Below are positions 1 through 47,220 of a stretch of DNA of 47,220 nt, piece by piece. The number at the start of each line of letters is the position of its first letter. The stretch's first letter is position 1. Source of the DNA: Gemmatimonadota bacterium (GTDB taxonomy: Bacteria > Gemmatimonadota > Gemmatimonadetes > Gemmatimonadales > GWC2-71-9); contig QHUZ01000042.1 in NCBI GenBank assembly GCA_003223395.1, positions 1-47,220 of the forward strand. Direction: 5' to 3'. The translations under genes were made by a program, and so were the position numbers. The notes below the pieces were generated by a model. That model had not been told where the DNA came from. It saw nothing but the letters and a program-made list of their open reading frames with translations, and did not search any database.

Positions 1-167
1 AGCTGGGCGCGGCGTATATGCTCACGTCGAATGTCAGCGTCGGGGGGACTGCGGGTCTTTCGGCCGGCTATCTCTCATTCAAGAACAACGATCCGGCGAG
101 TCGGGAAACAGGGCATGGCTACTATGACCGCATTCGGGTCATGGTTGCCCTGGGTCTGTACTTCTAG
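1..167 (+). CDS. C-terminal end of an outer-membrane beta-barrel protein (partial)
   Basis: The frame is open from the left edge to a TAG at 165-167. It gives about 54 residues: LGAAYMLTSNVSVGGTAGLS, a second strand-like segment with aromatics (SAGYLSF), then RIRVMVALGLYF. Alternating hydrophobic residues and a C-terminal Phe are typical of a last barrel strand recognised by BamA. The family cannot be named from this fragment. Its stop shares the bases CTAG with the stop of the convergent glycosyltransferase gene, so the two genes overlap by 4 bp and no terminator fits between them. Confidence 0.6.
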   Translation, partial: LGAAYMLTSNVSVGGTAGLSAGYLSFKNNDPASRETGHGYYDRIRVMVALGLYF

Positions 168-1276
168 AGGCGATAGCTCCGGCCCCGCCATTCGATCAGT
201 CGGTGACCGCGCCAGGCCGAGCGCAGCATGATGAACGCGACGACCGCTGAACCGAGTGGGTAGAGGAGCGCGTACCAGACCGGCGCTCGTTCCTTGACGT
301 ACACCAGGGTCCAGGTCAGCAACGAGGCGACCGTGGCGATGGCGGCCCAATGCCAGCCGGCGATAAGCCACAGGATTGGGGGCGCGAGCCAGAACAGCGC
401 CGGTAGCCACATCAAGTACGGAAGCACCGCACGGACGACCTTGATGGGCGGCGCCATGAGCGGCGCGCCTGACGCGAGATTCTTCGACCAGCCGGCAATG
501 ATCTCGTGCAGTGAGCCGTACATGCGCGTGGTCATGAATTCGCGCGCTTGGGCGATGAAGATGTCCTTGCCCGCGCGCACGTAGTTTTGCGCCAGCATGA
601 GGTCGTCGGTGACGCTGTGTTTGACCGCTGCGTGCGTGCCGACGGCCTCATAGGCAGCTCGGGTCGTCAAAATGAATTGCCCGTTTGCGATCGCGTTCCA
701 GTAGGTGCGGGTGCGGTTCATGGATGCGAGATAGGCGAAACGGCTCTCGAGCGCGACGAAGACATGCGGTTGGATCAGCCGCTCCCAGAACGTGCGCATC
801 TCCTGGCGCGGCAGCACGGTGAACAGATCGACGCGCTCGACCTGTAAGCCCCGCACCGCGCGCGGCACCAGCTCGGGCTCGTGCCTGGTATCGGCATCCG
901 CGAACAGCAGCAGCTCACCTCGGGCGACGTTGTAGCCCTGGACGATCGCCCACTGCTTGCCAAACCATCCCGCGGGCGGTTCCACACCACGCACGAGGCG
1001 CAGCCGATTTCCGGTGGCGGGCTTGACGATCTCAGCCGTGCCGTCGGTCGAGCGGTCGTCTACGACGATGACTTCGATAGGCGCGTACGTGGTGGCCAGC
1101 ACCGATCGCACGCAGCGCTCGATGTTGCGGGCCTCGTTGCGGGCCGGGATGATGATCGAGACGAGCGGGCCCGAGGTGAGCGGCTCATAGTCGCGCAGCC
1201 GGGGCCCGCGGATCAGGTAGCGAGACACGATGAGGAGCAGCGCCAAAATCCACGGCGCCGCGAGCAGCCAGCTCAT
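164..1276 (-). CDS. Family 2 glycosyltransferase, membrane-associated
   Basis: A 370-residue inverting GT-A glycosyltransferase. It has one N-terminal membrane segment (residues about 4-20), then the GT2 core with VSIIIPARNEARNIERC, the nucleotide-binding VVDDRS and the metal-binding DADT. The acceptor-side motif is T-D-D-L-M-L. Three or so hydrophobic segments lie between about residues 280 and 350, before a basic tail (WRGRSYRL). This layout resembles CrtQ/hopanoid-associated GT2 proteins that glycosylate lipids at the inner membrane; the acceptor cannot be read from the sequence. Its ATG overlaps the stop of the upstream symporter gene (ATGA), so the two are probably translationally coupled. 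Confidence 0.85.
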   Translation of the reverse strand: MSWLLAAPWILALLLIVSRYLIRGPRLRDYEPLTSGPLVSIIIPARNEARNIERCVRSVLATTYAPIEVIVVDDRSTDGTAEIVKPATGNRLRLVRGVEPPAGWFGKQWAIVQGYNVARGELLLFADADTRHEPELVPRAVRGLQVERVDLFTVLPRQEMRTFWERLIQPHVFVALESRFAYLASMNRTRTYWNAIANGQFILTTRAAYEAVGTHAAVKHSVTDDLMLAQNYVRAGKDIFIAQAREFMTTRMYGSLHEIIAGWSKNLASGAPLMAPPIKVVRAVLPYLMWLPALFWLAPPILWLIAGWHWAAIATVASLLTWTLVYVKERAPVWYALLYPLGSAVVAFIMLRSAWRGHRLIEWRGRSYRL

Positions 1277-2523
1277 TGCCGCGCTTCGAGCTTGCCGACG
1301 ACGGTGGCGGTGGCGAGATGGCCGGTGACGTTCGTCATCGTGCGGAACATGTCGGAGATGCGGTCCAGCCCCATCAGGATGCTGAGGCCCGCGATCGGCA
1401 GGCCGGTCGCCTGGAATGCGGGAAAGAGGCTGATCACACCGCCGGACGGGACCGCGGCGACGGTGAGCGACGCGAGAAACACCGCGATGCCCGCTTGCAG
1501 CATGTGGCCCGGGCCGAACGGGATGCCGTACAGCCGCGCGACGAACAGCACGGCGATCGCCTGAAACAGTGCGCTACCGGCCCGGTTGATGCTCGCGCCG
1601 AGCGGGAGCACGAAGCCGGAGACCGGCCGCGGAAGCTGCAGGTTCTTGTCGGCCGCGTCGAACAGATAGGGCAGTGCCGCCATCGAGGTCGTCGCCGAGA
1701 AGCCCATGAACATCGACGGGAACGCGGCGCGGAGGAAACGCCGCGGCGAGACGCGTGCGAGCAGCGCCACGCTGGGGAGGTAGACGAGTGCGTGCAGCAG
1801 CAGGACGCCGACAATGACGGCCGCGATGAACCACAGCATCGCGCGAACGATGTCCCAGCCGTAGCGCGCCGCAGTCGGCGCAACCAGCGCGAAGATGCCG
1901 ATGGGCGCAATCGCCAGCACCCAGTGCACGATCCGGATTAGCGCATCGGTCGCGGCCTCGGCGATGTGAATGAGCGGCGTCCGCCGCTCGATGGGGAGCG
2001 TGGCGGTCGCAATCGCGAAGATCGTCACGAACACGATGACCGGCAGCAGGTTGCCGTCCGCCGCCGCCTTGAACGGATTCGCCGGCACGAGCTGGACGAG
2101 GAACTGGACACCCGTCGGGAGGGTCTCCGTCGCCCTCTGAATGGCGGAGGGGTCGGCCGCTGCGGCCTGGAGCACGGTCTGCTTGTCGGGCGACACCGCC
2201 GCGGTGGGCAGCATCACGCTCCCGATCGCGAATCCGAGCGCGATCGCGATGATCGATGTGGCCCAGAAGTACGCGAGCGTGCGTACGACCAGCCGGCCGA
2301 GCATCCGCAGCTCGCCGAGCTTGGCGAGTCCGGCAAACAGCGCGGTTGCCACCAGGGGAATCGCGACCATCGACAACAGGTTCTTGAAGATGTCGCCGAT
2401 CGGCTGAATAGCGGCCAACGCGTTGGCGAGCGCCGGGTGCTGCTGCTCCGCGAGCGTGGCCGCGAGCAGGCCCAGCAACAGGCCCGACAGCAGGCCGATT
2501 CCCATCCACACGTGGCTTCTCAT
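1273..2523 (-). CDS. Dicarboxylate/amino acid:cation symporter (DAACS family)
   Basis: About 416 residues of a GltP/DctA-type secondary transporter, a trimer with elevator fold that couples H+ or Na+ to uptake of C4-dicarboxylates or acidic amino acids. Visible family features are the N-terminal helix followed by G-D-I-F-K-N-L-L-S-M-V-A-I-P-L, the serine/threonine-rich hairpin GFSATTSMAALPYLFD (HP1-like) and the HP2/TM8 region PLGASINRAGSALFQAIAVLFVA. The last of these replaces the usual N-M-D-G with N-R-A-G. I chose MRSHVWMGIG at 2523 because the 13 codons upstream run into the divergent gene's promoter and are not hydrophobic. The substrate is unknown. Confidence 0.88.
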   Translation of the reverse strand: MRSHVWMGIGLLSGLLLGLLAATLAEQQHPALANALAAIQPIGDIFKNLLSMVAIPLVATALFAGLAKLGELRMLGRLVVRTLAYFWATSIIAIALGFAIGSVMLPTAAVSPDKQTVLQAAAADPSAIQRATETLPTGVQFLVQLVPANPFKAAADGNLLPVIVFVTIFAIATATLPIERRTPLIHIAEAATDALIRIVHWVLAIAPIGIFALVAPTAARYGWDIVRAMLWFIAAVIVGVLLLHALVYLPSVALLARVSPRRFLRAAFPSMFMGFSATTSMAALPYLFDAADKNLQLPRPVSGFVLPLGASINRAGSALFQAIAVLFVARLYGIPFGPGHMLQAGIAVFLASLTVAAVPSGGVISLFPAFQATGLPIAGLSILMGLDRISDMFRTMTNVTGHLATATVVGKLEARQ

Positions 2524-2534
2524 TGGATGTCGGC

Positions 2535-2540
2535 TATTAT
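2535..2540 (+). promoter_or_regulatory. -10 box (TATTAT) of a probable leaderless mRNA
   Basis: TATTAT ends 6 nt before the ATG at 2547 and there is no Shine-Dalgarno sequence. The distance fits transcription starting at or next to the ATG. Only 23 bp separate the two divergent start codons, so promoters for both strands must overlap the genes. Confidence 0.45.
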
Positions 2541-2546
2541 ATCGCC

Positions 2547-3341
2547 ATGCCTGACACCACACACGCGCAGGTAAAAACTCCGAAGTGGGCTCTCATCCTG
2601 GGCGCCTCGAGCGGGTTCGGGGAAGGGGCGGCCAGGGCGCTCGCGCAGGCCGGCTATGATATCGTGGGCGTGCACCTGGACCGCAAGGCGGGTCTCGAGC
2701 ACGTCGCCGAGATCCGCCGCGACATCGAAAAGCTGGGCCGCAAGACGCAGTACTTCAACATCAACGCCGCCGACGAGGAGAAGCGCACCGAAGTCCTCGC
2801 CGATCTTACCAAACAGAAGCTGAACGTCGCGGTGCTGCTGCATTCGCTCGCGTTCGGCACGTTGAAGCCGTACATCGGGGACGACGTTCTGAACAAAGCC
2901 AATATCGACATGACGTTGGACGTGATGGCGCACTCGCTGGTGTACTGGTCGCAGGGCGTCGTCAAGAACGGGCTGATGGGGAAGGGGGGCCGGATCTTCT
3001 CGATGACATCGTCCGGCTCGACGCGCGTGTTTGCGACGTACGGCGCGGTCTCGGCGGCGAAGGCGGCGCTCGAATCGCACACGAGGCAGCTCGCGCTGGA
3101 GCTGGCCTCTCACGAGATCACGGTGAACGCCCTCCGCGGCGGCGTCACCGACACGCCCGCGCTTCGCAAGATTCCGGGGAACGAAAAGCTCGTCGAAATC
3201 GCCACGCAGCGGAATCCGCACCACCGGCTCACGACACCCGCCGATCTCGGCGGCGCGATCGTGGCGCTGTCGCGTCCCGAGGCCGACTGGATCACGGGCA
3301 ACGTGATCAACGTCGACGGTGGTGAGGAGGTGTCGGCTTAG
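2547..3341 (+). CDS. FabL-like enoyl-[ACP] reductase (SDR superfamily)
   Basis: A 264-residue Rossmann protein with the nucleotide-binding loop G-A-S-S-G-F-G (residues 19-25). The active-site Tyr165 and Lys172 are spaced Y-x6-K, which is the enoyl-ACP reductase pattern (FabI/FabL), not the ordinary SDR Y-x3-K. The end, G-N-V-I-N-V-D-G-G, and the N-A-L-R-G-G-V-T-D-T segment resemble Bacillus FabL as I remember it. The expected role is NAD(P)H reduction of the 2-enoyl bond in the last step of type II fatty-acid elongation. An earlier ATG at 2523 is possible, but MPDTTH fits both family length and the adjacent -10 box. A related SDR with another enoyl substrate is the alternative. Confidence 0.75.
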   Translation: MPDTTHAQVKTPKWALILGASSGFGEGAARALAQAGYDIVGVHLDRKAGLEHVAEIRRDIEKLGRKTQYFNINAADEEKRTEVLADLTKQKLNVAVLLHSLAFGTLKPYIGDDVLNKANIDMTLDVMAHSLVYWSQGVVKNGLMGKGGRIFSMTSSGSTRVFATYGAVSAAKAALESHTRQLALELASHEITVNALRGGVTDTPALRKIPGNEKLVEIATQRNPHHRLTTPADLGGAIVALSRPEADWITGNVINVDGGEEVSA

Positions 3342-3368
3342 GAGCTGGGAGTTAGGAGTCGGGAGCCA
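3341..3368 (+). repeat. Tandem heptamers GGAGNNR (4 units) supplying a ribosome-binding site
   Basis: Four 7-bp units in a row: GGAGCTG, GGAGTTA, GGAGTCG, GGAGCCA. They begin on the last base of the reductase stop codon and end 2 bp before the GTG of the Nudix gene. The last GGAG lies 5 nt before that GTG, so the repeat itself is the Shine-Dalgarno sequence. The same unit recurs at 8327-8354 and 42419-42446. Confidence 0.8.
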
Positions 3369-3370
3369 GG

Positions 3371-3949
3371 GTGACTGCCACGCTGGAAGCAGCGCGTCGC
3401 AAACTGCGCAATTACCAGCCCGTAGAGATTCCTTTCGAGAGTGGGATGATCGCGGCGGCGGTCGCCGTGGTGTTGCACGACGGCAACGATGGCATCGAAG
3501 CGCTCTTCATCCATCGCGCCGTGCGCGCCGGCGATGTCTGGTCGGGCCAGATCGCCTTTCCCGGCGGCCGCCGCGATCCCGGCGACGCCGATCTCCTGGC
3601 AACGGCAATCCGCGAAACGATGGAAGAGGTGGGTGTGGACCTGTCGTCCGCTGAGCGACTTGGTGTGCTCGACGACCTCTACCCGCGGACGCCGGTGTTG
3701 CCCCCCGTCGTCGTCCGTCCATTTGTATTCGCGTTGACATCCCGGCCGCCAATTGTCGTCAGCTCAGAGGTCCAGGACGCCTTTTGGGTCTCCTTCCGGG
3801 CTCTCCAAGCCCCAGGGGTGGCAGGGACCGTTACTGTCGATCATCCTGGCATCCCCAGACGCGCAATGCCTGCATATACACTAGGGAATCACACTATCTG
3901 GGGGATGAGCGAGCGTATTCTCACACCGTTAATTAGCCTAGTTTCTTAG
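3371..3949 (+). CDS. Nudix hydrolase, CoA pyrophosphatase (NudL) type
   Basis: A 192-residue Nudix protein. The Nudix box reads G-G-R-R-D-P-G-D then R-E-T-M-E-E-V-G-V; the acidic R-E..E-E core that binds Mg/Mn is intact. The extension before the box (R-A-G-D-V-W-S-G-Q-I-A-F-P-G-G-R) is characteristic of the CoA-type subgroup, which splits coenzyme A or acyl-CoA into phosphopantetheine and 3',5'-ADP. The start is GTG at 3371, preceded by GGAG. The 3' end becomes A+T-rich and leads into the mntR control region. Substrate is inferred from the subgroup signature only. Confidence 0.8.
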   Translation: MTATLEAARRKLRNYQPVEIPFESGMIAAAVAVVLHDGNDGIEALFIHRAVRAGDVWSGQIAFPGGRRDPGDADLLATAIRETMEEVGVDLSSAERLGVLDDLYPRTPVLPPVVVRPFVFALTSRPPIVVSSEVQDAFWVSFRALQAPGVAGTVTVDHPGIPRRAMPAYTLGNHTIWGMSERILTPLISLVS

Positions 3950-3972
3950 TCCTACAAAATCCACATCTTCGC

Positions 3973-4003
3973 TTGACAATATTTGAGATTTAGGCTAGCC
4001 TAA
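3973..4003 (+). promoter_or_regulatory. mntR promoter with DtxR/MntR-type palindromic operator
   Basis: A consensus -35 TTGACA (3973-3978) is followed after 17 bp by TAGCCT (3996-4001) as -10. The -10 is embedded in a perfect 14-bp palindrome, TTAGGCTAGCCTAA (3990-4003). This matches the half-site layout of DtxR/IdeR/MntR boxes (TTAGGTTAG-like). Binding there would block RNA polymerase, giving metal-dependent autorepression of the operon. A partial match, TTAGCCTAG, lies at 3933-3941 and could be a weaker second site. Confidence 0.75.
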
Positions 4004-4028
4004 TGCCCTGTCTCGTTGACAGGGCATT
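4002..4028 (+). promoter_or_regulatory. 11-bp perfect inverted repeat in the mntR leader
   Basis: AATGCCCTGTC (4002-4012) and GACAGGGCATT (4018-4028) are exact reverse complements around the 5-nt loop TCGTT. The repeat abuts the operator palindrome and ends 4 nt before the GGAG ribosome-binding site. If transcribed it is a strong hairpin just ahead of that site; as DNA it could be a second operator near +1. The data do not decide between these. Confidence 0.6.
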
Positions 4029-4041
4029 GCCCGGAGCTTGG

Positions 4042-4737
4042 ATGAACGCCGCGACCCGCTCGCCACAGCCACCGCTGACGCGGTCCGTCGAGGACTATCT
4101 GAAGTCGGTCTTTCATCTCACCAGTCAGGGCGGTTTCGCGACGACGAGCGATATCGCGGAAATGCTGGAAGTCGCACCGCCGTCGGTCAGCGGCATGATG
4201 AAGCGGCTCTCCGAGACCGGACTCATCGAGCACGTGCCGTATCGCGGCGTGCAGCTCACTCCTCAAGGGCGCCGGGCCGCGCTCCAAATGATCCGCCGTC
4301 ATCGCATTCTCGAGTCGTATCTCACCAGCAAGCTCGGCTACGACTGGGGGGACGTACACGTCGAAGCGGAACAGCTGGAGCATGCCGTCTCGGAGAAGCT
4401 GATCGAGCGTATGGCAGACGCGCTCGGCGAGCCGCGCTACGATCCACACGGCGCGCCGATTCCGACGGCGGCGGGTGAAATCGAAGAAGCGGAGCTCGTG
4501 ACGCTCGCCGACATCGCGGTGGGCAGCAGTGTCGTGCTGCGGGAAGTCGGCGACGAGAACACGGAGCGCCTGCACTACCTCGCCGAGCAGGGGCTGATCC
4601 CGGGCGTGCAGCTGACCGTGATCGACCGGCAGCCGTTCAACGGCCCCACGATCGTGCGGCTGGGCGACGGCACCACCCGCGTCGTGGGTCAGGAGCTCGC
4701 GTTGCTGCTCTTCTGCCGGCCGGTCGATGGCGAATAG
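4042..4737 (+). CDS. mntR: Manganese-dependent DtxR-family repressor MntR
   Basis: A 231-residue regulator in three parts: winged helix (T-T-S-D-I-A-E-M-L...P-P-S-V-S recognition helix, residues 35-60), metal/dimer domain (about 75-145), and a C-terminal FeoA/SH3-like domain (about 150-225). Metal ligands visible by alignment to DtxR and Bacillus MntR from memory are Asp18, His87, Glu91, Glu110, Glu113 and His114. Glu110 stands where iron-sensing DtxR has Cys102, and Mn sensors have Glu there, so Mn2+ is the likely co-repressor. ATG 4042 was chosen because GGAG lies 5 nt upstream; ATG 4003 lies inside the operator. It overlaps mntH by 11 bp, matching its expected target. Confidence 0.9.
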
Positions 4738-6067
4738 CGCGATCGACGCCGGCTGGCGGCACCCGCGGCTCGCACCGAGCCTCGCGGAAGTCTACCGCAC
4801 CGTTCCAATCAGACAGGGCGGTTGGTGGAAGAAGGCGCTCGCATTCGCGGGGCCGGGCTATCTCGTCGCCGTGGGTTACATGGATCCCGGCAACTGGGCC
4901 ACCGATCTCGCAGGCGGCGCGAGGTTCGGCTACACGCTGCTGACCGTCATCCTGCTGTCCAACCTGATGGCGATTCTGTTGCAGGGTCTCGCCGCGAAAC
5001 TCGGCATCGTGACCGGCCGCGATCTGGCGCAGGCGTGCCGCGATCACTACTCGCGGCCGGTGTCCTTTTTCTTGTGGGTCATTTGCGAGATCGCGATCGC
5101 CGCGTGTGATCTCGCGGAGGTCATCGGCTCGGCGATCGCGTTGAACCTGCTGTTCGGGATTCCGCTGCCCTGGGGCATCGCGATCACCGCGCTCGACGTG
5201 CTGATCGTGCTCTACATGCAGCAAAAGGGATTCCGGCTGCTCGAGGCGCTGGTCGTCGTGCTGATCGCGACGATCGCCGGTTGCTTCCTGTTCGAGATTC
5301 TCATCTCCAAGCCCGATGCCGGCGCGGTGTTCGCGGGATTCATCCCGCGCGCATCGATTCTCAAAGACCCCGACAAGCTGTACATCGCGATCGGCATCCT
5401 GGGCGCGACCGTGATGCCCCACAACCTGTATCTCCACTCCTCCGTGGTGCAGACGCGCAGTTACGACGAGACCGCGGCGGGCAGACGCGAGGCAGTGAAG
5501 TTCGCGTTCATCGATTCGACCGTCGCGCTCTCGTTCGCCCTGTTCATCAACGCGGCGATCCTGATCGTCGCGGCGGCCACGTTCCATCGCGCCGGTGAAA
5601 CAGGCGTCGCGGAGATCCAGGACGCCTACCGCCTACTGACGCCGCTGCTCGGCGTCACCGGAGCCAGCGCGGTGTTCGCTTTCGCGCTGCTGGCATCCGG
5701 TCAGAACTCGACGCTGACCGGGACACTCGCTGGTCAAATAGTGATGGAAGGATTCCTGAACATCCGGATCCGGCCCTGGCTCCGGCGGCTCATCACGCGC
5801 TTGATCGCGATTGTGCCCGCGGCACTGACGGCTATTTTCTGGGGAGAACACGGCACCGCCCAACTCCTGATTCTGAGCCAGGTGATCCTGAGTTTGCAGC
5901 TCTCCTTCGCCGTCTTCCCGCTCGTGATGTTCACTTCAGACCGTCTGAAGATGGGGGAGTTCGTGAATCCCCGGTGGCTCAAAATCCTGGCGTATGTGGT
6001 TGCGGTCTTCATCGCTGCCCTGAACGCCTACCTGCTGGTACGGGTCGTTGGCGGCTGGGTCAGCTGA
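4727..6067 (+). CDS. mntH: Nramp-family Mn2+ transporter MntH
   Basis: 446 residues with about eleven hydrophobic helices. The two unwound metal-binding motifs of the family are present: Asp53-Pro-Gly-Asn56 in TM1 and Met230-Pro-His232 in TM6. The Met favours Mn2+/Fe2+ over Ca2+/Mg2+ in characterised Nramp proteins. The protein brings divalent metal into the cytoplasm with protons. It starts inside the end of mntR and its TGA overlaps the next ATG (TGATG), so mntR, mntH and the stress protein are one coupled unit, expected to be repressed by Mn-loaded MntR. Confidence 0.93.
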
Positions 6068-6501
6068 TGTATAAGCGCATCCTGGTGCCGCTGGAAAATG
6101 GCCCGGCCGACGCCGCCATACTCACGCACGTCAGCGGCCTCGCGAAGCTCCTCGGCGCCCAGGTCCTATTGCTGCATGTCGCGGATGGGTGGGCGGCGCG
6201 GAATATGGAACAGCTCAACCTGCGCGAATCGCAGGAAATGAAAGAAGACCGGGCGTACCTGGAGCGGGTGTCGCAGGAGCTGCGGCAGGCGGGCATCGAT
6301 GTGGACGCAGTGCTGGCGGCTGGTGACCCCGCCAAGGAGATCGCGGCGACTGCCGAGCGGGAGAAGGTCGATTTAATCGCGATGGCGACTCACGGGCACT
6401 CGTTGCTGAGCGACGTGGTTCATGGCACCACCGCGACAGCATTGCGACACGTCAGCCGGATTCCGATCCTGATGGTGCGCGCGCCTGCTCCAACCCCTTG
6501 A
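6067..6501 (+). CDS. Universal stress protein (UspA family)
   Basis: 144 residues with the single-domain Usp layout: [12 protein letters not shown] start, central helices, and the nucleotide-loop region G-D-P-A-K-E-I, then M-A-T-H-G-H-S-L-L-S-D-V-V-H-G-T-T. The usual G-2x-G-9x-G(S/T) pattern is degenerate because the second Gly is Leu. It is probably a cytoplasmic dimer; whether it binds ATP is uncertain. Position directly after mntH in the Mn operon suggests a role in Mn limitation or oxidative stress (inference). Its last 50 bp overlap the convergent gene's 3' end. Confidence 0.85.
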   Translation: MYKRILVPLENGPADAAILTHVSGLAKLLGAQVLLLHVADGWAARNMEQLNLRESQEMKEDRAYLERVSQELRQAGIDVDAVLAAGDPAKEIAATAEREKVDLIAMATHGHSLLSDVVHGTTATALRHVSRIPILMVRAPAPTP

Positions 6502-7414
6502 GAATGGCGCTGAGACGGCGGTCTCGCGCTTCCCGCAGGAACTCGACCTTCCCCTTGTAAGCCCTTTCAATCGACTGGATGAGCGCCCGCTGCTCCTCGG
6601 GATCGAGCTGCGCCCAATGGGCGAGCTGTTGCCACCAGCTCTCGAAGCTCGCCAACAGGTGCTGCGTGAAGCTGCGGATCCCGCCTTCCCCCGCCGCCAG
6701 GTGGTAGGTGAGGTGGGGGCCCGCCGCGGCCCAGCCGATCGCCGGACCGAGCGAGACCGCGCGATCGAGCTCATCCACGCTGATCACACCACGCAGGACC
6801 AGGTCGATGCATTCCCGCCACACGGCCGCGGACACCCGTCCCACGACGTACCCGGGAATCGACTTCTTGAGGACGATCGGGAAGCGGCCGAGGGAGCGAA
6901 GGTACTCGACCGCGCGATTCATGCTGGCGGCCGACGTCCGATCTTCCGGCACCACCTCGACGAGCGGAATCAGCTCCGGCGGACTCAGCGGGTGGGTGAC
7001 GAGGCAACGGTCGAGCCGGCGCATGCGGCCGAAGATCTCCGTCGGCGGCAGGCCGCTCGATGACGAGCTGATCAGCGCGTCGTCCCCCGCCTGCTGTTCG
7101 ATGCCCACGAGAATCTTCTGCTTCGCCCCCACGTCTTCGTGAATCGCCTCGATGATCCAATCGGCGTCCTGGACCGCTTCGGAGAGAAACTGCGCGCGCA
7201 CCAGCTCCGTGAGGCCGCGCTCCACGATGCTCTCCGGCGCGCGATCGAGAGCTACGAGCGCGCGCGTGCGTCGCTCGACTTCGATCGACGCGCGCTCCAT
7301 GGTCCCGGGGTTCAAGTCGAAGATCGCCACCGGCCATCCGGCCGACGCGCACAACGCCGCCCAGCCGACGCCGATGTCGCCGGCGCCTATCACGGCAACC
7401 TTGCGGGGAATCAC
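6452..7414 (-). CDS. 3-hydroxyacyl-CoA dehydrogenase-family protein
   Basis: 320 residues. The N-terminal Rossmann domain has G-A-G-D-I-G (residues 11-16) and the acidic NAD-selective turn F-D-L-N-P. The motif E-A-I-H-E-D and the catalytic-region S-S-S-S-G then T-H-P-L-S-P-P follow. The C-terminal half is the helical 3HCDH domain (P-G-Y-V-V-G-R...). Size and lack of a hydratase domain resemble stand-alone lambda-crystallin, hydroxybutyryl-CoA or carnitine dehydrogenases; the substrate is not known. The GTG start overlaps the nucleoside-hydrolase stop (GTGA). The 3' end overlaps the universal stress protein gene by 50 bp, tail to tail. Confidence 0.82.
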   Translation of the reverse strand: MIPRKVAVIGAGDIGVGWAALCASAGWPVAIFDLNPGTMERASIEVERRTRALVALDRAPESIVERGLTELVRAQFLSEAVQDADWIIEAIHEDVGAKQKILVGIEQQAGDDALISSSSSGLPPTEIFGRMRRLDRCLVTHPLSPPELIPLVEVVPEDRTSAASMNRAVEYLRSLGRFPIVLKKSIPGYVVGRVSAAVWRECIDLVLRGVISVDELDRAVSLGPAIGWAAAGPHLTYHLAAGEGGIRSFTQHLLASFESWWQQLAHWAQLDPEEQRALIQSIERAYKGKVEFLREARDRRLSAILKGLEQARAPSGSESG

Positions 7415-8367
7415 GCCATCGCCTCCTCGACGAGCGCACCGGCCAGCACGCGCTCGAATAGCAGCCGCCGTACCGGCGGCGGGTGGACCTCCATCGCGAC
7501 GCGCACAAACGAGCCCTTCGGATTCAGCTTCGTGCGGCCTCGGCTCTGCCCATCGTCCAGGTCGACCACCAGCCGCAGATCGCTGAAGGTGAGCACGTCG
7601 GGTTGGAGGAGGTACGCGATGGCGAGGACGTCGTTGATCACCGCACCGTCCAAGCCCTCCTGCTTCTTGTGAAACTCGACGTAGAATCGCAGTGCATCGT
7701 GCAGCCAGGGTGTGTGCTGCGCGAGCCGTTCGACTTCAGTCCCCCTGATCACGAGCTTGCGCGTCACGTCCAGCCCGATCATCTCAGTCGGGATCTCGGC
7801 GGCGAGCACTGTCGCGAGTGCCTCGGGATCGCACCACGCGTTGAACTCCGAGAAGCGCGTCTGATTCCCCGCCGCTTCGATGTTGCCGATCATCGCGACG
7901 TGGCGGCTGACCTTGTCGTGCACCAGCCCGGGATTCGCGCGGAGCACGCGCGCCAGACTGGTAGCGGGGCCGAGCGTCACGAGGGTGACCGGCTCCGGCT
8001 GAGCGGCGAGCAGCCGCTCGAGCGGGCGGACGTAGTCGAGGATCACCCCCGCGGGCGGCACCTCGGCGTAGCCCAGACCGCTCGGGCCGTGCGTGTCGTC
8101 GGCCACCTGGAGCTGCCGTTTGAGCGGCCGGCGGGCGCCGATGCCGAGCGGCACGCGAACCGGCTGTTTCAGCTTCCGGAGGATCTCGACGGCGTTGCGA
8201 TAGGCGTTCTCGACCACGGTGTTGCCGTAAGAGATCGAGATCGCGCGGACATCGAGCTCAGGGGAATTGAGAGCAAGAAGTAGCGCCAAACAATCATCGA
8301 TCCCGGGATCGGTGTCGATGATTATTGGGAGCGGGGAGCTGGGAGCGGGGAGCTGAGGCTCGGGCAC
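7411..8367 (-). CDS. Inosine/uridine-preferring nucleoside hydrolase family protein
   Basis: 318 residues. The Ca2+-binding signature D-T-D-P-G-I-D-D is at residues 18-25, followed by T-L-G-P-A-T-S-L and the ribose-binding E-F-N-x-W-C-D-P-E-A. Near the C-terminus the family normally has H-D-P-L-A-V-A-Y; here it reads N-D-V-L-A-I-A-Y, so the leaving-group His is Asn. Hydrolysis of N-ribosides is therefore likely but specificity may differ. The only usable start is GTG 8367; its first residues (PEPQLPAPSSPLP) are encoded by a heptamer repeat (8327-8354). A GAGGAG lies 13 nt upstream, at the end of the preceding gene. Confidence 0.85.
   Translation of the reverse strand: MPEPQLPAPSSPLPIIIDTDPGIDDCLALLLALNSPELDVRAISISYGNTVVENAYRNAVEILRKLKQPVRVPLGIGARRPLKRQLQVADDTHGPSGLGYAEVPPAGVILDYVRPLERLLAAQPEPVTLVTLGPATSLARVLRANPGLVHDKVSRHVAMIGNIEAAGNQTRFSEFNAWCDPEALATVLAAEIPTEMIGLDVTRKLVIRGTEVERLAQHTPWLHDALRFYVEFHKKQEGLDGAVINDVLAIAYLLQPDVLTFSDLRLVVDLDDGQSRGRTKLNPKGSFVRVAMEVHPPPVRRLLFERVLAGALVEEAMA
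8327..8354 (-). repeat. Perfect 14-bp tandem duplication (GGAGNNG heptamers) at a gene start
   Basis: GGGAGCGGGGAGCT occurs twice without a mismatch at 8327-8340 and 8341-8354. Each copy is two heptamers of the same GGAG-type unit seen at 3341 and 42419. It encodes the first residues of the nucleoside hydrolase, immediately before the conserved I-I-I-D-T-D-P-G. Confidence 0.85.
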
Positions 8368-8384
8368 GCTCTAGGTTAGGCTCC

Positions 8385-10280
8385 TCACTTCGGAAGTGCA
8401 AACGCGATGATTGCGTCTCCCGTCCCGAACGGGCCGCCGCCCCCGGCGGCGATGACGACGAACTGGCGTCCGCCTGCCTCATACGTCATCGGCGTGGCGC
8501 GCGCGCCCGCGGGAAGATCGGCTTTCCACAGCTCGCGGCCCGTCTCGACGTCGAACGCCCGGATCGCGTGCTCCAGCGTCGCGCCGATGAAGACCATTCC
8601 ACCCGCAGTCACGATCGGACCGCCAAGATTTAGGGAGCCCGGGAAGCCGCCCATCGTTCCCAGCGGGACGTTCCAGGCGATGCCGCCCGTGCTGAGGTTC
8701 ACCGCGACCAACGCGCCGAACGGGGGCGGCGTGCAGGGCAACCCAGTGGGACCCAGGATGATGCGCCGGCGCATGAGGTACGGCGTGCCGCGCATGTTGG
8801 TGTACTCAAAGTCCGTCATGCCGCGTGCCGCATCCACGGTTTTGGAGCTGTCGAAGTTGAAGCTGTGCGCCACGAAGAGCTGCACCATGGCGGGGACGCG
8901 ATTGACGGGCACCACGGCAAGACCGTGCCTTTCATCTATAGCCACGCCGCCCCAATGGGCGCCGCCGATGTTGCCGGGCTGTGAGATCGTCCCCCGCAGG
9001 CTGGGCGGCGTAAACGGTCCCTCGTTGCGCAGCGCCGCCAGGATGTCGTGGCAGGCGGCCTTGGCCTCAGGTGTAGGTCCCCAGGCGTCCGCCGCGGAAT
9101 ACTGCAGTGGCACAAGCGGCGGGGTGACGAGCGTAAAGGGTTGCGTCGGTGATGCGACTTCGCCTGGCACGCTGCTCGCCGGGACCGGCCGTTCCTCTAC
9201 CGGGAAGATCGGCGTCCCGGTCGTTCGGTCGAGGATGTACAGCATCCCGGACTTCCCGGTCTGGATGACTGCAGGGATCCTGGCGCCATCGTGCGTCACG
9301 GTGACGAGCGTGGGCGGCGCGGCGTTGTCGAAGTCCCAGAGGTCGTGGTGCACGGTCTGGAAATGCCACACGACCTTCCCCGTCGATGCGCGCAGCGCCA
9401 CGATCGAGCTGGCGTAGCGGTCGTCGCCCAGGCGCATGCCGCCGAAATAATCCGGTGCGGGACTCGACGTGGGAAGGAACACGAGATCGCGCTCGGGATC
9501 TACGACAATGACGGACCAGACGTTGGCAGCGCCGACGATCCGTGCGGCGCCGTTCTGCCACGTCTTGAAAGCCGGATCAGCCGAGTCCTGGGGTACGGGA
9601 TCGAACGTCCACGTGAGCGCCCCGGTGCGTGCATCGAACGCGCGCACTTCGCCGCTCGCCGGCGCCAGGTTGGTGTTGTCCGCTACCGCCGATCCGGTGA
9701 TGACGAGGTCTCCAATGACGGCAGGAGGAGACGTCACCTCATAAAACGCGAACTCGTCCGGCGCGGCTCGCAGTCCCTTCCGGAGATCGACAACGCCGCC
9801 CGAGCCGAAGCCCGCGCAAGGCTTTCCTGTCGGCGCATCGAGGGCGATGAGCCGCGCGTCGATCGTCGCCGCGATGATGCGCCGGGCGCAGGACGTGCCG
9901 GCAGCCGCGCGGCCGTCCCTCCAGAAGCTCACGCCGCGACTCGCGAAGTCGCCGTAGCCGCGATGCGGGTTCACGCCCGCGTCGTAACGCCAGCGCTCCG
10001 TTCCCGTTGCGGGATCGAGCGCCGCGACGATGCCCGTGGGCGTGATCACGTACATCGTCCCGTCAACGACGATCGGCGTGACTTCGAGCGACGGCGGCCG
10101 GTGCGACATGCTCGACATGTCGGGCATGCCGGTGTGATACGTCCACGCGACTTGCAGCTGCGCGACGTTGCCACGCGTGATTTGCGTGAGCGGCGAAAAG
10201 CGCGCACCGCCGGGATCGCGGCCATACGCGGGCCATTCTCCCGGTGCCTGCAGGCTAACGATGAGCAGCAGAGTCAGCAT
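8385..10280 (-). CDS. Periplasmic PQQ-dependent (glucose-type) dehydrogenase
   Basis: 631 residues with a short secretory leader and an eight-bladed quinoprotein propeller. Signature stretches are the start W-P-A-Y-G-R-D, the repeated A-L-D-P-A-T-G-T-E-R-W blades, and W-H-F-Q-T-V-H-H-D-L-W-D-F-D, which is typical of membrane glucose dehydrogenase. It lacks the five N-terminal membrane helices of E. coli Gcd (about 800 residues), so it is probably a soluble periplasmic or loosely attached form passing electrons to quinone or cytochrome. Substrate (aldose or alcohol) is inferred. No pqq biosynthesis genes are present here. It overlaps the upstream lipoprotein gene by 26 bp. Confidence 0.85.
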   Translation of the reverse strand: MLTLLLIVSLQAPGEWPAYGRDPGGARFSPLTQITRGNVAQLQVAWTYHTGMPDMSSMSHRPPSLEVTPIVVDGTMYVITPTGIVAALDPATGTERWRYDAGVNPHRGYGDFASRGVSFWRDGRAAAGTSCARRIIAATIDARLIALDAPTGKPCAGFGSGGVVDLRKGLRAAPDEFAFYEVTSPPAVIGDLVITGSAVADNTNLAPASGEVRAFDARTGALTWTFDPVPQDSADPAFKTWQNGAARIVGAANVWSVIVVDPERDLVFLPTSSPAPDYFGGMRLGDDRYASSIVALRASTGKVVWHFQTVHHDLWDFDNAAPPTLVTVTHDGARIPAVIQTGKSGMLYILDRTTGTPIFPVEERPVPASSVPGEVASPTQPFTLVTPPLVPLQYSAADAWGPTPEAKAACHDILAALRNEGPFTPPSLRGTISQPGNIGGAHWGGVAIDERHGLAVVPVNRVPAMVQLFVAHSFNFDSSKTVDAARGMTDFEYTNMRGTPYLMRRRIILGPTGLPCTPPPFGALVAVNLSTGGIAWNVPLGTMGGFPGSLNLGGPIVTAGGMVFIGATLEHAIRAFDVETGRELWKADLPAGARATPMTYEAGGRQFVVIAAGGGGPFGTGDAIIAFALPK

Positions 10281-11628
10281 GGATTTCCCTCGTAATGGTT
10301 TCGCGCAAGCGCTGGAACTCGGTCTCTCCGCCGAACCCGAAGATGCGCTCGATTATGCGTCCCCGCTTGTCGAGCAGCACCGAGTACGGCAGCCCCCGGT
10401 AGTGATAGATCTCTTTCATGCGGCCGCGGCCCACCAGAATTGGGAACGGCGGCCGGAACTCGGCGACGAACGCGCGCATCTTGCCTGGGTCCACGTCGTC
10501 GGAAATCGCCGCGATGTCGACCTGGTCGCGTGGGAAGCTCTTGTACAGCTCCGCCATGTGCGGGAACTCTTCGCGGCACGGCCCGCACCACGATGCCCAG
10601 AAATTGACGAGCGTGATCTTGCCGCGATAATCGTCGAGCCGCACCGGCTTGCCTGCGAGGTCGGGCAAGGCGAAGGCGGGCTCGAACAGATCGCGCCCGA
10701 GTGTGGGGGTCTGCGCCAACAGACGCTCGGGGTCGAGGACGCGGATCGTACCACGGTGGTCCACCGCGACGGCCGTCGCCCGCGTCCCGAGGGCGCGAGT
10801 CGTGACGATGCGGCCACTCGTCGGGTCCAGCACGTCGAGACGCAGGCGCGTCGCCGCCGAATCTTCGGCCCCGAGCGCGTAGAGACGTCCATCCGGCCCG
10901 ACCGACACGGCGATGTTCACCATGGCATACGCGACCCCAATCTCGCGCCGCTTCGGAGGCAGGAAATGCGGATCAGGCTCCTCACGGAACAGTCCACGTT
11001 GGGTGCGCCACACCGTCGCGCCGGTCGCGTCGAGCTTCAGGATCTCGTCGCGCACCAGGGGGGCGAAATAGATCGAGCCGTCCGGCGCGAGCGCGACGGC
11101 TCCCGCGTTCGCGAGCTGGGCCAGGTAGGCGACCTCGGGGACGTGGGTGACACCCAACCCGCGGCTCGGGCGGCCGAGCGTGTCCAGGAGCCACAGCAGC
11201 GGTTGGCTGCCATCCTCGCCGACGAACTGAACCAGGTAGGGAGAGCGGGCGGCGATGATCCGATCATCTCCGGTGGCGTTCAACGAGGCGGGAAACGGGC
11301 TTGGCCACTCCCGCACCGGCCTACCCGAGGTGTCGAACACGACCCCTTCGCCGGTGCGCTCCGTGACGAGCAGCCGCCCATGGAGCGCCGCGACGGCGAT
11401 GGGCGTCGCGAGTCGCGGATCGGCGATCGTGCGCACGACGTGCAGCGTGCCGTCGAAGCCCACGAGCCGGCTGTGGTCGGGGTCGGGCGCCCACGAGAGG
11501 GTACCGACGCGGGCCGCGGGGGAACGGCCCAGGAAGAGGAGGGTGAATCCGCTGGGGGCGGGATGACAGGCGGTGAGGGCCACTAATCCGAGCGCCGCCG
11601 CTGTCCCCGCCCCCGGCGGGCCGCGCAT
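10255..11628 (-). CDS. Lipoprotein with propeller-like N-terminus and TlpA/redoxin C-terminus
   Basis: 457 residues. The leader ends in a lipobox (L-V-A-L-T-A-C). Residues about 40-310 look like a six-bladed NHL/6-bladed propeller (repeats such as V-A-L-A-P-D-G-S-I-Y, V-S-V-G-P-D-G-R-L-Y, V-A-V-D-H-R-G-T). Residues about 320-450 are a thioredoxin fold with W-C-G-P-C (Cys348 and Cys351), preceded by L-D-D-Y-R-G-K as in TlpA/ResA. It is probably a periplasm-facing disulfide reductant. The ATG at 11628 overlaps the stop of the upstream gene (TGATG); the open frame continues upstream but that part is arginine-rich shadow sequence. Context links it to maturation of neighbouring periplasmic proteins (inference). 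Confidence 0.82.
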   Translation of the reverse strand: MRGPPGAGTAAALGLVALTACHPAPSGFTLLFLGRSPAARVGTLSWAPDPDHSRLVGFDGTLHVVRTIADPRLATPIAVAALHGRLLVTERTGEGVVFDTSGRPVREWPSPFPASLNATGDDRIIAARSPYLVQFVGEDGSQPLLWLLDTLGRPSRGLGVTHVPEVAYLAQLANAGAVALAPDGSIYFAPLVRDEILKLDATGATVWRTQRGLFREEPDPHFLPPKRREIGVAYAMVNIAVSVGPDGRLYALGAEDSAATRLRLDVLDPTSGRIVTTRALGTRATAVAVDHRGTIRVLDPERLLAQTPTLGRDLFEPAFALPDLAGKPVRLDDYRGKITLVNFWASWCGPCREEFPHMAELYKSFPRDQVDIAAISDDVDPGKMRAFVAEFRPPFPILVGRGRMKEIYHYRGLPYSVLLDKRGRIIERIFGFGGETEFQRLRETITREIHADSAAHR

Positions 11629-12011
11629 CAGGTGGCGGCTGCGATCGTCTTGATCTCGATCGTGTGCATGCCGTGTTCCATGCGATGGACGCCGGTGACT
11701 TTCACCTGCGTCTCGGCGAACGGCTCGAGGCGCGCGTTCTGCGGGTCCGCGGCCTTGGAGCTGACCGGCATGTAGATCGTGCCGTCCGAGCTCAGAATTG
11801 CGAGCGCGACACCCACCTTGGCGCACGCGGCGGCGCACTGTTTGTGTCCGGCGCCGGAGGCGCCCATGGTGGTGTAACAATTGACGTCGATCACCTGGCC
11901 GGTGAGCGTCATGTCGTTGCCGGCGGTCGCCGCGGGCTTCGGCTGTTGGGCTGCGAGCGGCAGCGCGCAGATCGCGAGCAACGCCCCAGTTGCGAGAGTT
12001 CGCTTCAGCAT
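11628..12011 (-). CDS. Small secreted protein with three conserved cysteines, function unknown
   Basis: 127 residues. A clear signal peptide (MLKRTLATGALLAICALPLA, then AQQ) is followed by a compact beta-rich domain beginning L-T-G-Q-V-I-D-V-N-C-Y. Three cysteines stand in the pattern C-x14-C-x3-C, with G-H-K before the second; the end is V-T-G-V-H-R-M-E-H-G-M-H-T-I. It may be an OB-like periplasmic fold binding metal or forming a disulfide. I do not recognise a named family. The start is fixed by GGAGGTG 4 nt before the ATG. It leads the operon that includes the TlpA lipoprotein, which could reduce its cysteines. Confidence 0.75.
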   Translation of the reverse strand: MLKRTLATGALLAICALPLAAQQPKPAATAGNDMTLTGQVIDVNCYTTMGASGAGHKQCAAACAKVGVALAILSSDGTIYMPVSSKAADPQNARLEPFAETQVKVTGVHRMEHGMHTIEIKTIAAAT

Positions 12012-12070
12012 CGTGCACCTCCGTGATAATGGTAAGGACATTACGTCCGAAGCCTGATACCCGGAACGGC

Positions 12071-12076
12071 TATATT
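12071..12076 (+). promoter_or_regulatory. -10 box (TATATT) of a probable leaderless mRNA
   Basis: CGGCTATATTGGGG places TATATT 8 nt before the ATG at 12085, with no Shine-Dalgarno between. The surrounding bases closely resemble CGGCTATTAT upstream of 2547 and CGGCATATTGGGG at 21135-21147. No consensus -35 is visible. Confidence 0.45.
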
Positions 12077-12084
12077 GGGGCCCC

Positions 12085-12471
12085 ATGAATGAGACCTTTC
12101 GAGTCCTGATCGACACATTCGGCAAGGGCTGGGAGCGGGGCGACGTCGAGGTCATCTGCTCTGTCTTCACGGAGGATGCCGTCTTTCTCGAGACGCCATT
12201 CAGCAGTCCTGACCGCGGGATGGCGGCGATCCGGGCGTATTGGAAGGACATCCCGCTGTATCAGGCTGAAACCGACTTTTCCTCAGGGGAGATCTACGCC
12301 GCGGGACCGTGGTTTGCGACGGAGTTCCGCTGCACGTTCCGACGCCGCAGGACAGGGGAACAGGTCGATGCGCGGGGCGCCATCTTTTGTGAGACGAAGG
12401 ACGGGAAGATTTCGGAGATGAGGATGTACTGGCACCGATATGCTGGCGGTCGGGAGGAACCCAAGGCTTAG
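12085..12471 (+). CDS. NTF2/SnoaL-like fold protein
   Basis: 128 residues with the cone-shaped NTF2-like pattern: N-terminal helix (F-R-V-L-I-D-T-F-G-K-G-W-E-R-G-D), then F-T-E-D-A-V-F, R-G-M-A-A-I-R-A-Y-W, and C-terminal strands ending I-S-E-M-R-M-Y-W-H-R-Y. The family includes ketosteroid isomerases, polyketide cyclases and ligand-binding proteins; no catalytic assignment is possible. It has no signal peptide, so it is cytoplasmic. It is monocistronic, divergent from the secreted-protein operon with 73 bp between. Confidence 0.8.
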   Translation: MNETFRVLIDTFGKGWERGDVEVICSVFTEDAVFLETPFSSPDRGMAAIRAYWKDIPLYQAETDFSSGEIYAAGPWFATEFRCTFRRRRTGEQVDARGAIFCETKDGKISEMRMYWHRYAGGREEPKA

Positions 12472-12504
12472 GACATGCAAAGACTAGGCAACAGACGCAC
12501 CGCG

Positions 12505-12525
12505 GTTCACGGTCCACCGTCAACG
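12505..12525. repeat. Three 7-bp units GTTCACG/GTCCACC/GTCAACG between convergent genes
   Basis: Three consecutive heptamers of a GTYMACS type, also forming an imperfect inverted repeat (GTTCACGGT against ACCGTCAAC, one mismatch). They start in the 48-bp space after the NTF2-like gene and run 6 bp into the end of the phosphatase gene. The arms are too close for an obvious RNA terminator hairpin. Confidence 0.5.
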
Positions 12526-12984
12526 GGACAACCCGCTCGCATACCCCACCGCGATCTCCATGAGCTCAGCGCTGCGGAGGCCAATGCTCATTGCCAAATC
12601 CACTGCGTCCTCCTGCTCCATCTTTTTGTCGATCATCAGGTAAGGAATCAACGCTGCTGACGTTCGGTTGCCGCTCGAGCAGTGCAGTAGCGCCCTTCGT
12701 CCTTCCAGTTTCTTCAACGCCTCATGCATCTGTTTCATTGTGTCGGTCGTGACGGCCCCGTGCACGATCGGAACGCTGATGTATTCGAGCCCAGCCGCGC
12801 GCACGGTGGCCGGCTCGTCGAAGGGCCTGGGCTCCATCGGATCGCGATTGTCGAGCACGACCTGCCCACCGGCGGCCTTGAAGGCTCTGAGCTGTTGCTC
12901 GGTTGGCTGACCGCCGGTAATCCAGCCCGACACAGGCTCGGCGGCATTTGGAAGACCGGCAACCGCGTCGAGCAGCGCAGACAC
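12520..12984 (-). CDS. Beta-lactamase-hydrolase-like / dual-specificity-type phosphatase
   Basis: 154 residues with the Cys-dependent phosphatase loop H-C-S-S-G-N-R-T (Cys102 nucleophile, Arg107) and an N-terminal segment V-S-G-W-I-T-G-G-Q-P-T-E-Q-Q-L. This N-terminus is typical of the BLH/DUF442 group that also occurs fused to sulfide-metabolism hydrolases. It is cytoplasmic, with no leader. The substrate is unknown; the group includes phosphatases and proteins implicated in sulfur metabolism. It begins with GTG directly after the TAG of the upstream gene, so it is the last gene of the TonB receptor-GH144 operon. Confidence 0.78.
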   Translation of the reverse strand: MSALLDAVAGLPNAAEPVSGWITGGQPTEQQLRAFKAAGGQVVLDNRDPMEPRPFDEPATVRAAGLEYISVPIVHGAVTTDTMKQMHEALKKLEGRRALLHCSSGNRTSAALIPYLMIDKKMEQEDAVDLAMSIGLRSAELMEIAVGYASGLSR

Positions 12985-14394
12985 CTAGGGAAGCCATCCA
13001 CCAGTAAACCCGGCGCGCTTGAGTCCTCGAATGATGTGCGGATTCGTCCGCATCACGCGCCACACGAAATCAGTCCGGAAGTTCTCGACCATCGCCAGAA
13101 TCGGTCCCTGATCGATGCCGAGGTAATCGACGTCGAACCAGCCAAGATTCGGATCCACGCTGCCGACCTCCTGCTGGCCGGCGGCGGTGAATGTGGGATT
13201 GAAGGCGTCGAGGAAGCCGTAGGTCGAGAAAAGATGATTGCCGTACGTGGTGCGCATCGCGAGCAGCGCCGGAATCGTAAACTCGGGCGCAAATGGCACA
13301 GCACCGCCGACGGCGGTGGCGCAGATCGTGCCATCGTCGCGCTCGTCGCCGAGGGCGACGCCGCGGGCTGAGTAGGTGTGGAACTGCCGGCTGCGGCCGG
13401 CGAGCGTGAGCGTCTTGTTCGCCGGACCGTCGCAGGCGGTCAGGCCCCAGACGTTGCGGGTGTAGCCGCGCCAGCCGCCCGGGTTGGCGATCGCGTACGC
13501 ACGTTGAGAGAGCGTGGCGCGGCGGGAGTTCTCGAAGTAGTCGATCCCGCGGTTGCGCATGTAGTCGTCCGCGATGCCCCGGAAATCGATCCACACGTGT
13601 GAGTACTCGTGACCGAACAGCGGCGCGAACTGGACGAAGCTCTGGCCGTAGTACGTGCCCCACTGATAGCCACCGACCCAGGCATTCCAGGTTGTGGTCG
13701 AGTCCACCGGGTGTGTCGGTGACGCAATCGCGAGGATGTTGAGGATCATGCCCTCGTTGTAACCGATCCACCGGGCGTTGAGAAAGCCGCTCTCCGGATG
13801 CCAGCCCATGGTGACCCCAGGCGCACCGGCCTGAGCCCATTGCCAGTCCACGCGGAAGTAGATCGAATCGGCGAGTGCGCGGATCTGCTGCTCGGTCGTG
13901 TCGCTGTGATCGTAATAGCTCTGCGCGAACAGGATGCCGGCGAGCAGCAGCGAGGTGTCGATCGTCGACAGCTCGACCGTTTGGAAGCGGCGGCCGGTCT
14001 GCATGTCGAGGAAGTGATAGAAGAAGCCGCGATAGCCGGTGGTGTTCGGGCCGGCCGAGTCCTGCGGCGCGGTCCAGAAGAACTGCAGCGTTTTCAGCGT
14101 GCGATCGGCCGCCTGCGCGCGGGTGATCCAGCCGTGCTCCGCGCCGATCGGATAGGCGGTCAGCGCGAAGCCCACGGCGGCGATGCTCGAGAATGAGGGC
14201 GTGGGCCAGCGGTCGGGGGTGAGACCGTTGCCGGGCGGCGTCAGGTCCCAGAAGAAGTTGAAGGTGCGGTGCTGCAGGGTGTCGAGAAAGGCGGCCGTGT
14301 CTGGCGTGACGCCCGGGCCCCCGGAGTTACCGGCACAACCTCCGAGGGCCAGGGCGAAGACGACGGCGGAGACGCGAGCGTGGTTACCGATCAG
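12985..14394 (-). CDS. GH144-like glucoamylase-family lipoprotein (probable beta-1,2-glucanase), CTG start
   Basis: About 469 residues of the Glycoamylase/COG5368 family: R-T-F-N-F-F-W-D, T-L-Q-F-F-W, G-W-H-P-E-S-G-F-L, R-W-I-G-Y-N-E-G-M, F-G-H-E-Y-S-H-V-W. Characterised GH144 members of this family are endo-beta-1,2-glucanases. The first conventional start, GTG 14175, begins in mid-domain. Upstream the same frame runs without a stop through a leader (V-S-A-V-V-F-A-L-A-L-G-G-C-A-G) with lipobox to 14394, but contains no ATG, GTG or TTG. CTG 14394 overlaps the receptor's stop as CTGA, so I place the start there. It is probably a periplasm- or surface-anchored lipoprotein. The assignment as a beta-1,2-glucanase is inference. 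Confidence 0.75.
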   Translation of the reverse strand: MIGNHARVSAVVFALALGGCAGNSGGPGVTPDTAAFLDTLQHRTFNFFWDLTPPGNGLTPDRWPTPSFSSIAAVGFALTAYPIGAEHGWITRAQAADRTLKTLQFFWTAPQDSAGPNTTGYRGFFYHFLDMQTGRRFQTVELSTIDTSLLLAGILFAQSYYDHSDTTEQQIRALADSIYFRVDWQWAQAGAPGVTMGWHPESGFLNARWIGYNEGMILNILAIASPTHPVDSTTTWNAWVGGYQWGTYYGQSFVQFAPLFGHEYSHVWIDFRGIADDYMRNRGIDYFENSRRATLSQRAYAIANPGGWRGYTRNVWGLTACDGPANKTLTLAGRSRQFHTYSARGVALGDERDDGTICATAVGGAVPFAPEFTIPALLAMRTTYGNHLFSTYGFLDAFNPTFTAAGQQEVGSVDPNLGWFDVDYLGIDQGPILAMVENFRTDFVWRVMRTNPHIIRGLKRAGFTGGWLP

Positions 14395-17339
14395 AAGCCA
14401 TACTCGGCGGCAACCTGCAACCGGCGTGCGTCACTGTTCACGCAATGCGCGAGCCCGAAATTCGCGACATCAGTCCGGTCGTTGGTGTTGTAGCAGCCGA
14501 GGTTCTGAAAATTAAATGCGTTGAACAGGTCGAGCGTAAAGGCCATCGTGGTGCCCGAGACACTCGGGAAGGTCTTACGCAACCGCAAATCCACCTCTCG
14601 AAACGCCCATATCTTCGCCGGAATGAGAAACGCGAAGTGGTCGGGCGTGAACCCACCCGGCTCGTACATGGCCGGGTTGAACCGTCCAGCGACATCCAGT
14701 CGCGGCCCGGTCCCCAGGGTAATCAGGCCGCTGAACTGCACGCCGTAGGCGTACGGAACGTCCGTGACCCAGTTCGCGACAAGGTGCGCCTTCTCGTCAT
14801 TGATCGGGTGCTTCGTGATGAGATATGCCTGCGGGAACGCGAACTCGTCATCCGAGGCATCGATGCCTTGCATCGATCGCGTCGAGTAGCTGAAGCTCAT
14901 TCCACCGCCCCAACCGATGCCCCGCGTGCGCTGTTGGTACGGCCGGGTTACCTGTATCTGGAGCGCGTCGTACCATGTCTTCACGCTGTTCGTCGTGAAG
15001 ACGATGTTGTTGAAACCGTGGAACGGGCTGGCGCCGACGCAACACGTGCGCGGGTTGTTGCTGTTGAAATCGAAGTTCGCCCAGTTGAACACCAAGCCGT
15101 TGACGCCTCGGACGCCGGCATACGCCACCGAGACCACGTAACGTCCAAGCTGGCGTCGCACGCCCAGACTGAACTGTGTGGATCGTGGCGGCTTGGTGTG
15201 ATTGCCGATCAGCCAAACTTCACCCAGCGCCGCCCCACCGCTGTCGACCGCCGCGCGCAGCACCGATGTGTCGGTGGTCAGGTACGTGTCCTTCCACGGG
15301 ATCTGGCCGGCACCGGGCGTCGTCGAATCTCGCGGCGCGAAGTACACTGAGTACTTGGGGTAGGTGAGCTTCTGCATCTCGTCAATCGACAGATCGAAGT
15401 ACGAGCGGTCGTAGTAGATACCGATTCCGCCGAACAGCGTCGTCATGTTGTTCTGGTCGAGCGCGTACGAAAAGCCGAGCCGGGGCTGGAAGGCACCCAA
15501 GAACCGCTTTCGCTGCGTCCCATCCGTGAAGTATTCCAGCGTGTCGATGGGATGTTGGAGCTGAGCGTTGTACAGGCGAATCGTGTCGCGGACGTTCTGC
15601 GGGGTCACGTAATCGTAGTTCAGCATGTGCGACTCGTAATCCCACCGAATCCCCAGGTTGAGAGTGAGCCGCGACGTTGGGCTCCAATCATCTTGCGCGT
15701 ATGCACCCAGTGTCATGTTGTGCGCTGTGAGGAACGGGTTGCCGGCCGCCCACTCGAGTTTGAAGGGGTTCTTGTACGCGTAGGACACGTCGCCGGTACA
15801 GTTCGGATTGCAGTTGACCAGGTTGCCATAACGGAAGGTCGGGAACTGGTTGTTGCCCTTGTTCACGTCGTAGGTCAGTCGATCCAATGCGACCCCGACC
15901 TTGATCACATGCTCTCCACCCGAGCGGAACCCCGTGTAGGTGAGGTCATCGCGGAACCCTAAGCGCTTCTGGGTGAAGTCCTGATTGGTCTCATAACTCC
16001 CCAGGACGGCGAAGCCGTAATCCCGCTGAGGAATCCCGGGCGTCTGCGGGGTTTGCGTGCGGCGGAAGCGAGAATACGTTAGCATCGCTTCATTAAGCCA
16101 CGGGCCCGTGACGGACGTGTGCTTGAGACTGCTGAAGTCGACATCCTGGCCATAATGGACGGCCTTCGCGTAGGCCGCGTTCCCGCCGAAGTCGCGGATG
16201 TCGTACTCGTGACGCAGGCTACCGCTCCACTCGAGAGTTGAATGAGGCGTCGCGTCGTACGTGAGCTTGCCAAACAGCAGTGTCTCGCGGAACGGAGACG
16301 TAAAACTGCGATTGAAGCTGGTGAACGGGATCGTGTCGACGGCAGGGCCGAATCCCGTAGGCGGCGTGATGGCGACGGTCGCCGCCCGGTTCTGATAATT
16401 GCCTTCGTAGGAGCCGAAGAAACGCAGGCGATCGCGGATCAGCGGACCACCTGCGCTCAGACCGACCTGATAGCGACTGTAGTCGGGCTTGGCGGATCCT
16501 AGGCTGAAGCTGTCCAGGGCGACGAGACCCTTGTTCTGGTAATAGGTGAACGCATTTCCTGTCCATGTGTTACCGCCCGAGCGCGTTGTGGCGGTGATAA
16601 TCGCGCTTGAGGCCCTTTGGTATTCCGCCTTAAAGTTCTGCGTAATGATGCGGTATTCCTGAATTGCACTCCGCGGAAACGGGTTGCCGCGGCTGTTGTC
16701 CTGACCGGCAATACCGGAGTTCGGACCTTCGCCACCCGTCAGGTCGTTCTTCAGACTCGCGCCGTCGACGAAGACGTTGACCTCGCCAGGCCCTTGGGCG
16801 CCTGCCGTGAAGTTCCTCGGCCTGAGATCGGTGCGATCGGGGCTGACAATTACGCCCGGGGCCAACGCCGCGAGATCGAGGAAGTTCCGACTCGGCGTAG
16901 GTAAGTTCTGCACCTGCTGTTGTGAGATATTGGTCGCGACCTCCGACGTCCGTAGCTCGACCGCCGGAGTCCCCCCCTCCACCTTCACCGCCTGGAGCTC
17001 GACTGCCCCGGCCTGCAACGTGAAGTCAGCGAGCAACGTGGCGCCGATCTGAACTACAACCCGGCGCTGCTGTGGGGAGTGGCCGATACTTCGGGCGACG
17101 AGGTCGTACGTACCGGGCACGAGGCCTGGCAGGATGTAGCCGCCATCCGCACGAGTTGTAGTCGTTCGCTGCACGCCAGTCTCGATATTCTGCGCCCGGA
17201 TCTCGGCATCTGCCACAGGCGCCCCATTCTGATCCTTCACGTACCCGCGGACGGTGCCGGTAGTGGTCTGTGCGCTGAGTGACAACGGGGAGGCGAGCAG
17301 CGTGAGGCAGGCGAGCCACAGAAAACGATGACGCGACAT
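14391..17339 (-). CDS. Oar-like TonB-dependent outer-membrane receptor
   Basis: 982 residues. A signal peptide (to about 23, A-Q) is followed by a carboxypeptidase-regulatory-like beta domain (G-T-V-R-G-Y-V-K-D...P-G-T-Y-D-L, about 27-108), a plug (N-L-P-T-P-S-R-N-F-L-D-L-A-A-L-A-P-G-V to about 250), and a 22-strand-type barrel ending A-E-Y-G-F. This is the Oar/TBDR class without a SusD partner. It imports or binds large substrates, presumably glucan oligosaccharides given the neighbouring glycosidases (inference). GGGAG lies a short distance before the ATG. It is divergent from the GH3 gene across 132 bp, which holds a TTGACA (17376-17381) but no convincing -10. Confidence 0.88.
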   Translation of the reverse strand: MSRHRFLWLACLTLLASPLSLSAQTTTGTVRGYVKDQNGAPVADAEIRAQNIETGVQRTTTTRADGGYILPGLVPGTYDLVARSIGHSPQQRRVVVQIGATLLADFTLQAGAVELQAVKVEGGTPAVELRTSEVATNISQQQVQNLPTPSRNFLDLAALAPGVIVSPDRTDLRPRNFTAGAQGPGEVNVFVDGASLKNDLTGGEGPNSGIAGQDNSRGNPFPRSAIQEYRIITQNFKAEYQRASSAIITATTRSGGNTWTGNAFTYYQNKGLVALDSFSLGSAKPDYSRYQVGLSAGGPLIRDRLRFFGSYEGNYQNRAATVAITPPTGFGPAVDTIPFTSFNRSFTSPFRETLLFGKLTYDATPHSTLEWSGSLRHEYDIRDFGGNAAYAKAVHYGQDVDFSSLKHTSVTGPWLNEAMLTYSRFRRTQTPQTPGIPQRDYGFAVLGSYETNQDFTQKRLGFRDDLTYTGFRSGGEHVIKVGVALDRLTYDVNKGNNQFPTFRYGNLVNCNPNCTGDVSYAYKNPFKLEWAAGNPFLTAHNMTLGAYAQDDWSPTSRLTLNLGIRWDYESHMLNYDYVTPQNVRDTIRLYNAQLQHPIDTLEYFTDGTQRKRFLGAFQPRLGFSYALDQNNMTTLFGGIGIYYDRSYFDLSIDEMQKLTYPKYSVYFAPRDSTTPGAGQIPWKDTYLTTDTSVLRAAVDSGGAALGEVWLIGNHTKPPRSTQFSLGVRRQLGRYVVSVAYAGVRGVNGLVFNWANFDFNSNNPRTCCVGASPFHGFNNIVFTTNSVKTWYDALQIQVTRPYQQRTRGIGWGGGMSFSYSTRSMQGIDASDDEFAFPQAYLITKHPINDEKAHLVANWVTDVPYAYGVQFSGLITLGTGPRLDVAGRFNPAMYEPGGFTPDHFAFLIPAKIWAFREVDLRLRKTFPSVSGTTMAFTLDLFNAFNFQNLGCYNTNDRTDVANFGLAHCVNSDARRLQVAAEYGF

Positions 17340-17471
17340 GGATCATCTCCCGTGAGTTGGGCCAGTGGCAGAAAATTGACAAGACGATCCCTGCCCGCGC
17401 TAGGGCTTCGCGCTGTCCCGTTTTGAGCCGTAAGTTTGCTGAACTTTCCTTGGCCTAGAGAGCGCAATCCT

Positions 17472-19601
17472 ATGTCGCATGTTCGCCACGTCCTGATCCT
17501 CACCGTCCTGCTCGCCGCACCCGCTTCCGCACAGAATCTTGACTCACTCCTCAGCCGCATGACCCTCGAAGAAAAGCTCGGCCAGTTGAATCTCCTGTCG
17601 GCCGGCGGGCGCGCCTCGCCCGAGCAAATGCAGCTGGTTCGCGCGGGCAAGCTCGGCGGGCTGTTCAACGTCATGGGCGCCGAGAACACGACGCCGGTGC
17701 AACGCATCGCCGTGACGGAGTCCCGGCTCAAGATCCCGCTGCTGTTTGGCCTCGATGTGATCCACGGTTATCGCGCGATCTTCCCGATCCCACTCGGCGA
17801 AGCGAGTTCGTTCGATCCGGAGGCCGCTGAAGCAACGGCGCGCGCGGCCGGTCAGGAAGCCGCCGCCTTCGGGATCAACTGGACGTATGCGCCGATGGTG
17901 GACATCGCCCGCGACCCCCGCTGGGGTCGCATCGCGGAGGGCTCGGGCGAAGATCCGTATCTCGGCTCGCTCATGGCTGCCGCGCGCGTGCGCGGTTTCC
18001 AACAGAACATCTTCGCGACGGCAAAGCACTTCGCCGGCTACGGCGCGGCGGAGGCGGGCCGCGAATACAACGAGACCGAAATCTCCGAGCGCACGATGCG
18101 CGAGGTGTACCTGCCGCCGTTCAAGGCCGCGGTCGATGCGGGCGTCACGAGTCTGATGTCGGCCTTCAACGACGTCGCCGGCGTCCCGGCTTCCGGCAAC
18201 GCCTGGCTGACGGATACGGTGCTGCGGCGCGAATGGCGCTTCCCCGGCTTCGTGGTGAGCGACTGGACGTCGGTCGCCGAGCTGATCAACCATGGCATCG
18301 CGGGCTCGCAGGCCGAGGCGGGGCGGCGCGCGCTGACCGCCGGCGTGGATATGGACATGCAGAGCAGCATCTACGTGGACTCGCTCGCCGCCCTCGTGCA
18401 GAGCAATCGGATCCCCCTGGCGGTGGTCGATTCGGCGGTGATGCGAATCTTGCGCGCCAAGCAGCGGCTCGGCTTGTTCCGCGACCCCTATCGAGCTCGA
18501 ACTGCGCCACCCGCCACGGAACTTCGCGCATTGGCGAGGAGAGTTGCTGGCGAGTCAATCGTCTTGCTCAAGAACGAGCGGTCGCTGTTACCGCTCGCCA
18601 AAGCCGGCACCATCGCCGTCATCGGACCACTCGCCGACAACAAGGAAGAGCCGCTCGGACCCTGGCACACCCAGGGCCGCGCCGAGGATGTCGTCTCGGT
18701 GTTGCAGGGGATCAAGACAAAGGTGCAGACAGTCTTGTACGCCCAGGGGTCGGGCATCGACGACACGTCAAAGGCGGGCTTCGCGGCTGCGGTCGCCGCC
18801 GCCCGTCAGGCCAAAGTCGCGGTCCTCGTGCTCGGCGAGCGGGGAGACATGAGCGGCGAAGCTGCGAGCCGCTCCTCGCTCGGCTTGCCGGGCGTGCAGG
18901 AGCAGCTGCTCGAGGCGGTCGCCGCCACTGGCACGCCGGTCGTGCTCGTCCTCATGAACGGCCGGCCGCTGATCCTCGAATGGGCCTCCGACCATGTGCC
19001 GGCGATCGTCGAGACGTGGTTTCTCGGGATCGAGGCAGGGAACGCGACGGCCGACGTGCTGTTCGGCGACGTCAACCCGAGCGCGCGCCTGCCCGTGACG
19101 TTCCCGCGTGTGCTGGGCCAGGTTCCGCTGTACTACAATCATCGCAACACGGGCCGCCCACCTGACGCCAACAACAAGTACACGTCGAAGTACATCGACG
19201 TCCCCGTCACGCCCAGGTATCCGTTCGGGTATGGGCTGTCGTACACGACATTCGGATACAGCAACCTCAAACTCAGCGCCGCCCGCGCGCGCGTGAGCGA
19301 CACGATCACCGCGACCGTGACGGTCACAAACAGCGGCGGCAGGGAAGGGACGGAGGTCGTACAGCTCTACGTGCGCGATGAGGTTGCCAGCGTGTCACGG
19401 CCAGTCCGTGAGCTGAAAGCCTTCCGGCGGGTGACGCTAAAACCTGGCGAGTCACGGGCTGTCGATTTGCGGGTGGCGGTGCGCGATCTCTGGTTCATTG
19501 GGCTCGACATGAAACCCGTCGTGGAGCCGGGAACGTTCCGCGTCTATGTCGGCCCGAACTCGGCCGAGGGTCTCGAAGCGACATTCGAATGCATCCCCTG
19601 A
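17472..19601 (+). CDS. GH3 beta-glucosidase (BglX type), secreted
   Basis: 709 residues: signal peptide (M-S-H-V-R-H-V-L-I-L-T-V-L-L-A-A-P-A-S-A-Q), GH3 TIM barrel, alpha/beta sandwich and C-terminal fibronectin-III-like domain. The nucleophile is Asp264 in G-F-V-V-S-D-W. K-H-F-A-G-Y-G and the S-G-E-D-P-Y-L-G motif are also intact. It removes terminal beta-glucose from oligosaccharides in the periplasm. GH3 enzymes of this type include sophorose (beta-1,2) hydrolases, which would fit the divergent GH144-like gene. ATG 17472 was preferred over 17436 because it begins the signal peptide. It overlaps the GH13 gene by 13 bp. Confidence 0.9.
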   Translation: MSHVRHVLILTVLLAAPASAQNLDSLLSRMTLEEKLGQLNLLSAGGRASPEQMQLVRAGKLGGLFNVMGAENTTPVQRIAVTESRLKIPLLFGLDVIHGYRAIFPIPLGEASSFDPEAAEATARAAGQEAAAFGINWTYAPMVDIARDPRWGRIAEGSGEDPYLGSLMAAARVRGFQQNIFATAKHFAGYGAAEAGREYNETEISERTMREVYLPPFKAAVDAGVTSLMSAFNDVAGVPASGNAWLTDTVLRREWRFPGFVVSDWTSVAELINHGIAGSQAEAGRRALTAGVDMDMQSSIYVDSLAALVQSNRIPLAVVDSAVMRILRAKQRLGLFRDPYRARTAPPATELRALARRVAGESIVLLKNERSLLPLAKAGTIAVIGPLADNKEEPLGPWHTQGRAEDVVSVLQGIKTKVQTVLYAQGSGIDDTSKAGFAAAVAAARQAKVAVLVLGERGDMSGEAASRSSLGLPGVQEQLLEAVAATGTPVVLVLMNGRPLILEWASDHVPAIVETWFLGIEAGNATADVLFGDVNPSARLPVTFPRVLGQVPLYYNHRNTGRPPDANNKYTSKYIDVPVTPRYPFGYGLSYTTFGYSNLKLSAARARVSDTITATVTVTNSGGREGTEVVQLYVRDEVASVSRPVRELKAFRRVTLKPGESRAVDLRVAVRDLWFIGLDMKPVVEPGTFRVYVGPNSAEGLEATFECIP

Positions 19602-21106
19602 TTCTGCTCGCACTGCTGCAGGTGGGGAATGTAGGGGCGCAGCATGCTGCGCCCCTACCTCAAAATGCCGCGCCCCCCCAGTCGCACCCCACCACCTGTT
19701 ACGAGGTCTTCGTCCGCTCGTTCTACGACAGCAATGGCGACGGCATCGGCGATCTCCCCGGTCTCACGCAGAAGCTCGATTACATCTCCGGGCTCGGCGC
19801 CGATTGCGTCTGGCTCATGCCCATCGCGGAATCGCCGAGTTATCACGGCTACGACGTCACCGACTATTACAAAGTCGAGCCGGACTACGGGACGAACGAC
19901 GATTTCAAAGCGTTCGTCGCGGCGGCACACCAGCACAAGATTCGCGTGCTCGTCGATCTGGTTCTGAACCACACCTCGAGTGAGCACCCCTGGTTTCAGG
20001 AAGCGTTACGGGACACGACGGCGCCGCATCGCGGCTGGTACCGCTGGGCGCCGACGCAGGGCGGGGCGTGCCCGAACAATTGGCATAAGTCACCCGTCCG
20101 CGACGAGTGCTACTTCGGTCTCTTCTGGAGCGGGATGCCGGATTTGAATTACGAGAATCCCGCCGTGCTCGACGAGATGAAGCGCGTCGCTAGGGTTTGG
20201 CTGGACTCGATGCACGTGGACGGATTCAGGCTGGATGCGGTGCGTCACCTGGTCGAGGTCGGGAACGAGGTCTCCAACACTCCCGGTACCCATCAGGTGC
20301 TGCGCGACTTCGGCCAGTACGTCCGCGGCATCGCGCCGCAATCGTACACGATCGGAGAGGTGTGGGATAACCCGGACGTCATCCTCACCTACTATCCTGA
20401 TCAGCTCGACGCGTACTTTGCGTTTCCCATCTCTGAGGCACTCATCGAAGCCGTGCGGACCGGGAAGGCCGGCGGGCTGCTCCCGACGGTGGAGCAGTTC
20501 CAGCGCGCCGAACCGGCGTATCGCTGGGCGCCGTTCCAGCGCAATCACGATCAGACCCGAGCGATGACGGCGCTCGCCAATGACACAGCAGGTGCCAGGC
20601 TCGCGGTGACGATCCTGCTCACGCTGCCGGGCGTGCCGTTCGTGTATTACGGGGAAGAGATCGGGATGACGGGCGACAAGCCCGACGAGCGGCTGCGCAC
20701 GCCGATGCAATGGACCGCCTCGTCGCGGGGATTCACGAGCGGGAAGCCGTGGGAGACGCTGCAGGCCGACACGCTCACAGCTAATGTCGCTGCGCAAGAG
20801 CGCCGGCCGAATTCACTGCTGAAGCTGTATCGCTGGCTGATGCGGTTGCGCGGGAATGACGCGGCGCTGCGAGATGGCCGGTTGGAGCCGGTCGAAACGG
20901 GCAACGACGCGCTGCTGGCCTACATGCGGAAGGACGGGACCGCGCAGGTTCTCGTGGTCGCCAATCTCGGAACGACCCCCGCGACGCTCGCGGTGCCGGG
21001 CCGATTCTCGTATCGCAGCCTGCTCACGGCAGGCAGAACCCGAGCATCGCTACCCACGCTTCAGCCGCGCACCGCTTACATATACGAGATTACACAACGT
21101 CCCTAG
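19589..21106 (+). CDS. GH13 alpha-glucosidase/alpha-amylase, secreted
   Basis: 505 residues. Conserved regions are D-L-V-L-N-H (I), G-F-R-L-D-A-V-R-H (II, nucleophile Asp216), G-E-V-W (III, acid/base Glu257) and R-N-H-D-Q (IV, Asp321), so the triad is complete. The (beta/alpha)8 barrel is followed by a beta domain. The S-F-Y-D-S-N-G-D-G-I-G-D-L motif is a Ca2+ site typical of the oligo-1,6/alpha-glucosidase group. The weak N-terminal leader (MHPLILLALLQVGNVGAQ) is partly encoded by a perfect palindrome, so the mature N-terminus is uncertain. It is translationally coupled to GH3, an unusual pairing of alpha- and beta-specific exo-enzymes. Confidence 0.88.
   Translation: MHPLILLALLQVGNVGAQHAAPLPQNAAPPQSHPTTCYEVFVRSFYDSNGDGIGDLPGLTQKLDYISGLGADCVWLMPIAESPSYHGYDVTDYYKVEPDYGTNDDFKAFVAAAHQHKIRVLVDLVLNHTSSEHPWFQEALRDTTAPHRGWYRWAPTQGGACPNNWHKSPVRDECYFGLFWSGMPDLNYENPAVLDEMKRVARVWLDSMHVDGFRLDAVRHLVEVGNEVSNTPGTHQVLRDFGQYVRGIAPQSYTIGEVWDNPDVILTYYPDQLDAYFAFPISEALIEAVRTGKAGGLLPTVEQFQRAEPAYRWAPFQRNHDQTRAMTALANDTAGARLAVTILLTLPGVPFVYYGEEIGMTGDKPDERLRTPMQWTASSRGFTSGKPWETLQADTLTANVAAQERRPNSLLKLYRWLMRLRGNDAALRDGRLEPVETGNDALLAYMRKDGTAQVLVVANLGTTPATLAVPGRFSYRSLLTAGRTRASLPTLQPRTAYIYEITQRP
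19631..19658. repeat. 28-bp perfect palindrome inside the GH13 leader sequence
   Basis: GTAGGGGCGCAGCA followed directly by its exact reverse complement, with no central spacer. It resembles REP-like GTAGGGGCG palindromes that I recall as scattered in several environmental bacterial genomes. It lies in frame in the region coding for G-A-Q-H-A-A-P-L, between the leader and the catalytic domain. Confidence 0.85.
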
Positions 21107-21164
21107 ACCGACCGTCGCGGACGGCGTTCCAATACGGCATATTGGGGTCAACAAAGGGGGTCCC

Positions 21165-21614
21165 ATGAACTGGAACCCAACACGCGTTCTGCCCTCCGTC
21201 GCGCTCGTCCTTGGCACCGTCCTCACGTGCGCGTCCCAAGCTCATGGCCAGGTTGCCACGACAAAACCAGCCCCGCGCCCGGCGGGGTCGATGCGCACCA
21301 CCGAGTCCGCGCGGGAGCACGCCACGAGCCTCGCTCAACTGCTGCAGGGTCGCCTTTCCGGCGTGAGCGTGTCCCCGGCGCCCGATGGCGGGATCATCGT
21401 GCGCATGGGGGGCCCAACGTCGTTCTACGGGAATCAGGACCCGCTGTTCGTGGTCGACGGGGTCACGATCGAGGGTAGCCGCACCACCTTGAGCTGGCTC
21501 AGCCCGCACGACGTCGAAACCGTTCAGGCCCTGAAGGACCCGAGCCAGACGGCGATCTACGGCGTGCGCGGCGCGAATGGTGTGATCGTCATCAAGACGA
21601 AGGGGTCGCACTAA
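21165..21614 (+). CDS. Stand-alone TonB-receptor plug-domain protein, secreted
   Basis: 149 residues: signal peptide (to about residue 29, H-G-Q), a spacer, then one plug domain (L-L-Q-G-R-L-S-G-V-S-V, P-L-F-V-V-D-G-V, D-V-E-T-V-Q-A-L-K-D, A-I-Y-G-V-R-G-A-N-G-V-I-V-I-K-T-K). The end matches the plug/barrel boundary of SusC-type receptors exactly, but no barrel follows: a TAA comes 3 codons later. It could be a soluble periplasmic modulator of TonB or of receptors, or a receptor remnant; the intact leader, ribosome site and clean ends favour a functional small protein. A run of five G precedes the ATG. Confidence 0.75.
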   Translation: MNWNPTRVLPSVALVLGTVLTCASQAHGQVATTKPAPRPAGSMRTTESAREHATSLAQLLQGRLSGVSVSPAPDGGIIVRMGGPTSFYGNQDPLFVVDGVTIEGSRTTLSWLSPHDVETVQALKDPSQTAIYGVRGANGVIVIKTKGSH

Positions 21615-23324
21615 CTGCAACGGATCAGCCTCGGCGGTATCGACTACGCCATCCTGATCATCTACTTCGTCTTCGTGCTCGGCATCGGCTGGGCACTGAG
21701 ACGCCGCATCCGCAGCAGCGAAGACTTCTTCCTCTCAGGCCGGTCGATCCCCGCATGGATCGCCGGCCTGGCGTTTATCTCCGCGAATCTGGGCGCACAG
21801 GAAGTCATCGGGATGGCGGCGTCGGGCGCCAAGTACGGCATCATGACGAGCCATTTCTACTGGGTCGGCGCGATGCCGGCGATGGTATTCGTCGGGCTGT
21901 TCATGATGCCGTTCTACTACGGCTCGCGCGCCCGCTCGGTCCCCGAGTACCTGAAGCTCCGCTTCGACGAGAAGACGCGCGGGTTGAACGCGATCACCTT
22001 CGCGATCATGACCATCTTCTCCTCGGGCATTTCGATGTATGCGCTCGCGAAATTGTTCGAGCTGGTGCTCGGCTGGAGCTTTCACGGCTGCATCGTGCTG
22101 TCCGCCGTCATCGTGCTGATCTACATCTTCCTCGGCGGGCTCACCTCCGCGATCTATAACGAAGTCCTGCAGTTCTTTCTCATCGTCCTGGGATTCCTGC
22201 CGCTCGTGTTGCTGGGACTCAAGGACGTCGGCGGGTGGAGCGGGCTCACCGCAAAACTGGCCACCGTGGCCACGAACGCGGGCTTCGAGCCCGGGGCGTG
22301 GACGCATTCGTGGAAATACATGGATTCGCCGAGCCACAACCCCATGGGGATGGAGTGGTTCGGCCTGGTGATGGGGTTGGGGTTCGCCCTCTCGTTCGGC
22401 TATTGGTGCACGGACTTTCTCGTCGTGCAGCGCGCCATGGCGGCTGGCTCGATGACGGCGGCGCGCCGGACGCCGCTGATCGCGGCGGTGCCCAAGATGC
22501 TGATGCCCGCGCTCGTGATTCTGCCGGGAATGCTGGCGATCGGGCTGCATGCCGCACGCGGCGGGTTTCTCCCGATCGGCAGCGACGGCCAGCCGGAGTA
22601 CAACCTCGCCATTCCGATGCTGCTGGGGCATTACCTGCCGACGGGGCTGCTGGGGCTGGGTCTCACCGCCCTGATGGCGTCGTTCATGTCGGGCATGGCG
22701 GGCAACGTCACGGCCTTCAACAGCGTGTGGACGTACGACATCTATCAGACGCATATCCGCCCGGGCCAGACCGACGGGCATTACCTGCGCGTGGGACACG
22801 CGGCCACGGTCTTCGGTATCCTCGCCAGCGTGGCCGCGGCATACTCCGCCACGCGGTTCAACAACATTCTCGACATGCTGCAGCTGGTGTTCTCGTTCGT
22901 GAACGGGCCGCTGTTCGCGACGTTCCTGCTGGGGATGTTCTGGCGCCGCACCACGGGGCATGGAGCGTTCTACGGCCTGCTGACCGGCACGATCACCGCG
23001 GCGCTGCATTACGGGCTGACATTGCCGCGCGGCGCCGTGCCCGGCATCAAGGGCGGGTTTCTGGGAGCGGTGCTGCACGTCTACCCAAGCGAGATGGCGT
23101 TGAACTTCTGGACCGCGTTGTTCGCGTGGACCGGCTGCTTCGTGGCGACGCTGCTCATCTCGCTGTTCACCAAACGGACCAAGACCGACGAGGAGCTGCG
23201 CGGGCTCGTCCACTCGCTGACCCCCCGCGTGCAGGAGGGGCACATGCCGTGGTACAAGCGTCCGGTTACGCTCGCCGTGTGCATTCTCGTCGTCTCGACG
23301 ATCCTCAACATCATCTTCTGGTGA
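21615..23324 (+). CDS. Sodium:solute symporter, SGLT-like sugar transporter, probable CTG start
   Basis: 569 residues with 13-14 hydrophobic helices. SSS motifs include R-S-I-P-A-W-I-A-G-L-A-F-I-S-A-N-L-G-A-Q-E, S-V-P-E-Y-L-K-L-R-F and F-L-G-G-L-T-S-A-I-Y-N-E. It probably imports glucose or another sugar with Na+. The first conventional start, GTG 21675, would cut TM1 in half. The full TM1 (D-Y-A-I-L-I-I-Y-F-V-F-V-L-G-I-G-W) is open back to CTG 21615, directly after the TAA of the plug gene. GAAGGGG ends about 9 nt upstream as ribosome site. No ATG, GTG or TTG lies in that stretch. Confidence 0.85.
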   Translation: MQRISLGGIDYAILIIYFVFVLGIGWALRRRIRSSEDFFLSGRSIPAWIAGLAFISANLGAQEVIGMAASGAKYGIMTSHFYWVGAMPAMVFVGLFMMPFYYGSRARSVPEYLKLRFDEKTRGLNAITFAIMTIFSSGISMYALAKLFELVLGWSFHGCIVLSAVIVLIYIFLGGLTSAIYNEVLQFFLIVLGFLPLVLLGLKDVGGWSGLTAKLATVATNAGFEPGAWTHSWKYMDSPSHNPMGMEWFGLVMGLGFALSFGYWCTDFLVVQRAMAAGSMTAARRTPLIAAVPKMLMPALVILPGMLAIGLHAARGGFLPIGSDGQPEYNLAIPMLLGHYLPTGLLGLGLTALMASFMSGMAGNVTAFNSVWTYDIYQTHIRPGQTDGHYLRVGHAATVFGILASVAAAYSATRFNNILDMLQLVFSFVNGPLFATFLLGMFWRRTTGHGAFYGLLTGTITAALHYGLTLPRGAVPGIKGGFLGAVLHVYPSEMALNFWTALFAWTGCFVATLLISLFTKRTKTDEELRGLVHSLTPRVQEGHMPWYKRPVTLAVCILVVSTILNIIFW

Positions 23325-23331
23325 CGACGTG

Positions 23332-23550
23332 ATGAGTCTCGATGTGCGGTTTCCGATTGGCGGGATGTTCTCGATCGTCGGCGCGTTACTCGTCATCTAC
23401 GGCGTGCTATCGGCCCCCGCGATCTATGAGAAATCGCTGGGGATCAATGTGAATCTCTGGTGGGGCCTCGTCTTGCTCGTGTTCGGCCTCGTAATGCTCG
23501 GATTCGCGTTTCGCGCCCAGCGCGCAAAGCCTCCGACTATCGGCGAGTAA
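23332..23550 (+). CDS. Small two-helix membrane protein
   Basis: 72 residues with two membrane segments (G-M-F-S-I-V-G-A-L-L-V-I-Y-G-V-L and W-W-G-L-V-L-L-V-F-G-L-V-M-L-G-F) and a basic cytoplasmic tail. A GTG three bases earlier is an equal start. It follows the symporter by 7 bp and is probably its co-expressed partner. I do not recognise a named family. The 3' end overlaps the convergent serine hydrolase by 14 bp. Confidence 0.7.
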   Translation: MSLDVRFPIGGMFSIVGALLVIYGVLSAPAIYEKSLGINVNLWWGLVLLVFGLVMLGFAFRAQRAKPPTIGE

Positions 23551-24814
23551 CCAGCGCCTGATAGACGAGCGTGGGGAATTTCCCGCCGATGTCTGCGCGA
23601 TTCGGTAGCTGATTGATCATGAACACGATGACGAGGTGCTCCACCGGATCGACCGCGTATTGGCTCCCGTACGCTCCGCCCCAGCTGAACGTCCCGACCG
23701 ATGCCATGCCATTCGTGCCGTAGCGTTGCACGATCCCGAACCCGAACCCGAATCCATTGGCGCCGGTCGTGTCGAACAACATGCCGCTCTGGTTGTGCGT
23801 CATGAGGTCGACTGTGTGCGGCGCGAGAACGCGCACGCCGTCGAGCTCGCCCCCGTTGAGCAGCATCTGGAGAAAGCGAGCGTAATCAGGAGCCGTCGAG
23901 ACGAGTCCCGCTCCTCCCGCGAAGCTCTTGCGCGGGCCCGTCACGTAGTTGCCCTGGCCGCGTGGGCCGTCCGGGGCCCGATACACGTGGTTGGTGGAGT
24001 CGCTCGCATAGACCGTCGCGAGCCGGCCGGCCGCCGCAGCGGGGACAAAGAAGAAGGTGTCGTTCATCTTGAGCGGACCGGTGATCCGCGTCCGGATCAG
24101 CTCATCGAGCGGCATACCAGACGCCCGCTCGGCCACGCAGCCGAGGATATCGGTGTTGTAGCCGTAGACCCAGCGCTCGCCGGGTTGGGCCACGAAGGGC
24201 AGGGTCGCCAGCCGCTCGATCGTCGTACAGATGGGCTCATCCTTGTCCGCCGTGTACCAGCCCCATCCCGCCGCCGGCCCGAGGCCCTGCGCCGAGTAGA
24301 GCGGCGCGACCAGGGAGTCGGTGCCGTAGGAGATCCCCGCCGTGTGCGTCAGCAGATCACGGATCGTGATCTGGCGCGACGCCGGCTTGATGACGCGACC
24401 GGTGTCGCTGCGGGTCGCGACCGTGGTGTGCGCAAATCCCGGGATGTAGCGGCTCACCGGATCGGAGACGGAGAGCTTTCCCTCTTCCATCAACGAGAGA
24501 ATCACGACCGTGGTGAGCGCCTTGGTCTGCGAGGCGATGCGAAACAGGGTAGCCCTGGTCATGGCGCGGTGGGTCGCGAGATCGCTCCAGCCGGCCGCAT
24601 GCTGATACACGACATTGCCGTTGTGTAGAACCAGCCCCACCGCGCCGGCGATCTTCCCCGAATCGACGTACTGCTGCATGAGCCGGTCGATGCGCGCGAG
24701 CCGATCGGCCGAAAATGCGGTGGGCGCCGGGGCTCGCCGCGCGGGCCGCTGGGCCGGCAGCACTGCGGGACCGATTGCCAACAGCACCAGAGCTAGAATC
24801 CGAGTGCGATCCAT
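23537..24814 (-). CDS. Serine hydrolase of the class C beta-lactamase/esterase family
   Basis: 425 residues with a signal peptide ending about A-Q22. The nucleophile motif S-x-x-K is S95-Q-T-K98; the second motif region is V-Y-G-Y-N-T-D-I-L-G, the EstB-like form. The C-terminal H/W-x-G-type motif is W-G-G-A-Y-G-S. Members are periplasmic esterases, D-amino peptidases or carboxypeptidases more often than true beta-lactamases. GGAGG precedes the ATG. The start overlaps the end of the GH5-like gene by 22 bp, so it is the last gene of the Sus-like operon. Substrate unknown. Confidence 0.85.
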   Translation of the reverse strand: MDRTRILALVLLAIGPAVLPAQRPARRAPAPTAFSADRLARIDRLMQQYVDSGKIAGAVGLVLHNGNVVYQHAAGWSDLATHRAMTRATLFRIASQTKALTTVVILSLMEEGKLSVSDPVSRYIPGFAHTTVATRSDTGRVIKPASRQITIRDLLTHTAGISYGTDSLVAPLYSAQGLGPAAGWGWYTADKDEPICTTIERLATLPFVAQPGERWVYGYNTDILGCVAERASGMPLDELIRTRITGPLKMNDTFFFVPAAAAGRLATVYASDSTNHVYRAPDGPRGQGNYVTGPRKSFAGGAGLVSTAPDYARFLQMLLNGGELDGVRVLAPHTVDLMTHNQSGMLFDTTGANGFGFGFGIVQRYGTNGMASVGTFSWGGAYGSQYAVDPVEHLVIVFMINQLPNRADIGGKFPTLVYQALVTRR

Positions 24815-27351
24815 TCGACCTCCACGCCGTAACCGCCGGGTTTAGCCGCGACGCCGTCCTCACGCCGCAGCGATAGCTGCAGCCGCTCCACGTGCTCGAG
24901 CCGCGGGCGGTCCGCGGCACCACCGCGCCCGTCCGCCGGTCCCACCCAGTAATTCCACTCGCCAGGGAATCCTTCCGGCAGCAACACGCCGCGGCCCGCC
25001 GTGAACTGCGTGAGCGGAATGGTGCGCTCACTCCAGGTGCTGTCCACCGGTAGCGCCGCCGTCCAGCTCGTGCCGTCATCCTCCATCAGCGTCAGGTGCA
25101 GGGTTTGCCGGGCGCCGAGGCCATGCAGTCGCAACCGCACGTCTTTCGCGGCGGCGATGGTTTCCTGTCGTGCCTGGACCCGCGTTGTGATCACGAGCGA
25201 TGCTGTATAGTCAGGAGGACTCCAGCCGCTCGTATCGACCGGCAGCTCGAGGTGGAAGATCGGTTGGCCGGTCACCGGCGAGAGCGCGACGCGAAACAAC
25301 CCGCGGCGGCCCGCGTCACCGATGCGCGTGAACGTCAGGCGGGCGGCGTCGGGGCCAGGGTCGAATAGCCGCAGCGGGGTCCGCGCCTCGACGACGTCGA
25401 ATCTCCACGTTGCCTGGGAGTTGTAATTCCAGTCCGTCGGTTTGCCCCGTGTGCCGGCCGGGAACGTCACCGCCGAGTCGCCCCGGTAGACGGTGATGAC
25501 GAACTGGTACGGCCCCTCGCGGAGCGAGCGAGCGGGGATCGTGGCTAGGTAGGCGTACCCACCCGCGGGACGCATCCACAATTGTCGATATGAACCGGCG
25601 GGAGATGGGCGCACGAAGACCTTGGCTGAGTCGGGCGGGATTTGGTCAACAATGCGCGCCTTCAGTTCAACAGCATTGCCGGCAACGTATTGCGGCTCCG
25701 CCACCGAAAGCACCGAGCGCGGCATGCTGTCCGTCGGGGGCGCGTGGTACTCCTTGAAGCCGAGATTACCGATCCGGGCCGGCAGTGTTGCGACATCGAC
25801 CGGCCCAGCAGCGCTCAATACGTACACGCCCGGCGTGACGGTGAATCGACCAGCCGCGGCGCGTGCTATCTGCGGGTTGCCCGCCGTGACCGGCTGAGCC
25901 GAAAACGACGGGCCAAGATCCGGCAGCGTGATCGTCATCGGCCACGCGCGGCTGATCGCCCGCGTCACGACCTTGTCGGGGCTCGGCGGCTCGAATGGAT
26001 CACGAATCGGGACGGCGTCGGGATAGACCTCCAGACGCCAGACTCCGGGCCGGATTTTGTCGAGAAAGTAGATGCCGGTTCCTTCGTAGGTCACCGTCGC
26101 CGAGGAACCATTCCCGGCGATGCGCTGGAGCGCCGCGGCATCGGGCGGCTTCGCGTTGGTGGAGCTCGTGTACATGAATGCATCGCGGGCCACCAGCTCG
26201 CCCAGATCGCCGTCGTACGAAATGTGGAAGTCGCCGAACCGCGTGTTCCGCGGATACGCACCGTACGACTGCATCCGCGGCAGGCGTCGCATCGCCTCGG
26301 CGGCGATGATCGCGCTCATCGCCTTGCGCGGCGTGTAAACCAGGTTCAGGAAGTGCGTTTGCCACCCGAGATTGCGCGACGCGGTGGCGAGCATGTCGTA
26401 GGCGAACATGGCGGCGAATTGCGTGCCTACCGCACGGAATGTGCGCGCCATCGCGGGATACATCGTGCCCGTACGCAGGTCAGGGCTGTCGAACTCGTAG
26501 ACGATGCGCGGTAGGCGCGCGAGCTCGGGACGCAGCATGTCGGGATAGGCGTCGGTGCCGCGGAGGTAGTTGCCCTCCAGCTCGTGACCGGCGTTGAGGC
26601 CGGTCGGATACCAGCCAAACGTGATTCCCTGCGCCTTGGAACGCCGGATCGCCTCGCCGATCCGGAAGTCCTGACTCACGTTGTAGAAGATGAGCTTCTG
26701 GCACCCCGTGCTGCGGACCGCGGCGGTGAGCGCGTCGATGTACTGGATCGAGCCCTGCAGATCTTCCGGATGGTGCCACGGTTCGTTCACCAGCTCGATG
26801 AAGATGATCGACGGCTCGTCTTTCAGCGCGACGTGGGTGTACGGGTTCACGTGATTCAGGATCTGGCGGAGGTAATTCACCTGGGCGGCGAGCGCCGCGG
26901 GGTCGGTGCCCATACGACCTTTGCCAAAGCGCCGGCCGAATCCGGGGGCCGTCGTGTCGTCGAGGGCATCGGGCCAGTTGGAGCCATACAGCTGAATCGG
27001 GCTGAAGAGCATGAAAATGCCGCGCTCTGAAGCGCGAGCGATGAGGTAGTCCAGGAGATCCAGGTGATCGTTGGCGAGGAGATTGCCGGCGCTGTCTGAC
27101 GCTTCCCAATCGCCCCAGAACGTGAGTCGCAAGCCATCCCAGCCCATCCGCGCGAACTGGGCCATATCCTCATCGATCATGTGCTTGCGGTCTGCATGGA
27201 GATAACCCGCCGCGCGATAATCCGACGCCGTCGTCAGCACATAGTTCGCGCCGAAAAGGGTGACCTCCGTTCGATCGCGTTGCCAGCGAATCACACCCTG
27301 GTTGTCGAGGTAGACGCCCTGACAGAGCGCGAGGATCGTGATCAGGATCAC
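24793..27351 (-). CDS. Large GH5-like (clan GH-A) glycosidase with C-terminal beta-sandwich region
   Basis: 852 residues. After a short hydrophobic start, residues about 20-400 form a GH-A barrel: L-R-L-T-F-W-G-D, acid/base Glu190 in E-L-V-N-E-P-W, and probable nucleophile Glu286 in I-V-Y-E-F-D-S-P. The second half (about 400-850) is beta-rich, with carbohydrate-binding-like stretches near the end (R-L-Q-L-S-L-R-R-E-D-G-V...V-E-V-E-W-I). The subfamily and substrate are not identifiable by eye; a cellulase- or mannanase-like beta-glycosidase is expected. The GTG start overlaps the acylase stop (GTGA), giving tight coupling in the Sus-like operon. Confidence 0.72.
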   Translation of the reverse strand: MILITILALCQGVYLDNQGVIRWQRDRTEVTLFGANYVLTTASDYRAAGYLHADRKHMIDEDMAQFARMGWDGLRLTFWGDWEASDSAGNLLANDHLDLLDYLIARASERGIFMLFSPIQLYGSNWPDALDDTTAPGFGRRFGKGRMGTDPAALAAQVNYLRQILNHVNPYTHVALKDEPSIIFIELVNEPWHHPEDLQGSIQYIDALTAAVRSTGCQKLIFYNVSQDFRIGEAIRRSKAQGITFGWYPTGLNAGHELEGNYLRGTDAYPDMLRPELARLPRIVYEFDSPDLRTGTMYPAMARTFRAVGTQFAAMFAYDMLATASRNLGWQTHFLNLVYTPRKAMSAIIAAEAMRRLPRMQSYGAYPRNTRFGDFHISYDGDLGELVARDAFMYTSSTNAKPPDAAALQRIAGNGSSATVTYEGTGIYFLDKIRPGVWRLEVYPDAVPIRDPFEPPSPDKVVTRAISRAWPMTITLPDLGPSFSAQPVTAGNPQIARAAAGRFTVTPGVYVLSAAGPVDVATLPARIGNLGFKEYHAPPTDSMPRSVLSVAEPQYVAGNAVELKARIVDQIPPDSAKVFVRPSPAGSYRQLWMRPAGGYAYLATIPARSLREGPYQFVITVYRGDSAVTFPAGTRGKPTDWNYNSQATWRFDVVEARTPLRLFDPGPDAARLTFTRIGDAGRRGLFRVALSPVTGQPIFHLELPVDTSGWSPPDYTASLVITTRVQARQETIAAAKDVRLRLHGLGARQTLHLTLMEDDGTSWTAALPVDSTWSERTIPLTQFTAGRGVLLPEGFPGEWNYWVGPADGRGGAADRPRLEHVERLQLSLRREDGVAAKPGGYGVEVEWIALGF

Positions 27352-29477
27352 GGGTGGTACTCACGCTCGGTGTGTCCGACGAGCTGTGAGCGGTAGAAGT
27401 AGACATCGCGCAGCCGGCCGGACGCGTAGCGCTCCGCCTGGTCGTTGAAGTGCGGCGACTGCGACGCGCCGCTTTCGCCCCCGGCGGTGACCGCCTGCGC
27501 CCGCACGCTGTCGCCGAATTCCACGACCGCAACGAAGCTGTTGCCGCTCGTGCCGTACCACTTCTTGGTATTGGGATAGGCTCTGGCGCCGAACGCCGCC
27601 AGCGAGCCCCAGACGCTCGCCGTGAACGGTACCGGGATGCTTGGGCCAGCGTCTTCGAAATGCGGCGCGATGTCGTCGTTGATCCGCTGGAAACGGTTGA
27701 TCCGTCCCCACGGCGTTTTCCACGTCCCAAAATCGGCGCTCAACGCGTCCACGGCGTCCGCGAGTGAGCCGAGCAGCTCGGCGGGTGCGGCGCGCGAGGT
27801 GGCGACGTATTGCATTACCGAGATGCCGGCGGTGCGGGCGTCCCGCGACACACGCCGGCCGATCCGCTCACCCCAGAAGACCGCAAGCGAGGTGGGGACC
27901 GATTCCGCACCCCAGCGGTAGTCCCAACCCCTGAGCAGCGCGATCGGCTCAGCCAACTTTGCCTTCAGCGAGTCGGACGTTGCCTGATCGTACGCCGCGA
28001 GCAGCGGGGGGATCATGCGCTCGAAGGCGGGGAGATAGCTGTCGAAGGCGGCGGCGGTCAGCGAGCTCGTAGTCCAGTCCGTCTTTCCAGCGAGCACGCG
28101 CAAGGCGTGATAGCCGCGCGCCGTCTCTTCGGTCCCGGTTTCGACGTAGCGCGGGAAGCTCGCGCGCTGCGGGCTCGACCCCTCCCCAGCCGCTGACCAG
28201 GGCCAGTTGTTCGAGTTGTAGACCCAGCCGCTCGCCGGGTTCACGACGTTGGGGGTCTGGTCGAACGACAGCACGCCGCGGTAGACGGTCGCCGGATTGC
28301 TGCCGTCCACCGGCTTTGTCCAGTCGAACGACGTGTCGCGGCGTGGGATGTAGTTCGAGTGGAAGTACGCGATGTTGCCGGACGCGTCGGCGAAGACGGT
28401 GTTGTTCGAGGAGTTGGTATGCAGCTCCATGATTTGGCGGAACGCCGCGATGTCGCGCGCCTTGGTCCGCGAGTACGATTGGATCAGCGCGTTCATATGG
28501 TTCTTCATCAGGCTGATGCTTACGAACCGGTCCCCTTCCTTGCGGATGACGGGCCCATGTTGTGTATAGGAGACCGTGAAGGTTTTCCGCGCCATGCCGG
28601 TATCGGCCTTGAACAAAACCGTGATCGTGCGGGAGCGCCTCCCCTGAGTCTCCAGAAATTCGTCGATGTTGTCTACGCCGCTCGAGGTGTGCATCCAACC
28701 CGCGGTCGCGTTGAACCCCTGATAGATGAAGAACTGTCCCCACGTCACCGCGCCGTACGCGTTCAGCCCCTCCTCGCTCACCATCTGGAGCTCAGACCGG
28801 AAGTAGAACGACGTGTGCGGATTGATCCACAACAGGGCATGATGATTGGCCGCCAAACGCGGCGCGATCGCGATACCGTTCGACCCCGAGGGATCGAGCT
28901 CGAACTCGTCGGCGTCCCCGTTCCGCGTGCCGGGTCCCGAGCCGTACAACGCCTGCAGGTCGCGGGGGTTGATCCGCTCGATGTCGCCACCGATGCTCCC
29001 CTCGGTGAACGACAGCGCCATCCACGGCTCGAAATGCGTGATCACCCGCGGCTTCACCTCGGGGTGCTTATAGAGGAAGTAGTTCAAGCCGTCCGCGAAC
29101 GCGTCCATCAGCTTCCGCAGCCAGAGGGGACTTGCGCGGTACTCCGCGCGCAGCGAGTCGGGGTCGATGTACAGCCGCTGCCGCAAGTCGGTGTACAGCG
29201 CTGACTCGCCTTCGGCCTCGGCCAGCCGGCCGAGCGAGTTCAGGTAGTTGGTCTCGATGCGGTTGAAGTCGTCCTCGGCCTGCGCGTACTCCATCCCGAA
29301 GACGGCGTCCGCGTCGGTTTTGCCGAAGACGTGGGCAATGCCCCAGTCGTCGCGGATAATCGTCACTCCTTGTGCGCGGCCCTGCCAGCGCGCCAGATCG
29401 CCCCCCCCGCGCTGCTGGGCGGGCGCGGCAGCGGCAAGGCACAGGGCACTACTGACGAGTAGCAGTATCGATCGCAA
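27348..29477 (-). CDS. Penicillin acylase-family Ntn hydrolase, secreted
   Basis: About 709 residues with an N-terminal leader ending A-P-A-Q-Q. The alpha chain has D-D-W-G-I-A-H-V-F-G and E-Y-A-Q-A-E-D-D. Autoprocessing should occur before Ser199 in D-P-S-G-S-N-G-I-A, which becomes the catalytic N-terminal Ser of the beta chain; H-A-L-L-W-I-N-P-H follows as in the family. Members cleave amide-linked acyl groups (penicillins, acyl-homoserine lactones, lipopeptides such as aculeacin). Start choices are TTG 29477 (AGGT upstream), GTG 29513 or TTG 29525; I use the first because it begins the leader. It overlaps the end of the amylase gene. The substrate is unknown. Confidence 0.85.
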   Translation of the reverse strand: MRSILLLVSSALCLAAAAPAQQRGGGDLARWQGRAQGVTIIRDDWGIAHVFGKTDADAVFGMEYAQAEDDFNRIETNYLNSLGRLAEAEGESALYTDLRQRLYIDPDSLRAEYRASPLWLRKLMDAFADGLNYFLYKHPEVKPRVITHFEPWMALSFTEGSIGGDIERINPRDLQALYGSGPGTRNGDADEFELDPSGSNGIAIAPRLAANHHALLWINPHTSFYFRSELQMVSEEGLNAYGAVTWGQFFIYQGFNATAGWMHTSSGVDNIDEFLETQGRRSRTITVLFKADTGMARKTFTVSYTQHGPVIRKEGDRFVSISLMKNHMNALIQSYSRTKARDIAAFRQIMELHTNSSNNTVFADASGNIAYFHSNYIPRRDTSFDWTKPVDGSNPATVYRGVLSFDQTPNVVNPASGWVYNSNNWPWSAAGEGSSPQRASFPRYVETGTEETARGYHALRVLAGKTDWTTSSLTAAAFDSYLPAFERMIPPLLAAYDQATSDSLKAKLAEPIALLRGWDYRWGAESVPTSLAVFWGERIGRRVSRDARTAGISVMQYVATSRAAPAELLGSLADAVDALSADFGTWKTPWGRINRFQRINDDIAPHFEDAGPSIPVPFTASVWGSLAAFGARAYPNTKKWYGTSGNSFVAVVEFGDSVRAQAVTAGGESGASQSPHFNDQAERYASGRLRDVYFYRSQLVGHTEREYHP

Positions 29478-30798
29478 TGGCTGACCTGGGTGAGAGGATG
29501 AGGTGAATTGCACCGACGGCGTCAACGACCACCGAACTACCAGTCAGCAAATCGAGATACGTTCCCGCGGCCATGCCTGTCGAGAGCGTTGTGTCGAGCG
29601 GATTCGTGCCGTTGTTGATCGCGACGAATCCCTTGGTGCCGCGCGAGAAGGCAATCGCGTTGGCACCGTTGTCCCACCAGTGGTTCACGTCGGTGCCCGC
29701 GACGACATGGCGGAAGCTCACCATTTTCAGGATCGACGGATCGCGGTGCTCACAGACCCACTGGCCCGCACTGGCGGTCTCGAGGCTCGAGGCACAGGCG
29801 ACAGGCGTCGTCCAGCCATTCGCGTCCGAGGGTGGACCCAACGAGTTCTCTGACGGGCAGCTGAACGCGTAGCTCGAGAGGACCGACGGATAACCGTAGG
29901 GCTGCGCCAGCATCCACACGTTCGCCATACGGAAGACATTGCCGTCGCGGTAGCTGATGCCGCACGGCGAGAGCGCTTCGCCGCTGCCGCCCGCGACTTC
30001 CAGATACACGTAGGGCCGCGGCTTTCCGGCGGCGCTCATCGTGTCGTTGACGATGCGCAGGATCTCGTCGAGGTCCACCTGTTGAATGTGCTTGGCCGCA
30101 TCGATGCGGAAGCCGGCAACGCCGGCACGAGCCAACGCGATGAGGTACGCCGCGATTTTCTGGCGCACGGACACGAGCTCGGTTTTCAGATCGGGCAGGG
30201 AGAACAGCTCGCAGTCCTGCACGTTCGCCGCGCTCTGGTAGTTGTTCACCTGGCATGGCGTGTGGAAGTCGCTGGACGAGTAGAGCCCCGGGTAATCGTA
30301 CTTCGTGTAGTTCGTGCCGTTCGATCCGACGCCTGGGCTCGGGAAGTTTGTCATGTGATTGATCACGGCGTCCGCGATGATGCCGACGCCCACGGCGTTG
30401 CAGCGCGTCACCATGTCGGTGAACTCGACGCCTGTGCCCGAGCGGCTGTGCTCGAGGCTGTAACTCACCGGTTGATAGCGCTCGCTCCAGTCGTGGCTCG
30501 GGACGATGCTGTGCTCCTGGGGCGGCGAGATCTGGACGGCGTTGAACCCCGCGGGACCGAGCACATTCTCGCACTCGGCCGCGATATCGGTCCAGCGCCA
30601 TTCGAAGAGATGCACGAAGACGTCACCGGCGGCCATGTGCCCGCTGGGGCGATAGGTCGTCGGGAGTGTGGGGCGCGGCGGCGGGGGCGGAGGTGGATTG
30701 CCGGGCGGCGGCGTCGGCAGGCTCTTCCCGCACGCCGCCGCGAGAAACACAAGCCCCGCCGTGAAGGCAGTTCGCGACACGGCGGGGCTAGAGAACAC
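29449..30798 (-). CDS. Alpha-amylase (GH13, animal/Streptomyces type) lipoprotein lacking region IV
   Basis: 449 residues: lipobox A-A-A-C at about 23, a proline-rich linker, then V-F-V-H-L-F-E-W-R-W-T-D-I-A and V-Q-I-S-P-P-Q-E-H as in animal and actinobacterial amylases. Region I (D-A-V-I-N-H), region II (G-F-R-I-D-A-A-K-H, Asp233) and region III (V-Y-L-E-V, Glu267) are present. After G-E-A-L-S-P (residues 274-278) the sequence jumps to I-S-Y-R-D-G-N-V-F-R-M-A-N-V-W-M-L-A-Q-P, which in homologues comes after region IV. About 60 residues, including the N-H-D aspartate, are missing in frame. It may be inactive, a binding protein, or an assembly deletion. It follows susD by 14 bp. Confidence 0.85.
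   Translation of the reverse strand: MFSSPAVSRTAFTAGLVFLAAACGKSLPTPPPGNPPPPPPPRPTLPTTYRPSGHMAAGDVFVHLFEWRWTDIAAECENVLGPAGFNAVQISPPQEHSIVPSHDWSERYQPVSYSLEHSRSGTGVEFTDMVTRCNAVGVGIIADAVINHMTNFPSPGVGSNGTNYTKYDYPGLYSSSDFHTPCQVNNYQSAANVQDCELFSLPDLKTELVSVRQKIAAYLIALARAGVAGFRIDAAKHIQQVDLDEILRIVNDTMSAAGKPRPYVYLEVAGGSGEALSPCGISYRDGNVFRMANVWMLAQPYGYPSVLSSYAFSCPSENSLGPPSDANGWTTPVACASSLETASAGQWVCEHRDPSILKMVSFRHVVAGTDVNHWWDNGANAIAFSRGTKGFVAINNGTNPLDTTLSTGMAAGTYLDLLTGSSVVVDAVGAIHLILSPRSAIAIDTATRQ
30752..30789 (-). promoter_or_regulatory. 12-bp perfect inverted repeat in the amylase start region
   Basis: AGCCCCGCCGTG and its exact complement CACGGCGGGGCT are separated by 14 nt. In the mRNA this hairpin begins 9 nt after the first base of the amylase start codon and covers the leader-peptide codons, just after the susD stop. 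It could damp translation or cause partial termination between susD and the downstream enzymes (inference). Confidence 0.5.
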
Positions 30799-30812
30799 TC
30801 CTCATTTCCGCG

Positions 30813-32402
30813 TTAGTAACCCGGATTCTGGTGGAGATTCGGGTTGGCCGAGAGCTCCGACTCCGGGAGCGGATAGAGGTTGTACTTCACATCGAGCGAC
30901 GTGCCCGCCTGCGGGCCGCCCTTCCATGACCACACGTACGTGTTGCCGGTGAACTTGCCGAAGCGGATCAGATCCACGCGGCGATGGGCTTCCCAAAGCA
31001 GCTCGCGACCGCGCTCGGCCAAGATCGAATCGAGCGGCGGGAGCTGGGCGAAGTTGCCGTTGGTATTGCCGTAGCCGCGCTGCCGGATGGCGTTCAAGTA
31101 GTTCAACGCGGTGGTCGCGTCGCCGCCGCCACCGCGCAGATTGAGCTCGACGTACATCAAGTACGCGTCGGCGAGGCGGAACATCGGAAAGTCGGTATCG
31201 GGGAACGTGCCGTCCGAACCCGGCGCACCCGTCGACGTCACGTTCGCGAACTTCGGAGCGGCCACGCCGTCGGTAAAGTTTGTGAGATTCGGCATCGGGA
31301 CCTGGCCCGTGACCACGAAGAACGATGTCCGGGCCGTGTCGTTCGCCCCATCGTAGTTGTTGTACGCCTCCGGTTTCAGCCGATTACCCCACCAGCAGCC
31401 GCCGGCCGCGAGCCCGTACACCGTGGGGCTCATCGAGCCGCCGCAGGCCGCGTGGATCAGGAACGTCGTGTTGCCGTATGCCTGCGTGTTCTTCCCGTCC
31501 GACGGGACCGGGAAAATGATCTCGGGCGAGGTGTTGTTGTCGGCCAAGAAGTTGTTGCGCCAGACCGGAGCCAAGCTGTAGTCGTTCGAATTGATGACGG
31601 CCGTGACTTCGGCCATCCCGTCGGACCAATGTTCCTGGCCGGTGTACACCTGCGCGTTCAGATACACGTTCGCCAGGAGCATGTGCGCCGCCCATTTGTT
31701 CGCGCGACCGTAGGTGGAGGCGTTGTGCGGCGGCAGGTCGTTCATGATGGCGTTCAGCTCGCTCACGATGTAATCGAAAATCTCCTGCTTCGTGGCCTGT
31801 TGCGGCGGGGTGATGAGCGGACCCGTGACGAGCGGAATATTCCCGAAGAAATCCAGGCCGTGCCAGTAACTCAGCGCGCGCAGGAATCTGGCTTCGGCGC
31901 GGTACTGCGCGATCTCTGCGCGGAAGCCCGGGTCGTTCTGGCCGCGCTCGGCGAGCTTCGCATCTTCACTCTGCCGCAGGAACTCGTTCGCCAGCGCGAC
32001 CTGGAAGTACACGCGATAGTACATGCCCTTGACGAAGGCGTTGTTCGCGGCCCAGAGCGCCGTGTTCAGCTCCTGAATTGACAGATCGCCGCCCCACGCT
32101 ACCGCGGCCTCGTCGGTCGGCAGCTCGTTCAAGTTCCAGAGCAGACGGACGTAGTTGCTGAATCCCTCGTCAGGGAAGACGGCGGGATCGATGTCCGGCT
32201 GTCCCGCTCCGCCCTGCTGCCCGGTGACCGCCAGTCCCGCGTAGATCTTCGCGAGGAACTTCTTGTACGAGCCCACATCGGCAAACACGTTGCCCTCGGA
32301 GATCGTGCTCTTCGGCTGCACGAGCGTGTCGGTGCAAGCGCCGACCGTCAAAAACAGGAACGCCATGGCGACGGTCCAAGCACCGCGTGTTCTGTTGTTC
32401 AT
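30813..32402 (-). CDS. SusD/RagB-family outer-membrane lipoprotein
   Basis: 529 residues: lipobox (L-T-V-G-A-C), then the TPR-like helical SusD fold with the early motif F-L-A-K-I-Y-A-G-L, Y-R-A-E-A-R-F-L-R-A-L-S-Y-W-H-G-L-D-F-F-G-N-I-P-L-V and the C-terminal signature Y-L-N-A-I-R-Q-R-G-Y...E-R-G-R-E-L-L-W-E-A-H-R-R-V-D-L-I-R-F-G. It forms the surface lid on the SusC barrel and binds the glycan. AAGGGA precedes the ATG. The susC gene is 41 bp upstream, and the amylase gene follows, which suggests starch or a related alpha-glucan as ligand. Confidence 0.92.
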   Translation of the reverse strand: MNNRTRGAWTVAMAFLFLTVGACTDTLVQPKSTISEGNVFADVGSYKKFLAKIYAGLAVTGQQGGAGQPDIDPAVFPDEGFSNYVRLLWNLNELPTDEAAVAWGGDLSIQELNTALWAANNAFVKGMYYRVYFQVALANEFLRQSEDAKLAERGQNDPGFRAEIAQYRAEARFLRALSYWHGLDFFGNIPLVTGPLITPPQQATKQEIFDYIVSELNAIMNDLPPHNASTYGRANKWAAHMLLANVYLNAQVYTGQEHWSDGMAEVTAVINSNDYSLAPVWRNNFLADNNTSPEIIFPVPSDGKNTQAYGNTTFLIHAACGGSMSPTVYGLAAGGCWWGNRLKPEAYNNYDGANDTARTSFFVVTGQVPMPNLTNFTDGVAAPKFANVTSTGAPGSDGTFPDTDFPMFRLADAYLMYVELNLRGGGGDATTALNYLNAIRQRGYGNTNGNFAQLPPLDSILAERGRELLWEAHRRVDLIRFGKFTGNTYVWSWKGGPQAGTSLDVKYNLYPLPESELSANPNLHQNPGY

Positions 32403-32443
32403 GTGTCCGTCCCTTCGCGTTTGCGAATGTCCGTGGCCATGAT

Positions 32444-35431
32444 CTAGAACTGGAGCGACAGCCCACCCGTAAACGTCCGCGAGCGGGGATAGCGGTTGTT
32501 GTCGATGCCGTTGAGACCGGAGGTCGGATCCACGCCGCTGTAGCCCGTGAGCGTGAACGCGCTCTGCACCGCGCCGAAGATACGCATCGGCTGGCGGTGA
32601 TAGGTGAGTGCATAGCCGACCGTGATGTTGTCCATACGCAGGAACGACGCATCCTCAACATAGTAGTCTGAAAGCAGTTGCTGCGTCAAAAAGCCGGTCT
32701 TGAGCACGGAAGCATGGAGGTTGTACGGCGAGCCGCGCGTCACTTCCGAGTACGCACCCTGGCTGGATGCCACGTTGTTGTAGACCCAGTTGCCCGTATA
32801 TGCGCGCAGTACGAAGCCAAAGTCCAGGTGCCCGACCGTCACGTAATTCGACATGCCGAAGACCCACTTCGGCGCGGGATCGTGGAAGGGCCGCCGGTCG
32901 TCCACGTTGATGACGCCGTCGTTGTTGCGGTCCACGTACATCTGCAGTGGATCGGCATTGTAGATCGGTTTGCCGCTCGCGTCGTACTTCTGCTGATAGA
33001 CAAAGAACGAGTTGATGGGCTGGCCTGGAATGAACACCTGAATGGTGCTGCCGACGCCGCCCGCAATGCCGCCGGTCAGGATCTGTTGCGCCTGCGCGCT
33101 GCCGGCGTACGCGTTGATGCTGGTCAGCTTGTTGGTGTTGTGGCTTGCCGTGAGCGTGACGGTCCAGGCGAGCTTGCGGGCGCGAGCCTCGAGGATCTTG
33201 GAGTCGAGACTGAGCTCAAACCCCGTATTGCTCATGCTCCCGATGTTCGTGGTGATCGCCGACGAGAGACTGCCGGCCGGTGCGGGGATCCTAAAGATGA
33301 GGCCACTGGTCTTCTTGCTGTAGAAGTCGACCGTCCCACTCACCCGCTGCGAAAAGAGCCCCAAATCGAAGCCGCCGTTCGTCGTGCGCGTCTCTTCCCA
33401 GCTGATATTCGGGTCGACACCGGTCGGACGTAGCGTGGTAACGAACTCGTTGCCGAACTGGGCTCGCGTCTGGTCGTCGCCAAGGGCGTACGTGGCAGCC
33501 CAGAGGTAATTGCCGAAGGCTTGGTTGCCGGTTGTCGCCCGCGAGACGCGCAGCTTCAGGTCCGACAGCCACCCCAGATTGCGCAGGAATGACTCCTGCG
33601 ACACTCGCCACGCCAAGGACACCGCCGGGAAGTTGCCCCACGCGTTGTCAGGCCCGAACCGCGACGAGCCGTCGCGGCGCACGCTGACCGAAGCGATGAA
33701 TCGGTCAGCGTAGTTGTAGTTCAGCCGGCCGAAGAAGGAAATCAGCTTGTAGTCCTCGACGAACAGCCGGTTCTGCACAGTCCCCGCGCCTGGGATCCCG
33801 TTCGTGCCGAGCAAATCGGTGGTCAGGCTCCGCTCGTAGATGAACGGGTACTCCCCGTGCTCTTTCTGATAGGAGTATCCGGCCGTCACATCGACGTTGC
33901 CGGGGATCACGCCCGGTGGCGCCGTGTAGTTGAGGTAGGTCTCCAGTACCTGGTTCGTCTGCTCGTCGTTGCTGCGTGAGAACTCGCCCAAGTACCCGCT
34001 TTTCTGCTCGGAATGCATGACGCTCGGACTGAACGACTCGCGATCCGCCCGACTCTGGTCGTACCCGAGGTTCACATGGAGCCGGAGTCCTTCGAGGAAT
34101 GGGACACTGTACTGGCCGTGCACGTTCCCGATGCTCCGCACGTTGGTCCCACGATCGGTGCCCAGCGCGAGGATGGCCACCGGGTTGTCGGGTGACTGAA
34201 TGCCGCCCGACCACTCGTAGTAGCCGGTGCCGCTCGCCGTATCGAACACCGGTTGCGTCGGTCCCATTTGGGCGGCGTTTCCGACCACGCCGCCGGGCGT
34301 GAACCTGTAGTCCGCGTGCGCGAACTTCACGCTGCCGGTTAGCTCGAAGCGATCCTTGAAGAGCCGTTGGCCATAATTCAGACCAAATGTCGTCCGCTTG
34401 GTCGTCGTGCCGACGACGATACCATCCTGATTCAAGTAACCGAGCGACAGCCGCCAGTTCGACGCGTCGCCGACGCCGGAGACGACGAGATTGTGATCGG
34501 CACCCATGCCCGTTTGCGTCACCAGGTCGAACCAATTGGTGCTGGCGTTGCCGAGCTGCGGCACATTCACCGGTGCGTACGCCTGCACCGCGGTGCGGAA
34601 CTGCGCGGCATTCAGCATGTCGGGACGCCGGTCGATCACGGAGCTGGAAACGCTTCCCGTGTACTCGAACTGTGGCGCGCCCCGGTGGCCACGCTTCGTC
34701 TGAATGAGCACCACGCCGTTCGCCGCGTTCGCGCCGTAGATCGCGGCGGATGAAGCGTCGCGCAACACGGTGATGGTCTCGATTTCCTCGGGATTGATGG
34801 TGTTGAGAGGATCGCGACCGCTGACGGACAGGCCGCCGCCGGCACCGGTGCCAACCGGCAGCCCATCGATCACATACATTGGCTCATTATCGGCCGTGAC
34901 CGACGTCGCGCCGCGGATCCGGATTGACAGCCCGCCGCCCGGCTCGTTGTTGTCCACCACTTGGACGCCGGGGATCTTGCTTTGGATCAGCAACGCGGGG
35001 GCGATGATGCGCCCCGTGTTGAACTGGGAGTCGGACACCTGCGTGACCGCGCCGGTAATGTCGCCGGCGCGTTGCGCGCCATATCCGGTCACGACGATCG
35101 CCGACAGGCCGACCGCTTGGGCGGTGAGCGCCAGATCGACCGTCACCGTATCGCCGCCCGCCACCATGACGGGCTGACTCACCTGCACATAGCCGATCAT
35201 TCTCGCGCGAAGCAGATCGCTCCCCGCGGGGACGCCGGAGATCGTGTAACGACCCTCATTCGACGTCAGTGCCGTGCGACTCCCGACGGTGACGGTCGCT
35301 CCCGTGATCGGCTGCTGCGTGCTGTTGTCGGTGATACGTCCGCGAATGGTACCGGTGGGCTGCTGGGCGACGAGTGGTGCGGTCCAGGTCAGTGCCAGGA
35401 GCGCACACATGGCATAATGGACACGACGCAT
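32444..35431 (-). CDS. SusC/RagA-type TonB-dependent transporter
   Basis: 995 residues: signal peptide (to about 23), carboxypeptidase-like domain (G-T-I-R-G-R-I-T-D-N...V-P-A-G, about 27-105), the SusC box V-V-T-G-Y-G-A-Q, a plug ending I-E-T-I-T-V-L-R-D-A-S-S-A-A-I-Y-G-A-N-A-A-N-G-V, and a long barrel ending G-G-L-S-L-Q-F. It pulls oligosaccharides across the outer membrane using TonB energy. GAGAGG lies 6 nt before the ATG. A TTGACA on the minus strand (35504-35499) may be its -35, though no good -10 follows. It leads the six-gene operon down to 23537. Confidence 0.92.
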   Translation of the reverse strand: MRRVHYAMCALLALTWTAPLVAQQPTGTIRGRITDNSTQQPITGATVTVGSRTALTSNEGRYTISGVPAGSDLLRARMIGYVQVSQPVMVAGGDTVTVDLALTAQAVGLSAIVVTGYGAQRAGDITGAVTQVSDSQFNTGRIIAPALLIQSKIPGVQVVDNNEPGGGLSIRIRGATSVTADNEPMYVIDGLPVGTGAGGGLSVSGRDPLNTINPEEIETITVLRDASSAAIYGANAANGVVLIQTKRGHRGAPQFEYTGSVSSSVIDRRPDMLNAAQFRTAVQAYAPVNVPQLGNASTNWFDLVTQTGMGADHNLVVSGVGDASNWRLSLGYLNQDGIVVGTTTKRTTFGLNYGQRLFKDRFELTGSVKFAHADYRFTPGGVVGNAAQMGPTQPVFDTASGTGYYEWSGGIQSPDNPVAILALGTDRGTNVRSIGNVHGQYSVPFLEGLRLHVNLGYDQSRADRESFSPSVMHSEQKSGYLGEFSRSNDEQTNQVLETYLNYTAPPGVIPGNVDVTAGYSYQKEHGEYPFIYERSLTTDLLGTNGIPGAGTVQNRLFVEDYKLISFFGRLNYNYADRFIASVSVRRDGSSRFGPDNAWGNFPAVSLAWRVSQESFLRNLGWLSDLKLRVSRATTGNQAFGNYLWAATYALGDDQTRAQFGNEFVTTLRPTGVDPNISWEETRTTNGGFDLGLFSQRVSGTVDFYSKKTSGLIFRIPAPAGSLSSAITTNIGSMSNTGFELSLDSKILEARARKLAWTVTLTASHNTNKLTSINAYAGSAQAQQILTGGIAGGVGSTIQVFIPGQPINSFFVYQQKYDASGKPIYNADPLQMYVDRNNDGVINVDDRRPFHDPAPKWVFGMSNYVTVGHLDFGFVLRAYTGNWVYNNVASSQGAYSEVTRGSPYNLHASVLKTGFLTQQLLSDYYVEDASFLRMDNITVGYALTYHRQPMRIFGAVQSAFTLTGYSGVDPTSGLNGIDNNRYPRSRTFTGGLSLQF

Positions 35432-35521
35432 ACGACCTCTCAGGGCTGTGACCGTAAGAACTTGATCGGGAGTCCAAAAGGCAGCCCGGCCCGGAGGGTG
35501 TCAAGGATTAGAAAGCCCGCG

Positions 35522-35527
35522 TACATT
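35522..35527 (+). promoter_or_regulatory. -10 box (TACATT) of a probable leaderless mRNA
   Basis: TACATT lies 5 nt before the ATG at 35533 and there is no Shine-Dalgarno. The arrangement is like those before 2547 and 12085. It would drive the AhpD-like pair that includes the selenoprotein candidate. Confidence 0.4.
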
Positions 35528-35532
35528 CCGGC

Positions 35533-35835
35533 ATGCGCTACGATGCTTTCCGAAAACGGCTGGTCGAGGCGGTGCTGCACGCGCCCGGTGAAACGCCCGA
35601 GGCGCTACGCCGCGCCGTTCTGGATCACGGGTCCACGCCCCCTGCGCTAGCCAGCTACGTTGACACCGTCAAGCGCCACGCCTACAAGGTCACTGATGCG
35701 GACATCGTGTCGCTGCAGCAAGCAGGGCAATCCGATGATACCCTGTTCGAGATTACCGTCGCCGCGGCGGTGGGTGCGGCGCTGCACCGGCTCGACCGCG
35801 GCATGGCCGCCCTCCGTGGCGAGGAGCCGGACTGA
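35533..35835 (+). CDS. Cys-free AhpD/CMD-like partner protein
   Basis: 100 residues. The second half (A-S-Y-V-D-T-V-K-R-H-A-Y-K-V-T-D-A-D-I, L-Q-Q-A-G-Q-S-D-D-T-L-F-E-I-T-V-A-A-A-V-G-A-A-L) resembles the C-terminal helices of carboxymuconolactone decarboxylase/AhpD proteins, where D-V..L-R-A-A-G-L-S-D-D-A-I-x-E is conserved. No cysteine is present, so it cannot itself be a thiol peroxidase. Its TGA overlaps the ATG of the next gene (TGATG). It is therefore a likely structural partner of the selenoprotein in a mixed AhpD-like oligomer (inference). Confidence 0.7.
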   Translation: MRYDAFRKRLVEAVLHAPGETPEALRRAVLDHGSTPPALASYVDTVKRHAYKVTDADIVSLQQAGQSDDTLFEITVAAAVGAALHRLDRGMAALRGEEPD

Positions 35836-36422
35836 TGCGCGTGCACAGGGTCGAGCACGGCCATCGGCTGAAGCAGAAGCTGATGCTGGGGTTGATCCGG
35901 CTGCTCAGCGGGCGCCGCGTGCCGGACGTCGTGAAGACGCTGATGTACCGGCCCGAGTTCTTCGGCCGGCCGCAGTGCGCGTGGACGCAGGCGGTGATGC
36001 GGGGACCGTCGGCGTGGAGCGTCGGCGAACGCGAGCTGTTCGCGGCGTTCACCTCGAAGCTCAATCAATGCGTCTTCTGAACGGAGTCCCACGCCGCGGT
36101 CGCGGCGCTGGCGCTGGGGGATGAACGGTTCGTAAAGGCGGTCGTGGACGATTGGCGCACCGCGCCCATCGACGCGAAGCTGCGCGCGATGCTCGGGTTC
36201 CTCGATAAACTCACGCTGCGGCCGAACGACGTGCGGCCTGCCGACGTCGCGCCGCTGCGAGCCGTTGGTCTGTCGGATGACGCGATCGAAGACGCGATCA
36301 ACGTCTGCGCGCTCTTCAACATCTACGACCGTCTCGCCGACGCACTTGGCTGGTACCTGCCGGATGCCGGCGGATACGCCGCCTCGGCGCAAAACCTAAT
36401 GAAGCGGGGGTATCTGCTCTAA
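35835..36422 (+). CDS. AhpD-like peroxidase-related selenoprotein (TGA 36078-36080 read as Sec82)
   Basis: 195 residues when the in-frame TGA is read as selenocysteine. The frame is open on both sides and both halves belong to one family: E-R-E-L-F-A-A-F-T-S-K-L-N-Q-C-V-F before, and T-E-S-H-A-A-V-A-A-L then L-R-A-V-G-L-S-D-D-A-I-E-D-A, F-N-I-Y-D-R-L-A-D-A-L-G after. Relatives have C-x-x-C-x3-H. Here Glu67, Cys79, Sec82 and His86 repeat the spacing of AhpD Glu118, Cys130, Cys133 and His137, so Sec occupies the peroxidatic position. A SECIS-like hairpin follows (36092-36107). The expected role is hydroperoxide reduction in the cytoplasm with a C-x-x-U redox pair. It overlaps the convergent FG-GAP gene by 27 bp. 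A pseudogene or sequencing error is the alternative. Confidence 0.82.
36092..36107 (+). promoter_or_regulatory. Bacterial SECIS-like hairpin
   Basis: CGCCGC (36092-36097) pairs perfectly with GCGGCG (36102-36107) around the loop GGTC (36098-36101). The loop begins 17 nt after the TGA, within the 16-37 nt reported for bacterial SECIS elements, and starts with G as required. GGUC is also the apical tetraloop of E. coli fdhF (from memory). Two further C-G pairs are possible below a 2x2 mismatch. The bulged U of fdhF is absent. Confidence 0.65.
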
Positions 36423-39400
36423 CTGCAGCCGATCGTTGTTGCGCGCTACCACAATCAACCGATCGCCATTGACCCGCCGCAGAAACGCCATGTGGCGCAC
36501 CTGCCCGTCGATCGCCAGGCCGCTCTGCTCCATATCCACAGTGGTAAATCCCCCGCGACCGTCGCCGCGCAGGAAAAGACCGTAACTCGCGTCGTAGCGG
36601 CCCTCGAGTGGCGTCACACCGGAGAAGTTGCCGGCAACGACGAGATCGGTCTTGCCATCGCCGTCGAAATCGCCGGCCTGTGAGGCGTAGATGGGAGCGA
36701 ACTGCGCCTCGATGGGGAGGGCGTGCAGCTCGAACGTGCCATCGCCGCGGTTGATGGCCACGGCGCTGCCGAACGTGTCGGCCTCGAGCACGTGCGCTTG
36801 CTTCAGTGCTTTCCCCGGAATGATGTCCTGAATCCGGCTCGCGCCGAACGACTGGTATGTCGGGTACGCCTTCCGCAGCGACGGCATCGCCTGCACCAGC
36901 TCGTCGCGTCCCACCAACGGATAGCTGACGCCGTGACGATACGACGTGAGGATCTGCAGCAGCTTTCCCGTATTGAAGAAATCGCCGACATAGAGCCGTG
37001 CCGGCTCCTCGCGCGACGCACGGATGAAGGAATTCAAGCCGAGATTGCCGAGGACGAGATCGGGGCGGCCGTCGCCATTGAGGTCCGCTGCCTGGACGCT
37101 TGTCCACCAGCCGTTGGTGCCCGCGAAGCCGGCCTCCGTCGTGCGGTCCACGAATTTCCCGTTCTCTTGATGGAACACGCGCACCGGCATCCATTCGCCG
37201 ACGACGATCAGGTCGAGCTTGCCGTCGCCGTCGTAATCGACCCATGTCGCCCGCGTGACCAACCCGACCGAATCGAGGCCCGGCGCCTTCTCGACGGTGA
37301 CGTCGTGGAAATGCCCCCGTCCGTCATTCTCCAGCAAATAACTGCGCGGCATGACGCCATACTGCCGCGCGACGACGCGGCTGCCGACGAAGAGAAAATC
37401 GCGGCTCGCCGCGATGCAGGAGCCGTTGTGGAAGAAGACGGGCAACGCCCCCTCCCCGGCACGGCTGAAATTGCCGTGACCATCATTCAGGTACAGCCGG
37501 TCCTGCAGCGGCGCGCCCTCCCAGAACTCGTTGCCGCCACTCACGACGTAGAGATCGAGATCGCCGTCGCCGTCGGCGTCGAACAGCGCGGCGTCCACGT
37601 CCTCATCCAGGCTGTCCGCGCGAAACGACGGCTCCGCCGCGGCCTGGAACCGGCCGGTCGGGTCCTGCAGGAACAGCGCGCCGGGCTGCCACTTCGCGCC
37701 GCCGACGTAGATGTCCTCCTGGCCATCGCCGTTGACGTCGCCGATGGCGAGTGCCGGGCCCTCGGTCGAAAGGAGGTGCGGCATCAGCGGCTCCCGGCCG
37801 AAGTCGAAGAAGGTGTTCTCCCGATGCTTGTAGTTGATTGGTACCGCATCGGTGACGTCCGAGAACAGCGGCGGATGGGCGGATGGGCGGATGGGCGGAA
37901 GCGGATGGCTGCGCGCATCCGATTGCGACAAAGTGATGATACGATCAGCGGCCACATTCTCCAGCACTTGCGAGCGCCGGTCAGGCCAAATGACCGTGAG
38001 CGAGTCCACGCGCGAAGTCGTTCCCAGGCCAAAGTGAGCACGAGGATCGACCGCGGACTCGAAGCCGCGCGTCGGCATTATCTCTACGAGCTGGCGCCCG
38101 GCTGGGCTGGCGACGATGACCTTTGCACCGATTCCCGAGGTGTTCGCCCCCGAGCCCCGCAATGTCACCGTGAGATAGTGGTGATTGGCACTGTCCAGGT
38201 CGCGCACCTGATTGCGGTACACCGCCGCGGGGGCGTTGAGATTGTTCACCACGAGATCGAGCGCGCCGTCGTTATCGAGATCGACGTAGGCCGCGCCGTT
38301 CGAGAATCCCGCGGCGTTGAGTCCCCAGGCGGCGGCCAGGTTGGTGAACGTGAGATCCCCGTTGTTGTGAAACGCGTAATTCGGCCGTGGCACGTGCGGC
38401 ATCTTCGCGATGAGTCGAGCGATCGGCGGCTCAACGCCGGCTGGGATCGAGTCGAACGACGCGATGTAGTCGAGATCGTTCGGCCGGCGGTAGACGCCGG
38501 TGGTGACGAACAGGTCCTTGCGCCCATCGTTGTCGAAGTCGGCGAAGAGGGGCGCCCAGCTCCAGTCGGTCGCGGCGATGCCGGCGAGCAACCCGATCTC
38601 GCTGAAGCGGAGCTTGCCGCCAACGACGCCGCGGTTCAGCTGCAACGTGTTGCGCGCGTACTGGTAGTGGTAGCCCGCCGCGAGCTTTAGGCTGAACAGA
38701 GAATAGCTCTCGCTGGTGGCCGCGGTCTTGAGGATCGCCTCGCTGTCGGGGAGCATGTCGAGCACCGCGATGTCGGGGCGGCCGTCGTTGTTGAAGTCCG
38801 CCGCGTCGGCGCCCATGGAGAAGCGGCTCGTGTGGCCCGTCGCCTGGGCGATCGATTCGGTGAACGTCCCGTTGCAGTTGTTGAGATAGAGAAAGTCGTT
38901 CTCGGGGAAGTCGTTGGCGATGTAGATGTCGGGACAACCGTCGAGATTGACGTCGCTCACCGCCACGCCCAGCCCAAACCCTTCGACGCCGCCGTAGATG
39001 TACGCGCTCGCGCTGACATCCACGAAGTGCCCGCGATCGTTGCGATACAGCCGGTCACCGGCGCGGGCATTGCGCTCCGTGCGGCTCACGCTCCTGGAGG
39101 CGGCGCGTTCGGAGAGCGTGGAGCTGTTCAGCAGGTACATGTCGAGGTCGCCGTCGCCGTCATAGTCGAAGAAGGCGGCCTGCGTGGAGTAGCCCGCGAA
39201 TGCGAGGCCATACTCCGCGCCACGGTCGGTGAACGTCCCGTCGCCGTTGTTGATGTAGAGGACGTTGCGGCCCTGCATGCCGCGATAGTTCACGCCCGAC
39301 ACGTAGATGTCGAGCCGCCCGTCGCCGTTGACATCGGCCATCGTGACGCCGCTCTTCCAACCCACGGAATCGGCCACGCCCGCGCGGGCGGTGATGTCCT

Positions 39401-39695
39401 CGAAGCGAAAGTTGCCCAAGTTGCGGTACAACCGGTTGGCGCCCAGGTTCGACGTGAAATACAAGTCCATCAATCCGTCACCGTCGATGTCGCCCGCGGC
39501 AACGCCGCCGCCGTTGTAGTAGTAGAGATAATTGACGATGTTCAGCGCGGAATCGTCCGGCGGGAGCGTGTTGGCGAACGTAATCCCGCTCGCCTCGGGC
39601 GCCACAGCGACGAACAGCGGCGGCACGGGCGGCGTTCGCCGGCAGCTCATCAGGAACGCCGGGAGTGCAAGCAGAAACGACAGATGTTTTCGCAA
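36396..39695 (-). CDS. CRTAC1-type FG-GAP/VCBS repeat lipoprotein with ASPIC/UnbV domain
   Basis: About 1,099 residues. A leader with lipobox (F-L-M-S-C) starts at TTG 39695; ATG 39737 would add 14 residues and overlap the divergent gene. TATACT lies 8 nt before the TTG. Many FG-GAP repeats carry Ca2+ loops of the type D-I-D-G-D-G-L-M-D-L-Y-F, forming two propellers. Between them is an ASPIC/UnbV domain (S-G-I-G-A-K-V-I-V...D-P-R-A-H-F-G-L-G-T...V-I-W-P-D). It is a surface-exposed protein of unknown ligand. Octamer repeats encode H-P-L-P-P-I-R-P-S-A-H-P-P near 37871-37908. Confidence 0.88.
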   Translation of the reverse strand: MRKHLSFLLALPAFLMSCRRTPPVPPLFVAVAPEASGITFANTLPPDDSALNIVNYLYYYNGGGVAAGDIDGDGLMDLYFTSNLGANRLYRNLGNFRFEDITARAGVADSVGWKSGVTMADVNGDGRLDIYVSGVNYRGMQGRNVLYINNGDGTFTDRGAEYGLAFAGYSTQAAFFDYDGDGDLDMYLLNSSTLSERAASRSVSRTERNARAGDRLYRNDRGHFVDVSASAYIYGGVEGFGLGVAVSDVNLDGCPDIYIANDFPENDFLYLNNCNGTFTESIAQATGHTSRFSMGADAADFNNDGRPDIAVLDMLPDSEAILKTAATSESYSLFSLKLAAGYHYQYARNTLQLNRGVVGGKLRFSEIGLLAGIAATDWSWAPLFADFDNDGRKDLFVTTGVYRRPNDLDYIASFDSIPAGVEPPIARLIAKMPHVPRPNYAFHNNGDLTFTNLAAAWGLNAAGFSNGAAYVDLDNDGALDLVVNNLNAPAAVYRNQVRDLDSANHHYLTVTLRGSGANTSGIGAKVIVASPAGRQLVEIMPTRGFESAVDPRAHFGLGTTSRVDSLTVIWPDRRSQVLENVAADRIITLSQSDARSHPLPPIRPSAHPPLFSDVTDAVPINYKHRENTFFDFGREPLMPHLLSTEGPALAIGDVNGDGQEDIYVGGAKWQPGALFLQDPTGRFQAAAEPSFRADSLDEDVDAALFDADGDGDLDLYVVSGGNEFWEGAPLQDRLYLNDGHGNFSRAGEGALPVFFHNGSCIAASRDFLFVGSRVVARQYGVMPRSYLLENDGRGHFHDVTVEKAPGLDSVGLVTRATWVDYDGDGKLDLIVVGEWMPVRVFHQENGKFVDRTTEAGFAGTNGWWTSVQAADLNGDGRPDLVLGNLGLNSFIRASREEPARLYVGDFFNTGKLLQILTSYRHGVSYPLVGRDELVQAMPSLRKAYPTYQSFGASRIQDIIPGKALKQAHVLEADTFGSAVAINRGDGTFELHALPIEAQFAPIYASQAGDFDGDGKTDLVVAGNFSGVTPLEGRYDASYGLFLRGDGRGGFTTVDMEQSGLAIDGQVRHMAFLRRVNGDRLIVVARNNDRLQLEQIPPLH
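37871..37908. repeat. 8-bp tandem repeat GCGGATGG inside the FG-GAP gene
   Basis: GCGGATGG occurs three times in a row (37871-37894) and, after GCGGAA, once more (37901-37908). It is translated on the minus strand as a Pro/His-rich linker between the UnbV domain and the second propeller. Confidence 0.8.
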
Positions 39696-39711
39696 GGGGC
39701 GCCAGTATAGC

Positions 39712-40263
39712 GTGAAAACTTTCAGTTCGCTCGTCATCGTGGTGCTCCTCAGCGCCGTCGCGTGTCGGGAGAAGCCCATCGATCAAGGCGCATTGATCAC
39801 GGCGCGCACGATCGGGCTCGATGATCTGCAACGTGGGCGCCTGGCCGAGGCCGAGCAGGAGTTTCGGACGGTCATCGCGCTCGCGCCGCGCGACCCGCTG
39901 GGCTACGCCAACCTCGGCCTCACCTATTTGCGCGCCGGGCGCTACGCCGAGGCGGAGTCGCAGCTCGACCGCGCTCGGCGCCTCGATGCCAAGAGTCCCG
40001 ACATCGCGCTCATCATCGCGAAGCTGTATTCCCTGACGGGCCGGCCCGCCGACGCCCGCCGGGTTCTCAGTACGATTCCTCCGGACGCCAGAGTGCTGTA
40101 CGCCCTCGCTGAGCTCGAACGCGAACATGGCGACGGCGCGTATGCCGACCGGCTGCGCCCGGTGCTCGAGCGGGTTCCGGCCAACCTCGCGGTCCGGCTC
40201 AAACTCGCCGATGCGCTGCTGCGGCGCTCGCCGAGGTGGACGGGATCGAAGGGCCGCTCGTAG
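39712..40263 (+). CDS. TPR protein with lipoprotein-like leader; probable N-terminal part of the next gene
   Basis: 183 residues from GTG 39712. The leader (V-K-T-F-S-S-L-V-I-V-V-L-L-S-A-V-A-C) ends in a cysteine with a weak lipobox. At least three tetratricopeptide repeats follow (G-R-L-A-E-A-E-Q-E-F-R-T-V-I-A-L-A-P, Y-A-N-L-G-L-T-Y-L-R-A-G-R-Y-A-E-A-E). The last 15 residues (R-S-P-R-W-T-G-S-K-G-R-S) no longer look like TPR. The natural continuation (A-L-A-E-V-D-G-I-E-G-P-L-V-G-R-P) lies in the -1 frame and is the start of the downstream reading frame. Only 16 bp separate its start from the divergent FG-GAP gene. Confidence 0.7.
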   Translation: MKTFSSLVIVVLLSAVACREKPIDQGALITARTIGLDDLQRGRLAEAEQEFRTVIALAPRDPLGYANLGLTYLRAGRYAEAESQLDRARRLDAKSPDIALIIAKLYSLTGRPADARRVLSTIPPDARVLYALAELEREHGDGAYADRLRPVLERVPANLAVRLKLADALLRRSPRWTGSKGRS

Positions 40264-42944
40264 GCCGGCCGGTCCTGGAGTTCAGCCCGCAGTCGCTCAT
40301 CACGATGCGCGGCATTGCGTCCGGCCCGACGTCCGGAAAAATCCAGTTCACCGACGTGACCGGCGAGGCCGGCTTCCCGGACCTCGGCGCCGCACCGACG
40401 GCGCTGGCGCTGGGCGATTACGACGGCGACGGCGAGGACAATCTCCTGCTGGCCATGCCAGCGTCGCCGGCCCGCCTCTATGCGGTGCACGGCGGGTTCG
40501 TCGCGGACGTCAGCGCCAACATGCCGCTGCCGCTCCCGGCCGGTGTCGTCTTCGCGACATTCGCCGACTACGACAACGACGGCTGGCCCGATCTGTTTGC
40601 GATCGGCGCCGACGGTCAAGGCTATCTGTTGCACAATCGCGAAGGCAAAAGATTCGACGACGTAACCGCCACCGCCGGGGTGCGAGACGTGGATGGTGCC
40701 CGGCGAGCGATTTTCGTCGATTTGGACCATGACGGCGATCTCGACTTGCTCCTCGTGGGCGGAAATTCCCTCGCCGCCTATCGCAACAATCTCGACGGCA
40801 CCTTCACGCTGTTCCCGAACGCGGACGGGATTGTCCAGGGCGGCACCGATGCCGCGTTCGCCGACGTGGACGACGACGGGCGGACGGATGTCTTCGTGGC
40901 GAGCGGGACCGGCGCGGACGGCCTGTTCCACAACGACGGCGTGCGCGGCTTCACGCGCACGGCCGACACGATCCGTGGCACGGGACCCGTGGCCATAGGC
41001 GACTACGACAACGACGGCGCCGTCGACATCTTCGTCGCCGGCAGCGGTCTGTGGCACAACAACGGCAGCGGCCGGTTTACCCCCGTTCTACGCTCGCCGA
41101 CGCTGCAGGCAACCAGCGCGGTCTTTTTCGACTACGACAACGACGGTTGGCTCGACCTGATCGTCGCCGGGCCGCATGGCGCCGCGCTGTTCCACAACGA
41201 TGGGACCGGCCGGTTCACAGACCGCAGCCAGCTCCTGCCGGCGGAAATACGGCGCGATTCCATCGGACCGCTGGTGGTCGCCGACATCGACGGCGACGGC
41301 GATCAAGATCTCATCCTCGGGAGCAAGAGCGGCATCCACCTGCTCCGCAACGACGGTGGGAACGCGCACCTCGCGATGCGCGTCCGGCTCACGGCGCTGG
41401 GTCTCGGGAGCGGCAAGAACAACTCGTACGGCATCGGCGCCAGGCTCGAGGTGCGTGCCGGCGAGCTCTACCAGACTCGTGTCGTCACAGACCCCGTGAC
41501 GCATTTTGGACTCGGTAGCCATTTCAAGGCGGACGTGCTGCGCGTGCAGTGGCCCAACGGCGTGCCGCAGACCATCTATTTCCCGGGCACCGATCAGGAC
41601 GTGCTGGAACTGCAGCAGCTCAAAGGCTCGTGCGCGTTTCTCTATACCTGGAATGGCAAGAACTTTGAGTTTGTTACCGACATGATGTGGCAGAGTGCGT
41701 TAGGGATGCCGCTGGGAATAATGGGGAAGGGGGACGGGGGACGGGGGATGGGGTATGCTCCCGCAGGCGCTTCGCAGGAGTACATCCGCATACCCGGCGA
41801 AGCACTACAGCCTCGCAATGGCCGCTACGTCCTCCAGGTGACCGAAGAGCTGTGGGAGACCGCCTATCTCGATCAACTGCGCCTCCTCGCGGTGGACCAT
41901 CCCGACTCAGTCGACGTGTTCGTAAATGAGCGATTCCCGCCGACGTCGCGGGAACTGCGTTTGTACCAGACGGTCCATCCCCGCCCGCCGTTGTCGGCGG
42001 TTGATGGCCGCGGCACCGACGTCCTCGGCGATTTGCGTGAGCATGACAATCGCTCCGTGTCGAACCTGACGCCGCAGCGCTACCAGGGGCTGACGGAGCC
42101 TCACGAGCTGATACTGGATCTCGACGCGGACGCGGGCCGGCCCGGAACGTTCCTGTTCTTGCGCGGCTGGATCTATCCGTCGGATGCGAGCATCAACGTC
42201 GCGTTATCGCAGCAGCACAAACTGCGCGCCGACCTCCCGACGCTCGAGGTACGGGACACGCGGGGCGCCTGGATGCCAGCGCGCACCAGCGTCGGCTTCC
42301 CGTCCGGCAAGGACAAGACGGTCGTCATCGACCTCGCCGGGCTGTTCCCGACGCGCGATCACCATATCCGGCTGCGGACGAATCTGCAGATCTACTGGGA
42401 CCAGGCCTTCGTCGCCGAGGAGTTAGGAGCCGGGAGTCGGGAGTCGGGGATTGCGACCCTGACTCCCGTCTCCGGGCTCCTGCATTACCGCGGCTTCTCG
42501 CGGATGTACCGGCGCGGCGGTCGCTATGGCCCGCATTGGTTCGACTACGACCACGTCACGACCGAGTCGCCGTGGCGCCCGATCACCGGCGCGGCGACGC
42601 GCTACGGCGATGTCCGCCCGCTGCTCGAGAATGCCGACGATCAATACGTCGTGATGGTGCCTGGGGACGAAGCCACGGTGGAGTTCGACGCACCCGCCGA
42701 ATCGCCGCCGCCCGGATGGACCCGGGATTTCATCCTCTACTCCGATGGCTGGATCAAGGACTCGGACTTGAATACCGCGGACGGCACGACGGTCGGTCCG
42801 CTACCCTACCACGCGATCACGTCCTACCCGTATGCGCCTGGCGACGCGTATCCCACGGATTCGGCGCGGCAGCGCTACCTGCGCGAGTACAACACGCGGA
42901 TCATCAAGCAGCCCCGCCTCCCCGGAGGGCGGGAAGAGCGCTGA
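40236..42944 (+). CDS. FG-GAP/VCBS repeat protein with ASPIC/UnbV domain, lacking its own leader
   Basis: 902 residues from GTG 40236. Residues about 35-380 contain repeated D-Y-D-G-D-G-E-D, D-Y-D-N-D-G-W-P-D-L, D-V-D-D-D-G-R-T-D-V and similar loops. An ASPIC/UnbV domain follows (G-I-G-A-R-L-E-V...H-F-G-L-G-S-H...V-Q-W-P-N-G), and then about 440 residues of an uncharacterised beta-rich region. There is no signal peptide, although such proteins are normally exported. The frame overlaps the TPR lipoprotein by 28 bp at -1, so one frameshifted gene is likely. Two G-rich heptamer tracts are translated within the C-terminal region. The 3' end overlaps the convergent flavoprotein gene by 41 bp. Confidence 0.82.
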   Translation: MDGIEGPLVGRPVLEFSPQSLITMRGIASGPTSGKIQFTDVTGEAGFPDLGAAPTALALGDYDGDGEDNLLLAMPASPARLYAVHGGFVADVSANMPLPLPAGVVFATFADYDNDGWPDLFAIGADGQGYLLHNREGKRFDDVTATAGVRDVDGARRAIFVDLDHDGDLDLLLVGGNSLAAYRNNLDGTFTLFPNADGIVQGGTDAAFADVDDDGRTDVFVASGTGADGLFHNDGVRGFTRTADTIRGTGPVAIGDYDNDGAVDIFVAGSGLWHNNGSGRFTPVLRSPTLQATSAVFFDYDNDGWLDLIVAGPHGAALFHNDGTGRFTDRSQLLPAEIRRDSIGPLVVADIDGDGDQDLILGSKSGIHLLRNDGGNAHLAMRVRLTALGLGSGKNNSYGIGARLEVRAGELYQTRVVTDPVTHFGLGSHFKADVLRVQWPNGVPQTIYFPGTDQDVLELQQLKGSCAFLYTWNGKNFEFVTDMMWQSALGMPLGIMGKGDGGRGMGYAPAGASQEYIRIPGEALQPRNGRYVLQVTEELWETAYLDQLRLLAVDHPDSVDVFVNERFPPTSRELRLYQTVHPRPPLSAVDGRGTDVLGDLREHDNRSVSNLTPQRYQGLTEPHELILDLDADAGRPGTFLFLRGWIYPSDASINVALSQQHKLRADLPTLEVRDTRGAWMPARTSVGFPSGKDKTVVIDLAGLFPTRDHHIRLRTNLQIYWDQAFVAEELGAGSRESGIATLTPVSGLLHYRGFSRMYRRGGRYGPHWFDYDHVTTESPWRPITGAATRYGDVRPLLENADDQYVVMVPGDEATVEFDAPAESPPPGWTRDFILYSDGWIKDSDLNTADGTTVGPLPYHAITSYPYAPGDAYPTDSARQRYLREYNTRIIKQPRLPGGREER
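41723..41757. repeat. Heptamer tandem repeat GGGGACG (5 units) in coding sequence
   Basis: GGGGAAG, GGGGACG, GGGGACG, GGGGATG, GGGTATG in direct succession. Translated as G-K-G-D-G-G-R-G-M-G-Y. A 35-bp tract of this kind, not divisible by three, needed a compensating change to keep the frame open if it was inserted. Confidence 0.75.
42419..42481. repeat. GGAGNNR heptamers with inverted copy: hairpin element in coding sequence
   Basis: Four heptamers (GGAGTTA, GGAGCCG, GGAGTCG, GGAGTCG; 42419-42446) are followed by an inverted copy. The arms 42425-42448 and 42458-42481 are 24 nt each, complementary at 21 of 24 positions, with a 9-nt loop. The element is translated in frame as E-L-G-A-G-S-R-E-S-G-I-A-T-L-T-P-V-S-G-L-L and interrupts an otherwise normal beta-rich region. 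Confidence 0.8.
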
Positions 42945-44379
42945 CGAGCGACTCGCGGCTCATGCCCAGGACCCTGTGGCGCTGGATGAGCACATCGAGG
43001 TCCACAGGGTAGAGGCCGTGAGCGGCGGGATTGGCGAGCCCGCAGACATTCCGCGACGCGATCGCGTTCGTCACCCAATTAATGAAGGACCGCCGATCGG
43101 CGGCCGTGCGGACATGCCGCAGCCGCCGCAGGCTGGCGCGTGGGAGTCCGCCGAGCTGGGGATCCCCGACGCCGAGGAATCCCGACCACGCGTTGTCTTG
43201 CTGCAGGCGTTGGCGGATCTCTGCAAATGAAACAGCAGCGAAATAGATCATCGCATGTGCTGCAAAGAGATCGAAGCGAGCCATGGCGTGATAGGCGCCT
43301 GCCACCAACCGGTCGATCTGATCGGCCTCGGCGCTCAGGAGCGCGTCATAGCGCGCGAGGTCCTGCTCGGTGGGTCCGCCAGTCTCAAACAGCAGGCCCA
43401 GGCGCTCGATCGCGCGCAGACTCCACGCAATGCCCGTCGAGAAGAGCGGATCCACGAACGCGTAGGCATGAGGCAGCATGGCCCAGCCTGTGCCGGTGGC
43501 GCGCGTCAGGCGGTGCTGAATCCTGGGCTTGTAGGCGAGGGGCATGAGCGGCTTGGCATGTGCGAACAGGGCACCGATCGTGGGATAGCGTTGCAGCAGG
43601 TGACGCCATACCTGCTCCGGTGATCCCGGAACTCTGTCCCTCAATAGGAACCCCGCGCTGGTGACTCCGTGGTCAAACCGCAGGGAGTAGAGCCACCCTT
43701 CATCTATAATGTGGTGCACCGCCGCCCAATCGTCGGGGTAGGGGCCGGGCGGCAGCCCCGGCACCACGTCGGCGAAGAGGCGCACGCCGTCGAAATGGCT
43801 GAACAGGAGGCCGGCGTGCGTGTGCATCCGGTGCAGGGCCGAGGGGATCGCACGCTGGTGAGCCATAAAGCCACCCGGTCCCGAGGCGTCCACCACGAAC
43901 TCAGCTCGCAGCGCCTGCAGCAGGTCGGCCGTCACGACGGTCCGATCGCGGTACTCCACACCCGCCGCCACCGCCGCGCGCACGAAGTGATGGTCCACGT
44001 CGGCGCGGAGCCAGTGGGTGTCGGCGATATGGTCGTTCGGGCTCGCGGCGACCAGCAGCCGCTCGGTGCGTGAGCCGTCCCGAGCGAACGGGCGCCCCGC
44101 GTGATGGCGATAGAACGTGAATCCGCGCTTCAGCCCGCGCTTCAGCTCGGGGAAGCGGGCGACCCACCTGCCGTGCGCCGCGAGATCGTAGCAATCGTCC
44201 AGGCCGTAGCGCCGCCCCAGGCGCTCCAACGTGAGATTGGCGAGCGGCGTGCTCGACTCGCCGATCGCGAAACGTGGATGGGTGCCGCGCTCGAGCAGTA
44301 CGACGTCGTGCCCCTGTACGGCGAGCACGCGCGCGAGCAGTGAGCCGCCGAATCCCGACCCAACGACCGCTACGCGCAC
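42904..44379 (-). CDS. FAD-dependent oxidoreductase of the tryptophan-halogenase-like family
   Basis: 491 residues. The FAD fold begins at once: V-R-V-A-V-V-G-S-G-F-G-G-S, then L-L-E-R-G, and G-E-S-S-T-P, the halogenase-like counterpart of G-E-S-T-V-P. Later motifs are V-V-D-A-S-G-P-G-G and Y-A-F-V-D-P-L-F-S-T-G-I-A, both shared with flavin halogenases and geranylgeranyl-reductase-like enzymes. I cannot identify the W-x-W-x-I-P motif or the catalytic Lys of true halogenases, so halogenation is unproven. GTG 44379 was chosen because it starts the FAD fold; it overlaps the radical SAM gene by 10 bp. No good ribosome site is visible, which suggests coupling. Confidence 0.8.
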   Translation of the reverse strand: MRVAVVGSGFGGSLLARVLAVQGHDVVLLERGTHPRFAIGESSTPLANLTLERLGRRYGLDDCYDLAAHGRWVARFPELKRGLKRGFTFYRHHAGRPFARDGSRTERLLVAASPNDHIADTHWLRADVDHHFVRAAVAAGVEYRDRTVVTADLLQALRAEFVVDASGPGGFMAHQRAIPSALHRMHTHAGLLFSHFDGVRLFADVVPGLPPGPYPDDWAAVHHIIDEGWLYSLRFDHGVTSAGFLLRDRVPGSPEQVWRHLLQRYPTIGALFAHAKPLMPLAYKPRIQHRLTRATGTGWAMLPHAYAFVDPLFSTGIAWSLRAIERLGLLFETGGPTEQDLARYDALLSAEADQIDRLVAGAYHAMARFDLFAAHAMIYFAAVSFAEIRQRLQQDNAWSGFLGVGDPQLGGLPRASLRRLRHVRTAADRRSFINWVTNAIASRNVCGLANPAAHGLYPVDLDVLIQRHRVLGMSRESLVSALPALRGGGAA

Positions 44380-45278
44380 GCTGAACAGGGGATTCGGGGT
44401 GGGGGTTCGGGATGGGGGGTGAGATTCATTGTCTGGATGCGCGCCACGCGCTGCGAGCGGCAATTCTCGCAACCGGACAGCCGTGCGATATCCCAGACGT
44501 CCGCGGTGACCACGGCGGACCGAGTCGTCAAGCAGCGCTCGAGCGCAGCCTCGAGCTGCGCGAGAGTCGGTGGCACGAAGTGGCCCAGCGCCTGCAGCCG
44601 TTCCATCTCGCCGTTGCCGCCGCGCACCGGGATAATCGCAACGCGACTCGCGCCCTGTGCCGCCGCGTATTCGACCGTGCGGACGGTCCAGTCGATCGAT
44701 TCGGCGGCGGGCACGTACGGTGCGCCGAGTAACACGAATGCCCGGAGATCGATGCCCTGCTCGGCGAGGAAACTCGCGGCACGATCGAAGCGCTCGAGCT
44801 CGAGCTTCTTGTTGAGATGCGCGGCCGCGACCGGATGAACGGTTTCGAGCCCGACGGCGACCTCGAGCTTGCCGGAAAGCAGCGCCGCGAATTCCAGCGT
44901 GAGCGGACCGACGGTGTTTGCATGCGATTCCACAGTCACCGCGCCGAACGGCGCGGCGAGGTCGGCGATGCGCGGCAGATCTTCCACCGGCACGGCGCGG
45001 CGGTCGAAGAAATTGCTCGCGTTGTAGAGCTTCAGGCGGTGGGGGAAAGGGGGGGCGAGGGATTCGAGCGCTTTCGACAGCTGCGCGGGCAGGGCGCCCG
45101 GCGGCGTCGGGCCGTCGAGTGTCCAGCGCCACAGATCGCAGAACGAGCAGGTGAACGGACATTCGGCGCCGGCCAAAAACACCGTAGCCGCGCGCTCCAC
45201 ACCGTGCGCGGCGCGTTCCTCTTCTACGACGATGCCATGCGCCTTCCAGGGATCGACGACAGGTTTCGGCGGCCGCAG
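44370..45278 (-). CDS. Radical SAM protein
   Basis: About 302 residues. The cluster motif C-P-F-T-C-S-F-C (C-x3-C-x2-C) is followed by D-L-W-R-W-T-L-D and N-A-S-N-F-F-D, then G-L-E-T-V-H-P. It ends with M-N-L-T-P-H-P-E-P-P-P-R-I-P-C-S-A-C. GTG 45200 is the first normal start, but homologues as I remember them have an N-terminal segment like R-P-P-K-P-V-V-D-P-W-K-A-H-G-I-V-V-E-E-E-R. It is present in frame upstream and reachable only from CTG 45278 or ATT 45287. The family is distinct from SPASM peptide-modifying enzymes; the reaction is unknown. It sits between the asparagine-synthase-like and flavoprotein genes. Confidence 0.8.
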   Translation of the reverse strand: MRPPKPVVDPWKAHGIVVEEERAAHGVERAATVFLAGAECPFTCSFCDLWRWTLDGPTPPGALPAQLSKALESLAPPFPHRLKLYNASNFFDRRAVPVEDLPRIADLAAPFGAVTVESHANTVGPLTLEFAALLSGKLEVAVGLETVHPVAAAHLNKKLELERFDRAASFLAEQGIDLRAFVLLGAPYVPAAESIDWTVRTVEYAAAQGASRVAIIPVRGGNGEMERLQALGHFVPPTLAQLEAALERCLTTRSAVVTADVWDIARLSGCENCRSQRVARIQTMNLTPHPEPPPRIPCSACA

Positions 45279-45294
45279 CCGCCGAATCCGCGCA

Positions 45295-46617
45295 TCAGGC
45301 GTGGAGTGCGTGGAAATGGCGGCGATAACGCGCCTCGTCCTCGGTGAACAGACGGGCGGCTGTCTCGGGCGCCGCCGAGCCGTGCTGGAAACGCCGCTTG
45401 GGATAGATGGGCATCTCGTATCCCAGCACGGCGCGCACGCCGCGGCGGACGATCTCGCCTTTCAAGGCGTACAGGCGCTCGTGCGAGCCGCACGTCAGCT
45501 CGACGAACGGCACCGCTTCGGCGACCGCGATAACTGGGGCCCTCGTGTACGGACTGAACGAGACGAAACCGTAGCGGCTGGCGCAGGCGTAGCCGCGCAC
45601 GCAGCCGCGGCTGTACCCGCCCGAGTAGGTGAGCGAGTGCTTGAGCGACTCCACGCCCCAACCTTCCTGATAGAGCATGCGGTTGTTGACCACGCTTCTG
45701 ATCGTCAGCTCGCTGTTCGCCTCGATCGGATAATCCTTGAGATTCTCGTCGCCGCCGTCTCCGTCCACGAGCAGGCGCCACTCGGGGTACCGCGATCGGA
45801 TTGCCTCGAGTAGCGCCAGGTTGACGGCGGCGCACTCGACATCGAGCGGCTTGTAGTCCTCGATGACGGCGACAGCGCGCAACGGATCGAGCGCTGCAGA
45901 TGGTACTTCGATTGTTTCCCCCAACATCTCGAGGTCTGTACGCTGCAAGAACTCGCGTGCCTGGCGGGCATCGTCGCCGGCGCCATCGAGCGAAAGCGTG
46001 AACGCTTTGAGGCGTGTGGGCGGCTGGCCCTGGTCGAGCAACAGCTTGTTCAAGCACAGCAGCACCGAGCCGCTGTCGATGCCACCCGAGAACGGCACGC
46101 CAATGGGCGCGGCCGGATCCTGTGCCGCGAGCCAGGACCGTAGCTCGGAGTACAACGCTTCGATGTAGTGGCGCCCTAAACGATCGAGATCGGGCGGCAG
46201 CGTGCCGCGCGGCGGATCGAAGAAGCGGCGATAGACCGGGTTGGGGTCGGGACACCCGATCAGGCGCAGCGTCGTGACGTGATGCGCCGGCGCCATCCGC
46301 GTATACGACGGGTGAAACTGATCGGCCCAGCCGCGGCGCGAGAGCTCCACCGCGATCTCGTCGATCCGCTCGGCGACGATGAGGACGGGGCCGTCCGCAG
46401 CTTTTGCGAGGAAATAGCGCAGCGGCCGCTCCAGGCTGCGCGCCAGCACCACGCGCTCGCCTTCCTGCGCGACGAGTGCAAACGATCCATCGATCGACAG
46501 TACGCCGGCGGGATCGGCGGCGAGTAAGGCCCGGCGCGCCGCAACGAGATCAACAGACCAGAAACGCTGCGAGCTGTCCGGAATGAGATTGACGACGCGC
46601 GCTACGGGCTGGTTCAT
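45295..46617 (-). CDS. Asparagine-synthase-like ATP-dependent amide/ring-forming enzyme without glutaminase Cys
   Basis: 440 residues. The synthetase domain (about 145-400) has the PP-loop S-G-G-I-D-S-G and the second motif L-V-D-G-D-G-G-D-E-N-L, so it should adenylate a carboxylate. The N-terminal domain keeps the shape of a glutaminase (I-D-G-S-F-A-L-V-A...L-A-R-S-L-E-R-P-L-R-Y-F) but starts M-N-Q instead of M-C-G, so glutamine hydrolysis is lost. The same loss occurs in beta-lactam synthetase and in lasso-peptide cyclases. The ATG overlaps the GH97 stop (ATGA). Together with the next two genes it suggests a small-molecule or peptide-modifying pathway. Confidence 0.82.
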   Translation of the reverse strand: MNQPVARVVNLIPDSSQRFWSVDLVAARRALLAADPAGVLSIDGSFALVAQEGERVVLARSLERPLRYFLAKAADGPVLIVAERIDEIAVELSRRGWADQFHPSYTRMAPAHHVTTLRLIGCPDPNPVYRRFFDPPRGTLPPDLDRLGRHYIEALYSELRSWLAAQDPAAPIGVPFSGGIDSGSVLLCLNKLLLDQGQPPTRLKAFTLSLDGAGDDARQAREFLQRTDLEMLGETIEVPSAALDPLRAVAVIEDYKPLDVECAAVNLALLEAIRSRYPEWRLLVDGDGGDENLKDYPIEANSELTIRSVVNNRMLYQEGWGVESLKHSLTYSGGYSRGCVRGYACASRYGFVSFSPYTRAPVIAVAEAVPFVELTCGSHERLYALKGEIVRRGVRAVLGYEMPIYPKRRFQHGSAAPETAARLFTEDEARYRRHFHALHA

Positions 46618-47220
46618 TGACGGCGCCCTCCCCGCCCAGTCGGCCGGATGCGGATTGCCTGGCCGCCCCCGGGAGCGAGCGCCACCGTGAGGTGCGAGGC
46701 CCGCGTCACGCTCCGATGCGTGATGGAGACTGGGAGCGGATTGGTGAGCCAGTTGGCACGGGGGCCGTCGGCATAGATGTCGGCCACGTAGCTCTTGCCC
46801 GGATCGAGGAACGTGAGCGGCACGTCAAACGTGCGCGCCTCTTCGTCGGTGATCGCGCCGAGGAACCAGTTCGCGGTGTTTTTCTCGCGCCGGGCGACGA
46901 TGACGTAGTCGCCGATCTTGCCGTCGATCACGCGTGAGGTGTCCCAGTCCACCGCGACGTCCTTGATGAACTGAAAGGCCGGCTGTTTGACGTAGTTCTC
47001 CGGCAGGTCGGCCGCCATCTGCAGCGGCGAATAGATCACGACATAGAGCGCGAGCTGTTTCGCGAGCGTCGTGCGGACGCGCGCGTCTTCGTTCGTGCGC
47101 GCCGGTCCGGTCTTGGTCCGCAGGATGTCGAAGATGCCGGGCGTGAAGTCCATCGGGCCGTCGAGCAGCCGGGTGAAGAACAGGATCGTCTCATGCTCAG
47201 GCGGATTGCCGCCTTCGCCG
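46614..47220 (-). CDS. GH97 glycosidase (SusB-like), C-terminal part
   Basis: The frame is open to the right edge of the window, giving about 202 residues. G-G-N-P-P-E-H-E-T-I-L-F-F-T-R and G-P-M-D-F-T-P-G-I-F-D are the GH97 signature near the end of the barrel; then comes L-A-K-Q-L-A-L-Y-V-V-I-Y-S-P-L-Q-M-A-A-D and a C-terminal beta-sandwich (R-A-S-H-L-T-V-A-L-A-P-G-G-G-Q-A-I-R-I). GH97 enzymes are periplasmic Ca2+-dependent alpha-glucosidases or alpha-galactosidases; the deciding catalytic residues lie outside the window. It is the first visible gene of the operon that continues with the asparagine-synthase-like gene. Confidence 0.85.
   Translation of the reverse strand, partial: GEGGNPPEHETILFFTRLLDGPMDFTPGIFDILRTKTGPARTNEDARVRTTLAKQLALYVVIYSPLQMAADLPENYVKQPAFQFIKDVAVDWDTSRVIDGKIGDYVIVARREKNTANWFLGAITDEEARTFDVPLTFLDPGKSYVADIYADGPRANWLTNPLPVSITHRSVTRASHLTVALAPGGGQAIRIRPTGRGGRRQ

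Follow-up and report, generated by a model that had tools for sequence, protein, structure and literature searches.

We analyzed a 47,220-nucleotide stretch of DNA (the window; positions 1 to 47,220 of contig QHUZ01000042.1), one of 123 contigs in the draft assembly of a soil Gemmatimonadota bacterium (GCA_003223395.1) representing a 97.6% complete genome. Two overlapping genes lie on its forward strand. The first (35533..35835) is a 100-residue open reading frame (ORF) without cysteine, which relatives and profile and structure comparisons assign to a predicted AhpD fold that lacks the CxxC helical hairpin; we refer to it as the partner. Its TGA stop codon (35833-35835) overlaps by one base (TGATG) with the ATG of the second gene (35835..36422), for which the frame, profiles, and homologues indicate an AhpD-like selenoprotein of 195 residues with selenocysteine (Sec) at position 82 and a TAA stop. 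A GAGGAG resembling a Shine-Dalgarno sequence by consensus match (35821..35826, forward strand) is located within the partner gene, 8 nt before the selenoprotein ATG, and also occurs in most near relatives. Scans for promoters and terminators found none. By eye, from the ORF list rather than by profile, the flanking genes look like SusC/TonB-type and FG-GAP/ASPIC-type genes, and no ahpC was seen beside the enzyme gene in the 32- to 40-kb part of that list. At its 3′ end (36396-36422), the selenoprotein gene overlaps by 27 bases with a convergent 1,127-residue FG-GAP/ASPIC-like gene (36396-39779).

The plain ORF list splits the enzyme into 35835-36080 (81 amino acids) and 36144-36422 (92 amino acids), exactly the two fragments that the initial annotation of this DNA had expected from a gene caller. 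When the TGA at 36078-36080 is read as one residue, a 195-residue frame (35835-36419) results, followed by TAA at 36420-36422. The joined protein matches the NCBIfam family TIGR01926, “peroxidase-related enzyme” (117.2 bits; cut-off, 81.8; E value, 6.9e-34), over residues 20 to 172, a match that spans the TGA, and Pfam PF02627 (CMD; 27.4 bits; cut-off, 23), in agreement with the earlier assignment to the peroxidase-related AhpD/CMD proteins. Its five best PDB matches are 6K40, 2OYO, 2PFX, 3C1L, and 2PRR (E values, 1e-28 to 5e-24). Two related families score far below their cut-offs: the AhpD-related CFYUT (seleno)protein family NF041238 (44.6 of the 175 bits of its equivalog cut-off) and the YciW-related (seleno)protein family NF053654 (23 of 310 bits).

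The active-site codons, all on the forward strand, were found where the initial annotation had placed them. Glu67 (36033..36035), Cys79 (36069..36071), and His86 (36090..36092) are invariant in 54 homologues, as are G44, C/U82, A88, F161, G192, and Y193; Sec82 (36078..36080) is Sec or Cys in homologues from the module. The relay of Mycobacterium tuberculosis AhpD comprises Glu118, Cys130, His132, Cys133, and His137 (PMC3141380). The spacing of Glu67, Cys79, Sec82, and His86 (12-3-4) is identical to that of Glu118, Cys130, Cys133, and His137, as had been claimed, but the relay His132 is not conserved: four of the five relay residues are kept by position, one of them as Sec, and the fifth is Phe81, which is F in at least 90% of the homologues. 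With Phe81 in place of the relay histidine, the mechanism of AhpD may not apply here. The earlier statement that Sec replaces the peroxidatic thiol exactly was right in that Sec82 matches Cys133 of AhpD, yet it was too firm, since the catalytic Cys of Sestrin2 matches the first Cys of the pair (PMC4674687). In one homologue (L165), the first Cys is gone but the second remains.

Evidence for selenocysteine insertion at the in-frame TGA

Relatives of the protein occur in 91 of the 201 genomes of the order. Nearly all near relatives contain one in-frame TGA, and wherever the sequence was read this codon is the fourth residue of C-x-x-U. More than 20 relatives from the same order (53 to 89% identity) have a single TGA in the identical column, and stop-free relatives hold Cys there (e.g., L065, L071, and L091). 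Codon changes after the TGA are mostly synonymous (37 synonymous versus 12 nonsynonymous against L098); together with the shared column, this excludes chance. Across the two-gene module the column holds TGA in 60 cases and TGC or TGT in 17, so the aligned homologues have Sec or Cys at position 82, as the initial annotation had predicted.

The initial annotation had also proposed looking for selA, selB, selD, and a tRNA-Sec(UCA), and all are present in the genome. The tRNA-Sec gene was detected with RF01852 (77.6 bits) and assigned a UCA anticodon by ARAGORN, and SelA, SelB, and SelD all score above their cut-offs. SelD itself has a TGA in its active-site motif (HGAGUACK, with Sec at GUACK; L018, 1501-2433, minus strand), which brings the Sec genes of the genome to at least three: selD, the present enzyme gene, and, on contig 98, another AhpD-like gene (L092, 29901-30332, minus strand). 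The latter carries the motif CRYUIESH, is without a partner, and has a hairpin that differs from the present one, with a GUU loop at equal distance from the TGA. Within the order, 77 genomes have a TGA-containing relative and 71 of these have tRNA-Sec, versus 4 of the 14 genomes with stop-free relatives only (Fisher p, 9e-7). The six genomes with a TGA gene in which tRNA-Sec was not detected are possibly incomplete assemblies. In another genome (G174), a tRNA-Sec gene (L045, 2123-2218) follows the AhpD selenoprotein gene (1501-2076) by ∼47 nt on the same strand.

Downstream of the TGA, we identified a bacterial SECIS hairpin (36089..36111, forward strand) from covariation, codon bias, and published rules. 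Its core, CGCCGC-GGUC-GCGGCG, starts 11 nt past the UGA and pairs 36092-36097 with 36102-36107 (6 bp) around the loop GGUC (36098-36101), which begins 17 nt after the UGA, at nucleotide 21 counted from the U. The GGUC loop is shared with the E. coli fdhF SECIS, where it lies one base further on. Published rules for bacterial SECIS elements specify a loop of 3 to 9 nt, a stem of 4 to 16 bp, a G in the first two loop positions, a spacing of 16 to 37 nt, and a minimum free energy of at most −7.5 (PMC13188914); with a 4-nt loop, a 6-bp core stem, a 17-nt spacing, and −15.3 kcal/mol, the hairpin lies within all of these ranges.

The core hardly varies across 57 of the 59 Sec homologues, which come from many phyla. 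The loop Val codon is GTC in 57 of 58 to 59 Sec homologues versus 42% elsewhere in the same genes, and the GCG codons that flank it occur in 58/59 and 59/59 Sec homologues versus 50% GCG elsewhere (probabilities for this codon bias ignore shared ancestry). The 17 Cys homologues have assorted codons at the core, and most do not retain the hairpin. An alignment of 29 sequences had 98.3% of its cells paired, with changes on both sides at three pairs (21 cells), and its covariation score was unmatched by any shuffle or slide. The 25-nt hairpin folds better than shuffled sequences (z, −2.24), whereas the whole 50-nt region of the single sequence does not (z, 0.26), so the case for a SECIS rests on covariation and codon bias. 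Rfam gave no relevant match. A subgroup of the same family with the motif HAHDLRAEV (L075 to L078, L083, and L085) carries the hairpin CGACCTC-CGGGCT-GAGGTCG ∼7 nt further from the UGA, which is another SECIS solution. Among more distantly related AhpD-like Sec genes of the phylum, the hairpins are quite different, with a loop that has G at or near the same distance.

Could the TGA instead be a true stop, a sequencing error, or the mark of a pseudogene, with only two fragments remaining? ORF callers do split the frame, and the sequence comes from a draft assembly of 123 contigs. However, the same TGA recurs in dozens of independent genomes, which rules out a read error (including the misread TGC or TGT that the initial annotation had considered), the part downstream is under purifying selection, and the SECIS is kept in TGA forms only, so we regard this explanation as highly improbable. 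A genome-wide reading of TGA as a sense codon, e.g., Trp or Gly, has the open frame alone to speak for it and practically no probability: the partner ORF directly upstream terminates at TGA, stop-free homologues hold Cys at the column rather than Trp or Gly, and the genome encodes SelB and a tRNA-Sec with a UCA anticodon. We therefore rejected pseudogene, read error, and general reassignment on the basis of the shared TGA column, the Cys homologues, and the Sec machinery. Based on that machinery, the genome-level link to tRNA-Sec, and the hairpin conserved in Sec forms, we conclude from sequence comparison that the frame 35835-36422 is read through as a selenoprotein.

Two kinds of divergent copies were seen among the relatives. 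In L053 (genome G111, contig 111), a partner-less second copy, the TGA and SECIS are kept and the catalytic His is replaced by Ser (CPFUTGASG). In the single genome of L109/L048, the frame of the enzyme is broken past residue 119 with TGA and SECIS intact, probably through frameshift or decay.

Distribution and predicted fold of the partner

A scan of 84,980 species genomes yielded 99 relatives of the partner, of which 80 were kept. They derive from Gemmatimonadota, Myxococcota (including cultured Nannocystis), Acidobacteriota, Actinomycetota, Chloroflexota (Tengunoibacter), Planctomycetota, Bacteroidota, Calditrichota, Pseudomonadota, Thermodesulfobacteriota, and one Thermoplasmata bin. A script located an AhpD-like gene within 700 nt of the partner at 77 of the 80 loci (60 Sec and 17 Cys forms), and two further pairs (L096 and L165) were found by eye, bringing the total to 79 and leaving only L150. 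In 54 of the 60 Sec loci, the two genes overlap or all but abut (−4, −1, or +1), and the Cys forms keep the pair despite gaps of 2 to 76 nt. In four Actinomycetota (Nocardia, two Lentzea, and Amycolatopsis), partner and enzyme form one protein, with the enzyme first. Within the Gemmatimonadota, the partner profile matches 26 of 298 genomes, although the G027 match is probably to the C-terminal half of the enzyme itself. No partner was present in the flanks read around Gemmatimonadota AhpD-like paralogues outside the clade, and a plasmid collection contained no partner relative.

CxxC is absent from all 80 partners, and of the 60 that accompany Sec enzymes, 50 lack Cys altogether in the matched stretch. 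The initial description of a Cys-free partner thus applies to the ORF at 35533-35835; outside the Gemmatimonadota the partner may contain Cys, though never CxxC. The same annotation had stressed the occurrence of the selenoprotein beside this partner in a probable Gemmatimonadota genome. The Sec form dominates in this phylum and occurs in many others, so the host is not special. A quick, unrooted tree of 76 enzymes requires four changes between Sec and Cys, with gain and loss not distinguishable. Most of the Cys forms (11) group in one clade next to myxobacterial Sec forms, and another Cys group is the fused actinobacterial clade.

No Pfam or NCBIfam model matched the partner above cut-off. 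TIGR01926 matched 10 of 16 partner members below cut-off (best E value, 3.3e-5), and CMD matched one (E value, 0.028). An hhalign profile comparison placed the partner on the enzyme's C-terminal half (probability, 93.8%; E value, 1.8e-7). An alignment of fusions and separate proteins likewise put that half onto the partner, which illustrates their homology; because of this misalignment it was left out of folding. The AlphaFold model of the partner has five helices (pLDDT, 95.4). Its best Foldseek matches in the PDB are peroxidase-related AhpD structures (probability, ∼1.00; TM score on the query, 0.56 to 0.72; E value, only 0.02), and VIA gave Z scores of 9.1 with 3C1L (94 residues, 3.1 Å) and 8.0 with Sestrin2. 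For a helical protein, a Z score of 9 alone is no proof of kinship, but combined with the sequence profile it makes a good case, and we predict that the partner has a trimmed AhpD fold from which the CxxC hairpin is missing. KcsA-type matches found by VIA (Z, at most 5.8) were attributed to common helix packing and designed-protein matches to chance.

Proposed two-subunit enzyme and known systems

From the computed features of the locus (frame, SECIS, Sec machinery, conservation, pairing, fusion, and partner fold), we consider it probable that the two genes form a translationally coupled unit encoding an AhpD-fold selenoenzyme, with Sec inserted through SECIS and SelB, and a partner devoid of the motif. 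SelB with Sec-tRNA-Sec would bind the hairpin and insert Sec. Glu67 and His86 may assist in deprotonating Cys79 and Sec82, after which the selenol or thiol would reduce an organic hydroperoxide or take up electrons in the role of a disulfide-reductase adaptor. The resulting Cys79-Sec82 selenenylsulfide would be reduced by some dithiol system. The small partner, which has no active site, would most likely associate with the enzyme to give a mixed oligomer, where it may fill positions taken by the enzyme in homohexameric relatives or shape the substrate site. Gene coupling and fusion point to such a complex, which we infer along with its peroxidase activity, substrate, and reductant.

More broadly, we lean toward a widespread hetero-oligomeric (seleno)peroxidase in which a catalytic CxxU/CxxC AhpD subunit is joined by an obligate, motif-less AhpD-fold partner across ∼10 phyla, fused in Actinomycetota. 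The catalytic role could also be that of a dithiol/selenol disulfide reductase or adaptor, either AhpC-reducing like AhpD or thioredoxin-like. This would fit the behavior of Cys133, the M. tuberculosis counterpart of Sec82, an accessible thiol that reacts and forms a disulfide with AhpC (PMC6626918), and the use of CxxU as a general thiol redox motif (PMC1088965), but it is opposed by the lack of an adjacent ahpC, as judged by eye in the 32- to 40-kb ORF list, and by the reduction of alkyl hydroperoxides by both Sestrin2 and M. tuberculosis AhpD (PMC4674687); we hold it to be plausible but the less probable role. For the ORF upstream of the selenoprotein, a role as only a cotranscribed neighbor or translational coupler, and not a subunit, is unlikely. 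The near-universal overlap of the genes could serve expression alone, and the model of the fused protein is weak (pLDDT, 68, too low to read the interface). Against this reading stand a pair that is kept over ∼10 phyla and, in Cys forms, across intergenic gaps, true protein fusions, and a partner that itself has the AhpD fold. We conclude that the partner is more than a chance neighbor and is the more interesting part of the locus.

The enzyme is split by gene callers, and no model in the searched profile libraries matches its partner above cut-off. Should the two proteins form a complex, activity may have escaped assays done on the enzyme by itself. The Cys/Sec switch inside one module offers a clean test of what Sec contributes, and laboratory testing is possible, since cultured Nannocystis and Tengunoibacter carry the Sec form and Chitinophaga and Rhodococcus the Cys form.

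The selenoprotein is of a known kind. AhpD-like CxxU selenoproteins were reported from the Sargasso Sea in 2005 (PMC1088965) and from GOS in 2008 (PMC2398784), in line with the initial remark that they are known from environmental surveys, and TIGR01926 CxxU is listed in a table of a 2026 AEM review (PMC13188914). The present enzyme shares with this AhpD-like 1 family (COG2128/TIGR01926) the same profile above cut-off, CxxU at the same column, and a downstream bacterial SECIS. The published descriptions found mention neither the fusion nor a conserved AhpD-fold partner, nor the GGUC hairpin that is nearly fixed in Gemmatimonadota, Myxococcota, and others. The partner appears to be undescribed; a literature search found nothing on it, which is weak evidence of novelty because most subscription journals were outside its scope.

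The closest solved relatives of the enzyme (6K40, 2OYO, 2PFX, 3C1L, and 2PRR) have the equivalent Glu, CxxC, and His. Unlike it, they have Cys instead of Sec and are single-chain oligomers whose entry titles name no partner subunit. NF041238 and NF053654 represent related AhpD-fold selenoprotein families. Compared with M. tuberculosis AhpD, the enzyme keeps the Glu-Cys-Cys-His spacing but has Phe81 for His132 and no ahpC neighbor, and its motif lies in the N-terminal half, as in PA0269, not at the C-terminus. In Sestrin2, one AhpD-fold domain with a redox motif (Sesn-A, active) is combined with one without (Sesn-C, inactive), like the enzyme and partner, and the proposed hetero-oligomer would, with the same modest confidence, be a bacterial parallel to this active/inactive domain pair. 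Sestrin is one chain of Sesn-A, B, and C with a single catalytic Cys, whereas the present genes encode proteins of 100 and 195 amino acids with a Cys/Sec pair, domain B is absent, the partner is much shorter, and TOR signaling has no place here. The resemblance to sestrins is likely to reflect a parallel arrangement.
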